Shown: positions 1 to 64,000 of the stretch, one piece after another
Numbering within the stretch: position 1 is the stretch's first letter
Layout of the letters: each line of letters starts with the position of its first letter
Source: Rhizobiaceae bacterium
Lineage (GTDB): Bacteria > Pseudomonadota > Alphaproteobacteria > Rhizobiales > Rhizobiaceae
DNA length: 64,000 nt
Assembly (NCBI GenBank): GCA_017644005.1
Contig: JAEPMJ010000001.1
Location: 992,001-1,056,000, forward strand
Direction: 5' to 3'
The notes under the pieces: model-generated
What the model was told of the DNA's origin: nothing
Database searches by the model: none
What the model saw: the letters and a program-made list of their open reading frames with translations, nothing else
Translations under genes and position numbers: made by a program

Positions 1-947
1 AAGGCAAGATCGAGATCGCCTATGAGAGCGTGCCGGTGGAACTTGCCGGCGGCGAGGTGGTGGAGCTGCGCAAGCCAGCGCTTTCGATTGGCAATCCGGG
101 TTTCGGCGCGCTTGCCGACGGCGCAATGCTGTCGGCCCGGATCGCGCCCGCCATGAGCGGAATGGGGTTGCTGGAAGCCATCCACCCGGCCGACATTCTG
201 GCGCTTGCCGACCCTGACGATACGAACAACGACGGGATTTCCGGCCGACCGAACATGATCGGCGACGGCCAGGGCGGACTGACGATAGGCCGCTTCGGCT
301 GGAAGGCGATCCAGCCGACGGTGGAGATACAGACCGCACATGCGTTTGCGGGCGATATGGGGCTTTCCACACCGGTACTTCCCGACCATTGGGGCGACTG
401 CACGGACACCGAAACGCCGTGCCGCACGCTGCCGCACGGCGCGCAGCCCCGGCTGGGCAAAGAGGAAGTGCCGCGCGAGCTGCTCGACCTTGTGGTATTC
501 TATTCCGAGAACCTCGCGCTGCCGGCCCGAACGCGAAGCGAGGACCCGCAGGTGCTGCGCGGCAAGCAGCTGTTCTACGAAGCCGGCTGCGCCTCCTGCC
601 ATACGCCCAAATTCGTGACCAACCGCGAGGCCCGCCACGAAGCACACCGGTTTCAGCTGATCTGGCCATACACCGACCTGTTGCTGCATGACATGGGCGC
701 TGGCCTCGCCGACGGCCGGCCGGAAGGCCAGGCGAATGGCCGCGAGTGGCGCACGCCGCCGCTCTGGGGAATCGGCGCCGCAAGCACCGTCAGCGCGGAA
801 GCCGGCTTCCTGCATGACGGGCGTGCGCGCACGCTGGAAGAAGCGGTCCTGTGGCATGGCGGCGAGGCACAGGCCGCGCGCGACGCCTATGCCGCTTCGG
901 ACAAGGCCGCGCGCGATGCTCTGATCGCTTTTCTGGAGTCGCTATGA
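1..947 (+). CDS. Di-heme oxidoreductase family protein (DUF1111), 5' truncated
   Basis: Partial: the reading frame is already open at base 3, so the N-terminus lies left of the window; 314 residues are visible. The protein carries one c-type heme motif, CASCH, encoded at 588-602, and a calcium-loop-like segment (DTNNDGISGR) typical of the DUF1111 'thiol/di-heme oxidoreductase' family, which are periplasmic cytochrome-like proteins; the other heme site would be in the missing part. It is the first visible member of an operon: its stop overlaps the imelysin start by ATGA (944-947). In many Gram-negative genomes DUF1111, imelysin and DUF1513 genes travel together in iron-responsive clusters, so a role in periplasmic iron or redox handling is inferred. 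The exact reaction is unknown. Confidence 0.88.
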   Translation, partial: GKIEIAYESVPVELAGGEVVELRKPALSIGNPGFGALADGAMLSARIAPAMSGMGLLEAIHPADILALADPDDTNNDGISGRPNMIGDGQGGLTIGRFGWKAIQPTVEIQTAHAFAGDMGLSTPVLPDHWGDCTDTETPCRTLPHGAQPRLGKEEVPRELLDLVVFYSENLALPARTRSEDPQVLRGKQLFYEAGCASCHTPKFVTNREARHEAHRFQLIWPYTDLLLHDMGAGLADGRPEGQANGREWRTPPLWGIGAASTVSAEAGFLHDGRARTLEEAVLWHGGEAQAARDAYAASDKAARDALIAFLESL

Positions 948-2059
948 TGCGCAGAGTTCACCCCACCCGGCGCAGCGCGCCGGCCTCCCCATCAAGGGGA
1001 GGTCAAACCGCAGTGCGTGTCGCCCTGATTTTCTCATGCGCGGTTCCCGCTGCGGCGCAGGATGGAGCGGGCGCGCGGGTTGCGGAGACATTTGCACGGC
1101 CGGCTTTCGCCGAGCTCCAAAAGACGGCAGCGGCAGCCGAACTAGAGATCGGTGCGCTGTGCACAATGCCTTCGGCCGAAGCGCTGACGAAAGCGCGGGG
1201 CGCCTTTGCCGAACTGGTGCCCGCGTGGGGCAAGGCGAGCGTGTTGCGGTTCGGGCCGCTTGCGGACGAACACCGCATGGAGCGGATCTATTTCTGGCCG
1301 GACCCGCGTGGCATTGCTTTGAGGCAGGTGCAGGCAACGATCGCGGGCGAGGACGAAAGCGCCACGTCATCCGAAAACCTGGCGCAAAAGAGTGCGGCGC
1401 TTCAGGGCCTGCCGGCGCTGGAATTCGCGCTTTACGGCAGCGGGGCCGATGATCTGGCAGGTGGAGCAACGGCCTATCGTTGCCGCTTCGCGGAAGCGAT
1501 CGCTGGCAACATCGCATCGATTGCGGACGAACTGCTTGCCGGTTGGGCGGATGGCACGGACTTCACCGGCGCATTCACCGCGCCGGCCGCAGATACGGAA
1601 CCATACCGTAGCGCCGGGGAAGTCGATTCCGAAATCGTCCGCGCGCTTTCCACACAGCTGCGTTTCATGCACGAGGCGCAGCTGCTTCCGGCGCTCGGCG
1701 CTGACATCGGCAAAGCGCGCGGCAAACGTGCGCCGCTGTGGCGCTCAGAACTCACCTTCGCGCTGGTGACAGCGCAGCTCGATGGCGTGCGCGACCTCAT
1801 GAATGCAGCCGGATACGAATCGATCATACCCGAAGAGACAAGCTGGGTGCCCGGTGCGATCCTGTTCGAAATCGGCACGGCCAGAGCCGCGCTGGACGGC
1901 GTCGAAATCACTCCAGCCGACGCGTTTGCGGACGAAACCGCCCGCGACAAAATCGAGTTTGCCGGCCTTACCATCGAAAGCGCTGCGGCAAACATCACGG
2001 AAAAGCTCGCCGCGGCGCTGGGGCTGATCGTCGGCTTCAACGCTCTCGACGGAGACTGA
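944..2059 (+). CDS. Imelysin (peptidase M75-like) family exported protein
   Basis: 371-residue protein of the imelysin/iron-regulated protein A family. ATG at 944 overlaps the upstream stop and has GGAG six bases before it, so translation is probably coupled. The hydrophobic signal segment (VRVALIFSCAVPAAAQ) is preceded by about 20 extra residues encoded by two perfect hairpins (961-1004); GTG at 1013 is an alternative start giving a compact signal peptide. The family signature GxHxxEFxLxG appears here as GLPALEFALYG, so the histidine of the HxxE motif is a proline and peptidase activity is unlikely. Family members are periplasmic and linked to iron uptake. It sits between the DUF1111 and DUF1513 genes. 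Confident on family, not on function. Confidence 0.88.
   Translation: MMRRVHPTRRSAPASPSRGGQTAVRVALIFSCAVPAAAQDGAGARVAETFARPAFAELQKTAAAAELEIGALCTMPSAEALTKARGAFAELVPAWGKASVLRFGPLADEHRMERIYFWPDPRGIALRQVQATIAGEDESATSSENLAQKSAALQGLPALEFALYGSGADDLAGGATAYRCRFAEAIAGNIASIADELLAGWADGTDFTGAFTAPAADTEPYRSAGEVDSEIVRALSTQLRFMHEAQLLPALGADIGKARGKRAPLWRSELTFALVTAQLDGVRDLMNAAGYESIIPEETSWVPGAILFEIGTARAALDGVEITPADAFADETARDKIEFAGLTIESAAANITEKLAAALGLIVGFNALDGD
961..1004. repeat. Paired palindromic element inside the imelysin N-terminus
   Basis: Two adjacent perfect hairpins lie in the coding sequence: CCGGCGC/GCGCCGG (967-973 with 977-983, 3-nt loop) and CCTCCCC/GGGGAGG (984-990 with 996-1002, 5-nt loop). The composition resembles short intergenic palindromes common in rhizobial genomes. 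It is in frame and encodes a basic, Pro/Ser-rich stretch just before the signal peptide core. Hairpins are seen directly; that this is an inserted mobile palindrome is inference. Confidence 0.55.
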
Positions 2060-2062
2060 ACC

Positions 2063-3199
2063 GTGGCAACGCATCTGGCGTCGATCGACAGGCGCACGTT
2101 TCTCGCGTTGGCGGCCTCGGCATGTGTTGCGCCGGCGGCCCCGTCCACGTCACTCGGCCATCCCCGTTCCCCAACAGGGGATGACGGGCCGCTCTTCCTC
2201 GGTGCGCGGTTGAACCATGGCGGTCACGAGGTGGCGGTGATCGACGAATACGGCAGCGACCGGCTGGTGCTGCCTGTGCCGGCGCGCGGTCACTCCTTCG
2301 CGATCGATGCGGTGCGGCGCAGGGCAGTCGCCTTCGGGCGCGCGCCCGGCCGCTTCGCCGTCGCATTCGACATCGATGGCGGGTCTAAGCCGCACGCTAT
2401 CGCGCCGCCGGCAGACCGGCACTTCTTCGGCCATGGCGCGTTCACGCCGGACGGACGGTGGCTGCTGGCGACCGAGAACGACTACGAAGCCGGCCGGGGT
2501 GCAGTCGGCATCTACGATGCAGGCAAGGGGTTCGCGCGCATCGGCGAGATAGCCAGCGGCGGGATCGGACCGCATGAGGTCGTGTTGCTTGGCGACGGCA
2601 GGACGCTGTGCGTGGCCAATGGCGGGATACAGACCCATCCCGATTATGGCGGGCAGAAGCTCAATCTCGACACGATGCAGCCGGGTCTGGCCTATATCGA
2701 CTGTGAGACCGGCGACCTGACCGAGCAGGCTTTTCTAGCGCCCGCACTCAACCAGCTTTCCATTCGCCATCTTGCGGTCGATGCCCAAGGGACCGTCTGG
2801 TTCGGCTGCCAGTATCAGGGCGAGCCGGCTCAGCGGCCGCCGCTGATCGGGCGTCACCGGCGCGGCAGGGAACCGGAGCTTTTTGCCGGACCGGGCGAAA
2901 CGCTGAAGGCGATGAACAACTTTGTCGGCTCGGTCGCGCTGGATGTGTCCGGCGAAATTGTTGCCACCTCATCGCCGCTGGGCGGGCTGATCGCCTTCTG
3001 GGACGCCGCGACGGGCCGGCATCTCGGCCACCGGGAACTCGCCGACGGCTGCGGGGTCGCCCCGCTCGAAAGGCATCATGTGCTGGCCACCAGCGGGCGC
3101 GGCGCCGTGACCGACCTCACGCCAGGTTCGACCGCGCATATCGTGGAGCCGGCGCCGGACACGCCCGCCTGGGACAATCACCTGCGGCGCATCGGCTGA
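2063..3199 (+). CDS. DUF1513 domain protein, Tat-type exported beta-propeller-like
   Basis: 378 residues from a GTG start three bases after the imelysin stop. The N-terminus contains a twin-arginine motif (SIDRRTFLALAAS) followed by a hydrophobic stretch, so Tat export to the periplasm is likely. The rest has the repeated WD/propeller-like strands typical of DUF1513 (for example HGAFTPDGRWLLATEND and GPHEVVLLGDGRTLCVANGG). DUF1513 proteins accompany imelysin and DUF1111 genes in iron-associated operons; the biochemical role is not established. A palindrome (2159-2183) encodes part of the linker after the signal peptide. It ends 7 bases before the convergent cydB stop, and I see no terminator in that gap. 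Confidence 0.87.
   Translation: MATHLASIDRRTFLALAASACVAPAAPSTSLGHPRSPTGDDGPLFLGARLNHGGHEVAVIDEYGSDRLVLPVPARGHSFAIDAVRRRAVAFGRAPGRFAVAFDIDGGSKPHAIAPPADRHFFGHGAFTPDGRWLLATENDYEAGRGAVGIYDAGKGFARIGEIASGGIGPHEVVLLGDGRTLCVANGGIQTHPDYGGQKLNLDTMQPGLAYIDCETGDLTEQAFLAPALNQLSIRHLAVDAQGTVWFGCQYQGEPAQRPPLIGRHRRGREPELFAGPGETLKAMNNFVGSVALDVSGEIVATSSPLGGLIAFWDAATGRHLGHRELADGCGVAPLERHHVLATSGRGAVTDLTPGSTAHIVEPAPDTPAWDNHLRRIG
2159..2183. repeat. Palindrome inside the DUF1513 gene
   Basis: CATCCCC (2159-2165) pairs perfectly with GGGGATG (2177-2183) across an 11-nt loop that itself contains GTT/AAC arms. It encodes a Gly/Pro-rich linker directly after the Tat signal. It resembles rhizobial intergenic palindromes and parallels the element in the preceding gene. 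Confidence 0.45.
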
Positions 3200-3205
3200 A
3201 TGCCG

Positions 3206-4210
3206 TCAGTCATAACGCAGATCGCCCGCCTTACCGCCGAAGACGCGGTAGGCATAGAACGAATAGCCGATGATGACCGGCAGCACAAAGGCCGTTCCGA
3301 CGAGTATTATGGCGAGGCTCTCCGGTGCCGCCGCCGCTTCCCAGATCGTCATGCGGTCGGGCACCACGAACGGGTAGAAGGAATAGGCAAGGCCGGCGAA
3401 GCCGAGTGCGAAGATCGTAGCCAGGATCAGGAATGGCGTGAGCGCGTGACGGTCGCCCGGGGCCGGCAGACGGAAGGTCAGGGCAAACAGCCAAAGGAAC
3501 AGCACGCCCGATATCAGCGGCAGGGGCAGCAGCCAGAACAGATGTGGCAAGGCGAACCATTTTTCGAAGATGCGCGGGGAGGCCCACGGAGTGGCCAGCG
3601 AAACCGCAGCCATGCCCAACGCCGTGACGATCAGCGCATGCCGCAACCAGCGGACCGCCTTCACCTGCAATTCGCCCTCCGACTTGTAGATCAGCCAGGC
3701 AGCGCCCATCGCCACATAGGCGGCCGACAGGCACAGCGCCACGAGAACGCCGAACAAGACAACCGGCCAGCCGGGCTGCAGACCGAGTACGTAGACGCCA
3801 AGCATGTAACCCTGGGCCAGGGAGGCGATCGATGAGCCGGCAAAGAACGCTGCGTTCCAGCGCGACTTGCGCTGCGGCGGCACCTTGGCCCGGAAATCGA
3901 AGGCAACACCCCGCAGTATGAGGCCGAAGAGCAGCGCGAAAACCGGCAGATAAAGCGCGGTCAAAATGGTACCGTGGGCAATCGGGAATGCGACCAGAAG
4001 CAAACCGACCGCGAGAACCAGCCAGGTTTCATTGGCATCCCAGAACGGTCCGATGCCGGCGATCATGGCATCCTTCTCCTCGTCGTTCGCGGCGGCGAAC
4101 AGAATGCCGATGCCAAGATCGAACCCGTCGAGGACGACGTAGATCAGGATCGCCAGGCCCATGAGGCTGGCAAAGACGAGCGGAAGCGCAGTGGGCCAGT
4201 CGACGGTCAT
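3206..4210 (-). CDS. cydB: Cytochrome bd-type ubiquinol oxidase subunit II
   Basis: 334-residue polytopic membrane protein with the family N-terminus (ALPLVFASLMGLAILIYVVLDGFDLGIG) and the following WDANETWLVL segment, both hallmarks of CydB/CioB. It is the second subunit of a quinol-oxidising terminal oxidase in the inner membrane, reducing O2 to water without proton pumping. It follows cydA after 42 bases, so the two are one operon. No cydX-like micro-ORF and no cydDC assembly transporter are seen next to it. Annotators often name this subfamily cioB; the call as a bd oxidase is secure, the gene name less so. Confidence 0.93.
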   Translation of the reverse strand: MTVDWPTALPLVFASLMGLAILIYVVLDGFDLGIGILFAAANDEEKDAMIAGIGPFWDANETWLVLAVGLLLVAFPIAHGTILTALYLPVFALLFGLILRGVAFDFRAKVPPQRKSRWNAAFFAGSSIASLAQGYMLGVYVLGLQPGWPVVLFGVLVALCLSAAYVAMGAAWLIYKSEGELQVKAVRWLRHALIVTALGMAAVSLATPWASPRIFEKWFALPHLFWLLPLPLISGVLFLWLFALTFRLPAPGDRHALTPFLILATIFALGFAGLAYSFYPFVVPDRMTIWEAAAAPESLAIILVGTAFVLPVIIGYSFYAYRVFGGKAGDLRYD

Positions 4211-4252
4211 GGCAGGTACTCCCCTGCAGAGCGGTGTCTCACAGGCATCATC

Positions 4253-5635
4253 TCACTCACCTGCAAGCGGTTGGTTCAAACTGCTGTCTGCGACCGCCGG
4301 CAGTGGCGACTCGTCGCCCGCTGCCGCCGCCTTGCGGGCAAGGAAAACAAGTGTTCCGAGATAAGCAACGAGAAGCGAAGCGTATAAAAGCAGATAGACG
4401 GCGAGTGTGAAGCCGACCTGCCCGCCCGGAACCGGACCGATTGCTTCACGCGTGGTCAGGACACCAGTGACCAGCCAGGGCTGCCGGCCGATCTCGGTGG
4501 TGTACCAGCCCGCAAGCGTGGCTACCCAACCCGACAGCGCCATGGGGACAAGAACGAGCGCAAGAGGCCGGGGCAGGACGGCCCGGCGATACACGAACCA
4601 CACGCCAACCCACGAAACAAGCAGCATCACGATGCCGGTTCCAACCATGATGCGGAAACCCCAGAAGACCGGCATGACAGGCGGATGGAGGGCGGTACCG
4701 TCCTCGGCAACAAAGTCATCGAGCCCCGGCACCACACCGTCCGGGCTATGGCGCAGGATCAGACTGGCCCCATCGGGAATCGAAAGCTCGTACCTGTTCG
4801 TTCGCGCATTCTCGTCCGGCAATGCAAAGAGCACGAGGGGAACGTTGCCGCGCGTCTGCCAGTTGGCTTCCATGGCAGCGACCTTTGCGGGCTGATGCTC
4901 GAGCGTATTCAGGCCGTGCTGGTCGCCGGCGAGAATCTGCAGCGGAATGAGAATGGCGCCCAGAGCAAGGCCGGTGCGGAGTGCCTTCCACATCGCCTCC
5001 GACCTGTCGCCCATCAGCCAGCGCAGCGCCGAGAGCCCGGCAACGAGGAACGCTACCGTGAGACCGGAAGCCAGGAGCATGTGGACAAGGCGGTACGGGA
5101 ATGACGGGTTGAAGACCACGGCCCACCAGTCGGTGGCATGGGCGACCCCGTCGCGCATCTCGAAACCAGCCGGCGTCTGCATCCAGGAGTTGAGCGCCAG
5201 TATCCACACCGCGGACATGGTGGTTCCAAAGGCGACGAGGAACGTGGCCAGCGTGTGAACGCGGCTGGACACACGGCGGAATCCGAACAGCATGATGCCG
5301 AGAAACACCGCCTCGAGGAAGAACGCGGTCAGCACCTCATATGCGAGCAGCGGCCCGGCGATGTTGCCGACGCGCTCCATGTAGCCCGGCCAGTTGGTGC
5401 CGAACTGGAAGCTCATTGTGACGCCCGAGACCACGCCGAGCGCAAAGGACAGGGCGAACACCTTCACCCAGAAGAAATAGGCGCGCATCCAGGCCATGTC
5501 GGAGGTGCGGGCGTAGCGGAGCTTGAAGAACAGCAACACCCAGCCGAGCGCAATCGTTATGGTCGGGAACAGGATGTGAAAGGAGATGTTCGCCGCGAAC
5601 TGAATCCGTGACAGCAGATAGGCATCGGGTTCCAT
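4253..5635 (-). CDS. cydA: Cytochrome bd-type ubiquinol oxidase subunit I (short Q-loop, CIO type)
   Basis: 460 residues from ATG at 5635, which has AAGGTGG just upstream; an earlier in-frame start lacks a ribosome site. Hallmarks are the N-terminal SRIQFAANISFHILFP helix carrying the heme-ligand His, the LVHMLLAS segment with the second His, and GRQPW near residue 390. At 460 residues it is clearly shorter than E. coli CydA, fitting the short-Q-loop cyanide-insensitive oxidase branch. It binds the hemes and oxidises quinol at the periplasmic side. It forms an operon with cydB downstream. No FNR/FixK-like box (TTGAT-N4-ATCAA) is visible in the 208 bases upstream. Confidence 0.94.
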   Translation of the reverse strand: MEPDAYLLSRIQFAANISFHILFPTITIALGWVLLFFKLRYARTSDMAWMRAYFFWVKVFALSFALGVVSGVTMSFQFGTNWPGYMERVGNIAGPLLAYEVLTAFFLEAVFLGIMLFGFRRVSSRVHTLATFLVAFGTTMSAVWILALNSWMQTPAGFEMRDGVAHATDWWAVVFNPSFPYRLVHMLLASGLTVAFLVAGLSALRWLMGDRSEAMWKALRTGLALGAILIPLQILAGDQHGLNTLEHQPAKVAAMEANWQTRGNVPLVLFALPDENARTNRYELSIPDGASLILRHSPDGVVPGLDDFVAEDGTALHPPVMPVFWGFRIMVGTGIVMLLVSWVGVWFVYRRAVLPRPLALVLVPMALSGWVATLAGWYTTEIGRQPWLVTGVLTTREAIGPVPGGQVGFTLAVYLLLYASLLVAYLGTLVFLARKAAAAGDESPLPAVADSSLNQPLAGE

Positions 5636-5843
5636 CTGACCACCTTTCACGCGGCCCGAAATGCGAAGCGGCCGCAAGACCAAATCTAGGGTCGCGCGCC
5701 AAAGGGGTCAAAGCGGCCGCACCGCGCAGTGGCGCAATGTCGCGGCGCGGCGAGCGGCTGGCTGGCCCAACGGAACACCGTGGACCCGGGCGGCGATACG
5801 CGATACCCGGCTGCGGACAGTTTTTGCGCAGACGGCAACAGCC

Positions 5844-7043
5844 TTGACCGATACCGCAGTGGCCAAACAGACGACACAAGCCGCAGGATTTCTGGTGATC
5901 CTGGCGCTGTCGTTCAGCCATATGCTCAACGACATCATGCAATCGCTGCTGGCAGCGATCTACCCGATGCTGAAATCCGACTTTCGGCTCGACTTCTGGC
6001 AGATCGGGCTGCTGACCATGGCGTTTCAGGTGACCGCCTCGCTGCTGCAGCCCGCGATTGGGCTCTACACCGACCGCAAGCCGCTGCCTTACTCTCTTGC
6101 TTTCGGCATGGGCTCGACCTTAGTCGGCCTGATCCTGCTCGCCTATGCGGGCCAGTATGCCGTGCTGATCGCCGGCGCGGCGCTGATCGGTTTCGGCTCG
6201 GCGATCTTTCATCCCGAGGCTTCGCGCATAGCGCGGCTTGCTTCCGGCGGACGCTTCGGCATGGCGCAGTCGGTGTTTCAGATCGGCGGAAATCTGGGAA
6301 CGGCGGTCGGACCGCTGCTGGCGGCGTTCATCGTTGTGCCCTACGGGCAGGCCAGCGTTGCGTGGTTCTCGGTGATCGCGCTCATCGGCATGGCGGTGCT
6401 GTGGCGGGTAGGCGGCTGGTATAGCCGCGAACGCAAACAGGCCGGAATGTTGACCGCGTCCGGCCCCATATATGCCCTGCCGCGGCGCATCGTGTTCACC
6501 GCGCTGGCGGCGCTGATCGCACTGACCTTTTCCAAGTTCGTCTATATGGCCAGTCTGACCAGCTATTACACGTTTTTTGCGATCGAGAAATTCGGCGTCT
6601 CGGTTCAGACATCGCAGATGCTTCTGTTTCTGTTCCTCGTCGCATCGGCGGTCGGGCTGGTTCTCGGCGGACTGGTCAGCGACAAGGTCGGGGCGCGCAC
6701 CGTGATCTGGTTCTCGATCCTCGGTGCGCTGCCTTTTACCCTTGCGCTGCCGCATGTCGGCATTGTTGCGACAGCGGTGCTGACGGTGGTCATCGGCATC
6801 GTGCTGTCGTCGGCCTTTTCGGCCATCATCGTCTTCGCACAGGAGCTGGTGCCCGGCCGGGTCGGGCTGATAGCGGGGCTGTTTTTCGGCTTCGCCTTCG
6901 GCCTTGGCGGCCTTGGTGCGGCGCTGCTCGGCGTCATCGCCGACTATACCAGCATTCGATTCGTGTTCGCGATGTGCTCGTTCCTGCCGGCGCTCGGGCT
7001 GGCAGCGGTTTTCCTGCCCAGCCACGCCGCGATGCAGCGATAG
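5844..7043 (+). CDS. MFS transporter, fosmidomycin-resistance (Fsr) family
   Basis: About 399 residues with roughly 12 hydrophobic segments. The opening FSHMLNDIMQSLLAAIYPMLK and the stretch GFGSAIFHPEASRIARLASGGR are characteristic of Fsr-type major facilitator exporters. It would export small molecules across the inner membrane using the proton gradient; the substrate cannot be read from sequence. The start is uncertain: the frame is open further upstream, but the conserved part begins near TTG 5844 or GTG 5859, and neither has a strong ribosome site. It is divergent from cydA across about 208 bases that include two GCGGCCGC copies and no recognised regulatory box. Confidence 0.85.
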   Translation: MTDTAVAKQTTQAAGFLVILALSFSHMLNDIMQSLLAAIYPMLKSDFRLDFWQIGLLTMAFQVTASLLQPAIGLYTDRKPLPYSLAFGMGSTLVGLILLAYAGQYAVLIAGAALIGFGSAIFHPEASRIARLASGGRFGMAQSVFQIGGNLGTAVGPLLAAFIVVPYGQASVAWFSVIALIGMAVLWRVGGWYSRERKQAGMLTASGPIYALPRRIVFTALAALIALTFSKFVYMASLTSYYTFFAIEKFGVSVQTSQMLLFLFLVASAVGLVLGGLVSDKVGARTVIWFSILGALPFTLALPHVGIVATAVLTVVIGIVLSSAFSAIIVFAQELVPGRVGLIAGLFFGFAFGLGGLGAALLGVIADYTSIRFVFAMCSFLPALGLAAVFLPSHAAMQR

Positions 7044-7136
7044 ACAAGGCGCTTGACGGCGGGCTCCGCCGGGCGCAAAGAGCGATTGGAGATCACGACC
7101 GGCGCGACCGGCGGCTATCCTCCCGGGATCGTACGC

Positions 7137-7475
7137 ATGTCACCTGCCGGCCTCGCCCAACTCGGCGTATCGACATTCATCTTCATGCTGGCCGCCACGG
7201 CCGCCAAGAGCTGGACGATTTCGCCCAGCGGCTGGCGGCTTGCGTTGGTACTCAGCCTCTACACGCTCGGCAATCTGATCATGCTGCGGCTGATCCGCGA
7301 GTTCGGCATGGGCGTGGCGCTCAGCCTTTCCGGCGTCATCCAGCTGGCGGCGGTCAACCTTGTGGCCTTCGCCTGGTTCGGAGAGCGGGTCAACCTGATG
7401 CAGGGCACAGGTATCGTGGTGGCGATCGCGGCCATCGCGCTGATCACGATGGGGCCGTATATTTCTCCGCGTTAG
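7137..7475 (+). CDS. Small multidrug-resistance/EamA-like membrane protein
   Basis: 112 residues with four hydrophobic helices, the size and topology of SMR or half-EamA (DMT superfamily) proteins. The segment ERVNLMQGTGIVVAIAAIALITMGP resembles the last helices of that superfamily, where a Glu is followed by a glycine-rich helix. The frame is open upstream to 7053, but the ATG at 7137 starts directly before the first helix. Its 3' end overlaps the convergent gene at 7444 by 32 bases. Substrate unknown; transporter assignment moderate. Confidence 0.65.
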   Translation: MSPAGLAQLGVSTFIFMLAATAAKSWTISPSGWRLALVLSLYTLGNLIMLRLIREFGMGVALSLSGVIQLAAVNLVAFAWFGERVNLMQGTGIVVAIAAIALITMGPYISPR

Positions 7476-7992
7476 AGCGGCCCGCGCGGCGGCGGAATAT
7501 GCCGGCCGGCAGAGCCCGCATTGCCCGCACAACCATCAGCATCGCGAAAAATGCCGGTGCGGCGGCGCCCGCGAACGCAAAAAGCCCATTGTCTCCAAAT
7601 CCGGGCTCGATCGCGAGCGCCGCCCCTTGCGCATAACGCGCGGCGAAGATGCCGATCAGAAGCAACAGCGGCAACCAGTCGCCCGCTAGCGCCAGCCTGC
7701 CGTCGTCCAGCATGCGTGCCTGACGCCGAGGGGGGATCGCGTAGCCTGCCATCCCTCCCAGCGCGGTACCAACCGCGAAACCGGCCATCCCGGCCAGCGA
7801 ATTCGCAACCGTTACCAGATTGGCCACGGCAAACGCGGTGACGATTGCCGGCATGATGGAGACCCGCCAGGGCGCCACGGTACGATCGCGCGTCATGCGC
7901 CAGCCGGCGACCAGCGAATAAGCCAGCAGAGGCCAGACCCAAAGCGGCGTATGGACAACGATATCGAGCACGCCAATGCTGTTTGGTTCCAT
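7444..7992 (-). CDS. Hypothetical integral membrane protein (DUF6622-like)
   Basis: 182 residues with about five hydrophobic segments (e.g. TPLWVWPLLAYSLVAGW and WLPLLLLIGIFAARYA) and an Arg-rich C-terminus. The pattern fits the DUF6622 group of uncharacterised membrane proteins; no catalytic motif is visible. It lies 24 bases after the DUF2306 gene on the same strand, so the two probably form an operon transcribed divergently from the LytTR regulator at 8643. Its last 32 bases overlap the end of the opposite-strand small membrane gene. Confidence 0.65.
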   Translation of the reverse strand: MEPNSIGVLDIVVHTPLWVWPLLAYSLVAGWRMTRDRTVAPWRVSIMPAIVTAFAVANLVTVANSLAGMAGFAVGTALGGMAGYAIPPRRQARMLDDGRLALAGDWLPLLLLIGIFAARYAQGAALAIEPGFGDNGLFAFAGAAAPAFFAMLMVVRAMRALPAGIFRRRAGRSNAEKYTAPS

Positions 7993-8016
7993 GTCGGTCG
8001 GTCCTTCGTATGCGTC

Positions 8017-8538
8017 TCAGGCCGAATGCGCTGCGGACAGACGCTGCCGGCGCGTCGCGGAAGACCGGCGGGCCAGGATGAAGAGGCCAACGCCTGCCGT
8101 AATCAACGCCGCAAGCGCGACGATGCCGGCGAGTGGGTTCGGCCCCCCGAAGAATACGTCGTTCATGATTCGACCCGGCAGGAAGGTCAATGTGCCCGCA
8201 ACGATGAGCGCGCCGGTGTAAGTTGCCTTCATCACACTGGCATGGCCGACGACGATGCGGCGGCGAATGAGCCACAGGCCGTAGGCGAGCGACATCAACG
8301 TGCCCACCGAAACGAGGTGGATGGGGCTCCACGGTCCCCACACCCGGATCGTGTGAATGAAGAACGAGGTGAGCGCCACGGTGAGCATCAGGGCAATCCA
8401 GATGCGCCCGCCGGTACGATGCAGCCTGTCGCCCTTCTTGCGAAACAATATGTACGCGCCGAGGAAAAACGCGGCTATGGCTGCATAGGCATGGATCTGA
8501 ATTGCCCACGAAGCTTCGAGAAGCGGCTGAATGTTCAC
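8017..8538 (-). CDS. DUF2306 family integral membrane protein
   Basis: 173 residues from a GTG at 8538 preceded by GGAGG at ideal distance, preferred over a longer frame beginning at 8580 that lacks a ribosome site. Four to five hydrophobic helices carry dispersed histidines (IQIHAYAAIAAFFLGAY, DRLHRTGGRIW, FFIHTIRVW), the pattern of DUF2306. Function is unknown; conserved histidines in helices suggest cofactor binding, but this is inference. It begins about 100 bases from the divergent LytTR gene and likely forms a unit with the downstream membrane gene. Confidence 0.75.
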   Translation of the reverse strand: MNIQPLLEASWAIQIHAYAAIAAFFLGAYILFRKKGDRLHRTGGRIWIALMLTVALTSFFIHTIRVWGPWSPIHLVSVGTLMSLAYGLWLIRRRIVVGHASVMKATYTGALIVAGTLTFLPGRIMNDVFFGGPNPLAGIVALAALITAGVGLFILARRSSATRRQRLSAAHSA

Positions 8539-8642
8539 GGGTATGGCCTCCGCATGAGGAAATCGGAACTGCGTCGGCACTTGACCTATCGGCGCTGCTC
8601 GCCCAATTCAAAACCGCCTACGCGAAACGATGGATCGACTAC

Positions 8643-9428
8643 GTGAGCGACAGCCCTGTGCATTTCACGATGCGCGAATTGCAGCGCATATTCTTCGCCC
8701 CGCACTTTTGGGCGCTGATCATCGGTGCGTCGGCGCTGCTGGGCCTGACCGGTCCTTTCGGCACCTACGATTCCCTGCCATTGGCGGGCCGGTTCGCCTA
8801 TTGGACTGCTATCCTCGTCACGACCTATTTTGTCTGCAGCGCCACCGTCTTCCTGCTGGTCCAGACCATCTGGCCGAACCGAACGCGCCTGGCCTGGCAC
8901 TACGGTGTCGCGGGTGCGCTATCCGGCCTGCCGATTGCGGTGCTGGTTTCGGCGATCAACGCCGTCGTTTTCGGCATCGGCCCGGGCCAGGGCATCGCGT
9001 TCCTGCCGCTGCTGGTCTATTGCGTGGCTATTGGCGGGCTTGTCTCAGTACTCATCGCCATCCTGACGGCGCAATACGAACGCGCGGCCGACGCCGGCAC
9101 CTCCGTAAAAAGACACCCCCGCATCCTGGAGCGCCTGCCCCCCGGCCAGCGCGGTGCGCTCAGCCATATGTCGATGCAGGACCATTATGTCGATGTGCGC
9201 ACGGCCAAGGGCGGCGGGCTGGTGCTGATGCGTTTCGCGGACGCGATTGCCGAGGCCGAAGAAACACCCGGGTTGCAAATCCACCGCTCACACTGGGTTG
9301 CACTGAACGCTGTCGACAAAAGCGTGCGGCGCGACGGCAAGCTTTTTCTCAGGCTCGCCGATGGCACCGAACTGCCGGTGAGCCGCAGCTTCCAGCCTTC
9401 CGTACGCGAGGCGGGTCTGCTGCAATAG
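8643..9428 (+). CDS. Membrane-anchored LytTR-domain transcriptional regulator
   Basis: 261 residues if started at GTG 8643; ATG 8670 is an alternative, and neither has a clear ribosome site. Four hydrophobic segments occupy about residues 20-145, followed by a cytoplasmic linker and a C-terminal LytTR DNA-binding domain (HMSMQDHYVDVRTAKGG, then IHRSHWVALNAV and LPVSRSFQP). This architecture, membrane domain plus LytTR with no receiver domain, is common in alphaproteobacteria. It is divergent from two small membrane-protein genes, which are its most likely targets. The signal sensed is unknown. Confidence 0.82.
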   Translation: MSDSPVHFTMRELQRIFFAPHFWALIIGASALLGLTGPFGTYDSLPLAGRFAYWTAILVTTYFVCSATVFLLVQTIWPNRTRLAWHYGVAGALSGLPIAVLVSAINAVVFGIGPGQGIAFLPLLVYCVAIGGLVSVLIAILTAQYERAADAGTSVKRHPRILERLPPGQRGALSHMSMQDHYVDVRTAKGGGLVLMRFADAIAEAEETPGLQIHRSHWVALNAVDKSVRRDGKLFLRLADGTELPVSRSFQPSVREAGLLQ

Positions 9429-9487
9429 CCAATTTTCGCCCGCGGCTGTCACACAAACCGGTGCTGTCCCGTCAAGGTCGCAGGAGG

Positions 9488-9802
9488 TCAGCCCTCCTGC
9501 TTGCATTCGCCTTCGCTGGCGATGCTCACGCCCTGTGAGGCCGCCGTGCAGGCGTTTGAGTAGGTTTCGCCGTCGCAGCCGCAGACCGGCCGATATTCGC
9601 GCGTGCAGAACTCCGGTTTCACCTGGCAGGTGCCCATCCGGTCGGCCGCGCCGCACATTGCATCGGGCGCGTAGTCGCAATATTCGCCGGCGCCAGGACA
9701 AACGAGCCCGGCGATACCGCCGCATTGCTGATCTCCATCGGCGTGCAGGAGCGGCGACCACATCAGCGCTGCGATCCCGATCACGACTGCAAACTTTCTC
9801 AT
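9488..9802 (-). CDS. Secreted Kazal-type serine protease inhibitor domain protein
   Basis: 104 residues: a Sec-type signal peptide (about 1-21, MRKFAVVIGIAALMWS onward), a Cys-rich middle, and a C-terminal Kazal domain with the diagnostic run PVCGCDGETYSNACTA followed by a final GEC. Kazal domains act as standard-mechanism inhibitors of serine proteases and are far more common in eukaryotes, though short secreted versions occur in proteobacteria. It would act in the periplasm or outside the cell, where disulfides can form. Convergent with the LytTR gene; the next gene on its own strand, 22 bases upstream, is the YiiX-like hydrolase. Target protease unknown. Confidence 0.85.
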   Translation of the reverse strand: MRKFAVVIGIAALMWSPLLHADGDQQCGGIAGLVCPGAGEYCDYAPDAMCGAADRMGTCQVKPEFCTREYRPVCGCDGETYSNACTAASQGVSIASEGECKQEG

Positions 9803-9824
9803 GGCCGTTCTCCCAAACGTCAGC

Positions 9825-10679
9825 CTAATCCTTGTCTGTGTCAGGCACGGTCTCTGCCTGATCTTTCACACCGGCCGCCTCGGCCTGCGCGATATCGCCC
9901 TTCGACGGATCGCCCCATTCCAGCGACTTATAGTCGAAGCCGTAGGCCAGCGTCGGCTTCACGATCTCGAAATAAGGCGACAGGTCGAAGTCGCGCGGTG
10001 TGAACAGCGAGTGATGGCGGATATGCATGATCTCCGAGCGCGAATAGGCCGACTGCGCGGAGGCGCGGCCGGGAGCGCGGGTGATCTCGGGCAGAATCGG
10101 GTACCGAATGCCGGCATATGCCTGTGCGATCAGCGAAGAACAGATGGCGCGCGTGGGGTCACCCGAGCCGAATGCGATCATGCGGCGGCGCCAGCGGACT
10201 GGCACTGGCGGTGTCGGCAGGAAATAACGCAACATGTCGAAGATGTTCTTCATGTCGTATCGCGTGCCGAGTTTGCCGATCATGAAATCAACCACCTTCT
10301 TGCGATCGTCCGGCGTGAGGCCGCTCGGCCGGCAGATGCGGGTGTTGTAGGTCTGGTATTTCGACAGCGGTACGGCGACGCAACCATCGCCGAGAATAAC
10401 CTCGACGAGGCGCGGACGCTCCGCACCGTCGTCCGGTTCGGGCAGTTCGTCGCCGACATAAAGTGCCGCGTGGGACCATGTGGACTGTGTGAGGTACTTG
10501 ATTGCCGCCGACACGCGCTGGTTGCCCTCGACGAGCAGAATGTCGCCGGAGCGCAGGGTGCGGTGCAGCGTTTCCGGGTCCGACGGCGTGTAGGGCTGGT
10601 AGCCGGAGGATTCGCTCTGCAGCCGGCTCGCCATCCAGCGGCCCAGCCGGTCGAGCAATGTGTCGCTGCCGGAACTCAT
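9825..10679 (-). CDS. YiiX/YebB-like permuted papain-fold cysteine hydrolase
   Basis: 284 residues. The SGDILLVEG strand, the catalytic-His segment TQSTWSHAALYVGD and the later Cys segment RAICSSLIAQAYAGI have the order His then Cys expected of circularly permuted NlpC/P60 (YiiX) enzymes. Such proteins are proposed amidases or lipid/peptide hydrolases, but most are uncharacterised. There is no signal peptide, so it may be cytoplasmic or membrane-associated. The C-terminal tail is acidic. It precedes the Kazal gene by 22 bases and may share its transcript; it is divergent from mbfA. Confidence 0.8.
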   Translation of the reverse strand: MSSGSDTLLDRLGRWMASRLQSESSGYQPYTPSDPETLHRTLRSGDILLVEGNQRVSAAIKYLTQSTWSHAALYVGDELPEPDDGAERPRLVEVILGDGCVAVPLSKYQTYNTRICRPSGLTPDDRKKVVDFMIGKLGTRYDMKNIFDMLRYFLPTPPVPVRWRRRMIAFGSGDPTRAICSSLIAQAYAGIRYPILPEITRAPGRASAQSAYSRSEIMHIRHHSLFTPRDFDLSPYFEIVKPTLAYGFDYKSLEWGDPSKGDIAQAEAAGVKDQAETVPDTDKD

Positions 10680-10808
10680 GCATATCCTCCTGCGGCCGGA
10701 CTATGCCTGCGACGGGCTTCCGGGTGAAGGCCCTGCAAGCAAAGCGAGCGGCTCATGGGACATATGGGCGGACAGTAATCTGTTGCAACCGTCGCAAGGG
10801 GTATTACA

Positions 10809-10823
10809 TTAGAATTATTCTAA
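10809..10823. promoter_or_regulatory. Iron control element (ICE), predicted Irr binding site for mbfA
   Basis: TTAGAA-TTA-TTCTAA is a perfect 6-3-6 inverted repeat ending 10 bases before the mbfA start. It matches the ICE motif recognised by the alphaproteobacterial iron regulator Irr. In Bradyrhizobium and Agrobacterium, mbfA is a known Irr-repressed gene with such a site, so position and gene both support the call. Occupancy here would block transcription under low iron. Confidence 0.85.
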
Positions 10824-10833
10824 AGAGGTTCTC

Positions 10834-11817
10834 ATGCTTTCGCGTGTTTTCGGTTTTGGCCGCCGTTCCTTCGATTCGCTCTCCGAGCAGGAAATTCTGG
10901 CGCTGGCCATCTCCTCCGAAGAGGATGACGGGCGCATCTACCGAGCCTATGCGGACGGTTTGCGCGACGATTTTCCGCAGTCGGCAAGAGTATTCGATGC
11001 GATGGCCGATGAGGAAGACGAGCACCGCACGGCCCTGATAGAGCTGCACCGCAAGCGCTTCGGCGAGCGCATCCCGCTGATCAGGCGCGAACATGTACGC
11101 GGCTATTACGAACGCAAGCCCGACTGGCTGGTGAAGCCGCTCGGGGTGGAAAAGGTGCGGCTGCAGGCGGAAGAGATGGAGCGGCAGGCAGGCCGCTTTT
11201 ATGTCGAGGCGGCGAAGCGCGCCACCGACGCGGCGACACGCAAGCTACTGGGCGATCTGGCGGCCGCCGAAAGCAACCATGTCTCGCTGGCGCAGCGACT
11301 GGGTGAAAAACACCTGCCGGACGACGCACGCGAAGAGGAAAACCGCACCGAACGGCGGCAGTTCATCCTGACTTACGTGCAGCCGGGGCTGGCCGGCCTG
11401 ATGGACGGCTCGGTGTCGACACTTGCGCCGATCTTCGCAGCTGCCTTTGCCACCGGAGACACCTGGCAGACGTTCCTCGTCGGCCTATCCGCATCGGTCG
11501 GCGCCGGCATTTCGATGGGCTTTACCGAGGCCGCACATGACGACGGCAAGCTATCCGGACGCGGTTCGCCGGTGAAGCGCGGACTGGCCTCGGGCATCAT
11601 GACCACAATCGGCGGTCTCGGCCACGCGCTGCCTTATCTCATTCCGCATTTCACGACCGCGACAGTGACGGCCATTGCCATCGTATTCGTTGAACTGTGG
11701 GCAATCGCCTACATACAGAACCGCTTCATGGAAACGCCGTTCATGCGCGCAGCATTCCAGGTGGTGCTGGGCGGCGGGCTGGTGCTTGCGGCAGGCATTC
11801 TGATCGGCAATGCCTAG
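10834..11817 (+). CDS. mbfA: Membrane-bound ferritin/iron exporter MbfA (rubrerythrin-VIT1 fusion)
   Basis: 327 residues. The N-terminal half is a ferritin-like domain with the expected carboxylate/histidine ligands (EEDDGR, DEEDEHRTAL, EEMERQAGRFYVEAA, AAESNHVSLA). The C-terminal half, from about residue 180, is a VIT1-like membrane domain with several helices. MbfA exports iron from the cytoplasm and protects against iron and peroxide stress in Agrobacterium and Bradyrhizobium. An ICE palindrome directly upstream predicts Irr repression under iron limitation. GAGG lies seven bases before the ATG. The last four bases overlap the stop of the convergent NIPSNAP gene. Confidence 0.93.
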   Translation: MLSRVFGFGRRSFDSLSEQEILALAISSEEDDGRIYRAYADGLRDDFPQSARVFDAMADEEDEHRTALIELHRKRFGERIPLIRREHVRGYYERKPDWLVKPLGVEKVRLQAEEMERQAGRFYVEAAKRATDAATRKLLGDLAAAESNHVSLAQRLGEKHLPDDAREEENRTERRQFILTYVQPGLAGLMDGSVSTLAPIFAAAFATGDTWQTFLVGLSASVGAGISMGFTEAAHDDGKLSGRGSPVKRGLASGIMTTIGGLGHALPYLIPHFTTATVTAIAIVFVELWAIAYIQNRFMETPFMRAAFQVVLGGGLVLAAGILIGNA

Positions 11818-12143
11818 GTAGCAGATTCGCCATGCGGCGAGGAAACGTGCTTCAGGAAGAATCTGTCTTCCTTGAGGATGAAGCGCCTGTCGCGGGCGAA
11901 TTCGTAATTCCGGCGACCGAGCGGGTCTGCGGCAATGCGCGCTCGGTAGGCCTCGTAGGCGGCCAGGTTTTCGACGTTGTAGACGCCATAGGCGATTGTG
12001 GCCGAACCCTCGTGCGGGGCGAAATAGCCTATCAGATCAGCGCCGCAGCGCGGGATCGCCTGACCCCAGTTGCGTGCATATTCGACGAAATCGTCCCGCT
12101 TGAAGGGGTCGATCTCGTAACGGATGAAGCATGTGACGGACAT
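11814..12143 (-). CDS. NIPSNAP family protein
   Basis: 109 residues forming a single ferredoxin-like alpha/beta domain of the NIPSNAP family (MSVTCFIRYEIDPFKRDDFVEYARNW, then IAYGVYNVENLAAYEAYRARI). These small cytoplasmic proteins resemble dimeric alpha+beta-barrel enzymes, but their function in bacteria is not defined. It is followed on the other strand, with a 4-base overlap, by mbfA. The upstream DUF1127 gene is on the same strand 71 bases away, and both may be controlled by the ArsR regulator that reads outward at 12528. Confidence 0.85.
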   Translation of the reverse strand: MSVTCFIRYEIDPFKRDDFVEYARNWGQAIPRCGADLIGYFAPHEGSATIAYGVYNVENLAAYEAYRARIAADPLGRRNYEFARDRRFILKEDRFFLKHVSSPHGESAT

Positions 12144-12214
12144 CGAATTTCCTTTGCAACGACAGTTTGACCGGGATCGAAATGGGGCGGCCAGTGCGGG
12201 GATACGATCGGCGC

Positions 12215-12430
12215 TCAGCGCCAGAAGGGTTTGCGGATTTCCTGCCTTGCTTCCTCTGGCGTGACGCCGATATCGGCCAGCATGCGGGCATCGAGTTCAG
12301 CAAGGGTGCGGCGCTGCACGTAGCGGTCGTACCAGCGGGCAAATGTCTTCAGCGGCGCCAACCGCAACCTGCCGCCAAAACGCAGCGCAGGCCGGAACGG
12401 GGGAATTCTGGCGGGGTTCGAGGTGATCAT
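12215..12430 (-). CDS. DUF1127 (YjiS-like) small basic protein
   Basis: 71 residues. The C-terminal half has the DUF1127 signature (WYDRYVQRRTLAELDARMLADIGVTPEEA). Such small proteins are abundant in Hyphomicrobiales; some bind RNA or modulate stress and phosphate metabolism, but no specific role can be assigned. ATG at 12430 is chosen because AAGGAG lies six bases upstream, whereas the ATG two codons earlier touches the ribosome site. It is divergent from the ArsR gene across about 100 bases holding a perfect palindrome. Confidence 0.85.
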   Translation of the reverse strand: MITSNPARIPPFRPALRFGGRLRLAPLKTFARWYDRYVQRRTLAELDARMLADIGVTPEEARQEIRKPFWR

Positions 12431-12487
12431 GCTCATCTCCTTGACACGCTGCCATCGTAACGATTGAACGACTTACATACTTCGACT

Positions 12488-12503
12488 AATATCAAATGAT
12501 ATT
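12488..12503. promoter_or_regulatory. Perfect palindromic operator candidate for the adjacent ArsR regulator
   Basis: AATATCA-AA-TGATATT is a perfect 7-2-7 inverted repeat in the AT-rich gap between the divergent DUF1127 and ArsR genes, 25 bases before the regulator's GTG. AT-rich TATCA/TGATA arms are typical of ArsR/SmtB-family operators. Autoregulation, perhaps with control of the divergent gene, is inferred. Confidence 0.65.
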
Positions 12504-12527
12504 CGTTAGCCATACGAGAACACTGCA

Positions 12528-13208
12528 GTGAAGGACGGGCCGGATCTTTCGCGCATTGCGTCGCTGGTGGGCGACCCCGCCCGCGCCAACATGCTGTCGG
12601 CGCTGATGAGCGGCACTGCTCTCACGGCGAGCGAGCTGGCGCTCGAAGCCGGCGTCAGCCTGCCGACGGCGAGTTCGCATCTGGCCAAACTTTCGGAGGG
12701 TGGACTGGTGACAGTCGCCAGCCAGGGGCGCCACCGCTATTACGCGCTCGCAGGCAGCGAGGTTGCGGCGATGCTGGAAGCAATTTCGGGCGTGGCTGCA
12801 TCTGTCGGCCCGAAGCGAGTCCGGCCTGGGCCCCGCGATGGCGCCATGCGCGAGGCGCGCATCTGCTACGACCATCTGGCCGGCGAAAAAGGTGTCGCCC
12901 TGTTCGATCACCTGACGCAGAAGCGGCTTCTCAAAGCCTCGGGACAAGATGCGGCGCTGACAGCAAAAGGGCGCGCGTGGTTTTCGGATTTCGGGATCGA
13001 CATCGCGGCGCTGGAAGGCAGGCGGCGGCCGCTCTGCCGTGCATGCCTGGACTGGAGCGTGAGGCGCTCGCATCTCGCGGGCTCGCTAGGCGCGGCGGCA
13101 CTTGACCGGATGTTCGCGCTCAACTGGGCGCGGCGCGAGAGCGGCAGCCGTGTGGTCCGCTTCACGCCAAAGGGGCGGGCGGAATTCGAGCGGCTGATCC
13201 GGGCCTGA
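12528..13208 (+). CDS. ArsR-family winged-helix transcriptional regulator
   Basis: 226 residues from a GTG start. The N-terminal ~90 residues are an ArsR winged helix (RIASLVGDPARANMLSALMSGTALTASELALEAGVSLPTASSHLAKL, then GLVTVASQGRHRYYAL). The C-terminal ~130 residues are a second domain found in long ArsR proteins, with CxxC-like cysteines in RRPLCRACLDWSVRRSHLAG. Metal or redox sensing through these cysteines is possible but not shown. It reads away from the DUF1127 and NIPSNAP genes, with a perfect operator-like palindrome just upstream. Confidence 0.87.
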   Translation: MKDGPDLSRIASLVGDPARANMLSALMSGTALTASELALEAGVSLPTASSHLAKLSEGGLVTVASQGRHRYYALAGSEVAAMLEAISGVAASVGPKRVRPGPRDGAMREARICYDHLAGEKGVALFDHLTQKRLLKASGQDAALTAKGRAWFSDFGIDIAALEGRRRPLCRACLDWSVRRSHLAGSLGAAALDRMFALNWARRESGSRVVRFTPKGRAEFERLIRA

Positions 13209-13562
13209 AGGGTGACAATTCGGCCACAGGAGAACGGCTTCCAGCGCGGCGGATCACATGCCGCCAAAAAGCCTCAGATACGTCCAGTTTCGGAACAGAT
13301 TCGGCTCCTAAAGGCGCATGCGATTCACGCAGTATTCATGAGTCTCGCGTAGGATCTTCCGCAATTCGGAAGGGACATCCGAGCGACAGGGGTCGGGACA
13401 ATGTCAGTCATAAGCTTCATGGCGCGTTATGCCTGCGCGATGCGGGAATTCGTGGCGCCGAGCTACAGGCCGGAACGCCACTACATGCGCGGGCCGGGGC
13501 CGGCATGCGCCAAACGCAACACAGTTGCGATTTCGCACGAGCCGAGCTTCCAGTAAGAGCAG
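13209..13562. other. Intergenic region of 354 bases
   Basis: Between the ArsR gene and the convergent DUF1850 gene. It contains a clean hairpin, CTTCCG/CGGAAG (13356-13361 with 13367-13372, 5-nt loop), and one short open frame (13401-13556) listed separately. No T-run terminator and no known RNA motif is visible. Confidence 0.5.
13401..13556 (+). CDS. Possible 51-residue small protein
   Basis: An open frame from ATG 13401 to TAA 13556, 28 bases after a small hairpin. It would encode a 51-residue protein starting MSVISFMARYACAMREF and containing two Arg/Tyr-rich stretches and two cysteines. Upstream bases (GGGGTCGGGACA) are only a weak ribosome site. No family is recognised and no hydrophobic segment is present. 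It could equally be a chance frame in GC-rich DNA. Confidence 0.25.
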   Translation: MSVISFMARYACAMREFVAPSYRPERHYMRGPGPACAKRNTVAISHEPSFQ

Positions 13563-13928
13563 TCACCCGCCACACGCCCTGATTATCACCGGGTCTTCGG
13601 CTGACGCGCCGCCGATCTCCAGGCAATCATCCTTCACGCAGAGCCGCCAGCCGGTACCTGTTGCGCCCGAGCGAGCCAGTACCAGCTCTTGCTGTGGTGG
13701 GACCGCCGGGCGGTAGACCCACCAGCCATCCTGCAGCACCGAACCCTCGGGTGGCTCCATGCCGGCGCCCGAGCCGCGCACCCGCGCCTCAGCCACGCGC
13801 AGGCGACCATGTTCCAGCACCCAGCTTTCGCGCCACTCGGTCTTCTCGACCGAATGGGCCCAGGATAGCGTGAACGCGGTGGCGGCGATCATTGCGGTGA
13901 CCGCACCTTCAACGATGCAGAGACTCAT
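13563..13928 (-). CDS. DUF1850 protein, partner of TAXI TRAP transporter
   Basis: 121 residues from ATG 13928, with GAGGA upstream; the frame is open further but has no better start. An N-terminal hydrophobic segment (GAVTAMIAATAFTLSWAHSVEK) is followed by a beta-rich domain with the DUF1850 hallmark of a Ser-Val-Glu-Lys turn and a WRESW strand. DUF1850 proteins are almost always encoded beside TAXI-type TRAP transporters and are thought to be a small accessory subunit. It starts 29 bases after the permease stop, so it is the last gene of the TRAP operon. Confidence 0.8.
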   Translation of the reverse strand: MSLCIVEGAVTAMIAATAFTLSWAHSVEKTEWRESWVLEHGRLRVAEARVRGSGAGMEPPEGSVLQDGWWVYRPAVPPQQELVLARSGATGTGWRLCVKDDCLEIGGASAEDPVIIRACGG

Positions 13929-13957
13929 CCCGCGATAGTCCTCGGAGCTTCGCTCAA

Positions 13958-16051
13958 CTACCCAGCCTGAGCCGCCGGCTTGCCGCGCGTGCGCAACCAG
14001 TGCCAGCCGAGCACCAATGCGGCGAGCGCGAAGCCGATCTCGTCGGTGAGCGGCAACGCGGCGACCAGGGTGAATGCAGCAGCGGCGGCAAGAAGCCGCT
14101 CCCAAACGGCCAGGCGCGCGCGCAGGAAGCCAATAACGGCGACACCCCACAGGCCGATCGAAAGTGCCGCCTTGAAGATTATGTAGGCGACCGCCGGCAA
14201 ATAACCGATCGTCTCCGCCAGCGAGCCGCCATCCTGCAGCATCAGGGCCGGGGTGTAGACGGCCATGAAAGGGATGACGAAACCCGCCGCGGCGATCTTG
14301 ATTGCCTCAAACGAAATCTTGAGGCCGCTTTCGCGCGCGATCGGCGCGGCCGCAAAACAGGCGAGCGCCACCGGCGGCGTCAGGTCTGCAAGGATGCCGA
14401 AATAGAAGACGAACATGTGCGACACGATCAGCGGCACGCCGAGTTCGAGCAGCGCCGGGCCGGCAATCGTCGAGGTGATGATGTAGTTGGGAATCGTCGG
14501 GATGCCCATGCCCAGGATCAGGCAGGTGATCATGGTCAGAACAAGCGAAAGGAACAGGGAGTTCTCGCCGACGGATACGATGTACTGGCCGAAGGTGTTG
14601 GCGAGGCCGGTGAGCGTCATGGTGCCGATGATGATGCCAACCACGGCGCAGGCAACGCCAACGGGCAGCGCTGTCTTGGCGCCTTCGGCGAGTGAATCCC
14701 GGCAGATAGCGAGCGTTTTTCTGCCGCCGTCGACAAACAGGTTTGCAGCGATAAGCGCTGCGGCGGCGCCAAGCACGACATTGATACCGAACTGAAAGAA
14801 GCTCGCGGCCACAAGGCCGAGGCCGACCCAGAAGAGGACGCGCAGCACCTGGCCCGGCAGTCCGAGCGCGACCGAGCCGCCGAGGATCAGCAACACGGTG
14901 AAGGACAGGCCGATGGTGCCGGCGAAAAGCGGCGTGTAACCGGAGAACAGCAGATAAACGAGCGCCGCTAGAGGCAACACAAGATACCAGCCGTTGCGAA
15001 CTGCTTTGAGGGCTGAGGGAAGCTCTTCGCGCGGCAAGCCGAGCAAGCCGCGCTTCCCGGCTTCCAGATGCACCATCCAGAAGGCGGAGGCGAAATAGAG
15101 AATGGCCGGGATGATGGCCGCCTTGACCACCTCGTAATATTCTATGCCCAGCGTCTCGGCCATGATGAATGCCACCGCTCCCATGACCGGCGGCATGATC
15201 TGCCCGCCCATGGAAGAGGTCGATTCCACGCCGCCGGCAAAAGCGGCGCGGTAGCCGAAGCGTTTCATCAGCGGGATGGTGAACTGACCCGTGGTCACCA
15301 CATTGGCGACGCCGGAACCGGAGATCGTGCCCATGAGCCCCGACGAGATGACCGATACCTTGGCCGGACCACCGCGTGCGTGGCCGACGAGACCCAGCGA
15401 GACATCGGTGAACAGCTTGATCATGCCGGCGCGTTCAAGAAAAGCACCGAACAGGATAAAGAGAAAAATATAGGTGGCCGACACATAGGTCGGGATGCCG
15501 TAAATGCCCTCCGTGCCATAGGCCATGTGGTCGATGACCTGCTCGAAGGCGTAACCGCGGTGATTGAACGGTCGCGGAAGATACTGGCCGAAGAGGCAAT
15601 AGGCCAGGAACAGGCCCGAAATGATCGGCAGCGCCGGGCCCATGATCATCCAGGCGGCGGCGAATACCGTGATCAGCGCAACGACGCCGAAGAAGATGTC
15701 GAGTTCAGTGGGGAAGCCGGCGCGCAGGATAAGCGGCTGGTACTCGACATACTGATAGACGGCGACCGACATGCCGGCCAGCGCCAGGCCCCAGGCGACG
15801 GCGCGCAGCGGCAGAGGCCTGTGCTGCATCGCCGCCACCAGCGGAAATGCGAGCAGCATCAGAAAGCCGACATGGAAGGCGCGGACGATCTGGCTTGGCA
15901 GGCTGATGACATGCGCCGCCGTGCCGATCTGGTAGAGCGAAAAGACGAAGGCGATCCAGAACAGGACCTTGCCTTCGCGCGACAGCGGAAAGCTGCCATG
16001 CGTGGGATCGTGGATGGCAGCGCTGGCCGCATCGCTGGTGGTATTGCTCAC
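13958..16051 (-). CDS. TRAP transporter fused permease (4TM/12TM), TAXI family
   Basis: 697 residues from GTG 16051, which follows a strong GGAGGAGGG. The small (DctQ-like) and large (DctM-like) membrane subunits are fused in one chain of about 16-18 helices. Signature segments include GLMGTISGSGVANVVTTGQFTIPLMKR, SSMGGQIMPPVMGAVAFIMAE and GMGIPTIPNYIITSTIAGPALLE. It imports a small organic acid or amino acid using a sodium or proton gradient, together with the TAXI binding protein encoded just upstream. Substrate unknown; nearby hydroxyproline and cysteine genes are only a hint. Confidence 0.94.
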   Translation of the reverse strand: MSNTTSDAASAAIHDPTHGSFPLSREGKVLFWIAFVFSLYQIGTAAHVISLPSQIVRAFHVGFLMLLAFPLVAAMQHRPLPLRAVAWGLALAGMSVAVYQYVEYQPLILRAGFPTELDIFFGVVALITVFAAAWMIMGPALPIISGLFLAYCLFGQYLPRPFNHRGYAFEQVIDHMAYGTEGIYGIPTYVSATYIFLFILFGAFLERAGMIKLFTDVSLGLVGHARGGPAKVSVISSGLMGTISGSGVANVVTTGQFTIPLMKRFGYRAAFAGGVESTSSMGGQIMPPVMGAVAFIMAETLGIEYYEVVKAAIIPAILYFASAFWMVHLEAGKRGLLGLPREELPSALKAVRNGWYLVLPLAALVYLLFSGYTPLFAGTIGLSFTVLLILGGSVALGLPGQVLRVLFWVGLGLVAASFFQFGINVVLGAAAALIAANLFVDGGRKTLAICRDSLAEGAKTALPVGVACAVVGIIIGTMTLTGLANTFGQYIVSVGENSLFLSLVLTMITCLILGMGIPTIPNYIITSTIAGPALLELGVPLIVSHMFVFYFGILADLTPPVALACFAAAPIARESGLKISFEAIKIAAAGFVIPFMAVYTPALMLQDGGSLAETIGYLPAVAYIIFKAALSIGLWGVAVIGFLRARLAVWERLLAAAAAFTLVAALPLTDEIGFALAALVLGWHWLRTRGKPAAQAG

Positions 16052-16124
16052 AAGGACCCTCCTCCGGTTTCCTCGCGCCGGATGGAACACGGGCCGGGCA
16101 TGGGACCCGGCCCGCAGCTTGACC

Positions 16125-17081
16125 TTACATCAGGCCCTTTTCCTTGTAGTAGCGCTCGGCACCGGGATGAAGCGGAACCGGAACGCCCATCGGACCCTTG
16201 TCGAGCGAGATCGCTTTCGCGGCGGCGTGCGCGGCGACCATCGAATCCAGGTTTTCGAAGAGCTGCTTGGTCATCTGGTAGGCGACCTCGTCCGACACGT
16301 CGGAGTGGGTGACCAGAATGTTGGTGATGGCAAGCGTGGGAACGTCTTCGCCCTGCCCCTCATAGGTACCGGCCGGAATGGTGGCGGCGAGGAAGGGGGC
16401 GCCCAGCGTTTCGGCGACCGACTCCGGCACCGACACCATGGTGATGGCCAGAGACGTGGCGAGGTCCTTGATCGAAGACACACCGAGACCGGCCGACTGC
16501 AGCGTGGCATCGAGCTGGCGGTTCTTGATCAGTTCGACCGATTCGCCGAAGGGCAGATACTCGGTCTTGCCGAGATCGTCATAACTCATGCCGAGCGCGC
16601 CGAAGATGCGCCGCGCGTTGAGCTCGGTGCCGGATGCCGGCGCGCCGACCGAGAGGCTCTTGCCCTTCAGGTCCTCGAATTTCCTGATGCCGGATTCCTG
16701 GCTGGCGACGATCTGGATGAAGTTGGGGTAAATGGCGGCTATGCCGCGCAGCTTTTCGAGCTTTGCCGGGAAGCCTGCTTCCTCATCGCCTTCCCAGGCG
16801 GATTTGACGGAATCGCCGAGCGCGAAAGCAATTTCGCCGCGGCCCTGCTGCAGCAGGTTGAGGTTCTCGACCGAGGCCTTGGTGGACTGAACCTGCGTTT
16901 GCACGCCATCGATGGTCTTGCCATAGATGTCGGCCAGCGCAACGCCGAGCGGGTAATACACGCCGGACGTGCCGCCGGTCAGGACGTTGATGAACTCCTG
17001 CGATTTGGCGGAAATCGAGCTTGCGCCGAGCGAAACCGCGACCGCCGCCGCAGCGACAAAACTATTGCGTACAAATGACAT
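16125..17081 (-). CDS. TAXI family TRAP transporter solute-binding protein
   Basis: 318 residues with a Sec signal peptide (about 1-25) and the TAXI-family opening INVLTGGTSGVYYPLGVALADIY. Further matches are QVQSTKASVENLNLLQQGRGEIAFALGD and the C-terminal GVPVPLHPGAERYYKEKG. It captures the substrate in the periplasm and delivers it to the fused permease encoded 73 bases downstream. First gene of a three-gene operon (binding protein, permease, DUF1850). TAXI proteins bind glutamate, other amino or organic acids; the ligand here is not predictable. Confidence 0.93.
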   Translation of the reverse strand: MSFVRNSFVAAAAVAVSLGASSISAKSQEFINVLTGGTSGVYYPLGVALADIYGKTIDGVQTQVQSTKASVENLNLLQQGRGEIAFALGDSVKSAWEGDEEAGFPAKLEKLRGIAAIYPNFIQIVASQESGIRKFEDLKGKSLSVGAPASGTELNARRIFGALGMSYDDLGKTEYLPFGESVELIKNRQLDATLQSAGLGVSSIKDLATSLAITMVSVPESVAETLGAPFLAATIPAGTYEGQGEDVPTLAITNILVTHSDVSDEVAYQMTKQLFENLDSMVAAHAAAKAISLDKGPMGVPVPLHPGAERYYKEKGLM

Positions 17082-17207
17082 TCAATCCTCCCGATTGCTG
17101 AAAACCGCCAAGACGAGCCCCGGCGGCGCAGACGAATATAGTTACCGCAGACCCGGCAAATGCCAATCGATAAAAAGAAATATCCCAGTGTCCTCCGGGC
17201 AGGCGGT

Positions 17208-18176
17208 TCACGAACTGCCCAGCCCGTCGAAGAGCACCGTGGAGAGATAGCGCTCGGCGAAGGAGGGAACAACGACCACGATCAGCTTACCCAGGTTTTC
17301 CGGCCTGGAGCCGACCATAGTTGCCGCCTGTAGCGCGGCTCCTGAGGAGATGCCGACCGGAATGCCTTCGAGCCGTGCCAGCAAGCGGGCGTTGGCGACG
17401 GCATCGTCGTTGGAAACGGTGAGCACCTCGTCGAACACCGCTGTGTCGAGTACCGGCGGCACGAACCCGGCTCCAATGCCCTGGATTTTGTGCGGGCCGG
17501 GATTGCCGCCCGACAGAACCGGCGAATCCTTCGGCTCGACGGCGACCATCTGCAGGCTGGGCTTGCGCTCCTTCAGCACCTGGCCGACGCCGGTGATGGT
17601 GCCGCCAGTGCCAATACCGGAAACGACGATATCGACGGCGCCGCCCGTGTCGTTCCAGATTTCCTCTGCGGTGGTACGACGGTGGATCTCGGGATTGGCC
17701 GGATTTTCGAACTGCTGCGGGATTATGGCGTCAGGCATTGACGCCTGAAGCTCCTCGGCGCGGGTGATGGCGCCTCGCATGCCCTTGGCGCCCTCGGTCA
17801 ATTCCAGCTCCGCACCCAGCAGCGCCAGCATCTTGCGGCGCTCGAGCGACATGGTTTCGGGCATGGTGAGGATGAGCCGGTAGCCTTTGGCCGCGGCTGC
17901 GAAGGCAAGCGCAATGCCGGTGTTGCCCGATGTCGGCTCGACGAGCACAGTGCGGCCTGGCGTGATGCGTCCGGACGCTTCCAGCGCCTCGATCATGGCG
18001 ACGCCGATACGGTCCTTCACGCTGGCGATGGGATTGAAAAACTCGAGCTTGGCGGCAAGCCGCGCGCCGACGCCCTTTTCGTCGGCAAACTTGTCGATGC
18101 GGACCAGCGGGGTGTCGCCGATCGTCTGCGTGATGGAATCGTATATGCGGCCACGGCCCGGTTTGTTGTCGCTCAT
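17208..18176 (-). CDS. cysK: Cysteine synthase A (O-acetylserine sulfhydrylase)
   Basis: 322 residues from ATG 18176 with GGAGAG before it. It makes cysteine from O-acetylserine and sulfide in the cytoplasm using PLP. Seen: the Schiff-base lysine motif [11 protein letters not shown], the substrate loop [18 protein letters not shown], the phosphate-binding [10 protein letters not shown] and the C-terminal ISSGAA. Length and motif order match CysK rather than cystathionine beta-synthase. It lies between the TRAP operon and the hydroxyproline dehydratase gene on the same strand, about 110 bases from the latter, and is probably transcribed on its own. Confidence 0.94.
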
Positions 18177-18286
18177 AAATTCTCTCCAGCGTTGCGCAAT
18201 GTTTGCCTGCCGCCGGACCAGCTGCCAAGGCATGGAATTCCGATATTTTCGCGTTCTCCGCCAATCGCCGCGCAGCTGCCGGCTGC

Positions 18287-19294
18287 TCAGCGCAACAGAA
18301 ACCCCCGGCCGAGTTCGTCGTCCTTTTCGAGCGCATATTCGGCCGTGCCGGTGTAATGCGCCCTGCCGGCAACGCGCACAGTCACGGCAGGGCGACTGCC
18401 AGCCTGCGTTATCGTCTCGATCGTGCCGGTGAAGCGCGATCCCGCGATGCTCTCGAACAGACGTTCCTCGCCCAGGTCGGCGTCGCTGCGTGCATGCATG
18501 GCGGCGAGGCGTGCAGTGACGCCCGAGCCGGTCGGCGAGCGGTCAATCTGGGCGTCGGCGAATACGCAGATGTTCTTCGTCGGCGTGCCGCCCGAGCCGT
18601 CGTCGCCATCGGTCAGGATCGAGCCGTAGAGGAAGGCGAGGTCGGGATCGTCCGGGTGGTCGAGAGGGACGGCCGCCTTGACCGCCTCGGTGAGCGCCGT
18701 CGCGGCATCCTGGAAGTCCCGGGTGCGCGAGCGGCCAAATTCGAGCCCGAACTGCCCGGCATGCGCCAGCGCGTAGAAGGCTCCGCCATAGGCCACATCG
18801 AAGGACACAGTTCCGAAGCCAGGCACATCCACCGAAGCATCCCGGGTGTGAAGGAAGGCCGGGACGCTTTGGAAGGAGGCAGCGCCGGCCTTGCCGCCCG
18901 ACACCTCGACTTCGGCGCGGACCAGCCCGCACGGGCATTCGATGTTGACCGTCGTTCGCGGCTCCGTTGCCGGGACAAGCCCCTGATCGACCGCATAGCG
19001 GCCGAGCGCAATGACGGCGTGGCCGCACATGGTGGAATAGCCCTCATTGTGCATGAACAGCACAGCGAGATGGGCTTCGGACAGATGCGGCTCGACCAGC
19101 AGCGCACCATACATGTCGGCGTGACCGCGCGGCTCGAACATCAAGAGGTGGCGCAGATGATCCACGTTGTCACGGACCCAGGCGCGCTTCTTCAGGATCG
19201 GGCCAGCCGGGATTTCGGGATAACCGCCGGTGATGATACGCACCGGCTCGCCGCCGGTATGCATGTCGGTTACGCTGAGTGTGCCGTCGCTCAA
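18287..19294 (-). CDS. Proline racemase-family enzyme, predicted trans-3-hydroxy-L-proline dehydratase
   Basis: 335 residues from TTG 19294, which overlaps the upstream stop as TTGA. The proline racemase fold is clear: MHTGGEP near the start, first catalytic site [12 protein letters not shown] with Cys90, and second site [12 protein letters not shown]. The second site has Thr255 where racemases and 4-hydroxyproline epimerases have Cys. In characterised relatives a Cys/Thr pair marks trans-3-hydroxy-L-proline dehydratase (EC 4.2.1.77), which gives pyrroline-2-carboxylate. A matching pyrroline-2-carboxylate reductase is not in the window. Family certain; reaction inferred from the residue pair. 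Confidence 0.85.
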
Positions 19295-20091
19295 GACTTG
19301 ACCGAAAACAGCTTCTGGAGTTCGGCGAATGGCATTTCGTTTTTGCTGAATTCGAAACTGCCACCTTCCAGCATTTCGCGCGCGGCGTTGCGGACAGCGC
19401 CGAATGCAGCGGTAGTGAGCTTGGAGCCAAGTGACAGGCGCTTCGCGCCGGCTTCGCGCAGCGCGGCCACCGTGAAGTCCGGCCGGACCAGGACGTTGAC
19501 CGGTTTCGACACCGCCGAACAGACGGTGCGCACGGTTTCCACGTCGGGCAGCGCGGGCGCGTAGAGCACGTCGGCGCCCGCCTTCTCGAACGCCTGCAGG
19601 CGGCGAATGGTGTCATCCAGGTCGCGGATACCCCAGAGGAAATTCTCGGCGCGGGCTGTGAATACGAAATCGCGCGAGAGCGAGCGAGCGGCCTCGGCAG
19701 CTGCGGCCACGCGCTCGACCGCGTGATCGAATTCGTAGATCGGCCTGGTCGGGTCGCCGGTGGAATCCTCTATCGAACAGCCGGCAAGGCCCGCCTTTTC
19801 GGCGGCGAAGATCGTTTCCGCTGCGCTGTCGGCACTGTCGCCCTTGCCATGTTCGAGGTCGGCCGACACCGGCAGATCCGTGGCGGATACGATCTCCTTG
19901 CAGTGCGCGATCATCATGTCGAAGGGGACACCGCCATCGGGCAGGCCGCGCGAAAAGGCGAAACCGGCGCTGGTGGTGGCCAATGCCTTGAACCCGAGGT
20001 GGGCGAGCAGTTTTGCCGTACCTGCATCCCACGGGTTGGGGATAATGAAGGTGCTATCATGCTGTTTGCGGAATAGCGCGCCAACGTCCAC
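19291..20091 (-). CDS. Isocitrate lyase/PEP mutase superfamily protein
   Basis: 266 residues from GTG 20091 with GGGAGG five bases upstream. Opening FIIPNPWDAGTAKLLAHLGFKALATTSAGFA and the SADLEHGKGD metal-site segment identify the ICL/PEP mutase TIM-barrel superfamily. The nearest characterised enzymes are 2-methylisocitrate lyase, oxaloacetate decarboxylase and carboxyphosphonoenolpyruvate mutase; the catalytic KKCGH-type motif of isocitrate lyase is not seen. It is translationally coupled to the hydroxyproline dehydratase (4-base overlap), so the two probably act in one catabolic route. Specific reaction unknown. Confidence 0.85.
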   Translation of the reverse strand: MDVGALFRKQHDSTFIIPNPWDAGTAKLLAHLGFKALATTSAGFAFSRGLPDGGVPFDMMIAHCKEIVSATDLPVSADLEHGKGDSADSAAETIFAAEKAGLAGCSIEDSTGDPTRPIYEFDHAVERVAAAAEAARSLSRDFVFTARAENFLWGIRDLDDTIRRLQAFEKAGADVLYAPALPDVETVRTVCSAVSKPVNVLVRPDFTVAALREAGAKRLSLGSKLTTAAFGAVRNAAREMLEGGSFEFSKNEMPFAELQKLFSVKS

Positions 20092-20191
20092 TGGAACCTC
20101 CCATCGCGAAGCTGCCGCAGGATAGCCTGCGCGGTGGCGGGTTCAAGAAAAGTCGGATGGTCCAGCACAAACTGCTGACAGGTTGACTGCC

Positions 20192-20662
20192 TCAGCCGGT
20201 TCCTGTCGAACCGAAGCCGCCAGCGCCGCGGCCCGTTGATCCAAGCGCCCGGGTTTCGAAAACACGCACACGGGTGACGGGCGCCACCACGAGCTGGGCA
20301 ATGCGCATGCCGCGCGTGATCTCGAAATCCTCGTCCGAAAGGTTGGCCAGCAACACTTTCACCTCGCCGCGATAATCGCTGTCGATCGTGCCGGGGGTAT
20401 TGAGGCACGTCACGCCGTGCTTCAACGCGAGACCGGAACGCGGGCGCACCTGGCCTTCGTAACCTTCGGGGATCTGCATGAGCAGCCCGGTGGGCACCAG
20501 CGCGCGGCGGCCAGCGACAAGGATGAGCGGATGATCGTCGGCAACGGCGGCCCGCAAATCCATACCCGCCGCGCCCTCCGTCTCGTAGGACGGCAGGGCG
20601 AGCCCTTCACCGTGCGGCAGGTGCACGACCGAGATGACCGGCGACGAATCGACAATGTGCAT
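20192..20662 (-). CDS. dut: dUTP diphosphatase
   Basis: 156 residues with all trimeric dUTPase motifs in order: AGMDLRAA (motif 1), [11 protein letters not shown] (motif 2), [21 protein letters not shown] (motif 3), [10 protein letters not shown] (motif 4) and the C-terminal Gly-rich arm [10 protein letters not shown] (motif 5). It hydrolyses dUTP to dUMP, keeping uracil out of DNA and feeding dTMP synthesis. In many alphaproteobacteria dut follows coaBC; here coaBC is 11 kb away (31963-33435), so the usual pairing is broken. Confidence 0.96.
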
Positions 20663-20761
20663 GTTGCAGACCGTAGTCCTGTGCGGTGCACGGTCAATCG
20701 TGCGCGGCCTCTTTCCAGAAGATTCGACGACAGGATTGACGGGCAGGACCAGCCCTTGTAT

Positions 20762-20793
20762 TAAACCATTAGGTTAATTAACCGATAGGTAAA
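20762..20793. promoter_or_regulatory. Two abutting operator-like repeats before the ArsR-SRPBCC-GST operon
   Basis: Two 16-base imperfect palindromes lie head to tail: TAAACC-ATTA-GGTTAA (20762-20777) and TTAACC-GATA-GGTAAA (20778-20793). At their junction they create a perfect 12-base palindrome, GGTTAATTAACC (20772-20783). The array ends two bases before the ArsR start codon and overlaps the weak ribosome site, so binding would block transcription or translation of the operon. The pattern is seen directly; ArsR as the ligand is inferred from position. Confidence 0.7.
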
Positions 20794-20795
20794 AT

Positions 20796-21134
20796 ATGAT
20801 GGCGAACGATCCCCTCAGCACGACGCTTTCCGCCCTGGCCGATCCGACGCGGCGCGCGATCATTGCCCGGCTCGCGAGCGGCGAAGCGACCGTTTCGGAG
20901 CTGGCGGCGCCTTTCGAGATGAGCTTTCCCGCGGTTTCCAAGCACCTGAAGGTGCTGGAGCGGGCGGGGCTGGTGGAACAGGGGCGCGAGGCCCAGTTCC
21001 GCCCGCGCAAGCTGAGGCCTGACCCGCTGCGCGACCTCGCAGCCTGGCTCGAAGACTATCGCCGCTACTGGGACGACCGGCTCGACAATCTCGACGCCTA
21101 TCTCAGGGAAATCCAGAAAGGAGACGAACAGTGA
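20796..21134 (+). CDS. ArsR-family regulator of the SRPBCC-associated type
   Basis: 112 residues, a single winged helix (LSALADPTRRAIIARLASGEATVSELAAPFEMSFPAVSKHLKVLERAGLV) followed by a helical tail (LAAWLEDYRRYWDDRLDNLDAYL). This subtype lacks the metal-binding cysteines of ArsR and is typically paired with an AHSA1/SRPBCC gene, as here: its stop overlaps the SRPBCC start as GTGA. Two consecutive ATG codons (20796, 20799) could start it. Tandem operator-like repeats end immediately before the start, consistent with autorepression. Confidence 0.9.
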   Translation: MMANDPLSTTLSALADPTRRAIIARLASGEATVSELAAPFEMSFPAVSKHLKVLERAGLVEQGREAQFRPRKLRPDPLRDLAAWLEDYRRYWDDRLDNLDAYLREIQKGDEQ

Positions 21135-21604
21135 ACGCGCCAGCGAAGACCGAAAACCGGCCGGAACTCACCATCAAACGCGTCTTCGACGCACCGCGCG
21201 AACTCGTCTACGCCTGCTGGACGCAGGAAGAGCACATGCAGAAGTGGTTCTTCCCAAAGGACTTCACCGTGCCGGCGACGCAAAGCGATATCCGGCCGGG
21301 CGGCAGCTACCGCAGCTGTCTGCGCGCGCCCGACGGCACAGACTACTGGGTCGGCGGCACTTACAAGGAGCTGTCGCCGCCCGAGAGGATCGTCTTCACC
21401 CATGCATGGCAGGACGGCGCCGGTAATGCCGAACACGAGACCGTGGTTACGATCACGCTGAAAGACCTCGGTGACGGCAGGACGCAGCTCACCTTCCATC
21501 AGGCGTTTTTCCTGTCCGAGGCGTCGCGCGACGGCCACGAAACGGGCTGGGTCGAGAGCCTCGACAATCTGGAAGTCCATCTGGCGCGCGAGGCGGCGCG
21601 ATGA
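21131..21604 (+). CDS. SRPBCC (AHSA1-like) domain protein
   Basis: 157 residues from GTG 21131, overlapping the ArsR stop. A single START/Bet v1-like domain is evident from LTIKRVFDAPRELVYACWTQEEHMQKWFFP, DIRPGGSYRSCLRAPDG and the C-terminal GHETGWVESLDNLEVHL. The fold forms a hydrophobic ligand pocket; ligand and function are unknown. It is the second gene of an ArsR-SRPBCC-GST operon and may help sense or process a hydrophobic compound. A second SRPBCC gene lies nearby at 23376. Confidence 0.88.
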   Translation: MNAPAKTENRPELTIKRVFDAPRELVYACWTQEEHMQKWFFPKDFTVPATQSDIRPGGSYRSCLRAPDGTDYWVGGTYKELSPPERIVFTHAWQDGAGNAEHETVVTITLKDLGDGRTQLTFHQAFFLSEASRDGHETGWVESLDNLEVHLAREAAR

Positions 21605-22212
21605 AGCTCTATTATTTTGCCGACGGCTGCTCGCTGGCCACACATATTTCCCTGCGAGAGGCAGATATCGAAGCCGAACTTGAAGAGATCGACGTCGAGA
21701 CGAGGGAAGTTGCCAACGGCGGTGGTCCCTATCGCGCCGTAAACCCGAAGGGCTATGTGCCGGCGCTGGTGTTCGACGATGGCGCGATGCTGACCGAAAA
21801 CGTCGCGCTGCTCGACTGGGCGGCTCAGCAGGCGGATGCGCTGAAGCCGCACGACGATATGGACCGGACGCGCCTGATCGAGATGCTCGCTTTCATCTCA
21901 ACGGAGATCCACAAGCAGTTCATCTTCCTCTTCTTCGCGCCCAGCGAAGACGGCAAACCGTTCTTGCGCCAGAACATCGCCGACCGTTTCAACCATCTCG
22001 CCCTGTTGCTGACGCATGACTTTCTGCTCGGCGACCGGTTTTCGACCGCCGACGCATTTCTCTATGTGATGCTGCGCTGGGCCCGTATGTCCGAGCTGGA
22101 GGTGCCGGCCGCGTTCGCGCCATATATGCGCCGGATCGAAGACCGCCCCTCAGTGCGCGCCGCTCTCGCCGCCGAGCGCATCCAGCCCCGGGCGTCGGAA
22201 GCAGCCGCCTGA
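21601..22212 (+). CDS. Glutathione S-transferase family protein
   Basis: 203 residues, overlapping the SRPBCC stop by four bases. The N-terminal thioredoxin fold (MKLYYFADGCSLATHISLREADIEAELEEIDV, then NPKGYVPALVFDDGAMLTENVALLDWAA) includes the cis-Pro and Glu-Asn of the glutathione site, and a helical C-terminal domain follows. It resembles the beta-class GSTs, whose catalytic Cys would correspond to Cys10. It conjugates or reduces electrophiles with glutathione in the cytoplasm. As third gene of the operon behind the tandem repeats it suggests induction by a toxic compound. Confidence 0.9.
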   Translation: MKLYYFADGCSLATHISLREADIEAELEEIDVETREVANGGGPYRAVNPKGYVPALVFDDGAMLTENVALLDWAAQQADALKPHDDMDRTRLIEMLAFISTEIHKQFIFLFFAPSEDGKPFLRQNIADRFNHLALLLTHDFLLGDRFSTADAFLYVMLRWARMSELEVPAAFAPYMRRIEDRPSVRAALAAERIQPRASEAAA

Positions 22213-22275
22213 ACCAGTCTCCTGACATGATTTGTCGGCAGGCTGGTGTAGCGTGCCGGCAAAGGGGAGATTCGC

Positions 22276-23379
22276 ATGGCAGAACAGGCAGCCGCGCCGG
22301 CGCTGAAGGAGATCTTCAACCGCGAACGGTTCGAACATATTGCCGGCGCAATGGCGGCAGTTTCGGCACAGTTCGACGACAAGCTGTTCATCGCCGAGGC
22401 GACCAGAAATCTGGACGATCTGGGCATCATGCAACGCATGCGGCAAGGGGCTCAGGCCATGCAGCAAGCGCTGCCGCCCGGCTACCCGGAATCGATCGAA
22501 GCGCTTTACAAGGTCGCGCCGCGCATCGGGCACGGTTTCGCTGCAATCATGCTGCCTGAATTCGTCGCTCTGTACGGTCGCGGACACTTCGCGCTCTCGC
22601 TCGACGCGCTGGCGTTCTTCACCCGGTTCGGATCATCGGAATTCGCCATCCGGCACTTTCTCGAGGACGACCTGCACCGCACGCTGGCCGTCATGCGCGG
22701 CTGGGCCGAGGACGAGAACGAACATGTGCGGCGGCTGGCCAGCGAAGGCTGCCGCCCGCGACTGCCCTGGGCCGGCCAGCTCAAGGCTGTGATCGCGGAT
22801 CCGGAACTGACCTGGCCGATCCTCGACGCGCTGAGGGCCGACACCAGCCTTTATGTGCGCAAGTCGGTCGCCAACCACCTCAACGATATTGCCAAGGACC
22901 ATCCGGAGTGGGTGCTTGCGCGGCTGGAGGCCTGGCCGAAAGACAATGCGAATACCTCATGGATCGTCAAACATGCGCTGCGCACACTGATCAAACAGGG
23001 CGAGCCCCGCGCCCTGGCGCTGATCGGCGCCGGCGGCGAAGCGAAGGTGCGCGTGGAGGACTTTTCGGTAACGCCGCGAATGCTGAAACTCGGCGGGCAT
23101 GTGCTGATCAGCGCTGACATCGTATCGACGTCACTGCGACCGCAGCAGATCGTCGCGGATTACGCGGTGCATTATGTGAAGAGCGGCGGCGGAACCTCGC
23201 GCAAGGTGTTCAAGCTGAAACAGTTCGAGCTGGCGCCGGGCGGCAGACAACCGCTTTCGATCAAACGCGCCATACGCGACTTCACGACACGCAAACACTA
23301 TCCCGGCACACACCGGGTCGAGCTCATGGCGAACGGCAGGACGGTGGCCGAGGGCAGCTTCGAGCTGCTTCCGACCTAG
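22276..23379 (+). CDS. DNA alkylation repair protein, AlkC-like (HEAT-repeat glycosylase)
   Basis: 367 residues. The N-terminal ~240 residues are alpha-helical HEAT-like repeats as in AlkD/AlkC glycosylases (AEDENEHVRRLASEGCRPRLPW, then DTSLYVRKSVANHLNDIAKDHPEWVL). The C-terminal ~110 residues are beta-rich and Ig-like, a feature of the AlkC branch. These enzymes remove alkylated bases such as N3-methyladenine from DNA. It has its own ribosome site, 63 bases after the GST gene, and may extend that operon. Its last four bases overlap the end of the convergent SRPBCC gene. Confidence 0.85.
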   Translation: MAEQAAAPALKEIFNRERFEHIAGAMAAVSAQFDDKLFIAEATRNLDDLGIMQRMRQGAQAMQQALPPGYPESIEALYKVAPRIGHGFAAIMLPEFVALYGRGHFALSLDALAFFTRFGSSEFAIRHFLEDDLHRTLAVMRGWAEDENEHVRRLASEGCRPRLPWAGQLKAVIADPELTWPILDALRADTSLYVRKSVANHLNDIAKDHPEWVLARLEAWPKDNANTSWIVKHALRTLIKQGEPRALALIGAGGEAKVRVEDFSVTPRMLKLGGHVLISADIVSTSLRPQQIVADYAVHYVKSGGGTSRKVFKLKQFELAPGGRQPLSIKRAIRDFTTRKHYPGTHRVELMANGRTVAEGSFELLPT

Positions 23380-23858
23380 CGCCTGCCGAAGATGGCCGCA
23401 TAACGCGCCAGATATGCCGGCCAGCCATTGTCGCCGTCGATCGAATCGCGCTTCGCCTGCCAGCCGGAGCCGTGCCGGTCGAGATGGCGGTGCTCGATCT
23501 CGACACGCGTGCGAGCCGGCGTTTCGGAAGTGAAACGCACCTCCCATTCGCTGGTTTTTGCAGGATCGGTTTCGAGCTGCCATTGCGTGTCGATGTCCCA
23601 ACTCAGCCGCACAAGCCTCGGCGGATCATATGCCAGCACACGCGCCCAGCGGCACTCGCTGCCGTCGGCTCCCCTGTCGAAGATGTACCCGCCGACGCGC
23701 GGTTCGAACACGGTTTCGGCGACGGGCACGGTAAGGAGATTATGTTCCGGCGGCCGGAAGCTGCCGAACTCCTGTGTGAACACTTCAAAAGCCTGTTCGA
23801 CGGAAGCATCGACGACAACTGACTTTCTGACCGTTGCGGCTTCGACCGTCCGGTTCAT
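23376..23858 (-). CDS. SRPBCC family protein
   Basis: 160 residues from ATG 23858 (the preceding codon is also ATG; GGAGGG spacing favours the second). A single SRPBCC domain is indicated by VRKSVVVDASVEQAFEVFTQEFGSFRPPEH, EPRVGGYIFDRGADGSECRWARVLAYDPPRLV and the C-terminal DGDNGWPAYLARYAAIF. It is distantly related to the SRPBCC protein at 21131. Function unknown. It lies downstream of the Lrp gene on the same strand with a 57-base gap and may be co-transcribed. Confidence 0.85.
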   Translation of the reverse strand: MNRTVEAATVRKSVVVDASVEQAFEVFTQEFGSFRPPEHNLLTVPVAETVFEPRVGGYIFDRGADGSECRWARVLAYDPPRLVRLSWDIDTQWQLETDPAKTSEWEVRFTSETPARTRVEIEHRHLDRHGSGWQAKRDSIDGDNGWPAYLARYAAIFGRR

Positions 23859-23915
23859 CATGTCCCTCCCGGCCCGTTTGACCGTTGCAGGAGGCAAGCG
23901 TTCCCAATGCGCTGC

Positions 23916-24386
23916 CTAGCGAATTTCCACCGGCACCACCGTCGTCTCCTTGATTTCCTCCATGACGAAGGAAGCTGAGACGTCGTTGAGCGGCACCCGC
24001 GCGATAAGGCGCTGATACAGCCTGTCATAGGCCTTCACGTCGGCCACACGCGCACGCAGAACGTAATCCAGATCGCCGGACATGCGGTAGACGCCGGTGA
24101 TTTCAGGGAAGGAAACCACTGCTTCGCGGAACTTGCGCAGCCAGTCCGGATCGTGATGCGAGGTGCGGATGATAACGAAGACCGAAAGCCCAAGCCCGAC
24201 CTTCTCGGCGTCGACCAGCGCCACCCGACCGGTGATGACACCCCGCTCCTCCAGCAGCTTCAGGCGCCTCCAGCAGGCGTTGCGCGACAGACCCAGCCGC
24301 TCCGACAGCTGATCGACGGTCAGCGTGGTATCGCGCTGAAGCTCGGCTAACAGCCGGCGGTCAGCAGAATCCAATTCAGCACTCAT
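23916..24386 (-). CDS. Lrp/AsnC family transcriptional regulator
   Basis: 156 residues from ATG 24386. An N-terminal AsnC helix-turn-helix (LDSADRRLLAELQRDTTLTVDQLSERLGLSRNACWRRLKLLEERGVI) precedes a RAM effector domain (VIIRTSHHDPDWLRKFREAVVSFPEITGVYRMSGDLDYVLRARV). Such proteins form octamers and respond to amino acids. Two inverted TGTCCCAA/TTGGGACA boxes 32 bases apart lie just upstream, between this gene and the divergent DUF6356 gene. Effector unknown. Confidence 0.92.
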   Translation of the reverse strand: MSAELDSADRRLLAELQRDTTLTVDQLSERLGLSRNACWRRLKLLEERGVITGRVALVDAEKVGLGLSVFVIIRTSHHDPDWLRKFREAVVSFPEITGVYRMSGDLDYVLRARVADVKAYDRLYQRLIARVPLNDVSASFVMEEIKETTVVPVEIR

Positions 24387-24396
24387 TGCGGGATAA

Positions 24397-24436
24397 TGTC
24401 CCAACAACGATCTCTGTTCAAGGACAGATTGGGACA
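24397..24436. promoter_or_regulatory. Paired inverted boxes, candidate Lrp operator
   Basis: TGTCCCAA (24397-24404) and its exact reverse complement TTGGGACA (24429-24436) lie in the 102-base gap between the divergent Lrp and DUF6356 genes. Their centres are 32 bases apart, about three helical turns, so both face the same side of DNA. This fits binding and bending by an Lrp octamer. Sequence pattern seen; binding inferred. Confidence 0.55.
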
Positions 24437-24488
24437 ACTTGGTGTGCATTCAGTGTCATTGTTCCCGGCATCCTAGGAGGAACACGCC

Positions 24489-24704
24489 ATGACCACACGC
24501 ATTGCCCGGCTTTTCACCGAACATCCCGCCAGCGTCGACGAAAGCTATTTCGAGCATATGGCGTTTGCCGCCTGGTTCTCATCGCGACTCCTGCTGGCAG
24601 CCGGCGCGGCGCTCGTTCACGCGATCCTGCCCTTCATGTTCGAAAAGACGGCGAGCCAGATCGTGCGCAGCCTCTACGAACGCACGCATAATCGCGGCCG
24701 TTAG
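24489..24704 (+). CDS. Small DUF6356-like protein
   Basis: 71 residues with a strong ribosome site (AGGAGGA) before ATG 24489. It reads TEHPASVDESYFEHMAFAAWFSSRLLLAAGAALVHAILPFMFEKTAS, one hydrophobic helix flanked by charged ends, matching the DUF6356 group of alphaproteobacterial small proteins. Function unknown; possibly membrane-associated. It is divergent from the Lrp gene across the paired boxes, making it the likely Lrp target, and is followed after 12 bases by the glutamine amidotransferase gene. Confidence 0.75.
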   Translation: MTTRIARLFTEHPASVDESYFEHMAFAAWFSSRLLLAAGAALVHAILPFMFEKTASQIVRSLYERTHNRGR

Positions 24705-24716
24705 GTCAAAGCGCAT

Positions 24717-25511
24717 ATGTGCCGCTGGGCCGCGTATCGGGGCGAGGCCATTTTTCTGGAAGACATCGTCTCTGCGCCGTGCCACTCGCTGGTGGCGCAA
24801 AGCCACTGCGCGCAGGAGGCGAAGACCGCAACCAATGGCGACGGTTTCGGTGTAGCCTGGTATGGCGAACGCGCCGAGCCGGGACTTTACCGCGATATAT
24901 TGCCGGCATGGTCGGATCCGAATCTGCGGCATGTCTGCCGCCAGGTGCGCTCGCACCTGTTCCTGGCACATGTGCGGGCTTCAACAACCGGCGCGACGAG
25001 CCGCGACAACTGCCATCCCTTCGTGAGCGGCAACTGGAGCTTCATGCATAACGGCCAGATCGGCGGCTTCGAACACATCCGCCGGCGGCTGGAAAACAGC
25101 CTGCCCGATCATCTTTATGCCGAGCGCCATGGCTCGACGGATTCGGAACTGCTGTTCCTGACCATGCTGGCCGAAGGGCTCGACCGCGACCCGCATGGCG
25201 CGGCGCTGCGCGCCGTGAACCGCGTGGGCGAAACGGCACGGCAGGCCGGCATCGATCCGTTTCTGCGGTTCACCGCCGCGTTTTCGGACGGCAAGTCGCT
25301 TTATGCCGTGCGCTATGCGACCGACCGATTTGCACCGACGCTTTATCTGTCCGCCGGCGCGCGCGGACAATCACTGGTATCGGAACCGCTCGACGAGGAA
25401 AGCGGGAGTTGGCGGCCGGTGCCCGCAGGCAGCTTCGTAAAGGTCGGCGCGGCGGGCGTGGATGTGAGCCCATTCACACCGGCTGGCGACGTGCTGGCCG
25501 TGGTGGCCTGA
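24717..25511 (+). CDS. Class II glutamine amidotransferase (YafJ-like)
   Basis: 264 residues. The N-terminal nucleophile Cys2 (MCRWAAYRGEAIFLED) and GDGFGVAWYGE, LAHVRASTTGATSRDNCHPF and FMHNGQIGGF mark an Ntn-type glutaminase domain, here without a fused synthetase. Stand-alone members (YafJ/EgtC-like) are proposed gamma-glutamyl amidohydrolases. Ergothioneine genes are not seen nearby, so EgtC activity is not supported. It probably forms a unit with the DUF6356 gene 12 bases upstream. Confidence 0.88.
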   Translation: MCRWAAYRGEAIFLEDIVSAPCHSLVAQSHCAQEAKTATNGDGFGVAWYGERAEPGLYRDILPAWSDPNLRHVCRQVRSHLFLAHVRASTTGATSRDNCHPFVSGNWSFMHNGQIGGFEHIRRRLENSLPDHLYAERHGSTDSELLFLTMLAEGLDRDPHGAALRAVNRVGETARQAGIDPFLRFTAAFSDGKSLYAVRYATDRFAPTLYLSAGARGQSLVSEPLDEESGSWRPVPAGSFVKVGAAGVDVSPFTPAGDVLAVVA

Positions 25512-25587
25512 GCGCGGGCAGCAAAAACCCGTTCGACAGCGCCGCGCAGCACCGTTATAAGCCCGCGCAACGAACGGAATTCCTGAC

Positions 25588-27183
25588 ATGGCTGAGAAAC
25601 TGGAACAGGCGGTGGCGCGCCGCCGCACATTCGCGATCATTTCGCACCCCGACGCAGGCAAGACGACGCTGACGGAGAAGCTGCTTCTCTTCGGCGGCGC
25701 CATTCAGCTGGCGGGAGAGGTGAAGGCCAAGCGCGACAAAATCCAGACCCGCTCCGACTGGATGAAGATCGAGCGCGAGCGCGGTATCTCGGTCGTGACC
25801 TCGGTGATGACCTTCGAGTTCGGCGACCATGTCTTCAACCTGCTCGACACGCCGGGCCACGAGGACTTTGCCGACGATACCTACCGCACGCTGACGGCGG
25901 TGGATTCGGCTGTCATGGTGATCGACGCCGCCAAGGGCATCGAGCCCAGAACGCTGAAGCTTTTCGAAGTGTGCCGGCTGCGCGACATCCCGATCGTCAC
26001 CTTCGTCAACAAGATGGACCGCGAGACCCGCGACCCGTTCGAAATTCTCGACGAAATCGAGCAGAAGCTGGCGCTCGACACCGCGCCGGTGACCTGGCCG
26101 ATCGGGCGCGGCAGAAGTTTCGGCGGAACCTATCACCTCGCCGACAATGCAGTGCGGCACGGCGATGCCGATGAAAACTGGGCGCAGGTCAACGGCCCGC
26201 AATCGGAGCAAGTCGCGGGGCTTTTGCCCGAACATGAACGCGACGCGCTGACCGAGGAGATGGAGCTGGCGCGGGAAGCCTGCCGTCCGTTCGATCTCGA
26301 AGCGTTTCGCGAGGGGCATCTGACGCCGGTCTTCTTCGGCTCCGCGCTGCGCAATTTCGGCGTGCGCGACCTGATCGAGGCGCTGGGCGCATGGGCGCCG
26401 CAGCCGCGCGCGCAAGACGCCGACCGCCGCCGTGTGGAAGCGAGCGAGGACAAGATGACCTCCTTCGTGTTCAAGATTCAGGCCAATATGGACCCCAACC
26501 ACCGCGACCGCATTGCGTTCGTGCGCGTGTGCTCGGGCAAGCTTTCGCGCGGCATGAAGGCGAAGCTGACGCGCACCGGCAAACAGATGAGCCTGTCGGC
26601 GCCGCAGTTCTTTTTCGCCAAAAGCCGGGTGACCGCCGATGAGGCCTTTGCCGGCGACGTGGTCGGCATTCCCAACCACGGCACGCTGCGGATCGGCGAC
26701 ACGCTGACGGAGGGCGAGGAGCTCAATTTCCGCGGCGTGCCCAACTTCGCGCCCGAAATATTGCGCCGCGTGCGCCTTGGCGATGCAATGAAGGCGAAGA
26801 AGCTGAAGGAAGCATTGCAGCAGATGGCCGAAGAGGGCGTGGTTCAGCTGTTCCTGCCCGAGGATGGCTCGCCCGCAATGGTGGGCGTGGTCGGGGCGCT
26901 GCAGCTCGACGTGCTCAAGATGCGGCTCGAAGCCGAATACCAGCTGCCGGTCGATTTCGAGGCGGCGCGGTTCACGGTGTGCCGCTGGATCAGCGCCGAG
27001 AAGGCCGAGCTCGAGCGCTTCATCAACGCGCACAAGGGCGACATGGCACGCGATCTCGACGGCGACCCGGTTTTCATGGCGCCGCACGCATTCGGCCTCA
27101 ATTACGAGGCCGAGCGCTGGAAGGATGTGCGCTTCGACGCCGTGAAGGATTACCAGGCGGCAGGCGAAGCAAGGGCGGCCTGA
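25588..27183 (+). CDS. prfC: Peptide chain release factor 3
   Basis: 531 residues, standard RF3 length. GTPase motifs are present: SHPDAGKTTLTEKLL (P-loop), DKIQTRSDWMKIERERGISV (switch I), DTPGHEDFADD (G3) and NKMDR (G4). The RF3-specific C-terminal domain ends in YEAERWKDVRFDAVKDYQ. RF3 uses GTP to recycle RF1 and RF2 from the ribosome after termination. Single gene; the downstream gene converges with a 16-base gap and no T-run terminator is visible. Confidence 0.97.
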   Translation: MAEKLEQAVARRRTFAIISHPDAGKTTLTEKLLLFGGAIQLAGEVKAKRDKIQTRSDWMKIERERGISVVTSVMTFEFGDHVFNLLDTPGHEDFADDTYRTLTAVDSAVMVIDAAKGIEPRTLKLFEVCRLRDIPIVTFVNKMDRETRDPFEILDEIEQKLALDTAPVTWPIGRGRSFGGTYHLADNAVRHGDADENWAQVNGPQSEQVAGLLPEHERDALTEEMELAREACRPFDLEAFREGHLTPVFFGSALRNFGVRDLIEALGAWAPQPRAQDADRRRVEASEDKMTSFVFKIQANMDPNHRDRIAFVRVCSGKLSRGMKAKLTRTGKQMSLSAPQFFFAKSRVTADEAFAGDVVGIPNHGTLRIGDTLTEGEELNFRGVPNFAPEILRRVRLGDAMKAKKLKEALQQMAEEGVVQLFLPEDGSPAMVGVVGALQLDVLKMRLEAEYQLPVDFEAARFTVCRWISAEKAELERFINAHKGDMARDLDGDPVFMAPHAFGLNYEAERWKDVRFDAVKDYQAAGEARAA

Positions 27184-27199
27184 GCCGCCCCGCCGCATC

Positions 27200-27583
27200 T
27201 CATGCGGGCGACCTGTCGTCGCCGGAGAACACGATCCAGCCGAACAGGATGACGCCAGCGAATACGACCAGCGAGCCGACGGCGACGAACGGCTCGAGCG
27301 AGGCGTTGCCCTTGAGCATGAAGTAGAGCGCCGGAATCATGATCGCGAGACCGATCATGTGGACGGCGTATTGCAGCATAGGCAGGCGGCCCGCCGCCTT
27401 GCCGGGATGCAGCGCATAATAGACGCCGAACAGCGCCCCGGTGACCCAGCCGAGAAGGTTGAGATGGGCATGTGCGCCCATCGGGCTGTGATCTCCGGCC
27501 ATCGACATGTGAATGCCGACGCCGATCCCCACGATCAGCAGGAGAATGGCGGTGCGGAAATACAAGGTGGCTATGAATGGCAT
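27200..27583 (-). CDS. Small heme-copper-oxidase-I-like membrane protein, copy A
   Basis: 127 residues with four hydrophobic helices. The key segment HSPMGAHAHLNLLGWVTGALFGVYYALHP resembles the helix of heme-copper oxidase subunit I (CcoN/NorB type) that carries a histidine heme ligand, but the protein is only about a quarter of that subunit. A paralog with the same HLNLxGWVTxxLFGxYY core lies at 54512-54886. It could be a small heme- or copper-binding quinol-associated protein; no function is established. Convergent with prfC. Confidence 0.75.
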   Translation of the reverse strand: MPFIATLYFRTAILLLIVGIGVGIHMSMAGDHSPMGAHAHLNLLGWVTGALFGVYYALHPGKAAGRLPMLQYAVHMIGLAIMIPALYFMLKGNASLEPFVAVGSLVVFAGVILFGWIVFSGDDRSPA

Positions 27584-28022
27584 TGGCTTCCCCGTTGAAG
27601 ACCGACACCGCCGGCCCGCCGCCCTCCCCAGGGCACTACGCTCCGGCGGTTCGAGGCGCTCGACGCGCTTACCGGCTTCAGTCGGATAGTCAGCCGGCGA
27701 AATACGCTACGTCCGGGCCCAGTGACAATCAAATGGAATCGCAGGGGTTGTCCACGCTCTCCATTTGCTACCCGCTCACGGCCGAGCGTTCGCCGACGGC
27801 CCGCTAGCCTCCGCGGGGGCGCCGGACGGAGCGAGATTTCCTGGATTTGCGTGATCAGCTTCGCTGCGTAGCGCGGCAGCTTGGCCTTGCGGCTTCCCGC
27901 CCAAGGCCAAGCCTGTTCGTTGCCACACCCGGCATCATCGCCGTCTGGTTGTCGACAAAGAACGCGACGACCGCTTCGTGGTCTCGCTTTCGCCCGAACC
28001 ATATAGGGTTCGGCGTAGACGG
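27584..28022. other. Coding-poor stretch of 439 bases
   Basis: Between the small membrane gene and the cupin gene. Overlapping frames are open on both strands around 27850-28020, but none has a start with a ribosome site or a recognisable family. It looks like decayed coding DNA or repeat-derived sequence. I cannot identify a parent gene, RNA or regulatory element. Confidence 0.4.
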
Positions 28023-28499
28023 CTACCCGAAATCCGCCCGGATGTGACCGGCCACACCTGCGGCTACCGCCATGTCGAACATCGCTTTCGCATCCACAAC
28101 CCCGGCAATGGAACCGTCCGCATTGTATCCGACAAGCGGACCGTGAAGGATCGCAAACATCAAGCATCCGTTTGGCGATACGGGCTGATGGATAGCCGCC
28201 GCCTGTTCGCAGATGTAGTGGCCTTTGCTCCCCGCATCGTCGTCATAGGCGAAGCCGCCTTCGAGGATAACGCCTTCGACCGCGCCGATATGACCATGCG
28301 GCGGCGCTTCCGCACCAGGATCGACTTTGAGGAACATCGTGAACCCGCCCGAGCGCACGTCGACCGTCATCAACCGATAGTGAGTTCCTGGCATTAGCCA
28401 AGGCTTCCACGGTATCGTCTCCGGGTCGACGAAGGAGGGGCGGTTGTGTTTCGTCACCTGAATGGTCGCGTCGGATGTGGGCGTGGCTTGCGTGTTCAT
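28023..28499 (-). CDS. Cupin-domain protein (2,4'-dihydroxyacetophenone dioxygenase-like)
   Basis: 158 residues from ATG 28499 with GGGAGG upstream; a longer frame to 28625 has no ribosome site. One cupin barrel is visible with metal-binding residues in PPHGHIGAVEGVILEGGFAYDDDAGSKGHY and a second motif near HQPVSPNGCLMFAILHG. The fold belongs to the ChrR/2,4'-dihydroxyacetophenone dioxygenase-like cupins, which can be metal-dependent oxygenases or ligand binders. It is divergent from an AraC regulator 102 bases away, a common arrangement for an inducible enzyme. Substrate unknown. Confidence 0.8.
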   Translation of the reverse strand: MNTQATPTSDATIQVTKHNRPSFVDPETIPWKPWLMPGTHYRLMTVDVRSGGFTMFLKVDPGAEAPPHGHIGAVEGVILEGGFAYDDDAGSKGHYICEQAAAIHQPVSPNGCLMFAILHGPLVGYNADGSIAGVVDAKAMFDMAVAAGVAGHIRADFG

Positions 28500-28600
28500 A
28501 TTGCGTCCTCCCTGATCGCTGACCCCGGTATCTTCCGTCAAAGCGCATGACTGTCTTTCAGCAAATTGCGGGACGTGTGTGAGATTGCTATTTTTGCGAC

Positions 28601-29512
28601 ATGACGCCGACCGCCCGTCATCCACCTGGAGCCAACCCGATCGCCGCCATGCAGGCCGCGTGGCATATCAACGCGCGAACAAGCGCAACCGCACGCAATG
28701 GTATCGCAACCGTGCATTGGGACCATCGCAGTGGCGACGACGCCGAATTGAACTGCGGCCTGGGCGACGACCACCTGATTTTTTCGCTGCACCTGTCAGG
28801 GTTCTCCTTCGCCAGCGTAACGCTTGACGGGCGCCGGCGTTGCGCCGAAGCCCTTCCACGCGGTTCATGGATGCTCGTGGACACCGGCGGACAGCCATCA
28901 GCGGAAACATCCGGGCCGTTTTCGCTGCTTCATGTCTATGTACCCAAGGCGCTGATGCGGCAGACCTGCGAGGCATATGAGCTGCCTTGTCGCCTGCCGG
29001 ACAGCCCAGTCTACCGCACCGGCACACTGGCCGATGGCGAAATCACACGCGCGGCCCGCGCGCTTGGCGCAGCAGCCCTGGAACCAGGGCTACTTGCCGG
29101 CATGCAGCTCGACCAAGCTTCGCAAAACCTGCTTTTCGATCTCATCTCGCTGCTACACGCGAACGGGATGGAGAGGCATCATCACCTCAGCACAGCAGCG
29201 CGGCGCTCGGTGGAACGCTATATCGATCGCCATTTGGATACCCCCATCACGCTGGACGATCTGGCGCACGCGGCCGGACTCAGCAAGTATCACTTTCTGC
29301 GGGCCTTCAAGGCCGATTTCGGTCAGACACCGATGTCGGCGCTGCGCGACCGCCGCTTGAAAGCTGCGGCGAGGCTGCTTGCCACAAGCAGCGCGCCGAT
29401 CATCGAAATCGCACTTGCCTGCGGTTTCGCCGACCATAGCCATTTCTCGACCGCATTCAGGGTGAAATTCGGCCAAAGCCCGACCGCCTTCAGGTCGGAC
29501 AATCTGGCGTGA
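28601..29512 (+). CDS. AraC family transcriptional regulator
   Basis: 303 residues. The C-terminal ~100 residues hold the two AraC helix-turn-helix motifs: DTPITLDDLAHAAGLSKYHFLRAFKADFGQTPMSAL and SSAPIIEIALACGFADHSHFSTAFRVKFGQSPTAFR. The N-terminal ~190 residues form a beta-rich ligand domain. It lies divergent from the cupin gene and probably activates it. Effector unknown. The 221 bases downstream contain a hairpin (TTCGACA 29625-29631 with TGTCGAA 29642-29648) and no other feature I can support. Confidence 0.9.
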   Translation: MTPTARHPPGANPIAAMQAAWHINARTSATARNGIATVHWDHRSGDDAELNCGLGDDHLIFSLHLSGFSFASVTLDGRRRCAEALPRGSWMLVDTGGQPSAETSGPFSLLHVYVPKALMRQTCEAYELPCRLPDSPVYRTGTLADGEITRAARALGAAALEPGLLAGMQLDQASQNLLFDLISLLHANGMERHHHLSTAARRSVERYIDRHLDTPITLDDLAHAAGLSKYHFLRAFKADFGQTPMSALRDRRLKAAARLLATSSAPIIEIALACGFADHSHFSTAFRVKFGQSPTAFRSDNLA

Positions 29513-29733
29513 CGGTGCCGCCGGTCCGCCAAGGCCGGCAAACAGACCAGGTGTCAGCCGGCCAGTCCGCTATTTGCCGAGTCGGCGGCATGCCCCTTGC
29601 CTACCGGATCTTGCGACCGGCTCATTCGACATTCATCCGAGTGTCGAAGCCTCAGGGCTGCACCCTGTCAGGTCGCCCCGGCTCGCAGTCGTGAAGTTCC
29701 CTCGGCAGGGATGACGCCGCCGGCCTTGCCCCC

Positions 29734-29982
29734 TCAAAGCCCGTTATGGGTGCCGTCGCAAAGCGGTTTGTTGCCAGTCTGCTTGCAGCCGCAGAAGAAT
29801 GCCTTGCCGGTCCTTTCGGCGACGTATCTGACCGGCCGGAGGTCGGTCACCTCGTGGCTGCCGTCGCAGAAAGGCTGGTTGGCGGAACGTCCGCAAGCGC
29901 ACCAGAAATAAGCTTTGCCGGCTTCCACCTCGACGGCGAACGGGCCTTTCTGGGCGATGCGGGCTGTGGCTTTGTCGGTCAT
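29734..29982 (-). CDS. Tandem CDGSH-type iron-sulfur protein
   Basis: 82 residues with two CDGSH motifs. The first uses Cys28, Cys30, Cys39 and His43 (WCACGRSANQPFCDGSH) and the second Cys64, Cys66, Cys75 and His79 (FCGCKQTGNKPLCDGTH). Each can bind one [2Fe-2S] cluster with three Cys and one His. Tandem forms resemble the CISD3/MiNT group within a single chain. Likely an electron- or cluster-transfer protein in the cytoplasm; no membrane anchor is present. It sits 95 bases downstream of ppk2 on the same strand. Confidence 0.92.
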   Translation of the reverse strand: MTDKATARIAQKGPFAVEVEAGKAYFWCACGRSANQPFCDGSHEVTDLRPVRYVAERTGKAFFCGCKQTGNKPLCDGTHNGL

Positions 29983-30077
29983 CAGACATGGCTCCCGAAT
30001 GAGACCCGCAGGATAGGCGCGCGTGGTCGCCGGTCAACGCGTCGTGCGGCGACAGACTGTCAACAGAAAAGCTGCGG

Positions 30078-31001
30078 TCAATATTTCTGCGGCACGTAAA
30101 GCTCTCGCGGCAGCACGGCGCGCTCATAGTTCGGATTGAACACCCGGTCGGGCAGCTCGACCTCCTCATGCGGCACCGGCTCGTAGGGCACCTGCGCCAA
30201 CAGATGGTCCATGCAGTTCAGCCGGGCGCGCTTCTTGTCGTTGCCTTCCACAATGTACCAGGGCGCTTCAGGGATGTTGGTACGGGCGAACATCTCCTCC
30301 TTGGCCTTGGTATACCGCTCCCAGCGTACGCGCGACTGCAGGTCCATGGGCGACAGCTTCCACTGTTTCAGCGGGTCGTGGATGCGCATCAGGAAGCGCA
30401 TCTGCTGTTCCTCGTCGGTGATGGAGAACCAGTATTTGACCAGAAGGATGCCGGAGCGCACCAGCATGCGCTCGAATTCCGGCACGTCGTTGAAGAACTG
30501 CTCGACCTGGTCTTCCGACGCAAATCCCATGACGCGCTCGACGCCGGCTCGGTTGTACCAGGAGCGGTCGAACAGGACGATCTCGCCGCCGGCCGGCAGA
30601 TGCGGCACGTAACGCTGGAAATACCATTGCGACTTTTCGCGCTCGGTGGGCGCCGGCAGCGCCACGACCCGTGCAACACGCGGATTGAGCCGCTGAGTGA
30701 TACGCTTGATGACGCCGCCCTTTCCGGCGGAATCGCGTCCTTCGAACACCACCACGATCTTCTTGCCGTGATATGAGACCCAGTCCTGCAGCTTGATCAG
30801 TTCCGACTGCAGCCGCAGCAGCTCGTGGAAATAGATGTGCCGGTCGATCGTCGGCGGGTGCATCTTGGTATAGATGCGGCGCAGCTCGACCGAAAGCGCC
30901 GGCTCGGAAAGCTCGAGCTCGTAATCCTCGTCCAGTGTGTCGGCGAGCTCCGCCTCCAGCCAATCCATGCCGCCCCGCCCGTCCCTCGGCTCGTCCGCCA
31001 T
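30078..31001 (-). CDS. ppk2: Polyphosphate kinase 2
   Basis: 307 residues from ATG 31001 (ATG 31004 is adjacent; GGAGAACG spacing favours either). Walker A FEGRDSAGKGGVIKRITQRLNPR, the lid RVVALPAPTEREKSQWYFQRYV and Walker B-like FDRSWYNRAGVERVMGF are all present. PPK2 transfers phosphate between polyphosphate and nucleotides, mostly in the direction of NTP synthesis. Size and the single domain fit the class I group. Downstream is the CDGSH protein gene; upstream, divergent, is the peroxiredoxin gene across 250 bases in which I recognise no operator. Confidence 0.94.
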   Translation of the reverse strand: MADEPRDGRGGMDWLEAELADTLDEDYELELSEPALSVELRRIYTKMHPPTIDRHIYFHELLRLQSELIKLQDWVSYHGKKIVVVFEGRDSAGKGGVIKRITQRLNPRVARVVALPAPTEREKSQWYFQRYVPHLPAGGEIVLFDRSWYNRAGVERVMGFASEDQVEQFFNDVPEFERMLVRSGILLVKYWFSITDEEQQMRFLMRIHDPLKQWKLSPMDLQSRVRWERYTKAKEEMFARTNIPEAPWYIVEGNDKKRARLNCMDHLLAQVPYEPVPHEEVELPDRVFNPNYERAVLPRELYVPQKY

Positions 31002-31251
31002 CATCGTTCTCCGCTGCGTCTTCGGCCGCACATTGGCCGCGCATTCATGAAGCTTTTATGGCGAAATCGTCCACAAACGAAGCAGTCGGAGGGCAAAACG
31101 GAAAGGAATTCTTCAAAGGGAACGCTCCTGCTTCGATTTGTTTCGCCGCAATAGCACAATAGCAGTCTGATTTGTCGCGGCTGACGGTGCTTGCGCTATG
31201 ATCGGGACAACGCCAAATGTTCAATTGGATCAAGACACGAGGAGACGCGAC

Positions 31252-31911
31252 ATGGGCCTGCGTATCAATGACACCGCACCCGACTTCACGGCTGAAACTA
31301 CCCAGGGACAGATCAAGTTCCATGACTGGATCGGCGACGGCTGGGCGGTGATGTTCTCGCATCCGAAGGACTTCACACCGGTCTGCACCACGGAGCTCGG
31401 CACCATGGCCGGACTGGCGCCCGAATTCACCAAACGCGGAGTCAAGATCATCGGTATCTCGGTCGACCCGGTGGAAAGCCACACCAAATGGAAGGGCGAC
31501 ATCAAGACCGCGACCGGATTCGACGTCGATTACCCGCTTATCGCGGATGGCGATCTCGCGGTGGCCAAGCTTTACGACATGCTGCCCGCCGAAGCCGGCG
31601 ACAGCTCGGAGGGGCGCACGCCCGCCGACAACCAGACGGTGCGTACGGTATTCGTGGTCGGGCCGGACAAGAAGATCAAGCTGACGCTGAGCTACCCGAT
31701 GACAACCGGGCGCAATTTTGACGAAATCCTGCGCGCAATCGATTCGCTGCAGCTGACCGCCAAACACAAGGTGGCCACGCCTGCCAACTGGAAGCAGGGC
31801 GAGGACGTGATCATCACCGCGGCCGTGCCCGACGACGAGGCAACCGAAAAGTTCGGCTCGTTCGAACGCGTGCTGCCTTACCTCAGGAAGACCAAACAGC
31901 CTTCGGCCTGA
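31252..31911 (+). CDS. 1-Cys peroxiredoxin (Prx6 group)
   Basis: 219 residues from ATG 31252 with GGAG upstream. The catalytic motif HPKDFTPVCTTELG holds Cys45, the only cysteine in the protein, so this is a 1-Cys enzyme needing an external reductant. The long C-terminal region (WKQGEDVIITAAVPDDEA, then RVLPYLRKT) is typical of the Prx6 group. It reduces peroxides in the cytoplasm. It is followed by a clear rho-independent terminator. Confidence 0.94.
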   Translation: MGLRINDTAPDFTAETTQGQIKFHDWIGDGWAVMFSHPKDFTPVCTTELGTMAGLAPEFTKRGVKIIGISVDPVESHTKWKGDIKTATGFDVDYPLIADGDLAVAKLYDMLPAEAGDSSEGRTPADNQTVRTVFVVGPDKKIKLTLSYPMTTGRNFDEILRAIDSLQLTAKHKVATPANWKQGEDVIITAAVPDDEATEKFGSFERVLPYLRKTKQPSA

Positions 31912-31936
31912 CCGGCCGGAGAAACTCAGGCAACGG

Positions 31937-31963
31937 GGCCCGGTGCGATGCGCCGGGCCTTTT
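31937..31963 (+). terminator. Rho-independent terminator of the peroxiredoxin gene
   Basis: GGCCCGG (31937-31943) pairs perfectly with CCGGGCC (31953-31959) across a 9-nt loop and is followed by TTTT (31960-31963). It lies 25 bases after the peroxiredoxin stop and touches the end of the convergent coaBC gene. Confidence 0.85.
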
Positions 31964-33435
31964 CACGCCGTCTGGCCTGCCAGCCTTTCCGCCACCAGCG
32001 CGGCCAGGCGCGTCGCGACTTCAGCCTTGCTGAGCTCCGGCCACTCCTCGACGCCGTCGGCGGAAACAATGCGGACCAGATTGCGGTCGCCGCCCATCAC
32101 GCCCTGAGCGCCGATGCCGGAATCATGCGAGACATCATTCGCGACGATGAGATCGGCGCCTTTCTTCCTCAGTTTGGCGGCGGCGTTTGTGGCGAGGTTT
32201 TCGGTCTCGGCGGCAAACCCGATGACAAGGCCCGGGCGCTTGGCGTGGTGGCCGATGGTGGCCAGAATGTCCGGATTTTCGACCATGGCAATCGGTGGCG
32301 GGCCTTCACCCGCGACCTTCTTGATCTTCTCCGTTCCCTCATTTGCAGGGCGCCAGTCAGCCACCGCGGCGACAAAGATGCCGGCGTCGGCCGGAAGTTC
32401 GGCCTCGACCGCGGCCTTCATCTGGCGCGCGGTTTCGACATGTGTGACCGACACACCCTGCGGGTCGGGGATGTTCACGGGACCGGAGACAAGGCGAACA
32501 TCCGCACCGAGCCTGGCAAGGGCGGCGGCAATCGCGTGGCCCTGCTTGCCGGATGAGCGGTTGGCGATGTAGCGCACCGGGTCCATCGGCTCGTGCGTCG
32601 GGCCCGACGTCATCACGATGCGCTTTCCAGAGAGCGGTCGGTCTGCCGGTTGGAGCATGCGCTCAACCTTGGCGACAATCTCCAGCGGTTCGGCCATACG
32701 GCCTTCGCCGGCCTCTCCACTTTCGGCCATCTCGCCACTGTTGGGCCCGACGAAGCCGACGCCGTCGCGGACCAGTGTCTCGCGGTTCCGGCGCGTTGCC
32801 GGGTTCGACCACATGGCGGGGTTCATGGCCGGCGCCATCAGCACCGGCGCGCGAGCCGCAAGCAGCACGGCGGACGCAAGGTCATTGGCAAGGCCATTGG
32901 CAGGCTTCGCCATCAGATCGGCTGTCGCTGGCGCGACAACGATCAGGTCGGCCTCCCGCGCAAGGCGGATATGGCCAACATCCTGTTCGTCCTGGCGGTC
33001 GAACAGGTCAGTGAAAACATGGTCTGCCGACAGCGCGCCAACCGAGAGCGGCGTAATGAACTCGCACGCGGCTTCGGTCATGATGCAGCGCACGGCAAAG
33101 CCGCGCTCGCGCAGCCGCCGTATCAGATCGAGGCATTTATAGGCGGCAATGCCACCGCCGATAATGAGCAGGACACCGGGGCCCGGGGGACCGGCCGCCC
33201 TGCCTGCCTTCGGAGCGGACTGTCCGCTCGCTTCGCCGAAGAGAAGCCAGGCGGGCGTGACTGCGAAGCGCCTGGCGTATTCGGCGGCATCATCGGCGCC
33301 ATAATCCCGGGTGCCATTTTCATGGTGCGCGTAGGTGGATATGTTGATGCCCATATCGCGCGCGGCTTCCGACGCGGACGAAAATCCGGCTGCCTTGCGC
33401 GCCTTTCGCAGTCTTTCAGATTTTTCAGCAACCAT
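31963..33435 (-). CDS. coaBC: HTH-CoaBC fusion: phosphopantothenoylcysteine decarboxylase/phosphopantothenate-cysteine ligase
   Basis: 490 residues. About residues 1-68 are an XRE-type helix-turn-helix (SERLRKARKAAGFSSASEAARDMGINISTYAHHENG, then RRFAVTPAWLLFGE). A short linker leads into CoaC at about 87 (LLIIGGGIAAYKCLDLIRRL) with the catalytic DVGHIRLAREADLIVVAPATAD and the PAMNPAMW substrate segment. CoaB begins near 275 (RIVMTSGPTHEPMDPVRYIANRSSGKQGHAIA). The enzyme makes 4'-phosphopantetheine from 4'-phosphopantothenate and cysteine for coenzyme A. AAGGA lies five bases before the ATG. The DNA-binding extension and several palindromes upstream suggest self-regulation. The frame runs unbroken through the junction. 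Confidence 0.93.
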   Translation of the reverse strand: MVAEKSERLRKARKAAGFSSASEAARDMGINISTYAHHENGTRDYGADDAAEYARRFAVTPAWLLFGEASGQSAPKAGRAAGPPGPGVLLIIGGGIAAYKCLDLIRRLRERGFAVRCIMTEAACEFITPLSVGALSADHVFTDLFDRQDEQDVGHIRLAREADLIVVAPATADLMAKPANGLANDLASAVLLAARAPVLMAPAMNPAMWSNPATRRNRETLVRDGVGFVGPNSGEMAESGEAGEGRMAEPLEIVAKVERMLQPADRPLSGKRIVMTSGPTHEPMDPVRYIANRSSGKQGHAIAAALARLGADVRLVSGPVNIPDPQGVSVTHVETARQMKAAVEAELPADAGIFVAAVADWRPANEGTEKIKKVAGEGPPPIAMVENPDILATIGHHAKRPGLVIGFAAETENLATNAAAKLRKKGADLIVANDVSHDSGIGAQGVMGGDRNLVRIVSADGVEEWPELSKAEVATRLAALVAERLAGQTA

Positions 33436-33588
33436 TGATGTCCTTGCACTTCTGTATTAATCTCAATACATTCTGCACAATATTGTGCGTTCTGCAATGT
33501 GCAAGCGCTATTTCAGGGTCAGGTCGATGGCGATGCGTATAAAAACATCGCCCGGAGTCATTGGCAGGGATTTCGGCAGCGGCTGACC
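33436..33588. promoter_or_regulatory. Palindrome-rich promoter region of HTH-coaBC
   Basis: Within 75 bases upstream of coaBC are three nested or adjacent inverted repeats: TGTATT-N6-AATACA (33453-33470), the perfect 14-base GCACAATATTGTGC (33475-33488), and outer arms CTTGCAC (33443-33449) with GTGCAAG (33499-33505). The first has the 6-6-6 layout common for XRE-type repressors. AT-richness contrasts with the surroundings. These are candidate operators for the enzyme's own N-terminal domain. No binding data. Confidence 0.65.
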
Positions 33589-33687
33589 TCAAGCCTCCTG
33601 CTCCATGGAAACGCCGCCCCCGGCGGCACTTCGGCGCACGTCACGGATTACCTCGTCGTCGAGTTTTCGAACGGTCACGGTGCCCAT
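33589..33687 (-). pseudogene. Truncated FitA/VapB-like ribbon-helix-helix antitoxin
   Basis: A 32-codon frame begins MGTVTVRKLDDEVIRDVRR and ends at SMEQEA followed by TGA. It matches the first two-thirds of FitA-like ribbon-helix-helix antitoxins, which usually run to about 70-85 residues and continue as MEQE(A/V)R. AGGAG lies eight bases before the ATG and a perfect 26-base palindrome lies 42 bases upstream. No toxin (PIN-domain) gene follows. It is placed between ubiB and coaBC on the same strand. Most likely the remnant of a toxin-antitoxin pair; a functional mini-regulator is possible but the second helix looks cut short. Confidence 0.6.
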
Positions 33688-33728
33688 TGCACTTCTCCTT
33701 CAGCCCGAAAGTCAGGGCAAAGGGGCGA

Positions 33729-33754
33729 TGACAGCATTGCTAGCAATGCTGTCA
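33729..33754. promoter_or_regulatory. Perfect 26-base palindrome upstream of the antitoxin remnant
   Basis: TGACAGCATTGCT and its exact reverse complement abut to form a 26-base perfect palindrome. It overlaps the ubiB stop codon (33752-33754) and stands 42 bases before the truncated antitoxin start. Length and symmetry fit the operator of a ribbon-helix-helix antitoxin. Having no loop and no T-run, it is a poor terminator. Confidence 0.75.
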
Positions 33755-35326
33755 AATCAGCTTCCAGGCGATTACGACAGCGGAAACGGCGATGACCCAA
33801 AGCGCAGCGCGGCCCCAGCGCGAGTGCCGGGCCTCGGCGCGGCCGATGGCTTCGGCCGTTTCGGCGTCGAAACGCAGGCCGTTCTCGGCCATCGCATCGA
33901 TTTCGCGCGACAGCCGCTCGGTGCGGGCGGCCAGATCAGGCGCCTGACGGGCCAGCGACAGCATGGCGCCGACGCCCTCGCGTGCATCTGAAATCATGCC
34001 GCGGGGACCTAGATTTTCCGCAATCCATGTACCGACCACCGGTTCGGCGGTCTTCCACATGTTGAAATGCGGGTCGAGCGTGCGCGCCACGCCCTCCACC
34101 ACGACCATGGTTTTCTGCAACAGCAGCAATTCCGGCCGCGTCTGCATGTCGAAGAGTTCCGTCACTTCAAACAGCAGTGTGAGCAGCTTGGCCATCGAAA
34201 TGGTCTCGGCAGGCTGGCCGTGGATCGGCTCGCCTATTGCGCGCAGCGCCTGCGCAAAGGCCGCGACATCGTGGTGGCCGGGCACATAGCCGGCCTCGAA
34301 ATGAACTTCGGCCACGCGGTGGAAATCGCGGCGGATAAAGCCGTACAGGATCTCGGCCAGGAAGCGGCGTTCCTTGCGCCCGAGCCGGCCCATAATGCCG
34401 AAATCGACCGCGACGACTGTGCCGTTCGCTTCCACAAACAGATTTCCGGGATGCATGTCGGCATGGAAGAAGCCGTCGCGCAGCGTATGACGCAGGAAGG
34501 ACTGGATCAGCGTCGCCGCAAGCGCGACGGGATCGTGCCCGGCGGCGCGCAGGCCGTCGACATCCGACATCTTCACGCCGTCGATCCACTCCATGGTGAC
34601 GACATCGCGGCCAGTGCGGGCCCAGTCGACCGAGGGGACACGGAAACCCGGATCGCCGACCGTGTTTTCGGCCATCTCGGAAAGTGCGGCGGCTTCGAGC
34701 CGCAAATCCATCTCGATGCGCGTGGTCTGGGCCAGCGTTTCGGCCACCTCGACCGGTTTCAGCCGGCGCGAGGAGGGAATAAACCGTTCCTGCAGCCGCG
34801 CGGCAAGAAAGAAGCCTTCAAGATCACGATGAAAGCGGCGGCGTACGCCGGGGCGGATGACCTTGACCGCGACCCGTCGCGTTTCATCGTCACTCCCGAC
34901 GGTTGCTGAGTGCACCTGCGCGATCGACGCCGCGGCGACAGGTTCGTCCAGCGATGCATAAAGCGCCGATACCGGCTGCCCGAGGGAGCCTTCAATGGCC
35001 GTGACCGAGGCCGCGCGCGGGAAGGTCGCCATGCGGTCCTGCAGGGTCGCAAGATCGGCGGCGATCTCGTGTCCTACGACATCGGGCCGTGTGGCAAGAA
35101 ACTGGCCGAGCTTCACATAGGACGGTCCAAGCCGCTCGACCGCCTTGGCAATGCGCTCGCTGCGGTCGCGCTTGCGGGCTCGATTTCTGGCAAGAAATTT
35201 GCCGAGGCGCCAGCCAAGCCGCGCCGGCCCTTCGAGCTCGTCGCCAGGCAGAGCCGCGACAACACCCTCGCGAACCATGACCCAGCCCGCGCGGGCAAGC
35301 CGGAAATATGCACCCAATGTGCTCAT
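33752..35326 (-). CDS. ubiB: Ubiquinone biosynthesis kinase-like protein UbiB
   Basis: 524 residues from ATG 35326; the frame extends 15 codons further to a TTG inside ubiE, which is less likely. UbiB/ABC1 features are clear: RLGPSYVKLGQFLATRPDVVG (KxGQ motif), EPVAAASIAQVHSATV (Ala-rich loop), VAVKVIRPGV (Lys), FHADMHPGNLFVE and VDFGIMGRLG (catalytic and metal residues). Two C-terminal hydrophobic helices (last ~25 residues include WVIAVSAVVIAWKLI) anchor it in the membrane. It is an ATPase needed for ubiquinone synthesis. It follows ubiE after 13 bases. Confidence 0.94.
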   Translation of the reverse strand: MSTLGAYFRLARAGWVMVREGVVAALPGDELEGPARLGWRLGKFLARNRARKRDRSERIAKAVERLGPSYVKLGQFLATRPDVVGHEIAADLATLQDRMATFPRAASVTAIEGSLGQPVSALYASLDEPVAAASIAQVHSATVGSDDETRRVAVKVIRPGVRRRFHRDLEGFFLAARLQERFIPSSRRLKPVEVAETLAQTTRIEMDLRLEAAALSEMAENTVGDPGFRVPSVDWARTGRDVVTMEWIDGVKMSDVDGLRAAGHDPVALAATLIQSFLRHTLRDGFFHADMHPGNLFVEANGTVVAVDFGIMGRLGRKERRFLAEILYGFIRRDFHRVAEVHFEAGYVPGHHDVAAFAQALRAIGEPIHGQPAETISMAKLLTLLFEVTELFDMQTRPELLLLQKTMVVVEGVARTLDPHFNMWKTAEPVVGTWIAENLGPRGMISDAREGVGAMLSLARQAPDLAARTERLSREIDAMAENGLRFDAETAEAIGRAEARHSRWGRAALWVIAVSAVVIAWKLI

Positions 35327-35339
35327 CTGCGGCGCCGGC

Positions 35340-36116
35340 TCAGAGCTTCCAGCCGGAATGGCAGGCGGCAATGCCGCCGGTGTAGTCGCGCCAGGTGACG
35401 CGTTCGAAGCCGGCGGAGGCTATCATGTCGGCGAAGTTGCGCTGATTGGGAAAGCGCCGGATCGATTCCACCAAATATTTGTAAGGCTCGCCGTCGCCCG
35501 TCACCATCTGGCCGATGCGCGGAATGGCGTTGAACGACCAAGCCTCGTAGAACTTTTCCAGAGGTGGGAAATCGACTTCGGAAAACTCAAGGCACAGAAA
35601 GCGGCCGCCCGTTTTCAACACGCGAAAAGCTTCCGCCAGCGCAATGTCGATATGCGGCACGTTGCGGATGCCGAAGGCGATCGTATAGGCATCGAAGCTG
35701 GCGTCGGGAAAAGGCAGGTTCTCCGCATTGGCCTCGACGAACTCCATCGTTTCGGCCAGGCCGCGCTTTTCTGCGCGCTCGCGGCCCACGCCCAGCATCG
35801 AACCGTTGATGTCGAGCACCGTGACCGCGGCGTTGCCGCCGGAAGCCTCGACCGCGCGGAAGGCCATATCACCGGTGCCGCCCGCAACGTCGAGCAGTTT
35901 CCAGCCGAGCCGCTTCGGCGGATTGAGCCATGCAATCACGGCATCTTTCCACAACCGATGCATGCCACCCGACATCAGGTCGTTCATGACATCGTAGCGC
36001 CTGGCGACGCGGTGAAACACCTCGTCCACCATGCCCTGCTTGTCGCGCTCGTCGACGGTCTGAAACCCGTAGCTGGTTTCCATGCCGCCGGCGGCTGTGG
36101 TGCGCTGCCCGGCCAT
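35340..36116 (-). CDS. ubiE: Demethylmenaquinone/2-polyprenyl-benzoquinol methyltransferase UbiE
   Basis: 258 residues. The SAM-dependent methyltransferase fold shows [16 protein letters not shown] (motif I), [25 protein letters not shown] and the UbiE-type [42 protein letters not shown] at the N-terminus. It adds the C-methyl group in ubiquinone synthesis. First gene of a ubiE-ubiB unit; coaBC follows downstream with the antitoxin remnant between, a cluster order usual in alphaproteobacteria apart from that remnant. Confidence 0.96.
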
Positions 36117-36228
36117 TGCGATTTCCTGTCAAAAACCGAGCGGACCATAGCCCATCGAATTTGTGGGCGCTATTGTCTCAGCCGCGATGAAGGGCCGCGC
36201 CCCGCTCGCTTGGTTAAGGAGGGAACCT

Positions 36229-37194
36229 ATGGTGGCGATGGCCGAACTGCACTGTCATATAGAAGGCGCCGCAGCGCCCGACCTGGTGGAGCGCCAGGCG
36301 CGCAAATATGGCGCCGACACGTCGCGCTTCATTCAGGACGGCGTGTTTGTATGGGAGGATTTCACCACCTTTCTCGCGGCGTATGACTTTTCGGCAGACC
36401 TGTTTCGCGATGAAGACGATTACGCATTGCTCGCGGAACACTATCTGACCGGTCTGGCTGGAGACGGCGCGATCTACTCGGAATTCTTCACCTCGCCCGA
36501 CCATGCGCGTCGCGCGGGATTGTCGCCCGAGACCTATACGAATGCGCTCGGTGAAGGCATGCGCCGCGCCAAACAAGCGACCGGCATCGAATCGCGCATG
36601 ATCGTCACCGGTGTTCGCCATTTCGGTGTCGAATCGGTGGAAGAGGCCGCGCGTTTCGCGGTGAATTGCGGGCACCCGCTGGTGACCGGCTACGGCATGG
36701 CCGGCGAGGAGCGCTTCGGTCAGCATGCCGATTATGCGCACGCCTTCGACATCGCTCGCGAGGCGGGCCTCGGCATCACGGTGCATGCAGGCGAACTGGT
36801 GGGCTGGGAGAGCGTACGCGATGCGCTCGACCATATCCGCCCGTCGCGCATCGGCCACGGCGTGCGGGCGATCGAAAACCCCGATCTCGTGAGGCGGATC
36901 GCGGACGAGGGCGTGGTGCTGGAAGTGTGCCCGGTTTCGAATATCGAACTGAAAGTGTTCCCGGACTACCCATCACATCCATTTCCCGAATTGCGTAGAG
37001 CGGGCTGCAAAGTGACGCTCAACTCGGACGACCCGCCCTATTTCCACACTTCGCTGAAGCAGGAATACCAGGTGGCGGCCGAACACTTCGGCATGGACGC
37101 GAAAGGCCTGGCCGGTGTCACCCGAACGGCACTTGCCGCGGCCTTTGTCGACGAAGACACACGTGCCGCTCTCGTGGCAAGGCTGGACGGATAG
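36229..37194 (+). CDS. add: Adenosine deaminase
   Basis: 321 residues from ATG 36229 with AAGGAGG upstream; an in-frame ATG at 36163 is less likely. Metal and catalytic motifs are in order: [10 protein letters not shown] (HxH), [10 protein letters not shown] (His and Glu), [10 protein letters not shown] and LNSDDPPYF (Asp-Asp). It deaminates adenosine (or deoxyadenosine) to inosine. It begins the nucleoside-salvage set that includes upp, deoA, punA, cdd and an ABC importer further right. Adenine deaminases of this fold exist, so the base/nucleoside preference is not certain. Confidence 0.88.
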
Positions 37195-37288
37195 CCCACG
37201 AAAACTGTGATCGCGCGGCCAACGATGGTGTATCGGAGCGGCGTGCAGGCTAAGGTAGAACGACAATAACGAAACGGGGAGCAGCCGC

Positions 37289-37918
37289 ATGAAGAGCGTC
37301 ACTGTCGTCGACCATCCGCTGGTCCAGCACAAGCTCAGCATCATGCGCAACCGAGAGACCTCGACCGCCAGCTTCCGGCGGCTTCTGCGCGAGATTTCGT
37401 TGCTGCTCTGCTATGAGGTGACGCGCGACCTGGAACTGACAACGACCCGTATCGATACGCCGCTGGAGCCGATGGACGCGCCGATACTCGAGGGCAAGAA
37501 GCTCGTTTTCGCCTCGGTGCTACGCGCCGGCAACGGGCTGCTTGACGGCATGCTGGATCTCGTGCCGGCGGCGCGTGTGGCCCATGTCGGGCTCTACCGC
37601 GACCATGACACGCTGGAAGCCGTCGAATATTTCTTCAAGGCGCCAAGCGATCTGGAGGATCGCCTCATCATCGTGGTCGATCCGATGCTGGCGACCGGCA
37701 ATTCCTCTATAGCGGCAGTCGACAAGCTGAAGGAACGGGGCGCGACGAATATCAGGTTTCTATGCTTGCTGGCGGCCCCGGAAGGCGTCGAGAACTTCTC
37801 CAAGGCACATCCCGACGTGCCGGTGTTCACCGCCTCGATCGACAGCCATCTCAACGAGAAGGGCTATATCGTGCCAGGGCTGGGCGATGCCGGCGACCGC
37901 ATGTACGGGACGAAGTAA
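37289..37918 (+). CDS. upp: Uracil phosphoribosyltransferase
   Basis: 209 residues. Family hallmarks are [29 protein letters not shown] at the N-terminus, the PRPP-binding motif [12 protein letters not shown] and the C-terminal uracil site [17 protein letters not shown]. It makes UMP from uracil and PRPP. It lies 94 bases after add, on the same strand, possibly co-transcribed. Confidence 0.97.
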
Positions 37919-38010
37919 CCAGCGCTTAACCCTACCGGAGAGCGCATGTTCCCGTTAACCAGAGTCTAGTCTGCGCAATCTAGGATGCCCCCGAACAAGG
38001 GTAGGCCGCC

Positions 38011-38580
38011 ATGCTGCGCAAACTTCTCATTCTCGGCATTTTCGCCGGAAGTTCCGCTTCCATGCCGATCCTCTACCAGAGCAGTCCCGAGACCTTCCAT
38101 CGCCTGATGCAACGCGCGGTGACGGAACGCGCCGCCGAACCCGAACAGGACCGGCAGATCGTCGTGGTCAACAAGGTTGCTCCCGAACAGTCGCGGCTTG
38201 CCCGCTCAAGCCGCTCATTCGGCATCAAGGCCGACAGCACCGGACATTACCGCGCCGATTTCCGCCTCAACGGGCGCTCGGTGGATGCGCTCATCGATAC
38301 CGGGGCGACGCTGATCGCCATCAATCGTTCGACCGCACGCCGGCTGGGCATCAGCCTCAGCAACAGCGATTTCAAGCATGAGGTAAGGACCGCCAACGGC
38401 ACGACCAAGGCCGCGGCGGCGATGATCGAAACGGTGGAGGTTGGCCGCATTCGCGTGCGCGACGTTCAGGCCGTCGTGCTGGAAGACCAGGCGCTCGCCG
38501 GCACGCTGGTGGGAATGAGTTTTCTCAGCCGACTGTCCAGCTACAAGGTCGCTTATGGCGAGCTGGTGCTCGAGCAGTAG
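38011..38580 (+). CDS. Clan AA retropepsin-like aspartic protease (TIGR02281-like)
   Basis: 189 residues with an N-terminal signal or anchor segment (KLLILGIFAGSSASMPILY) and a single retropepsin-like domain containing the active-site ALIDTGATLIAINRSTARRLGI and a later GTLVGMSFLSRL strand. One Asp per chain implies dimerisation. This alphaproteobacterial group is annotated as TIGR02281 aspartic protease; related SpoIIGA/PerP-type enzymes cleave regulators. Substrate unknown. Its stop (38580) directly abuts the end of the convergent deoA gene (38581). Confidence 0.88.
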   Translation: MLRKLLILGIFAGSSASMPILYQSSPETFHRLMQRAVTERAAEPEQDRQIVVVNKVAPEQSRLARSSRSFGIKADSTGHYRADFRLNGRSVDALIDTGATLIAINRSTARRLGISLSNSDFKHEVRTANGTTKAAAAMIETVEVGRIRVRDVQAVVLEDQALAGTLVGMSFLSRLSSYKVAYGELVLEQ

Positions 38581-39897
38581 TTAGCCGTCCGCAACCACCC
38601 GGCGCCTGACCGGGCGCTGCACCGACGGTCTTTTGTCTTCGATCAGATAAGCCCGGCGTATCGCCTGTGCGGCTTCTTGCGCCTGTGCCTGCGAGCGCGC
38701 GTGGACCAGCGCCAGAACGTCACCGGCGGCAACCTGCGAACCGACGGGCAGCAGTCGCGTAAAACCAACCGCGTGGTCGATCGCCGCGCCCGGGTCGGTA
38801 CGGCCGCCACCCATGGCAACGACAGCGATACCGACGTCGCGCGTCTCGACGGCAGCCACATAGCCGGCCCGGTCCGCCTTGACGGCGAATTCGACCTCGG
38901 CGGCGGGCAAATGCCGGCGATAGTTCTCCACGAAGTCGGACGGGCCGCCGAGAGCCGAAACCATGCGCCCGAAAACCTCGGCGGCATCGCCATTGTCGAG
39001 CGCGGTGCGCGATACGAGCGCCGCCTCGTGTATTGAGGTCGCAATGCCCGACGACATCAGCATTTCAGCAGCGAGCGCAAGCGTGACCGATTCCAGCCGC
39101 TTGTCACGTGTTCCGGTGAGGAACTCGACCGCGCTGGCCACTTCAACAGCGTTGCCGGCGGCGGACGCCAGAGGTTCGTTCATGTCGGTGATCAGTGCGG
39201 TGGTGGGCAGGCCGGCACCATTGGCGGTTTCGACCAGGCTGCGGGCAAGCCTGCCGGCATCACGCGCAGTTGCCATAAACGCGCCATTGCCGGATTTTAC
39301 GTCGAGCACCAGCGAACCGAGCCCCGCTGCCAGTTTCTTCGACAGGATGGAGGCAGTGATCAGCGGTATCGATTCCACCGTGCCGGTCACGTCGCGGATC
39401 GCGTAGAAGCGCTTGTCGGCCGGAGCCAGGCTCGCGGTCTGGCCGATGATGGCGCAGCCGACATTCCGCACGGTCTTGCGGAACAGTGCATTGTCCGGCT
39501 GCGAGGTGTAGCCGGGGATGGAGTCCATCTTGTCCAGTGTGCCACCGGTGTGGCCCAGACCACGCCCGGAGATCATGGGCACGAATGCGCCGCATGCCGC
39601 CACAATAGGCGCCAGCATCAGGGACACATTGTCGCCGACACCTCCGGTGGAATGTTTGTCGGTCGCCGGTCCGGGAAGGTCGGACCAGTCAAGCACGTCA
39701 CCGGAATCGCGCATGGCAAGCGTGAGCGCCACTGCCTCATCGCGATTCATGCCGTTGAGGAAGATCGCCATGGCGAATGCCGCCACCTGACCCTCGCTGA
39801 AGGAGCCCTTGGCGAGACCTTCAACGAACGCGCCGATCTCCGCCGCGCTCAGCTTCCCACCGTCCCGTTTCCTGCGGATGATTTCCTGGGGGAGCAC
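38581..39897 (-). CDS. deoA: Thymidine phosphorylase
   Basis: 438 residues from GTG 39897. Signature DKHSTGGVGDNVSLMLAPIVAACG, the Gly-rich ISGRGLGHTGGTLDKMDSIPGY and the C-terminal domain (AAVETRDVGIAVVAMGGGRTDPGAAIDHAVG) define nucleoside phosphorylase II. It cleaves thymidine or deoxyuridine to base and deoxyribose-1-phosphate. It follows punA after 19 bases, so cdd-punA-deoA form one operon. No terminator is visible at its end, which abuts the aspartic protease gene. Confidence 0.95.
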   Translation of the reverse strand: MLPQEIIRRKRDGGKLSAAEIGAFVEGLAKGSFSEGQVAAFAMAIFLNGMNRDEAVALTLAMRDSGDVLDWSDLPGPATDKHSTGGVGDNVSLMLAPIVAACGAFVPMISGRGLGHTGGTLDKMDSIPGYTSQPDNALFRKTVRNVGCAIIGQTASLAPADKRFYAIRDVTGTVESIPLITASILSKKLAAGLGSLVLDVKSGNGAFMATARDAGRLARSLVETANGAGLPTTALITDMNEPLASAAGNAVEVASAVEFLTGTRDKRLESVTLALAAEMLMSSGIATSIHEAALVSRTALDNGDAAEVFGRMVSALGGPSDFVENYRRHLPAAEVEFAVKADRAGYVAAVETRDVGIAVVAMGGGRTDPGAAIDHAVGFTRLLPVGSQVAAGDVLALVHARSQAQAQEAAQAIRRAYLIEDKRPSVQRPVRRRVVADG

Positions 39898-39916
39898 GGA
39901 CTAGGCCACCAGTGTC

Positions 39917-40720
39917 TCAGACATCGCCACCCGCCCGGAAATATTCTTTCAGGATCGTTGCCAGCCGCTTGCCGCCAAGCGGCGCCATGTCCTTCGTTTC
40001 CTGATGCGAAAGCTCGTCGCCAGACATGCCCGCGGCGAGATTTGTGATCACCGAGCAAGCGGCGACCCGAAGCCCGAGGAAGCGGGCCAGAATGACCTCG
40101 GGCACGGTAGACATACCGACCGCGGTGGCACCCATGACCCGCGCCATGCGGATTTCCGCCGGCGTCTCGAAGGAGGGGCCGGAAAACCACATATAGACCC
40201 CTTTATGAAGGTCGGTACCGGTGTCGAGAGCGGCTTTCAGGAGCGCCGCCCGGATAGCAGGGTCGTAAGCCTCCGTCAGACCGACGAATCGCCTGTCCGA
40301 CGGCTCTCCGAAAAGCGGATTGGTGCCGGAAAAGTTGATGTGGTCTTCGATCAGCATAACCGAACCGGGACCCATCCCGGGCTCGAGCGAACCGGCTGCG
40401 TTGGTGAGGATGAGCTTCTTGATGCCGATGCCGACAAGCACCTCGAGCGCCGGGCGCATGGTGGCAGCCTCGCCATGCTCATAGTAATGCGCCCGCCCCG
40501 AGAGCATGACCACCGGCGCACCAGCAAGGTAGCCGGCCACGACCTCGCCTGCATGCCCGGTCACGCCGCCCTGCGGGAAACCCGGCAAGTCGCCATAGGG
40601 CACGCGAACCGGACTTTCGATCTCTTCGACCAGGCCGCCGAGCCCTGAACCGAGCACCAGTGCGGTATCGGCCGCGATGCCGTTGAGCGCTTCGACGAGC
40701 CGCGCCTCAGCCTGCTTCAT
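39917..40720 (-). CDS. punA: Purine nucleoside phosphorylase
   Basis: 267 residues. TALVLGSGLGGLVEEI, VMLSGRAHYYEHGE, LILTNAAGSLEPGMGPGSVMLIEDHINF and the substrate-site VGMSTVPEVILARFLGLRVAACSVITNLAAG match the trimeric PNP family. It splits inosine and guanosine into base and ribose-1-phosphate. It overlaps cdd by four bases (40717-40720) and precedes deoA by 19 bases. Confidence 0.95.
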   Translation of the reverse strand: MKQAEARLVEALNGIAADTALVLGSGLGGLVEEIESPVRVPYGDLPGFPQGGVTGHAGEVVAGYLAGAPVVMLSGRAHYYEHGEAATMRPALEVLVGIGIKKLILTNAAGSLEPGMGPGSVMLIEDHINFSGTNPLFGEPSDRRFVGLTEAYDPAIRAALLKAALDTGTDLHKGVYMWFSGPSFETPAEIRMARVMGATAVGMSTVPEVILARFLGLRVAACSVITNLAAGMSGDELSHQETKDMAPLGGKRLATILKEYFRAGGDV

Positions 40721-41124
40721 TTCAGCGTGTCTCCTTCGAAACCGAGCGGCAGGATCTCCGCCATCGACAGCGTTTCGACCACGCCGGTCTCATCGCACAG
40801 ATAGAGCTTTGCGTCCCGCCCGGCGAATTCGGCAAGCCGCTGGCGGCAGCCGCCGCATGGTGTGATGCGCGCCATCTTCTCCGCTGTCACAGCAATCTCG
40901 GTGATGCGTCCGCCACCGGCCATGACGTAATGCGAAAGCGCAGTCGTTTCCGCGCACCAGCCTTCGGGGAAGGCGGCGTTTTCGATATTGGCACCGGAGA
41001 AAACCCGGCCATCCTCGGTGCGGATCGCAGCGCCCACGGGAAATTTCGAATAAGGCGCGTGGCACTTCGCCATCGCCTCGCGCGCGGCGAGGTAGAGATC
41101 ATGAGGCGCGGACTGTTCTGTCAC
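40717..41124 (-). CDS. cdd: Cytidine deaminase
   Basis: 135 residues from GTG 41124. Zinc and catalytic motifs are present: GANIENAAFPEGWCAETTAL (Cys-Ala-Glu) and TPCGGCRQRLAEF (PCGxCRQ). It converts cytidine or deoxycytidine to the uridine form. It heads the cdd-punA-deoA operon and lies 76 bases after the end of the nucleoside permease genes on the same strand, so import and catabolism are probably expressed together. Confidence 0.95.
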   Translation of the reverse strand: MTEQSAPHDLYLAAREAMAKCHAPYSKFPVGAAIRTEDGRVFSGANIENAAFPEGWCAETTALSHYVMAGGGRITEIAVTAEKMARITPCGGCRQRLAEFAGRDAKLYLCDETGVVETLSMAEILPLGFEGDTLK

Positions 41125-41200
41125 TTGGTTTTCCTGTCTGGGCAGTCAGCAACGGCAGTGGGCAAATCGCATTCGATGTCCGATGCCCCCTACCGATAGC

Positions 41201-42172
41201 CTATCTTTCTTTCACATAAGGCTGGCCGCCGGCGCGCGGCGGTATCGCCTTGCCGATGAAGCCGGCAAGCAGAACAACGGTCAACACGTAAGGCAGCGCC
41301 TGGAAGAACTGCACCGGCACACGGCCGACCAGCGGCAGGGGCGACCCGCCAAGCCGGATCGCGGCCGCATCCAGGAAACCGAAGAGCAGGCAGGCCATCA
41401 TCGCCGGCACAGGACGCCATTTGGCGAAGATGAGCGCAGCGAGCGCGATGAAGCCTCGGCCGGCGGTCATGTCCTTGACGAAACCGGCATTCATGGCAAG
41501 CGCCAGATAGGCGCCGGCAAAACCGCACAGAATGCCGGTGCAAATCACAGCACGGTAGCGCAGCCAGGTGACCGAGATGCCGGCTGTGTCGACGGCGGCG
41601 GGGTTTTCGCCGACGGCGCGAAGCCTGAGGCCGAAGCGGGTGCGGAAGAGCACCCACCAGGTGAAGGGCACCATAGCGAAAGCGAAGTAGACCAGCAGCG
41701 AATGGCCGGACAACAGCTCAGAATAGATCGGACCGATGATCGGGACGTCGGCCACGGCGTCGGCGAAGGGCAGGTTGACGGCGCCGAAACGCCCGTCTGC
41801 CGACAACGAGGGTGTGCGCCCGCCCTGGCTGAACCAGGCCTGGCCGAGGATGATGGTGGAACCGGCGGCGATGAAGTTGATCGCCACGCCCGACACGATC
41901 TGGTTGCCGCGATGGGTGATTGAGGCGAAGCCGTGAACGAGGGCGAGCCCTACGGAAATGAGCACCGCCATGGCAAGTCCGGCCAAGGCCGAACCCATGA
42001 CGGCGGCTGCGGCGCCAGCGGCGAAAGCGCCGGCCAGCATCTTGCCCTCAAGCCCGATATCGAAAATGCCGGAACGCTCCGAATAAAGCCCTGCAAGGCA
42101 GGCGAGCAGCAACGGCACCGAAAGCCGCACAGTGGAATCGAGAATCTGAACTACAGTGGTGAAGAACTCCAT
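41201..42172 (-). CDS. Nucleoside-type ABC transporter permease 2
   Basis: 323 residues from ATG 42172. About nine hydrophobic segments and the family core SERSGIFDIGLEGKMLAGAFAAGAAA match the BPD_transp_2 permeases of YufQ/NupC type. It forms half of the membrane channel that imports nucleosides, with the neighbouring permease, ATPase and the BmpA-like binding protein at 47094. It begins one base after the preceding permease gene. Confidence 0.92.
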   Translation of the reverse strand: MEFFTTVVQILDSTVRLSVPLLLACLAGLYSERSGIFDIGLEGKMLAGAFAAGAAAAVMGSALAGLAMAVLISVGLALVHGFASITHRGNQIVSGVAINFIAAGSTIILGQAWFSQGGRTPSLSADGRFGAVNLPFADAVADVPIIGPIYSELLSGHSLLVYFAFAMVPFTWWVLFRTRFGLRLRAVGENPAAVDTAGISVTWLRYRAVICTGILCGFAGAYLALAMNAGFVKDMTAGRGFIALAALIFAKWRPVPAMMACLLFGFLDAAAIRLGGSPLPLVGRVPVQFFQALPYVLTVVLLAGFIGKAIPPRAGGQPYVKER

Positions 42173-42173
42173 G

Positions 42174-43313
42174 TCAGGCTCCCTCACCGCTTGTTGCCTC
42201 GACTCCGGCCGATCGCGGCCACAACGTCGCGAACAAAGTCTGTATCTGCGGTCGGAACATGTGTTCCAGCGCACCGGCGAACAGGATGACGAGGCCCTGA
42301 ATGATGACGATCATGTCTCGACTGATGGTAGGTATCTCGAAGGAAAGTTCCGCTCCGCCCTGATAAAGCGCGCCGAAAAGGATCGCCGCCGGAATGATGC
42401 CGACAGGATGCGAACGACCCATCAGCGCCACGGCGATGCCGACAAAACCGGCGCCAGTGACGAAATCCAGCTGCACCCGGTGCTGGTCGCCCATGATCGG
42501 GTTGAGCGCCATCATGCCGGCGAGAGCACCCGATATGATCATCGTTACCACGATGATGCGCGCTTCGCCGATGCCGGCATACCGCGCTGCCTTCGGGCTG
42601 TGGCCTTGTGTGCGGATTTCGTAGCCCAGCTTGGTGCGCCAGATCAGCAGCCAGACAAGCCATGCGCAGACCAGAGCCAGCAGGAAGGTGATGTTGAAGG
42701 GCGAGGAGCGGATCGGCAGGCCGAACATCTCGATCAGCCAGTTGAGCTTGGGCAGTTGCCCGCCCTCAAGGAAGGTACGGGTCTGCGGTGCCATCGAGCC
42801 TGCCGGTTTGATGACATCGACCAGCAGATACACCATCACGCTGGCTGCGATGAAATTGAACATGATGGTGGTGATGACGATGTGGGAGCCGCGCTTGGCC
42901 TGCAATATCCCGGGAATGAAGGCCCAGAATGCGCCGACGGCGCCGGCACCGAGAATGGCCAGCGGAAAGTTGACCCACCAGGGGAACACACCATCGAGCG
43001 AGAGGCACACTATGGCAACGCCGATGCCGCCGATATAGGCCTGTCCCTCGCCGCCGATATTGAACAGGCCGCAATGAAAGGCGACCGCGACAGCAAGCCC
43101 GGTAAAGATGAAACTGGTTGCGTAATAGAGCGTATAGGCGATCGACTGGCCGCGGCCGAAGGCGCCTTCAACAAGAATCCCGGCCGCGCGCAGCGGGTTT
43201 TCGCCCACGAGCATGACAACCAGGCCGGCAACGAGGAAGGCGACCAGCAGGTTGACAACCGGGATGAGGCCGTAGTCGGCCCAGCCGGGCAGCTTTGCAT
43301 ATGGTGTGCTCAT
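42174..43313 (-). CDS. Nucleoside-type ABC transporter permease 1
   Basis: 379 residues, with about nine to ten hydrophobic helices and the family motif AFHCGLFNIGGEGQAYIGGIGVAI, matching YufP/NupB-type permeases. It overlaps the ATPase gene by four bases (43310-43313), showing tight translational coupling. It partners with the second permease downstream. Confidence 0.92.
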   Translation of the reverse strand: MSTPYAKLPGWADYGLIPVVNLLVAFLVAGLVVMLVGENPLRAAGILVEGAFGRGQSIAYTLYYATSFIFTGLAVAVAFHCGLFNIGGEGQAYIGGIGVAIVCLSLDGVFPWWVNFPLAILGAGAVGAFWAFIPGILQAKRGSHIVITTIMFNFIAASVMVYLLVDVIKPAGSMAPQTRTFLEGGQLPKLNWLIEMFGLPIRSSPFNITFLLALVCAWLVWLLIWRTKLGYEIRTQGHSPKAARYAGIGEARIIVVTMIISGALAGMMALNPIMGDQHRVQLDFVTGAGFVGIAVALMGRSHPVGIIPAAILFGALYQGGAELSFEIPTISRDMIVIIQGLVILFAGALEHMFRPQIQTLFATLWPRSAGVEATSGEGA

Positions 43314-44842
43314 TCCGCGGCTTCCTTCGATTCAACGCCGGCCATCAGCAGGCCAAGTTCGCCTTCGGTCGCGTCCGGCCCGCGCTCACCAACGATACGT
43401 CCGTCGAACATCACCAGAATTCGGTCCGACAGCGAGCGGATTTCGTCCAATTCAACCGAAATCAGGAGAACCGCCTTGCCCTGATCGCGCATCGCAATCA
43501 GGCGTTTGTGGATGAACTCGATCGCGCCGACATCGACGCCGCGGGTCGGCTGGCCGACAATCAGAACCTCGGGGTCCTGTTCCATCTCGCGCGCCAGCAC
43601 GATCTTCTGCTGGTTGCCGCCCGAGAAATTGGCAGTCTTGAGCATCGGATTGGCGGGGCGGATATCGTATTTCTTCATGTTTTCCCCGGCCTCCGCGACG
43701 ATCTTCTCGCGGTCGAGGAAAGGGCCTTTCAGATATTGCGGCTCGTCGTGATAGCCGAGCACGGAATTCTCGTTCTCCTCGAACTGCAGCACCAAACCGA
43801 CATGGTGGCGGTCTTCCGGCACATGGGCGAGGCCCCGGTCGCGAAGATCGCCGGGGTCGGTAGCGCCGGACACATCAATCTCCTCGCCGAGCAGCGTTAC
43901 GGTGCCGGATTCGGCGACGCGGATGCCGGCGATGGTCTCCAGCAGTTCCGACTGCCCGTTGCCGGCAACGCCCGCGATGCCCACAATCTCACCGGCCCTG
44001 ACGTCGAAAGAGACGTCCTTGACCATGGTGACGCCGCGCGAATCCTTGACCGTAAGGCCCTTTACCGAGAGCTTGAAATCGCCCGGCCTGGCCTCGCCCT
44101 TTTCGACACGCAGCAGCACGCGGCGACCAACCATCAGCTCGGCCAGCTCTTCCACTGTGGTTTCCGCGGTCTTGCGGGTAGCCACCATCTCGCCCTGGCG
44201 CATAACCGAGACATTGTCGGTAATGGCCATGATCTCACGCAGCTTGTGCGTGATCAGCACCACCGTTTTGCCCTCTTCCTTGAGCTGGGCCAGGATGCGG
44301 AACAAATGGTCGGCCTCGGCCGGGGTCAGCACCCCGGTCGGCTCGTCGAGAATGAGGATATCGGCGCCGCGATAGAGCGCCTTGAGAATTTCCACACGCT
44401 GCTGAAGGCCGACCGGCAGCTCCTCGATGATGGCATCGGGATCGACCTCAAGCCCGTAGTCGCGCTCCAGCCGCTCCAGTTCCGACCGCGCCTTGGCGAT
44501 GGACGAACCGAGCAGCGCCTCGCCTTCGGCGCCAAGAATGATGTTCTCCAGGACCGTGAAATTCTCGACCAGCATGAAATGCTGATGAACCATGCCGATA
44601 CCGGCCGCAATGGCATCGTTCGGCGTGTCGATGACGGTCGGCTTGCCGTTAACGCTGATCGACCCGCTGTCGGCCTGATAGAAGCCGTAGAGAATAGACA
44701 TCAGCGTCGATTTGCCGGCGCCGTTTTCGCCGATGATGCCGTGAATAGTCCCTTTGGGGATTTTAAGATCGATGTTCCGGTTGGCGCGAACCGCACCAAA
44801 ACTCTTGTTGATGCCGACAAGCTCGATTGCCGCTTCCGCCAT
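43310..44842 (-). CDS. Nucleoside-type ABC transporter ATPase (two ABC domains)
   Basis: 510 residues with two ABC cassettes. The first has GENGAGKSTLMSILYG (Walker A), a VGLQQRVEILKALYRGADILILDEPTGVLTP signature/Walker B. The second has a degenerate Walker A (IAGVAGNGQSELLE) and FSGGNQQKIVLAREM signature, as usual in the YufO/NupA and sugar (RbsA-like) families. It powers the two permeases. First gene of the operon ATPase-permease-permease, followed by cdd-punA-deoA. The binding protein is encoded separately at 47094. Confidence 0.93.
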   Translation of the reverse strand: MAEAAIELVGINKSFGAVRANRNIDLKIPKGTIHGIIGENGAGKSTLMSILYGFYQADSGSISVNGKPTVIDTPNDAIAAGIGMVHQHFMLVENFTVLENIILGAEGEALLGSSIAKARSELERLERDYGLEVDPDAIIEELPVGLQQRVEILKALYRGADILILDEPTGVLTPAEADHLFRILAQLKEEGKTVVLITHKLREIMAITDNVSVMRQGEMVATRKTAETTVEELAELMVGRRVLLRVEKGEARPGDFKLSVKGLTVKDSRGVTMVKDVSFDVRAGEIVGIAGVAGNGQSELLETIAGIRVAESGTVTLLGEEIDVSGATDPGDLRDRGLAHVPEDRHHVGLVLQFEENENSVLGYHDEPQYLKGPFLDREKIVAEAGENMKKYDIRPANPMLKTANFSGGNQQKIVLAREMEQDPEVLIVGQPTRGVDVGAIEFIHKRLIAMRDQGKAVLLISVELDEIRSLSDRILVMFDGRIVGERGPDATEGELGLLMAGVESKEAAE

Positions 44843-45026
44843 CTACCGTTCCCACCCTGTTGATCGCCGTTGCAGCGATTTTTTATCATTTGGTCAAGGG
44901 GACTATCATGGCGGTCCCCGGCTGCCAATTCCCCAATGGACAATCGGGCGCCAAGCCCAGTCTCGACAAAAGCGGCAGCGCTTGTCAATTTCAACCGACA
45001 AACGAGCAAGTCAGCCAAGCGATTCC

Positions 45027-45473
45027 GTGAGCAACAGCCTGAGCCGCAATCCACCTTCGAGACGCAACGATTACGTTGCTTTCCGGCCGATCACAACGCG
45101 CTGGATGGACAACGACCTTTACGGGCACATGAACAACGTCGTGCATTATTCGCTGTTCGATACCGCCGTGAATGGCTGGCTTATCGAACAGGGGGTGCTC
45201 GATATCCACACCGGCGATCAAATCGGCCTCGTGGTGGAAACCGGCTGCCGCTACCATGCCGAACTCGCCTTTCCGGACATGGTGCATGCGGGAATCCGGG
45301 TCGGCCGGCTCGGCGGGTCGTCAGTGCGCTACGAAGTCGGCCTGTTTCGCAACGACGAGGACAGCGCGGCGGCGGAGGGGTTTTTCGTGCATGTTTATGT
45401 CGATAGGCAGACGCGCCGGCCAAAACCGCTCAATGCGAATTTGCGCGCTGCCCTGGAGCCGCTGGTGAGATGA
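45027..45473 (+). CDS. Acyl-CoA thioesterase (4-hydroxybenzoyl-CoA thioesterase family)
   Basis: 148 residues from GTG 45027; the frame is open to 44754, but that would run into the divergent ATPase gene's 5' end and has no family match. The hot-dog fold signature TRWMDNDLYGHMNNVVHYSLFDTAVNGWL (Asp and His/Asn-Asn site) is clear, followed by RVGRLGGSSVRYEVGLF. It hydrolyses acyl-CoA thioesters in the cytoplasm. Its stop overlaps the slyX start as ATGA. Confidence 0.88.
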   Translation: MSNSLSRNPPSRRNDYVAFRPITTRWMDNDLYGHMNNVVHYSLFDTAVNGWLIEQGVLDIHTGDQIGLVVETGCRYHAELAFPDMVHAGIRVGRLGGSSVRYEVGLFRNDEDSAAAEGFFVHVYVDRQTRRPKPLNANLRAALEPLVR

Positions 45474-45682
45474 CAGACGACACCGACGAACGCATCACCC
45501 GGCTCGAAATCCTGGTCGCCGAGCAGGAGCGCACGATCGCCGAACTGTCCGACCAGCTCCAGGAACAGTGGGCGACAACCGAGAAGATGCGCAAGAAGCT
45601 GGATGCGCTGACGGAGCGCTTTCTGGCGCTTGAAGAACAGACGCTGCCGGAAACGCCGGTTACCAAACCGCCGCACTATTAG
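45470..45682 (+). CDS. slyX: SlyX family protein
   Basis: 70 residues, a coiled-coil (ITRLEILVAEQERTIAELSDQLQEQWATTEKMRKKLDALTERFLALEEQ) with the Pro-rich C-terminus TPVTKPPHY typical of SlyX. Function unknown; the family is widespread in proteobacteria. It is translationally coupled to the thioesterase gene. It ends 6 bases before the convergent MFS gene stop. Confidence 0.9.
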   Translation: MTDDTDERITRLEILVAEQERTIAELSDQLQEQWATTEKMRKKLDALTERFLALEEQTLPETPVTKPPHY

Positions 45683-45688
45683 CCGGCA

Positions 45689-46870
45689 TCAGTCGATCAG
45701 GCCGACACGCCGACGGCGGAGCAGCGGCGCCAGAAGCGCCGGACCCAACAGGGCAGACAGCGCCAGAAACCACCCGAGCCCAGCGAAGCCGAAACGCTCG
45801 ATCACGTAACCGGCGACCGGGGGCGCCACCACAGTGGTGATGCCGCCCGCCTGCGCGATAATGCCGATCGCCACCGAGGCCGACCCGCCGGCGGGCACAA
45901 TGAACGGCACGCTGGCGAAAAGCGCCGACGCGATCACCCCGCTGGCGACCGCATAAACCACCGCAGCCACGGTGGCGGCAACCATCCCGCTCGGCGTGAA
46001 GATGGGCAGCGCGGAAACCGCCGTGCCTACAAAGCCGGCGATGCACAACAACATTGCAAAACGGGCGCGGCGGCCCTTCATGACATAACCGGTGAATATA
46101 TTGCCGACGGGCACGATAAGCGCGATGACGCCGGCGGCGATTGCCAGGTCGGATCTGCCGGACTGGATGAACTCCGGCAGGAAGGCAAAGAACGCGATCG
46201 ACAGTGTGACATAGACGCCGAAGGCTGCGGCGACCAGAAGCACGTCGGTCGATGCCGAAGCGCGTATTGGCGGCAGCCCCTGCGGTTTCGGAGGCTCGTC
46301 CACCGTTTCGAGATCGTATGCCAGCCATGCCGCCAAGAGGCTGGCGACGCCGAAACCGGCCACAACAGTTGCCAGAAATGCGCGTTCCCCGAAGGCCGGT
46401 ACCATTGCGGAGGCGAGAAAGTCGGCGATTGCGAAGCCGATCGGCACGAAGCCACCCCAGATCGCAAGCGCAGGCGCCTTGAACTCGGCCGGCGCAAGCG
46501 CGCTGACAAGCGCCGGTACTGCGATCACCAACGGCAAATAACCCAGCGCTTCGACAAGCCGCGCCGCCAGCACGGCTGTCTGGCTTTCGAACGCGGCGAT
46601 GCCGATGCCGCCGATGAAAAGCAGCACCGTCGAAAAGACGAATGAGCGGTAGAGGCCGGCGCGGCTGATGGCGAAGGCGGCCGGTAGCGAGGCAAGCGCC
46701 ACAAACAGGCCCAGCAGCGCCGTCAGCCAGCCGATGGCGACCAGCGACATGCCGGCGTCTTCTCGATACCAGCCGATCAGCGGCGCGATCTTGCCCAGCT
46801 GCGTGCCAGCCAGAATGCCAGCGACCAAAAGCATGGAAATGGCGGCGAGGCGCTTTCGTGTGTCGATCAT
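45689..46870 (-). CDS. MFS transporter (CynX/NimT-like)
   Basis: 393 residues with 12 hydrophobic segments, including FVALASLPAAFAISRAGLYRSFV and a cytoplasmic loop near residue 195. Overall order resembles the CynX/NimT cyanate/nitroimidazole group of the major facilitator superfamily. Export of a small compound is likely; substrate unknown. It is transcribed in the same direction as the nucleoside ABC genes but sits between them and the binding-protein gene. Confidence 0.8.
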   Translation of the reverse strand: MIDTRKRLAAISMLLVAGILAGTQLGKIAPLIGWYREDAGMSLVAIGWLTALLGLFVALASLPAAFAISRAGLYRSFVFSTVLLFIGGIGIAAFESQTAVLAARLVEALGYLPLVIAVPALVSALAPAEFKAPALAIWGGFVPIGFAIADFLASAMVPAFGERAFLATVVAGFGVASLLAAWLAYDLETVDEPPKPQGLPPIRASASTDVLLVAAAFGVYVTLSIAFFAFLPEFIQSGRSDLAIAAGVIALIVPVGNIFTGYVMKGRRARFAMLLCIAGFVGTAVSALPIFTPSGMVAATVAAVVYAVASGVIASALFASVPFIVPAGGSASVAIGIIAQAGGITTVVAPPVAGYVIERFGFAGLGWFLALSALLGPALLAPLLRRRRVGLID

Positions 46871-46917
46871 GTCCGCATTTCCGTTTCCACAGGACCGCCT
46901 GGCAGTGCCGATAGGCC

Positions 46918-46967
46918 GTCCCTCATCCTGAAGTACAAGCTGTGGCGTGTCTCGAAGAACGACGCGC
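46918..46967. repeat. Degenerate rhizobial intergenic repeat
   Basis: The stretch CCCTCATCCTGAAGTACAAG ... TCTCGAAGAACGACGCGCC resembles the widespread Hyphomicrobiales element with arms CCTCATCCTGAGG and CCTCGAAGGACG, with several substitutions. It lies in the 223-base gap between the MFS and BmpA genes. The match is from memory of the motif, so only moderate. Confidence 0.4.
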
Positions 46968-47044
46968 CAGAATCACCTGCAATCGTAGTTCATGCCCTGC
47001 GGCGCCTGCCAATTGCCAATGGGTGCAATCCGCTGCGCCAACGA

Positions 47045-47074
47045 AAAAGCCGCCGGGCGAACCCGGCGGCTTTC
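47045..47074 (-). terminator. Rho-independent terminator of the BmpA gene
   Basis: On the minus strand AAAGCCGCCGGG pairs perfectly with CCCGGCGGCTTT across a TTCG tetraloop, followed by more T residues (47047-47074 is the stem-loop). It lies 20 bases beyond the stop of the binding-protein gene. The strong UUCG-capped stem makes this a confident call. Confidence 0.9.
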
Positions 47075-47093
47075 GGCAAACTATGCTGCCCGA

Positions 47094-48083
47094 TCAGTAG
47101 GGGCAGTTGTTGTCGGACATGTAGTCGTGGACCGTCACCGTGCCGGCGATGATGTCGGCCTTGGCCTTCTCGACCGCGGCTTTCATCTCGTCGGTGATCA
47201 GCGATGCGTTGTTGTCGTCAAGCGCATAACCCACGCCGTCCTCTGCCAGGCCGAGCACATTGAAGCCGGTGGTGAATTCGCCATTCTTGGCGTCCATGAA
47301 GGCGTTGTAGACAGCAACGTCCACGCGCTTCAGCATGGAGGTCAGAACCTTGCCCGGATGCAGGTAGTTCTGGTTGGAGTCGACGCCGATGCCGAGATTG
47401 CCGGCATCCGCGGCAGCCTGGAGCACGCCCACGCCGGTACCGCCGGCAGCCGCGTAAACGACGTCAGCGCCCTGGGACATCTGCGACTTGGTGATCTCGC
47501 CGCCCTTGGTCGGGTCGTTCCAGGCAGCCGGTGTGTCGCCCGTGTAGTTCTGGATGACATCGGTTGCACCGGCAGCCTTGGCGCCGCCCACATAACCGCA
47601 AGCGAATTTGCGGATCAGCGGAATGTCCATACCGCCGACGAAGCCCACCTTCTTGGATTCGGACGCCATCGCCGCGAGAACGCCGACGAGATAGGAGCCC
47701 TCATGCTCGTTGTAGACGACCGAGCGGACATTCGGCAGATCTACGACCATGTCGATGATGGCGAAGTGAGTGTCGGGAAATTCGGCAGCCACTTTCTCAA
47801 GCGCCGCCGCCCAGGAGAAACCGGCCATCACGATCGGATTGCGGCCATCCTCGGCGAAACGCAGCAGCGCCTGCTCGCGCTGGGCGTCGTTGGAAATCTC
47901 GAACTCGACATATTCGATGCCGGTTTCTTCGGAGAATTTCTGGGCGCCGTTGTACGACGCTTCATTGAAGGACTTGTCGAACTTGCCACCAAGATCGAAC
48001 AGCAGCGCAGGCGCTATTTCCTCCGCATAGGCCGTGACGGACATCGCGGCGGCAGCCAAAAGGCCAAGAACTAATCTCTTCAT
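47094..48083 (-). CDS. BmpA/PnrA-like nucleoside-binding lipoprotein family protein
   Basis: 329 residues from ATG 48083; the frame is open upstream without a ribosome site. A Sec signal peptide (RLVLGLLAAAAMSVTAYA) precedes the BmpA domain (PALLFDLGGKFDKSFNEASYNGAQKFSEETGIEY, then AIIDMVVDLPNVRSVVYNEHEGSYLVGVLAA). No lipobox cysteine is seen, so it is probably periplasmic rather than a lipoprotein. It binds nucleosides for the ABC importer at 41201-44842, from which it is separated by three unrelated genes. Followed by a strong terminator. Confidence 0.92.
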   Translation of the reverse strand: MKRLVLGLLAAAAMSVTAYAEEIAPALLFDLGGKFDKSFNEASYNGAQKFSEETGIEYVEFEISNDAQREQALLRFAEDGRNPIVMAGFSWAAALEKVAAEFPDTHFAIIDMVVDLPNVRSVVYNEHEGSYLVGVLAAMASESKKVGFVGGMDIPLIRKFACGYVGGAKAAGATDVIQNYTGDTPAAWNDPTKGGEITKSQMSQGADVVYAAAGGTGVGVLQAAADAGNLGIGVDSNQNYLHPGKVLTSMLKRVDVAVYNAFMDAKNGEFTTGFNVLGLAEDGVGYALDDNNASLITDEMKAAVEKAKADIIAGTVTVHDYMSDNNCPY

Positions 48084-48256
48084 GTGATCCACACCCTGTC
48101 GGTTGCACTCATTGTTACTTCTGTGGCCGTCACCGGGACGGCGACAGCACATCTTTTTGGCGGAAGGCAACATCCGCTTCGACCCAGTTTTGCATGCGCC
48201 GAAATAAAATTCACGCGGAATTTTGACCTTCCGGACAAATATGGTTTCCGGCCTGC

Positions 48257-48925
48257 TCAGGACCGGCTGGCGGCATCCGGAAGCGGACAGGAGACACCGG
48301 TTCCCCGTAAACCGCAATAGCCATGCGGATTCTTCGCCAGATATTGCTGATGCTCGGCCTCGGCGAAATAGAACTCTTGCGCCGGCTTGATCTCTGTGGT
48401 GATGCGGCCGCGGCCGACGCTGCCCAGTGCAGCCTGATAGGCGTCGCGGGATGCAATCGCTGCTTCATGTTGCGCGTCTGACGATGTGTAGACCGTTGAC
48501 CGGTAGGTGGTGCCGATATCGTTGCCCTGGCGCATTCCCTGCGTCGGATCGTGGTTTTCCCAGAAAATGGCCAGCAATTCAGAGAAGGTGACGCGCCCCG
48601 GGTCATAAACGACCAGCACGACCTCAGCATGGCCGGTGAGTCCGGTGCAGGTTTCCTGGTAGGTCGGGTTTGGCGTGAAACCGCCGGCATATCCTACTGC
48701 CGTGACCCAAACGCCTTCGGTCTGCCAGAAAAGCCGCTCCGCGCCCCAGAAACAGCCCATGCCGAACATCACTGTTTCCAGACCCTCAGGATATGGTCCG
48801 TCGAGGGCGCGGCCGGAAACGAAATGCCTGCTGGAGGTCGGGATCGGTTCCGGGCGGCCCGGTAGTGCATTTGCCTGCTCGGGTAACTGCGTCTTCTTGT
48901 TTATGAGGTCGCCTAGAAAGAACAT
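48257..48925 (-). CDS. msrA: Peptide methionine sulfoxide reductase MsrA
   Basis: 222 residues from ATG 48925 ([13 protein letters not shown]), after GGGG. The catalytic motif [16 protein letters not shown] and the substrate Glu/Tyr segments [25 protein letters not shown] and [11 protein letters not shown] are all present. The C-terminus holds two further cysteines ([15 protein letters not shown]) suited to thioredoxin recycling. It reduces methionine-S-sulfoxide in proteins. The frame runs on upstream into the next gene, but that part has no family match. Confidence 0.94.
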
Positions 48926-48939
48926 CCAACGCCCCTTTT

Positions 48940-49263
48940 CTAGATTGAAGCGAATCGGCTGGTTCGGCGCTCCGGCCGTCGGCCGATCAGATAAAGCAGC
49001 AACGCCAGAACCAGGAAAACCGCGAATCCCGGAGCCGAGAGCAATGTCAGAACGATCGGATCCCAGGCATAGGGCGCCAGAACCTCGCTGACCGCCGCCT
49101 CCGATGCCGCATAGCTGCCGGGCGATACCGACTGCCAGCTCTGCGACAGCGCCGTCATGACGATCTGGTCGGCGGCGATCGAGCGCGTTGCATCGAGCAC
49201 CGCCATGATGACTGCGACAGCGAGCGAGATCGTTGCCAGTAGGCGGAAAAAGAAGCGGATCAT
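48940..49263 (-). CDS. Small membrane protein of unknown function
   Basis: 107 residues from ATG 49263. Two hydrophobic helices ([23 protein letters not shown] near the start and [15 protein letters not shown] near the end) flank a polar loop ([19 protein letters not shown]). No family is recognised. It lies 14 bases before msrA on the same strand and may be co-transcribed. It resembles short conserved Rhizobiales membrane proteins in layout only. Confidence 0.7.
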
Positions 49264-49515
49264 ACCTTTGCCGTGGCGGCTGCCGCGGCATTTTCGTCCC
49301 GGCGGCAGCCTCAAATCTACAAATTTTGGCAAAGAGATAGGGCGGCCAGCGAATTTGCGCAATCTCAGCACGGAATCGTGAGCGCGCCGGCCGCCGCGGT
49401 GCGGAGCGCGGCAGCCCGGCATCCCTCCACTATTGAACGAGCCCGCGGGCTTGGCATTCGCCGCCAATTCGACTAGATGAGCCACCGCGCTACCTGGCCA
49501 TGCCGGGTACCGCGT

Positions 49516-49605
49516 GGTGAGGTGGCCGAGTGGTTGAAGGCGCACGCCTGGAACGCGTGTATACGGGAAACCGTATCGAGGGTTCGAATCCCTCTCTCAC
49601 CGCCA
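49516..49605 (+). tRNA. tRNA-Ser (anticodon GGA)
   Basis: A 90-base class II tRNA. Acceptor arm GGTGAGG (49516-49522) pairs with TCTCACC (49595-49601), with discriminator G and encoded CCA at 49603-49605. The anticodon stem CACGC/GCGTG brackets loop CTGGAAC with anticodon GGA, reading UCC/UCU. A long variable arm (TACGGGAAACCGTA) and T-arm GAGGG-TTCGAAT-CCCTC are clear. The convergent MFS gene stops at the very next base, 49606. Confidence 0.97.
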
Positions 49606-51060
49606 CTATCTGGCTCGGTTTCGCTTCGTAAAACACTCCTGAGCCGTTCGCCGGTCGCGACGGCGCGGCGCGAGGACAACGCCGATCAGAGTGCCGGCGA
49701 CGATCGCTGCCGCGACAAGGAACGTTACCGAAAAAGCGTGTGCAACCGTATCGGCACCTGCATCGACGATCTGGCGCGAGCCGAGTGCAGTTGCAAACAC
49801 AGCCGCCATCAAAGAAGCGCCGGTCATGAAGCCGAGATTGCGGGAAAGGCCAAGCAGACCGGACACCATGCCGCGCTGGTCCTGCCTCGCGATCAGCATC
49901 AGCTCGGTATTGTTGGCGGCGAGGAACAGCTGGAAACCCGGTGTCAGCAGAAGCAGCGACAGCACATAACCGGCAACACCGTAGATCTGCGGCACCACGG
50001 CAAGGCAGGCCAGACCGGCGAATATCTGCAGAAGGCCGATCCTGACGACACGAGCGGTACCCAGGCGGTCGGTGATCCGGCCGGCGGGGATGCCAGACAG
50101 AGCCGACGCGGCCGGGCCCACCGATAGCACAAGTCCGGCCTGAATCGCATCGAGCCCGAGACCCAGTGTCAGGAAGAACGGGCCGACAACCAGCGTCGAC
50201 ATCATTACTGTTGCGACAATCAGGTTTGCCGCCAGCCCGGTCGCCAAGGCGGCCTCGCGCAGGGCGGCCAGTTGCACCAGTGGAGCCGGCCTGGTGCGTT
50301 CCACCAGCACGAAGACGACGCAGCCAGACAGCGCCAAGACAAGCAGAACCAGATGCGCGGCTGCGAATCCACGCTCGCCGCCGGTCATGGCCAGGGCGAA
50401 CGCCACAAGCGTCAGGGCAAGTACGACGGCGCCCGGCATGTCGACATGCGCCAGGCTGACCGGTTCCGATTTTCGGTCCGCCGGAACCGCGACTGCTGCG
50501 AATGCGAGTGCCGAAAGTCCGGCAAGTGCAAGCACCACGAAAGCAAGCCGCCAACCTGACCAGTCTATCAGGATGCCGGCAAGCGACGGCCCGAGCGCGG
50601 TGCCGATGGCCGACATTGTGCCAAGCACACCCATAGCGGTTCCCATCAGTTGCGGGCTGACAGTCTCGCGCGCGATTGCCATCGGCAATGCCATCAGTAT
50701 CGCTCCGCCCACGCCCTGCAGCGCGCGTGCGGCAATCAGAGCGCCAAGCGAGGGCGCGAGCGCGCTCAACCCCGACGCCGCCACGAAGAGTGCCAACCCG
50801 GCGAGAAAAATGGTGCGCTTGCCGAAAAGATCGCCCAGGCGGCCGCCGATCACGACCGTTGCCGTGAGCGAAAGCAGATAGGTCAGGACGACCCACTGCA
50901 CCCGGTACATGGGGGCGGAAAATTCGACCGCGAGCACGGGTAATGCGGTCGTTGAGATGCTGACGCCCAGAGACGCGAGCAGAATGGCAAGCGCGAGTGC
51001 CGTGAGCCCGGCCCGGCTTGCCGCAGCCGAGCTGGTTTTGATGGAAGCCGACCCAGTCAT
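49606..51060 (-). CDS. MFS drug transporter (DHA2-like)
   Basis: 484 residues from ATG 51060, with about 14 hydrophobic segments. [34 protein letters not shown] (motif A) and [19 protein letters not shown] (motif B-like) place it in the DHA2 (14-TM) drug exporter group, with the conserved [22 protein letters not shown] motif C. It exports drugs or toxic compounds by proton antiport. It is divergent from a MerR regulator, and a SoxR-box-like element sits in its promoter. Its stop abuts tRNA-Ser. Confidence 0.9.
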
Positions 51061-51103
51061 GATTCCGACCTTGCAACAGTACCCTTGAGGGGGCACTGTG
51101 CCA

Positions 51104-51121
51104 CTTCAAGTCAACTTGAGG
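51104..51121. promoter_or_regulatory. SoxR-box-like MerR operator
   Basis: CTTCAAGTCAACTTGAGG matches 16 of 18 bases of the E. coli SoxR site CCTCAAGTTAACTTGAGG. It lies inside the 19-base spacer of a candidate minus-strand promoter for the MFS gene (-35 TTGACC at 51125-51120, -10 CACAGT at 51100-51095), the arrangement used by MerR-family activators. It lies 6 bases before the MerR start, so autoregulation is also likely. Confidence 0.7.
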
Positions 51122-51127
51122 TCAAGT

Positions 51128-51529
51128 ATGAAAGTTCTCGATATCGGCGAAGTCTCCGAACGCACCGGCGTGCCGCCGTCGGCACTGCGTTATTATGACG
51201 AGATCGGACTGGTCCCCTCGATTGGCCGGCATGGGCTTCGGCGCCAATTCGGCCCGGAGGCGCTGCTTCAGATCACGCTGATATCGCTTGGCAAGAAAGC
51301 CGGCTTCTCGCTCGGGGAGATCGCCGAAATGTTCGCCGGTTCAGGCGGCAAGAACCTGCCGCGCGAAACGCTGCACGCCCGCGCCGCCGCGATAGACGAT
51401 GACATTCGCGATCTCACCCTGTTGCGTGACATGCTGAAACATGTAGCGAACTGCCCGGCACCGGCGCACCTGGAGTGCCCTCGGTTCAGGAAACTGTTGA
51501 AGGTTGCCGGCCGGAAGCCACACAACTGA
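51128..51529 (+). CDS. MerR family regulator, SoxR-like but without the iron-sulfur cysteines
   Basis: 133 residues from ATG 51128. The N-terminal MerR helix-turn-helix (LDIGEVSERTGVPPSALRYYDEIGLVPSIGRHGLRRQFGPEAL) resembles SoxR, followed by a dimerisation helix. SoxR has a four-cysteine [2Fe-2S] cluster; here only Cys109 and Cys117 remain, in NCPAPAHLECPRF. It probably controls the divergent MFS exporter through the SoxR-box-like operator. The signal could be thiol oxidation, metal or drug binding; not determinable from sequence. Confidence 0.88.
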   Translation: MKVLDIGEVSERTGVPPSALRYYDEIGLVPSIGRHGLRRQFGPEALLQITLISLGKKAGFSLGEIAEMFAGSGGKNLPRETLHARAAAIDDDIRDLTLLRDMLKHVANCPAPAHLECPRFRKLLKVAGRKPHN

Positions 51530-51556
51530 TCAGAGGATCTGTTTGGTTCGCCGGTT

Positions 51557-51796
51557 TCAGGTATGCGGCGCCAGCTCGCGTCTGTCGATTTCACGCAAGA
51601 CGGTGTGAAGCAGCCGCTGCAATTCGGCCTCGGCGGCTTCGCGACTGACGCCGAACGCGATCGACAATCGCATCAGGCGCTTCGCAAGCCCGTGCCAGTA
51701 GAGGGATGCGTTGGGGCCGTTCTTTCTGCCCAGGACGGACGCGATGCTGTTCACCAGTTCCGACCGCTGATCAAGCGGTATACGCACGTCACCCAT
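51557..51796 (-). CDS. DUF6074 family small protein
   Basis: 79 residues if started at ATG 51796; the frame stays open to a TTG at 51853 and the start is uncertain. Text such as RIPLDQRSELVNSIASVLGRKNGPNASLYWHGLAKRLMRLSIAFGVSREAAEAELQRLL matches the DUF6074 group of short Rhizobiales proteins. Function unknown. A CtrA-like TTAA-N7-TTAG site lies about 50-65 bases upstream. Confidence 0.6.
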   Translation of the reverse strand: MGDVRIPLDQRSELVNSIASVLGRKNGPNASLYWHGLAKRLMRLSIAFGVSREAAEAELQRLLHTVLREIDRRELAPHT

Positions 51797-51845
51797 ACGC
51801 TTTCGAGCCTCGAGAATTTGTCGGTCCGGACATATTCCCGGATGG

Positions 51846-51860
51846 TTAACCAAGCGTTAG
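51846..51860. promoter_or_regulatory. Possible CtrA-like site
   Basis: TTAA-CCAAGCG-TTAG (51846-51860) matches the CtrA consensus TTAA-N7-TTAA except for the last base. It lies upstream of the DUF6074 gene and at the 3' end of the GMC gene. CtrA is a cell-cycle regulator of alphaproteobacteria. One mismatch and short length make this tentative. Confidence 0.3.
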
Positions 51861-53473
51861 CGGGCATCCTCCAGGATCATCGCCGCGCCCTTTTCGGCAA
51901 TCATGATTGTCGGCGAATTGGTGTTGCCGGAGGTGATCGTCGGCATAACCGAAGCGTCGATGACGCGCAGGCCGGAAACGCCGCGCACGCACAGCCGCTC
52001 GTCGGTGACGGCAAAACGGTCGCCGTCGACGCCCATGCGCGCCGTACCTACGGGATGGAAGATGGTGGTGCCGAGATCGCCGGCAGCGACCAGCAGGTCA
52101 GCGTCCGACGCGACATGGGCGCCGGGCTTGTATTCCTGCGGCTCGTAGGGTGCCATTGCCGGCTGCGCGACGATGCGGCGGGCCCATTTGAGCGACTCAA
52201 CGGCTACCTGTCTGTCGACATCGGTGGAGAGATAGTTGGGGCGAATGTCGGGCTGGCTTGCGGCGTCGGGGCCGTCGAGGTGAATGGACCCGCGGCTTGT
52301 CGGCCGCAGATTGCACACGCTCGCGGTGAAGGCATCGAAGGGGTGCAGCCCGTCACCCCAATTGTCGAGTGACAGCGGCTGGAAATGGAATTCCAGATTG
52401 GCGGTTTCGTATTCGGGCGACGAGCTGACGAACGCGCCCATCTGCGAAGGTGCCATGGTGAGCGGACCGCGACGGCGCAGCGCATAGTCGATACCCATCA
52501 TCGCGCGGCGGAAGAGGTTTGCGTAGTCGCCATTCAACGTGCGGATGCCACTCACCTTGTAGACCGGGCGGATCTGCAGATGGTCCTGCAGGTTGCTGCC
52601 GACGCCGGGCAAATCGACAAGCGGCTCGATGCCGTTTGCCTTGAGCAGCGAGGGATCGCCGATGCCGGACCGCTCAAGGATCGGCGGCGACGCCACCGCC
52701 CCTGCCGAAAGCACGATTTCGCCGACCGCGTCGGCCCGGCGCATCTCGCCGCCCTGCCGATAATGTACCGCTGAAGCACGGCCGTCGCGCAACTCGACAC
52801 GGTCGACAAGCGCCCCGGTGACGATCTTGAGATTGGGTCTCGACATCGCGGGTTTCAGGAATCCGCGCGCTGCCGACCAGCGCCGACCGCGCTTCTGGTT
52901 GACCTGAAAATATGACGAGCCGGAATTGTCGCCCGAATTGAAGTCGTCGATCTTCTCGATCCCGGCCTCGGCGGCCGCATCGCGCAGCCGGTCGAGGATG
53001 TCCCAGCTGATGCGGGGATGCTCCACCCGCCATTCGCCCCCGGATGAATGGAATTCGTTGGGCGGGTTTTCGTGGTCCTCGTGTTTTTTGAAGAAGGGCA
53101 GCACATCGTCCCAACCCCAGCCCGTGAGTCCCAGCTGACGCCAGCCGTCATAGTCGCGCGCCTGTCCGCGCATATAGATCATTGCATTGATTGCCGAGGA
53201 GCCGCCCAGCACCTTGCCGCGCGGATAGGCCAGCGAACGGCCGTTGAGCCCCGGTTCGGCGGCGGTCTTGAACAGCCAGTCTGCCCGCGGATTGCCGATA
53301 GCAAAGAGGTAGCCGACCGGAATGTGGAACCAGATCCAGTTGTCGCGCCCTCCGCCTTCGAGCAGCAGCACGCGGTTCCCGGGATCGGCGGAAAGCCGGT
53401 TGGCGAGCACGCAGCCGGCAGAGCCGGCGCCGCAGATGATGTAATCGAAGCTCTCGCCTGCGGTTGCCGGCAT
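51857..53473 (-). CDS. GMC family FAD-dependent oxidoreductase (choline/alcohol dehydrogenase-like)
   Basis: 538 residues from ATG 53473 with GGGGAGGAA upstream; the frame runs further but without a ribosome site. The FAD Rossmann motif FDYIICGAGSAGCVLANRLSADPGNRVLLLEGG, the GMC signature GKVLGGSSAINAMIYMRGQARDYDGW and the C-terminal HPVGTARMG and SGNTNSPTIMIAEKGA (catalytic His/Asn region) are clear. It oxidises an alcohol using FAD. Substrate unknown; choline dehydrogenase is one relative. The flanking GST gene is 180 bases away. Confidence 0.93.
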   Translation of the reverse strand: MPATAGESFDYIICGAGSAGCVLANRLSADPGNRVLLLEGGGRDNWIWFHIPVGYLFAIGNPRADWLFKTAAEPGLNGRSLAYPRGKVLGGSSAINAMIYMRGQARDYDGWRQLGLTGWGWDDVLPFFKKHEDHENPPNEFHSSGGEWRVEHPRISWDILDRLRDAAAEAGIEKIDDFNSGDNSGSSYFQVNQKRGRRWSAARGFLKPAMSRPNLKIVTGALVDRVELRDGRASAVHYRQGGEMRRADAVGEIVLSAGAVASPPILERSGIGDPSLLKANGIEPLVDLPGVGSNLQDHLQIRPVYKVSGIRTLNGDYANLFRRAMMGIDYALRRRGPLTMAPSQMGAFVSSSPEYETANLEFHFQPLSLDNWGDGLHPFDAFTASVCNLRPTSRGSIHLDGPDAASQPDIRPNYLSTDVDRQVAVESLKWARRIVAQPAMAPYEPQEYKPGAHVASDADLLVAAGDLGTTIFHPVGTARMGVDGDRFAVTDERLCVRGVSGLRVIDASVMPTITSGNTNSPTIMIAEKGAAMILEDAR

Positions 53474-53653
53474 TGTTCCTCCCCTGGTCGCCCTGGCCGA
53501 AGGTGGCACAGCACCAGCGGCATGGAAAGAACCCGGCCATGCGAGCCGGCAGGTTCGAGCGGAACCGACCGCCCGATCTGGCGGCCGGTACCGGCAGGCG
53601 GTCTGTTTCGTCGACAACAACCATGTGGCGAAATCTGCGAAACGGCCCGCCCG

Positions 53654-54451
53654 CTAGACCAGCCCCAGTTCCGCATCGCCGGCGTGGCCGGCATATTTGC
53701 GGCGGGGCGGCCATGGTCGCTCCCTCCAGTGCGGCTCGAAAACGAAGCTCGATTTCTCGCGGCCGTCGAGAAGCGCTCCGTTTCCGGCACCGAACGCATA
53801 ATCGTAATAGAGCTTGACGATCTCCTCGCGGCTCACCTGCTGCGCATCCGGATGCTCCAGGCAGGCATCGCGCCAGATGCGAACCCGTTCATACTTGCGG
53901 TCCGCCGGGAGTTCGAACTCCTCGTAATAGTCGAGGAACCAGAAGCGCATGAACATGGGTGTGAACACCGCCTCGGCCAGACCGAAGCGGTCGAACAGGA
54001 AGACGCCGTCGGGATTGTGCTCGCGCAGGAAATCGTCGATGCCGGCATAAAGGCCGAGCAGCTTCTCGTTGTGCGTGTCGCGGGCAGCGGGATCCTGGTT
54101 CATCACAAACATGTAGCCGGCGCCTGTGAAGGGGCCCTCACGCGCGATCAAAAGCCGCTCGACAGCACGCTCGTAAGGGTCCGCCCGTCGGATCGTTCCC
54201 GTGCCCAGCGTCTCGTCGAAATAATCGAGGATAACCAGGCTCTCCTTGAGGATACGTCCGTCGGGCAGTTCCAGCACCGGTAGCGCCGTGGTGCCCCGTG
54301 TCTTGCGCAGCAGGTCGGGGTCGCGCGGGCGCGTGATGTCGACAACGCGGAACTCGACCTCGTCCCGGAGGCCCTTGAGCGCCAGCAGGATCTCGACCCG
54401 CTGCGAGAACGGGCAGACCGGAATGTGATAAACGACGGGTTTCGCCGGCAT
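53654..54451 (-). CDS. Glutathione S-transferase family protein (Cys-type)
   Basis: 265 residues. The thioredoxin-fold N-terminus begins VVYHIPVCPFSQRVEILLALKGL with CPFSQR giving a catalytic Cys13, as in omega, DHAR-like and related GSTs. LPVLELPDGRILKESLVILDYFDE holds the cis-Pro and Glu-Ser glutathione contacts. A helical C-terminal domain and a long tail (GREKSSFVFEPHWRERPWPP) follow. It likely acts as a glutathione-dependent thiol transferase or reductase. Confidence 0.88.
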   Translation of the reverse strand: MPAKPVVYHIPVCPFSQRVEILLALKGLRDEVEFRVVDITRPRDPDLLRKTRGTTALPVLELPDGRILKESLVILDYFDETLGTGTIRRADPYERAVERLLIAREGPFTGAGYMFVMNQDPAARDTHNEKLLGLYAGIDDFLREHNPDGVFLFDRFGLAEAVFTPMFMRFWFLDYYEEFELPADRKYERVRIWRDACLEHPDAQQVSREEIVKLYYDYAFGAGNGALLDGREKSSFVFEPHWRERPWPPRRKYAGHAGDAELGLV

Positions 54452-54511
54452 TTGAAAATTCCCCCTCGGGCTCGCGGACGGAGCGATTGCGCCGCCCGCA
54501 TCCCGGCCCTG

Positions 54512-54886
54512 TCAGGCCGGTTTTGCGCGGTTTCGGAAAACCGTGAACACGAAAATCAGGATCGAGATCAGCGTGAGCACCGAACCTGCCTTGGCTAGCG
54601 CTTCGCCATCCTGCCGCAAAGCCATGACGATGCCTGGCACGATCAATACAACGCCAAGAGTGGCGATCGCGAAATGGACCTTGGCGAGCTGCGTTTCCGC
54701 CGCCTCCGGTACGTTATGATAATAGATGCCGAACAGTCCCATCGTGACCCAGCCGATCAGGTTGAGATGACCGTGGGCCGGTGAAAGAGAGTGGTCCATC
54801 GTCGCCGACATGACGATGCCCCAGACCATGCCGATCGCCACATAGATGGCGGCTGTTGCGAAAAACCAGAATGCGACTCCGCGCAT
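54512..54886 (-). CDS. Small heme-copper-oxidase-I-like membrane protein, copy B
   Basis: 124 residues with four hydrophobic helices. The core SLSPAHGHLNLIGWVTMGLFGIYYHNVP closely parallels the paralog at 27200-27583 and resembles the subunit I helix of cbb3/NO-reductase-type oxidases with a heme-ligand HxH. An isolated protein this short cannot be a full oxidase. It lies 88 bases from a divergent LysR regulator, which may control it. Function unknown. Confidence 0.75.
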   Translation of the reverse strand: MRGVAFWFFATAAIYVAIGMVWGIVMSATMDHSLSPAHGHLNLIGWVTMGLFGIYYHNVPEAAETQLAKVHFAIATLGVVLIVPGIVMALRQDGEALAKAGSVLTLISILIFVFTVFRNRAKPA

Positions 54887-54974
54887 AACTACCCTCCCCT
54901 TGTGTGAGATCTAAAGCTTAGCCTCGGCGAATTCATATCGGAAATCGATTGTTTTTATGCTAGCAATTCGTTTC

Positions 54975-55931
54975 ATGAATTTACGTGCATTCGACCTCAA
55001 CCTGCTGCGCGTTCTGGACGCCCTGCTGAAGGACCGCTCGACGACTTTGGCGGGCCAGCATATCGGTCTGTCCCAACCGGCAGTTTCGGCTGCGCTTTCG
55101 AGATTGCGCAGGGCACTTGGCGATCCGCTTTTCGTACGGCAGGGACAGAAACTGGAACCGACCGTGTATGCGCTGTCGCTGGAAATGCCGCTGAAGCGCA
55201 TACTGGATGAGTTGGAAGCGCTGCTGTCGGGGCCGGCTAATTTCGATCCTTCCGTGGCCGAAGACATCTTCAAGATTTCCGGGTCGGATTTCTTCTCGAC
55301 CATGCTGATGCCGCAACTGGCGGATCGGCTTGCGCGCGAGGCGCCCGGCATTCGCGTACAGATGGTCGACCTGGTACCGGACAATTATGTCGGCACGCTG
55401 GAAAGCTACGACATCGATCTGGCGTTGATTCCGCAGCTCGAACATCCTGAGTGGATCGAATTTAAGCCGCTGTTCTATTCAAGCTTCGCGATGATCGCTC
55501 GCAAAAGTCATTCAAGGCTGAAACAGGCAGGTGTCAAACCGGGCGAAACGGTGCCAATCGATCTCTTCTGCGACCTCGGTCATGTGCTGTTTTCACCGGA
55601 GGGGAAACTCACGGCGATGGGCGATGCGGCGCTTGCCGCGGTCGGCAGGACGCGGCGGGTCGTGATGACGATGCCGACATTCGCCGGCGTGTGCAGTGCG
55701 GTCATGCAGAGCGACAATGTTGCACTCGTGCCGCGGCAATACGCGATTGCCGAAGCCGACCGGCTGGGAATCGAAATCTACGAATTGCCCATGCCGATGG
55801 TGAGGCCGCTCATCGGTATGATCTGGCATCGGCGAGCCACCAACTCGCCAGCTCACAAATGGCTGCGTGGCGTGATTGCGGAGATGATGATGCCGCTCAA
55901 CGAGAACGAACCGCCGCTGCCACGGGTCTGA
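54975..55931 (+). CDS. LysR family transcriptional regulator
   Basis: 318 residues from ATG 54975 (an in-frame ATG at 54957 is possible). The N-terminal helix-turn-helix (FDLNLLRVLDALLKDRSTTLAGQHIGLSQPAVSAALSRLRRALGDPLFVRQG) is NodD/NahR-like. The C-terminal effector domain follows from about residue 90. It is divergent from the small oxidase-like gene; an obvious LysR T-N11-A palindrome is not visible in the gap. Effector unknown. Confidence 0.92.
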   Translation: MNLRAFDLNLLRVLDALLKDRSTTLAGQHIGLSQPAVSAALSRLRRALGDPLFVRQGQKLEPTVYALSLEMPLKRILDELEALLSGPANFDPSVAEDIFKISGSDFFSTMLMPQLADRLAREAPGIRVQMVDLVPDNYVGTLESYDIDLALIPQLEHPEWIEFKPLFYSSFAMIARKSHSRLKQAGVKPGETVPIDLFCDLGHVLFSPEGKLTAMGDAALAAVGRTRRVVMTMPTFAGVCSAVMQSDNVALVPRQYAIAEADRLGIEIYELPMPMVRPLIGMIWHRRATNSPAHKWLRGVIAEMMMPLNENEPPLPRV

Positions 55932-56077
55932 CATGGAGTGAATACTCACAAAGTCTTGCGCCAGCCGCGCAGTTTTGCAGCGTGACAGCAAGCGAGGCTT
56001 AAGCCTATCCTTTCACCCGGGTGAAATCTTTGCCGACTAGCTTCGTGGGCACGGATTTCGGGCAAACAGGGGGTAGA

Positions 56078-56512
56078 ATGATGAAATCGGTATTCGCTGC
56101 GGCGGGCCTGGTGCTTGCCATCGGTCTGGCCGCTCCGGTTTCCGCCAACGCGGCAAGTGTGGTTGCAAGGGTCGACATTTCAAAACAGACGATGACCGTG
56201 ACACAGCACGGGCGGGTTAAATACCGCTGGCGCGTTTCGACCGCGCGACCGGGGAAGGTGACGCCGACAGGTTCATGGTCCGCGAAGTGGCTGTCGAAAA
56301 ACCACCGGTCGAGCCGCTACAACAATGCGCCTATGCCCTATTCGATCTTCTACAACGGCAATTTCGCGGTTCACGGCACCAATCAGGTGAGCCGGCTCGG
56401 GCGCCCGGCGTCGGCCGGCTGCGTACGGCTCGACGTTTCCAACGCACGCACGCTCTACAATCTCACGCGTCGTGTCGGCCTCAAGAACGTCCGCATCGTC
56501 GTCCAGCGCTGA
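56078..56512 (+). CDS. L,D-transpeptidase (YkuD domain)
   Basis: 144 residues from ATG 56078 (the next codon is also ATG). A Sec signal peptide (SVFAAAGLVLAIGLAAPVSANA) precedes a minimal YkuD domain. The catalytic motif FAVHGTNQVSRLGRPASAGCVRL has His99 and Cys115. It forms 3-3 peptidoglycan crosslinks or attaches proteins to the wall in the periplasm. Single gene with GGGGG before the start. The 193 bases after it lead to the RND transporter and hold two alternative hairpins. Confidence 0.93.
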   Translation: MMKSVFAAAGLVLAIGLAAPVSANAASVVARVDISKQTMTVTQHGRVKYRWRVSTARPGKVTPTGSWSAKWLSKNHRSSRYNNAPMPYSIFYNGNFAVHGTNQVSRLGRPASAGCVRLDVSNARTLYNLTRRVGLKNVRIVVQR

Positions 56513-56657
56513 GCAGACGCTCGATCCAAAGAGGACATTTGCGAACCGCGCGGGGTTAACCCCCTTCGTGGTTTCGTGCTGTTTTGTTTTGCCTCTCCGC
56601 TTTCTTTTTGTCATAGAACCGCGCGGAATTCCCCGGAGGGACAAACGCGCGGGTGAC

Positions 56658-56680
56658 GCGGGCTTGCCTGGCCCGCAAGC
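56658..56680 (+). promoter_or_regulatory. Mutually exclusive hairpins in the RND leader
   Basis: GCGGGC (56658-56663) pairs with GCCCGC (56671-56676), while the overlapping GCTTGC (56662-56667) pairs with GCAAGC (56675-56680). The two 6-bp stems share bases and cannot form together. They end 25 bases before the proposed CTG start and its GGAGG. A switching leader is possible but unproven. Confidence 0.4.
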
Positions 56681-56705
56681 ATGACATGCGGGACAGGAGG
56701 ATACG

Positions 56706-58943
56706 CTGAGGAGTTTCGGCTTCGGGCTTGAGGCGCTGGGGATTTTCGTCGTGCGCTTCCCGCGCATTTTCGCGACCATTATCGTGGTGGCGACGGCGAT
56801 CTGCATCGCGTCCATACCGCGCCTTCACTTCGACGGCAACGTGCTCAACGTGCTCGCCGGCAAGAGCGAGGCGTTCCTCAGCTATCGCCGGGTTCAGAAC
56901 GAGTTTCGCGACTTTTCTGGCGATCTCGGCATCATAGTTCGGGCCCGAGATCTTTATGAGCCCGAAGGCATCGAAAAGCTGCGCAACCTGCATCTCGACC
57001 TGACGCTGGTCGACGGTGTGGAGAGTGTATTTTCGCTCTTTACCGCCGCCAGAATCGATCCGGCCAGCGGCGCCATCACATCGGCCCTGCCGGAGCGATT
57101 TTCAGAGACCGACGACGTGCGCGCCATTATTGCCGATGCGGGCCGAGGCGACCCGCTGATCTCGCAATTCACGCGCATCGACCAAAACGCCGCACTGATC
57201 TCGATCGAAAGCCCGTTTTCGGAGGAGAACGGCAACGCGCCGGAAGCGGAGCCGGTATACCGGCTCCTGCAGGAAATCCGCGACATCGCGCCGCCAGGCC
57301 TGCAGCTCGATTTCGTCGGCTACCCGCTGCTGCGCGCCGATGCGGTGGAAGCGCTGATCTCCGACCAGACGCTGCTGACGATCCTCGGCGTGACCATGGT
57401 GTTCCTGGTCTCGCTGGCGACCTTCCGGGCAATCATACCGGCGGCGATATGCTCGATCCCGGCGCTCGCTTCCGTCGCCTGGGTGCTGGGCGGTTACGCA
57501 ATCAGCGGCTCGAGCATCAACTATCTCTCGACCGCGCTGCCGACGATAGGCATGGTGCTGGCGCTGGCCGACACGATCATGCTGTTCTTCACATGGTCAG
57601 CCATACGCTATCACGGGCTCGACGGCCGCGAGGCGATAGAAGCCGCGATCCGCCGCGTCGGACCCGCCAACTCGATGACCTCGATCACCACCGCGGTCGC
57701 TTTCGGCTCGTTCGCATTCAGCGGCAACCAGGCACTGCGCTCGCTGGCGTTTCTGGGTTCCACGGCAGTGATGATCGCCTTCATCGCCGTCATGGTGGTC
57801 ATGCCGCTGCTGCTCTACTATTTCGGCGGCCGCATCCGCGTGGGCAAACGACAGGGCGTGTTCGAGCCCGTGGGCGATGCGGTTTCGCGCTTCGCGATCT
57901 GGCGGCCCGGCCTCGTCGGCCTGGCGGCTGTGGTGGCAGCGGCCGTGTTTTCGACCGGCCACATTTTCGTCGACGAGCAGCACGACATCACCGCCCAGCT
58001 GCCGCGCGATTCCGAAGCCGCAAACGGCGAGGAACTGGCGGTGGAGATTTTCGGCGGCGTGGCGCCGATCTACATGCTGCTGCCCGTACCCAAAGGCGAG
58101 ACCTGGTCGGACACGGAGGCGCTGGATGCGCTGGGCAAGGCCGAGCGCGCCTTTGGCAGTGAGATCGGGCGCGACCGTACAGTTTCGCTGGCGCGAGTCA
58201 CAACTAGCGGCATGTCGGCATCGGCGCTGGCCGAGGCGATGGACGAAGCGCCCGACAACATGCGCGGCCGTTTTCTCTCTGACGACAGAAGCGAATATCT
58301 GATCACCGGGTCGGTGCCTTATGGAATGAACCCGGCGACGGCGCTCGCTGCTGCCGGCGACGTTGTGCGCGAGCTTGACGCCAACGGCATCGAAGGCGCG
58401 GTGGTGACCGGCTATCCGATCCTGGCCGCCATCGAGATACCCAACATCGTCAACGATTTGCGCAACAGCCTGATCATCGCGATCGTGCTCGGCATTTTCG
58501 TCATCATGCTTGGGTCGCGGGCTCCGCTGGTGTCGCTGGCCGCGCTGCTGCCCAACCTCATACCGGTGCTGTTCATCGAAACCGCGCTGTGGGCGATCGG
58601 CCAGCCCATGGACATTGCGCATGTGATCGCGCTCACAATTGCGTTCGGTATTTCGATCGACAACGCGGTGCATGTGATCAACGCGTTCCTGGCCAATCAC
58701 CGATCGGGCATGACCGACCGCAAGGCAATGCACGAGGCAATCCTGGAAGTTGCGCCGGCACTGGTTTCGGCCACGTTCATGTTCGTCGCCGGGTCGTTCG
58801 GCACGCTCTTCTCAAGCTTGCCCTCGGTCTCCAATCTCGGCTTCCTGATCATCACCACGTTGTGCGTGGCACTGGTTGCGAACCTTGCTTTCCTGCCCGC
58901 CTTGATCCTGACACTTCGGCGGCTTATGGGGCGCGCTGCCTGA
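56706..58943 (+). CDS. RND/MMPL superfamily transporter
   Basis: 745 residues if started at CTG 56706, which has GGAGG followed by five bases before it. The next in-frame usual start, GTG 56751, lacks a good ribosome site and would cut off part of the N-terminal helix. Two repeats of membrane helices (RIFATIIVVATAICIASIP; then six helices each) with large periplasmic loops and the signature DAVEALISDQTLLTILGV, plus the second-half IALTIAFGISIDNAVHVINAFL, mark an MMPL/HpnN-like RND protein. Such transporters move lipids or hydrophobic molecules. It is followed closely by a secreted protein gene. Confidence 0.85.
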   Translation: MRSFGFGLEALGIFVVRFPRIFATIIVVATAICIASIPRLHFDGNVLNVLAGKSEAFLSYRRVQNEFRDFSGDLGIIVRARDLYEPEGIEKLRNLHLDLTLVDGVESVFSLFTAARIDPASGAITSALPERFSETDDVRAIIADAGRGDPLISQFTRIDQNAALISIESPFSEENGNAPEAEPVYRLLQEIRDIAPPGLQLDFVGYPLLRADAVEALISDQTLLTILGVTMVFLVSLATFRAIIPAAICSIPALASVAWVLGGYAISGSSINYLSTALPTIGMVLALADTIMLFFTWSAIRYHGLDGREAIEAAIRRVGPANSMTSITTAVAFGSFAFSGNQALRSLAFLGSTAVMIAFIAVMVVMPLLLYYFGGRIRVGKRQGVFEPVGDAVSRFAIWRPGLVGLAAVVAAAVFSTGHIFVDEQHDITAQLPRDSEAANGEELAVEIFGGVAPIYMLLPVPKGETWSDTEALDALGKAERAFGSEIGRDRTVSLARVTTSGMSASALAEAMDEAPDNMRGRFLSDDRSEYLITGSVPYGMNPATALAAAGDVVRELDANGIEGAVVTGYPILAAIEIPNIVNDLRNSLIIAIVLGIFVIMLGSRAPLVSLAALLPNLIPVLFIETALWAIGQPMDIAHVIALTIAFGISIDNAVHVINAFLANHRSGMTDRKAMHEAILEVAPALVSATFMFVAGSFGTLFSSLPSVSNLGFLIITTLCVALVANLAFLPALILTLRRLMGRAA

Positions 58944-58961
58944 AACGAGAGAGGTTCGGAC

Positions 58962-59492
58962 TTGCCGGGATTTCACAAGCTCATCGCCAGATCGGCGGCC
59001 GCCGCCCTCATCGGGGTTTCCGCGGCCGGTCCGCTGCATGCCGCGGAGGGCGCGGAGATTCTCGCCGCCTTCCAGGGCGACTGGCGCGGCAGCGGCGAGG
59101 CACGTCCCAATCTGCGCTCGGAACTGACCCGCATCACCTGCCGCATCTCTGCCAGTTTTGACGCGGCAGAAACCGCACTCAGCAATACCGGCAAATGCGG
59201 AACCACCAAGGGTGCGCAGAAACTGGAAGGCAAACTCAGGATCGTCGGCGACGAGCTCACCGGCAATTTCCTGGGCGCTGCCGCGAACCACGGGCTTGTG
59301 AATGTGACGCTGCGCATCGCCGAAAACATGATCGTCACCGAAGCCCAGGTCGAAGACGCCGGCAAGATGGTGAAGGTGCGAACCTTCGTTACCCCTCCGC
59401 AGGATGACGCCTTTCTGGTGCAAAGCCAGTTTTTCGACCGTGCGTCGAACAGCTGGGTGGTTTCCGGCGAGATCGAATTCCGCCGCCAGTAG
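58962..59492 (+). CDS. Secreted protein of unknown function
   Basis: 176 residues from TTG 58962 with GAGAGG six bases upstream. The N-terminus is a Sec signal peptide (HKLIARSAAAALIGVSAAGPLHA). The mature part has a Trp-rich opening (FQGDWRGSGEARPNL), one cysteine pair candidate (TCRISASFD and KCGTTKG) and a beta-strand-rich body ending SGEIEFRRQ, like a small periplasmic lipocalin-type barrel, though I do not recognise a family. It follows the RND gene by 18 bases, so it may be its periplasmic partner. Confidence 0.75.
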   Translation: MPGFHKLIARSAAAALIGVSAAGPLHAAEGAEILAAFQGDWRGSGEARPNLRSELTRITCRISASFDAAETALSNTGKCGTTKGAQKLEGKLRIVGDELTGNFLGAAANHGLVNVTLRIAENMIVTEAQVEDAGKMVKVRTFVTPPQDDAFLVQSQFFDRASNSWVVSGEIEFRRQ

Positions 59493-59501
59493 CCGCTGAA
59501 G

Positions 59502-60659
59502 CTAATCCGTGCTGTCCGCCTCGGGCGGCAGCGGTGGCTGTTCGGCCTCTTCCATTGGCTGCTCGGTAAAGCCCTCCAGATCGGACAGTTGCCGCATGTC
59601 CCGTTTGATACCGAGCGGCGAGGCCACATAGGCCGTGATCAGTTCCGCAATCGATGTCAGCGCGTGGCTGTGGACCCGCTCATAGCCGTGCGATCCATCG
59701 ATGCCGAACGCCAGAAGTGCGGTGCGCACATCGTGGCCGGCCTCGATGGCCGATGCGGAATCGGAACGGTAGTAGCGGAAAATGTCCTTCTGGTAGTCGA
59801 TCTCGTTTTCGCGGCACAGTTCCACCAGCTTTTGTGTGAGGTGGTAGTCGAACGGGCCTGACTGATCGGCCATGGCGATGGTGACACCGAATTCGGCCGA
59901 GTTCTGTCCGGGCGCGGAGGTGCCGTTGTCCACGGTGACCATGGAAGCGATGTCAGGCGTGACAATGGACGCCGCGCCTACACCCACCTCCTCGGCGATC
60001 GTGAACAGCCAGTGGATATCGACGGGCAGTTTGGGCCGCTCGCGGTTGAGCGCCTCGATCGCCGCGAGGGCTATGGCGACGCCGGCCTTGTCGTCGAGGT
60101 GGCGCGAGTTGATGAAGCCGTTTTCCAGAAACTCCGTGCCAGGGTCGATGCCGACGAAGTCGCCCACGTCGACGCCGAGCGCGCGGGTCTGCGCATAGGA
60201 TTGTGTCATCGCGTCCACGCGCAGTTCGATATGCGGCCACCCGACGGGCTGGGTGTCGACCTCATCGTTGAATGTGTGGCCCGACGCCTTGAGCGGCAGG
60301 ATGGAGCCTCGGAAACTGCCGGTCTCGGCGTAGATATTGCAGCGCGCACCCTCGGCGAAACGGGCCGACCAGTGGCCTATCGGGACAAGCTCCAGCCGCC
60401 CGTTCTCCTTGACGCGTTTCACCTGAGCGCCCAGCGTGTCGAGATGGGTGACGACGGCGCGCGCGCCCTCACGCCGGCCGCCCTGCATGACGGCACGGAT
60501 CGCGCCGCGGCGCGTCAGCTCAGGTTCCAGGCCGAGGCGCTGCAGTTCCTCGGTCGTGTGACGGACGACGTTGTCGGTGTAGCCCGTCGGACTGTCGATC
60601 GACAGCAGCGCTTCCAGCGAGTCGATCAGGAAATCGGTATCTATATTCAGTTTCGGCAT
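59502..60659 (-). CDS. Osmoprotectant NAGGN system M42 family peptidase
   Basis: 385 residues from ATG 60659. Metallopeptidase motifs are in order: AVVTHLDTLGAQVK (His-Asp), RHLDDKAGVAIAL (Asp), FTIAEEVGVGA (catalytic Glu pair) and SHGYERVHSHALTSI (His). M42 aminopeptidases of this type form one of three genes of the N-acetylglutaminylglutamine amide (NAGGN) cluster. It may trim or recycle the dipeptide. It starts one base after the ngg stop, so it is co-translated. Confidence 0.9.
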   Translation of the reverse strand: MPKLNIDTDFLIDSLEALLSIDSPTGYTDNVVRHTTEELQRLGLEPELTRRGAIRAVMQGGRREGARAVVTHLDTLGAQVKRVKENGRLELVPIGHWSARFAEGARCNIYAETGSFRGSILPLKASGHTFNDEVDTQPVGWPHIELRVDAMTQSYAQTRALGVDVGDFVGIDPGTEFLENGFINSRHLDDKAGVAIALAAIEALNRERPKLPVDIHWLFTIAEEVGVGAASIVTPDIASMVTVDNGTSAPGQNSAEFGVTIAMADQSGPFDYHLTQKLVELCRENEIDYQKDIFRYYRSDSASAIEAGHDVRTALLAFGIDGSHGYERVHSHALTSIAELITAYVASPLGIKRDMRQLSDLEGFTEQPMEEAEQPPLPPEADSTD

Positions 60660-60660
60660 T

Positions 60661-62466
60661 TCATGTTTCCGCGACCGCCTCATCATGCCTCACACGGGAC
60701 ATGGGAAACAACAGGTCGAGGTAACGTTCTGCCGTTGGTTGCGGTTCGTGGTTCGCCAACCCCGGTCGTTCATTGGCTTCGATGAACACGTAATCGGGCC
60801 TGTCCGCTGCCAGAACCATGAAATCGATGCCGACCACGGGAATGCCGATGGCACGCGCGGCGCGGCAAGCGGCATCGACAAGTTCAGGGTGTACGATGTC
60901 GGTGACGTCATGGATGGAGCCGCCGGTGTGGAGATTGGCGGTCTTGCGCACCAGGATTTCGGTACCTTCGTCCGGCACGTCATCAAGGCCGAAGCCCTGG
61001 GAGGCGAGGCAGCGGCTGGTTTCGTCGTCAACGGGGATTGTGCTTTCGCCGTCGGTGGCTGCCGCGCGCCGGCGCGACTGCGCCTCGATCAACTCGGCAA
61101 TCGAGCGCCGGCCGTCGCCGACGACCTGCGGCGGGCGCCGCAGCGCCGCCGCAACCAGCTTGTAGTCGATGACGACCAGTCGCAGATCGTTGCCGTCGAA
61201 ACAGGATTCCACCAGGACGCGGTCGCAGACCTCGCGCGCGGTGGCGATTGCGGCTTTAACGTCCTGCAACTTCTCCAGGCCGACGGCAACGCCGCGACCC
61301 TGTTCGCCGCGTGCCGGTTTCACCACCACGCGGCCGTGCTTTTTCACAAACGCTGCAACCTGTTTCTCGCCACTGCCGGCTTCGATCTGCTCCGGCACGA
61401 CAAGACCGGCTTTCTCCACCACGCGGCGCGTGACCGCCTTGTCGTCGCAGATCGACATGGCAACGCCGGAGGTGAGCTCCGACAGAGCCTCGCGGCATTT
61501 GATGGAGCGGCCGCCAAAAGAAAGCCTGAAAAAGCCGCCTTCGGCATCAAGCACGTCGACATGCACACCGCGGCGCCGTGCCTCGTCGACGACGATCCGG
61601 GCATAGGGATTGAGCGCGTCGTAGGACTCTATCTGGGGTGCGAAGAACTTTTCGTTGATCGGATTCTTGCGCTTGACCGTGAAAATGGAAATTCGGTGGA
61701 AACCAAGCTTTTCGTAGAGTGAAATCGCCTGTTCGTTGTCATGCATGACGGAGAGGTCGAGGAAGGCAGCACCCCGCGCCTTGAAATGCTCGGCGACACG
61801 CCGCACCAGCATCTCGCCGATGCCGGGATGGCGGGCCTGCGGATCGACCGCCAGACACCAGAGCGACGAACCGCGTTCTGGATCGTCGAATGCCCGGCGG
61901 TGATCGATACCGGTCACGGTGCCGATGATCTCGCCGCTTGCCTCATCCTCGGCCACGAAACAGGTGATGGAGCGGCTGTCGCGGCTCGACCAGAAGAAGT
62001 CCGGATTCACCTGCACCATCTTGCGCGCGGCATAGATGGCGTTCACCGCCTCCGCATCGCTTTGCGACGACAAGCGTCGAATGAAGTAGCCGCGTGGCTG
62101 CTGGCTGCCGGCGCGGTAGGTCGGCAGCTCAAGCCGGTAGGAATGCGACGGATCGAGGAATATCTCCTGCGGCGCCAACGACAGAAGCACATGCGGATCG
62201 CGCACATAAAACGCGATATCCCGGCGGTCGCGCCCCTCGCGGCGCAGCGCCTCTACAATACCCTCGTTGGTCTGGAAGGTCTGGGCGAAGATCAGCTTGC
62301 CCCAGCCGCAATCAAGCATGGCGTGCGGCTTTGCCGCCTCGCCGTCGTCGGCGACAGAAGCGATCGGCGGCTTGAGCGATTCGCCGCGCATGCGTTTGAG
62401 GCGAACGCTCATCTGGCCGTCGGCGCGTTGCCGCCGCGTACCCGCCTTCTTGCCGTCGCCGGTCAT
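60661..62466 (-). CDS. ngg: N-acetylglutaminylglutamine synthetase
   Basis: 601 residues from ATG 62466, four bases after the asnO stop. An N-terminal GNAT acetyltransferase domain (about residues 90-280, with LWCLAVDPQARHPGIGEMLVRRVAEHF) is fused to a C-terminal ATP-grasp ligase (HGRVVVKPARGEQGRGVAVGLEKL, then FIEANERPGLANHEPQPT). This acetylates glutamine and joins two glutamines into the NAGG dipeptide. With AsnO it makes the amide osmolyte NAGGN used by rhizobia under salt stress. Middle gene of the asnO-ngg-peptidase operon. Confidence 0.92.
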   Translation of the reverse strand: MTGDGKKAGTRRQRADGQMSVRLKRMRGESLKPPIASVADDGEAAKPHAMLDCGWGKLIFAQTFQTNEGIVEALRREGRDRRDIAFYVRDPHVLLSLAPQEIFLDPSHSYRLELPTYRAGSQQPRGYFIRRLSSQSDAEAVNAIYAARKMVQVNPDFFWSSRDSRSITCFVAEDEASGEIIGTVTGIDHRRAFDDPERGSSLWCLAVDPQARHPGIGEMLVRRVAEHFKARGAAFLDLSVMHDNEQAISLYEKLGFHRISIFTVKRKNPINEKFFAPQIESYDALNPYARIVVDEARRRGVHVDVLDAEGGFFRLSFGGRSIKCREALSELTSGVAMSICDDKAVTRRVVEKAGLVVPEQIEAGSGEKQVAAFVKKHGRVVVKPARGEQGRGVAVGLEKLQDVKAAIATAREVCDRVLVESCFDGNDLRLVVIDYKLVAAALRRPPQVVGDGRRSIAELIEAQSRRRAAATDGESTIPVDDETSRCLASQGFGLDDVPDEGTEILVRKTANLHTGGSIHDVTDIVHPELVDAACRAARAIGIPVVGIDFMVLAADRPDYVFIEANERPGLANHEPQPTAERYLDLLFPMSRVRHDEAVAET

Positions 62467-62470
62467 TGCG

Positions 62471-64000
62471 TCAGATCCCATGCGTCTGCAGCCAGAGTTC
62501 GAGCAGTCCGACCTGCCACAGCTCGGAGCCCTGCAGCGGAGTGATGTGGTCAGCCGGATTGGCGAACAGGCGGTCGAGATAGTCCTGCCGGAACAGCCCA
62601 CGCTCGCGCGCTGGCGCGGAACCCAGCGCATCGCGCACGAGATCGAGGTATGGCCCGTCGATATATTTGAGCTCCGGCACGGGGAAATAGCCCTTCTTGC
62701 GGTCGATGACCTCTGACGGGAGCACCTTGCGAGCAACATCCTTGAGCACGCCCTTGCCGTTGTCGCGCAGCTTGTGCTCGGGCGGGATACGGGCAGCCAG
62801 TTCGACCAGTTCGTGATCGAGGAAAGGAACACGCGCCTCCAGCCCCCACGCCATCGTCATGTTGTCGACGCGCTTCACCGGGTCGTCGACGAGCATCACC
62901 GTGCCGTCGAGCCTGAGTGCGCGGTCGACCGGGGTATCGGCACCGGCGCGATTGAGATGTTCGGCAACCAGTTCGCGGCTGGCGTCGTTGTCGGCAATCC
63001 ACTCATCGCCGAGTTGTGTCTTCAGGGTCGCATGGTCGCGGTCGAAGAAGACCCGGGCGTAATCCCCCACGACGTCGTTCGAATTTTGCAGCGGCGGGTA
63101 CCAGTGATACCCCGCAAATATCTCGTCGGCGCCCTGACCCGACTGCACCACCTTGATGTGTTTCGAAACTTCCTTCGACAGAAGGTAGAAGCCGACATTG
63201 TCATAAGAGACCATGGGCTCCGACATTGCTGCGAAGGTGCCGGGCAGTGCGTCCATCAGCTCCGACGAGGGCACGAAAATCTTGTGGTGATCGGTGCCGA
63301 AGCGTTCCGCGATCAGGTCGGAATAGACGAACTCGTCACCCTTCTCGCCCTTTGCTTCCTGAAAGCCGACAGAGAAACTCATCAGCCCGTGCTGGCCGGC
63401 TTCGGCCAGCAGCGCCACGATCAGGCTGGAATCGACGCCGCCCGACAAAAGGACGCCGACCGGGACGTCGGCCACCATGCGGCGCTTCACGGCCAGCTGC
63501 AGCGCGTCATGCACGCGCTCGCGCCAGTCTTGTGCCGACAGACCGCTGTGTGCCGGGTCGCGGTCGAAAGGCGGGTTCCAGTAAATGCGATCGGCTTTCG
63601 ACCCGTCCGGTTCGATGATGCGGATCGTTGCCGGCGGCAGCTTGCGCACACCATTCAAGATCGTGCGCGGCGGCGGCACCACCGCGTGGAAACTCATATA
63701 GTTGTGCAGGGCAGCGCGATCGATCGACGTATCGACACCGCCGGACCTCACCAGTGCGGGCAGCGACGACGCGAACCGGAGCGCGCCGGGCAGCTCGGAA
63801 TAGTAGAGGGGCTTGATGCCGAATCTGTCGCGCACCATGATCGTGCGGCGGCTTTCGCGTTCGCAAATGACGAAGGCAAACATGCCGTGCAAACGACTGA
63901 CCGCCTCTTCGCCCCAGCAGTGCCAAGCCTTGAGAATGACCTCGGTGTCGCCGGTTGAAAAGAAGGAATAACCCTTCGCCTCAAGCTCCGCGCGCAGCTC
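62471..64000 (-). CDS. asnO: N-acetylglutaminylglutamine amidotransferase, N-terminus missing
   Basis: Partial: the frame is open to the right window edge, and 509 residues are visible. The left part shows the end of a class II glutaminase domain (HGMFAFVICERESRRTIMVRDRFGIKPLYY) but not its catalytic Cys. The asparagine synthetase-like domain has the PP-loop VLLSGGVDSSLIVALLAEAG and the later SGQGADEIFAGYHWY. It amidates the NAGG dipeptide to NAGGN. It is the first gene of the NAGGN operon; the ngg start lies four bases past its stop. Confidence 0.92.
   Translation of the reverse strand, partial: ELRAELEAKGYSFFSTGDTEVILKAWHCWGEEAVSRLHGMFAFVICERESRRTIMVRDRFGIKPLYYSELPGALRFASSLPALVRSGGVDTSIDRAALHNYMSFHAVVPPPRTILNGVRKLPPATIRIIEPDGSKADRIYWNPPFDRDPAHSGLSAQDWRERVHDALQLAVKRRMVADVPVGVLLSGGVDSSLIVALLAEAGQHGLMSFSVGFQEAKGEKGDEFVYSDLIAERFGTDHHKIFVPSSELMDALPGTFAAMSEPMVSYDNVGFYLLSKEVSKHIKVVQSGQGADEIFAGYHWYPPLQNSNDVVGDYARVFFDRDHATLKTQLGDEWIADNDASRELVAEHLNRAGADTPVDRALRLDGTVMLVDDPVKRVDNMTMAWGLEARVPFLDHELVELAARIPPEHKLRDNGKGVLKDVARKVLPSEVIDRKKGYFPVPELKYIDGPYLDLVRDALGSAPARERGLFRQDYLDRLFANPADHITPLQGSELWQVGLLELWLQTHGI

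Follow-up and report, generated by a model that had tools for sequence, protein, structure and literature searches.

Why should an enzyme of CoA biosynthesis carry a DNA-binding domain of its own, and could that domain act on the gene that encodes it? The question is raised by a coaBC gene in a 64,000-nt stretch of DNA from a Rhizobiaceae bacterium (the whole stretch is hereafter termed the window, and its genome G000). It had been predicted that one frame encodes an XRE-type helix-turn-helix (HTH) followed by full CoaC and CoaB domains, and that three inverted repeats lie directly upstream. Both observations were confirmed: the frame of 490 aa scored above the Pfam and NCBIfam cut-offs, and the repeats CTTGCAC/GTGCAAG, GCACAATATTGTGC and TGTATT-N6-AATACA were found where they had been placed (Table 1).

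A CoaBC enzyme with an N-terminal helix-turn-helix

By score and domains, the window protein belongs to the CoaBC family (NCBIfam equivalog coaBC_dfp, TIGR00521; 396 bits, cut-off 219.7), with CoaC and CoaB both complete, and catalytic activity is predicted from motifs including GHIRL and PAMN, which we take to be CoaC motifs with the roles usually given to them. It is the single CoaBC match in G000. Residue 178 (MAKPANG) is Pro here and Leu or Met in four aligned homologues, and could represent either a sequence error or a CoaC substitution. Relative to ordinary CoaBC, the N terminus is extended by about 85 residues, comprising the HTH and a short linker. Both Pfam matches to this extension passed narrowly (HTH_19, 31.2 bits, cut-off 30.2; HTH_3, 23.5, cut-off 23). 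An alignment-based structural model was used (mean pLDDT 78.8), the single-sequence prediction being poor (mean pLDDT 41.7); its N-terminal part forms five helices with block-mean pLDDT of 78 to 95, and its best Foldseek match was 6tgv, the CoaBC of M. smegmatis. Both the profile match and the five-helix fold expected of an XRE/lambda-repressor-like HTH were thus found in the window domain. Pfam and NCBIfam scans found no S24 peptidase domain in the window protein, which also has no N-terminal RHH domain, RHH being seen just as a separate decayed fragment upstream. Rfam returned nothing at gathering score between positions 31000 and 36500, and PADLOC gave weak HTH matches and nothing else.

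Table 1. Features of the coaBC locus, in window coordinates.
Feature	Position	Strand	Remarks
XRE-CoaBC fusion gene	31963..33435	-	single unbroken frame, 490 aa, ATG start
CoaB domain (phosphopantothenate-cysteine ligase), residues 268-490	31966..32634	-	Pfam DFP 268-443
CoaC domain (phosphopantothenoylcysteine decarboxylase), residues 88-260	32656..33174	-	Pfam Flavoprotein; GHIRL and PAMN motifs
XRE-type HTH, residues 1-68	33232..33435	-	HTH_19 at 7-67
Outer inverted repeat CTTGCAC/GTGCAAG	33443..33505	.	arms 33443-33449 and 33499-33505
Candidate operator TGTATT-N6-AATACA	33453..33470	.	18-35 nt before start codon; half-site common to Salaquimonas homologue
Perfect palindrome GCACAATATTGTGC	33475..33488	.	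14-mer
Likely decayed PIN toxin C-terminal tail GDVFIRIAIDLTLK*	33508..33552	-	by eye, cf. GDDFIHTDI..AL in relatives
Decayed FitA/VapB-like antitoxin start	33589..33687	-	32 codons then stop; own RHH profile 51.0 bits
Perfect palindrome TGACAGCATTGCTAGCAATGCTGTCA at ubiB stop	33729..33754	.	26 nt; similar sequence at same junction in relatives

Repeats ahead of the gene and kin of its XRE domain

The window repeats by themselves are modestly unusual and weakly significant: TGTATT occurs twice within 100 nt ahead of the gene, a count reached in 14 of 5,000 shuffles. They become convincing because the half-site recurs in a Salaquimonas MAG (L036), whose XRE-CoaBC is 63% identical to that of the window and is preceded by four copies of TGTATT within 100 nt (0 of 5,000 shuffles). 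One copy lies at -35 in both loci. Upstream DNA for this XRE-S24 class was available from these two loci, the window being one, and both have the half-site; its spacing is not kept, being N6 in the window and N3 in Salaquimonas, and GCACAATATTGTGC, which those 100 nt of Salaquimonas lack, was seen in the window only. When the best single inverted repeat in the last 70 nt was scored, the two genes reached 7 and 9, with p <=0.05 in one of them. The perfect TGTATT-N6-AATACA occurs once in G000, besides one match with three mismatches, a single occurrence being what chance predicts for so long a pattern. Conservation in relatives, on which the original prediction hinged, therefore held for the HTH (P0007, P0008 and Salaquimonas) and for the TGTATT half-site but not for GCACAATATTGTGC or the spacing.

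Our main reading, to which we assign a probability of roughly two in three, is that the XRE-CoaBC protein is likely an autogenous repressor, whose N-terminal XRE domain would bind the TGTATT half-sites 18 to 35 nt before its own start and thereby repress coaBC. That the protein binds DNA, represses the gene and responds to CoA status are the steps we infer, and a CoA-loaded CoaBC oligomer is predicted to be the form that binds the upstream repeats. Mycobacterial CoaBC is a dodecamer, and CoaB of M. tuberculosis is inhibited by CoA and its thioesters, as stated in excerpted text of one study (PMC7794376).

Proteins of this kind were sought twice in a set of 5.8 billion clustered proteins. The 120 top matches listed for each search included at least seven XRE-CoaBC clusters (P0001, P0002, P0003, P0004, P0007, P0008 and P0121, the last being the Salaquimonas protein); P0001 and P0002 may be of the same origin as the window, and the gene calls of P0003 and P0004 begin inside the HTH, which is therefore partial in both. 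Across five full-length sequences, 30 of the first 68 positions are invariant, including the start Met. A query with the HTH of P0007 alone matched only itself, probably owing to the strict E-values that 5.8 billion proteins impose, and no fusion was found in the genus of P0008, where four of five genomes matched. Two members of the window's own genus (G001 and G002) encode CoaBC 90 to 92% identical to the window's without the HTH, which must therefore be dispensable there.

An HTH profile retrieved 27 loci, one being the Salaquimonas fusion and 26 encoding repressor-like HTH proteins, many of them S24-like on visual inspection. The highest identity recorded, 64%, was to the HTH of a Jiella avicenniae protein (L031), also of S24 kind by eye. 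XRE-CoaBC HTHs grouped together in the HTH tree, but with the Jiella repressor inside the group; a single origin for all XRE-S24-CoaBC HTHs was compatible with the tree test (p-AU 0.24). Many of the repressor-like proteins with the nearest non-CoaBC HTHs have upstream repeats, as judged by eye. The idea that the half-site is common to S24 repressor genes was rejected: the 27 loci hold nine TGTATT half-sites, four of them before the Salaquimonas fusion. Since S24 repressor genes mostly lack the half-site, the specificity of the HTH would have drifted.

DNA-binding domains and toxin-antitoxin genes at the coaBC junction

We surveyed 172 oriented loci with home-made profiles (threshold >=8 bits); their genomes are mostly the best-scoring ones listed (384 genomes matched in one search) and not a random sample, and three (G046, G049 and G053) come from different families within the same order. 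The survey comprised 41 RHH-CoaBC, 2 XRE-CoaBC and 129 unfused loci. The XRE version of CoaBC is rare, at seven clusters among the listed proteins and 2 of 172 genomes, with further XRE fusions possible among lower-scoring matches outside those listed in the two genome searches. The original prediction held that standard CoaBC starts without an HTH; this is true of most, but an RHH-CoaBC is frequent among the relatives (41 of 172). The RHH is that of a FitA-type antitoxin (e.g., L004, L011 and L170), an assignment backed by PF22513 (FitA-like) for the database proteins (P0009 to P0012, P0067 and P0098) and for one fetched-locus sequence.

The search for XRE-Dfp fusions proposed at the outset yielded, besides the two window-type cases in 172, a different XRE in six genomes of another family (genus code g219). 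These came from a search of the order (397 genomes, 381 with a match), from which 40 loci were fetched for their long open frames and thus do not form a census. By our own profiles and by eye, 11 carried RHH, six the g219 XRE, two were the single cases G455 and G592, and 21 had no recognised fusion domain, three of these having an RHH or PIN match upstream. All six g219 genomes fetched (L241 to L246) have the XRE, with HTH_3 at about 1e-9 in the two scanned; CoaBC of G455 (L252) begins with a further HTH_3/HTH_26 domain, and that of G592 (L253) with an HTH-like start that had no Pfam match. The window-type XRE profile matched none of the g219, G455 or G592 N termini. The RHH fold differs from HTH, while XRE types have the broad HTH fold in common.

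Several of these fusions have upstream motifs of their own, and the self-repressor idea gains from such parallels with other DNA-binding domains. TTACNT at -24 and ATGTAA at -15 precede four of the six g219 genes, and GGATATATCC occurs twice upstream of the G455 gene. An exact TGATTGCA lies within the 110 nt ahead of 36 of 41 RHH-CoaBC genes, where shuffled sequences average 0.04 sites per gene, but of just 1 of 46 unfused genes free of toxin-antitoxin (TA) pairs; allowing one mismatch raised the figures to 41 of 41, where shuffles averaged 0.37, and to 9 of 46. The one-mismatch motif, sought in an interval that differed slightly, was present at 55 of 72 antitoxin genes of TA loci against 10 of 46 plain genes. 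The occurrence of TGATTGCA before both fusions and TA antitoxins means that the two sets of genes have alike sites. A generic palindrome test failed to separate every class, p <=0.05 being reached by 18 of 41 RHH, 0 of 6 g219 XRE, 1 of 1 G455, 0 of 1 G592 and 4 of 46 unfused genes.

Upstream of coaBC, 72 of the 129 unfused loci carry both an RHH antitoxin and a PIN toxin, 9 PIN only, 2 RHH only and 46 neither. In all 72 TA loci (e.g., L002, L003, L005 and L007) the antitoxin comes first and the toxin second, and the toxin stop lies 11 to 44 nt from the conserved CoaBC core, a measure free of start-codon choice. Measured to the coaBC start, picked by script ahead of the core, the toxin stop is within 25 nt in the 72 loci, 25 of them with a 4-nt ATGA/GTGA overlap. 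Given this proximity or overlap and the leading antitoxin, coaBC would appear to occupy third place in a TA operon where the pair is present. Toxin-antitoxin genes are the likely source of the RHH domain in CoaBC fusions. In relatives ubiB precedes coaBC, and its motif was found upstream in 57 of 72 TA loci, 31 of 46 plain loci and 35 of 41 RHH loci; ATTGCTAGCAAT, with one mismatch allowed, lies ahead of 17 of 72 antitoxin genes. The window fusion sits at the same junction and keeps a decayed antitoxin/toxin remnant, whose antitoxin region shares 81% DNA identity over 95 nt with the junction of G237. In Salaquimonas, antitoxin and toxin frames are both open and are followed by XRE-CoaBC.

Turnover at this junction was followed on a FastTree phylogeny of 186 CoaBC cores, from which P0005, P0011 and P0012 were left out and in which the 57 rows scored as having no fusion or TA pair take in 11 with a PIN match only or an RHH match only. 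The junction underwent 56 state changes on the tree. Starred branches force at least 10 of the 18 changes counted for the RHH state and at least 4 of the 6 for the XRE state. Between P0004, which has the HTH, and P0006, which lacks any extension, the cores show 9 differences in about 400 positions, all of them within the first 200; with cores so nearly identical and the HTH in one, a recent swap of the front end by recombination is suggested. Such rapid turnover, together with the same-genus relatives that manage without the HTH, is what would be expected if the N-terminal domain were a passenger, left by recombination at a TA-rich junction in an enzyme that tolerates leftover regulator DNA, with no regulation involved. 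We consider this unlikely, as HTH residues and half-sites are kept between homologues only 63% identical, the one-mismatch RHH motif is universal in RHH fusions and uncommon in the controls, and different DNA-binding domains recur at the same position of CoaBC.

The fused domain might instead act mainly in trans, on prophage or TA operons elsewhere, with CoaBC lending oligomerization only; the window HTH is close to S24-type repressors, and for RHH domains of antitoxins, cross-regulation of other TA operons is conceivable. Genome-wide site counts bear on this. Ten RHH genomes from two genera, picked because the motif was already known to occur at coaBC, each have a single mismatch-free copy of the 16-mer TGATTGCAATGATTGC, just upstream of coaBC (10 of 10); a reversed control gave 0. 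Eight one-mismatch matches were found elsewhere, in 5 of the 10 genomes, and would be available to a regulator acting in trans. The unique perfect site at coaBC, like the single perfect site of the window in G000, nevertheless makes action mainly on other loci quite improbable.

Proposed autogenous repression and known systems

Translation from the internal Met M28, which would leave a truncated, non-functional HTH, is very improbable: P0003 and P0004 are predicted to begin at the equivalent Met and GGAAG lies 11 nt ahead of the internal ATG, yet the Shine-Dalgarno-like AAGGA (33445-33441), 5 nt ahead of the ATG at 33435, is the better spaced, and residues ahead of M28 are conserved in P0007, P0008 and P0121. 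Activation of coaBC by the fused domain instead of repression, though sequence alone does not tell which way regulation goes, is equally hard to credit with sites 18 to 35 nt before the start codon and with source families of such domains that are mostly repressors.

Returning to self-repression, the wider fusion pattern across relatives is a stronger result than the interpretation of the window, which is plausible. The window arrangement may exemplify a process that recurred in Hyphomicrobiales, whereby CoaBC gains DNA-binding domains plus their operators, either from phage-type repressors or from antitoxins whose intervening toxin gene got lost. It is a tentative proposal that such captures repeatedly made CoaBC a CoA-sensing self-repressor and that, where the toxin remains, the gene for this enzyme, on which CoA depends, stands third in a TA operon and is linked to that operon's autoregulation; we give this somewhat less than even odds. 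If it is true, a core enzyme became its own regulator several times by capturing DNA-binding domains, one visible source of which is the FitAB/VapBC antitoxins. The presumed intermediates, namely a TA pair overlapping coaBC, an RHH fusion and a decayed remnant, are all present in the genomes examined, hence both mechanism and evolutionary route are open to test, and the RHH fusions in Mesorhizobium-named proteins offer a laboratory subject. To our knowledge, little is known of the transcriptional control of CoA synthesis in Alphaproteobacteria. Among the publications listed by the literature searches, no title or abstract opening described CoaBC fused to a DNA-binding domain or placed coaBC in a TA operon.

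Ordinary CoaBC (Dfp, TIGR00521; PDB 6tgv) has the same complete CoaC and CoaB as the window protein but not the HTH and linker extension. S24/LexA-type repressors of Alphaproteobacteria (e.g., L031) have a similar HTH and, by eye, upstream repeats, whereas the window protein has CoaBC in the effector's place and no S24 peptidase. FitAB/VapBC operons are related through the sister CoaBC fusions, whose RHH is FitA-like, and through the 72 of 172 loci in which frames for antitoxin and toxin immediately precede coaBC; unlike these, the window has a decayed remnant only, and the domain fused to its CoaBC is an XRE instead of an RHH. PutA is an RHH-fused autogenous repressor enzyme, according to excerpted text of PMC5293562. 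Like trifunctional PutA (RHH, PRODH and P5CDH), the window protein has an N-terminal DNA-binding domain on a bifunctional flavin enzyme. The enzyme itself differs, being biosynthetic and the sole CoaBC of its genome, with XRE in place of RHH and no membrane switch expected. What the window protein shares with PutA is a fused DNA-binding domain and a conserved operator-like sequence upstream, repression in the present case being predicted from sequence.
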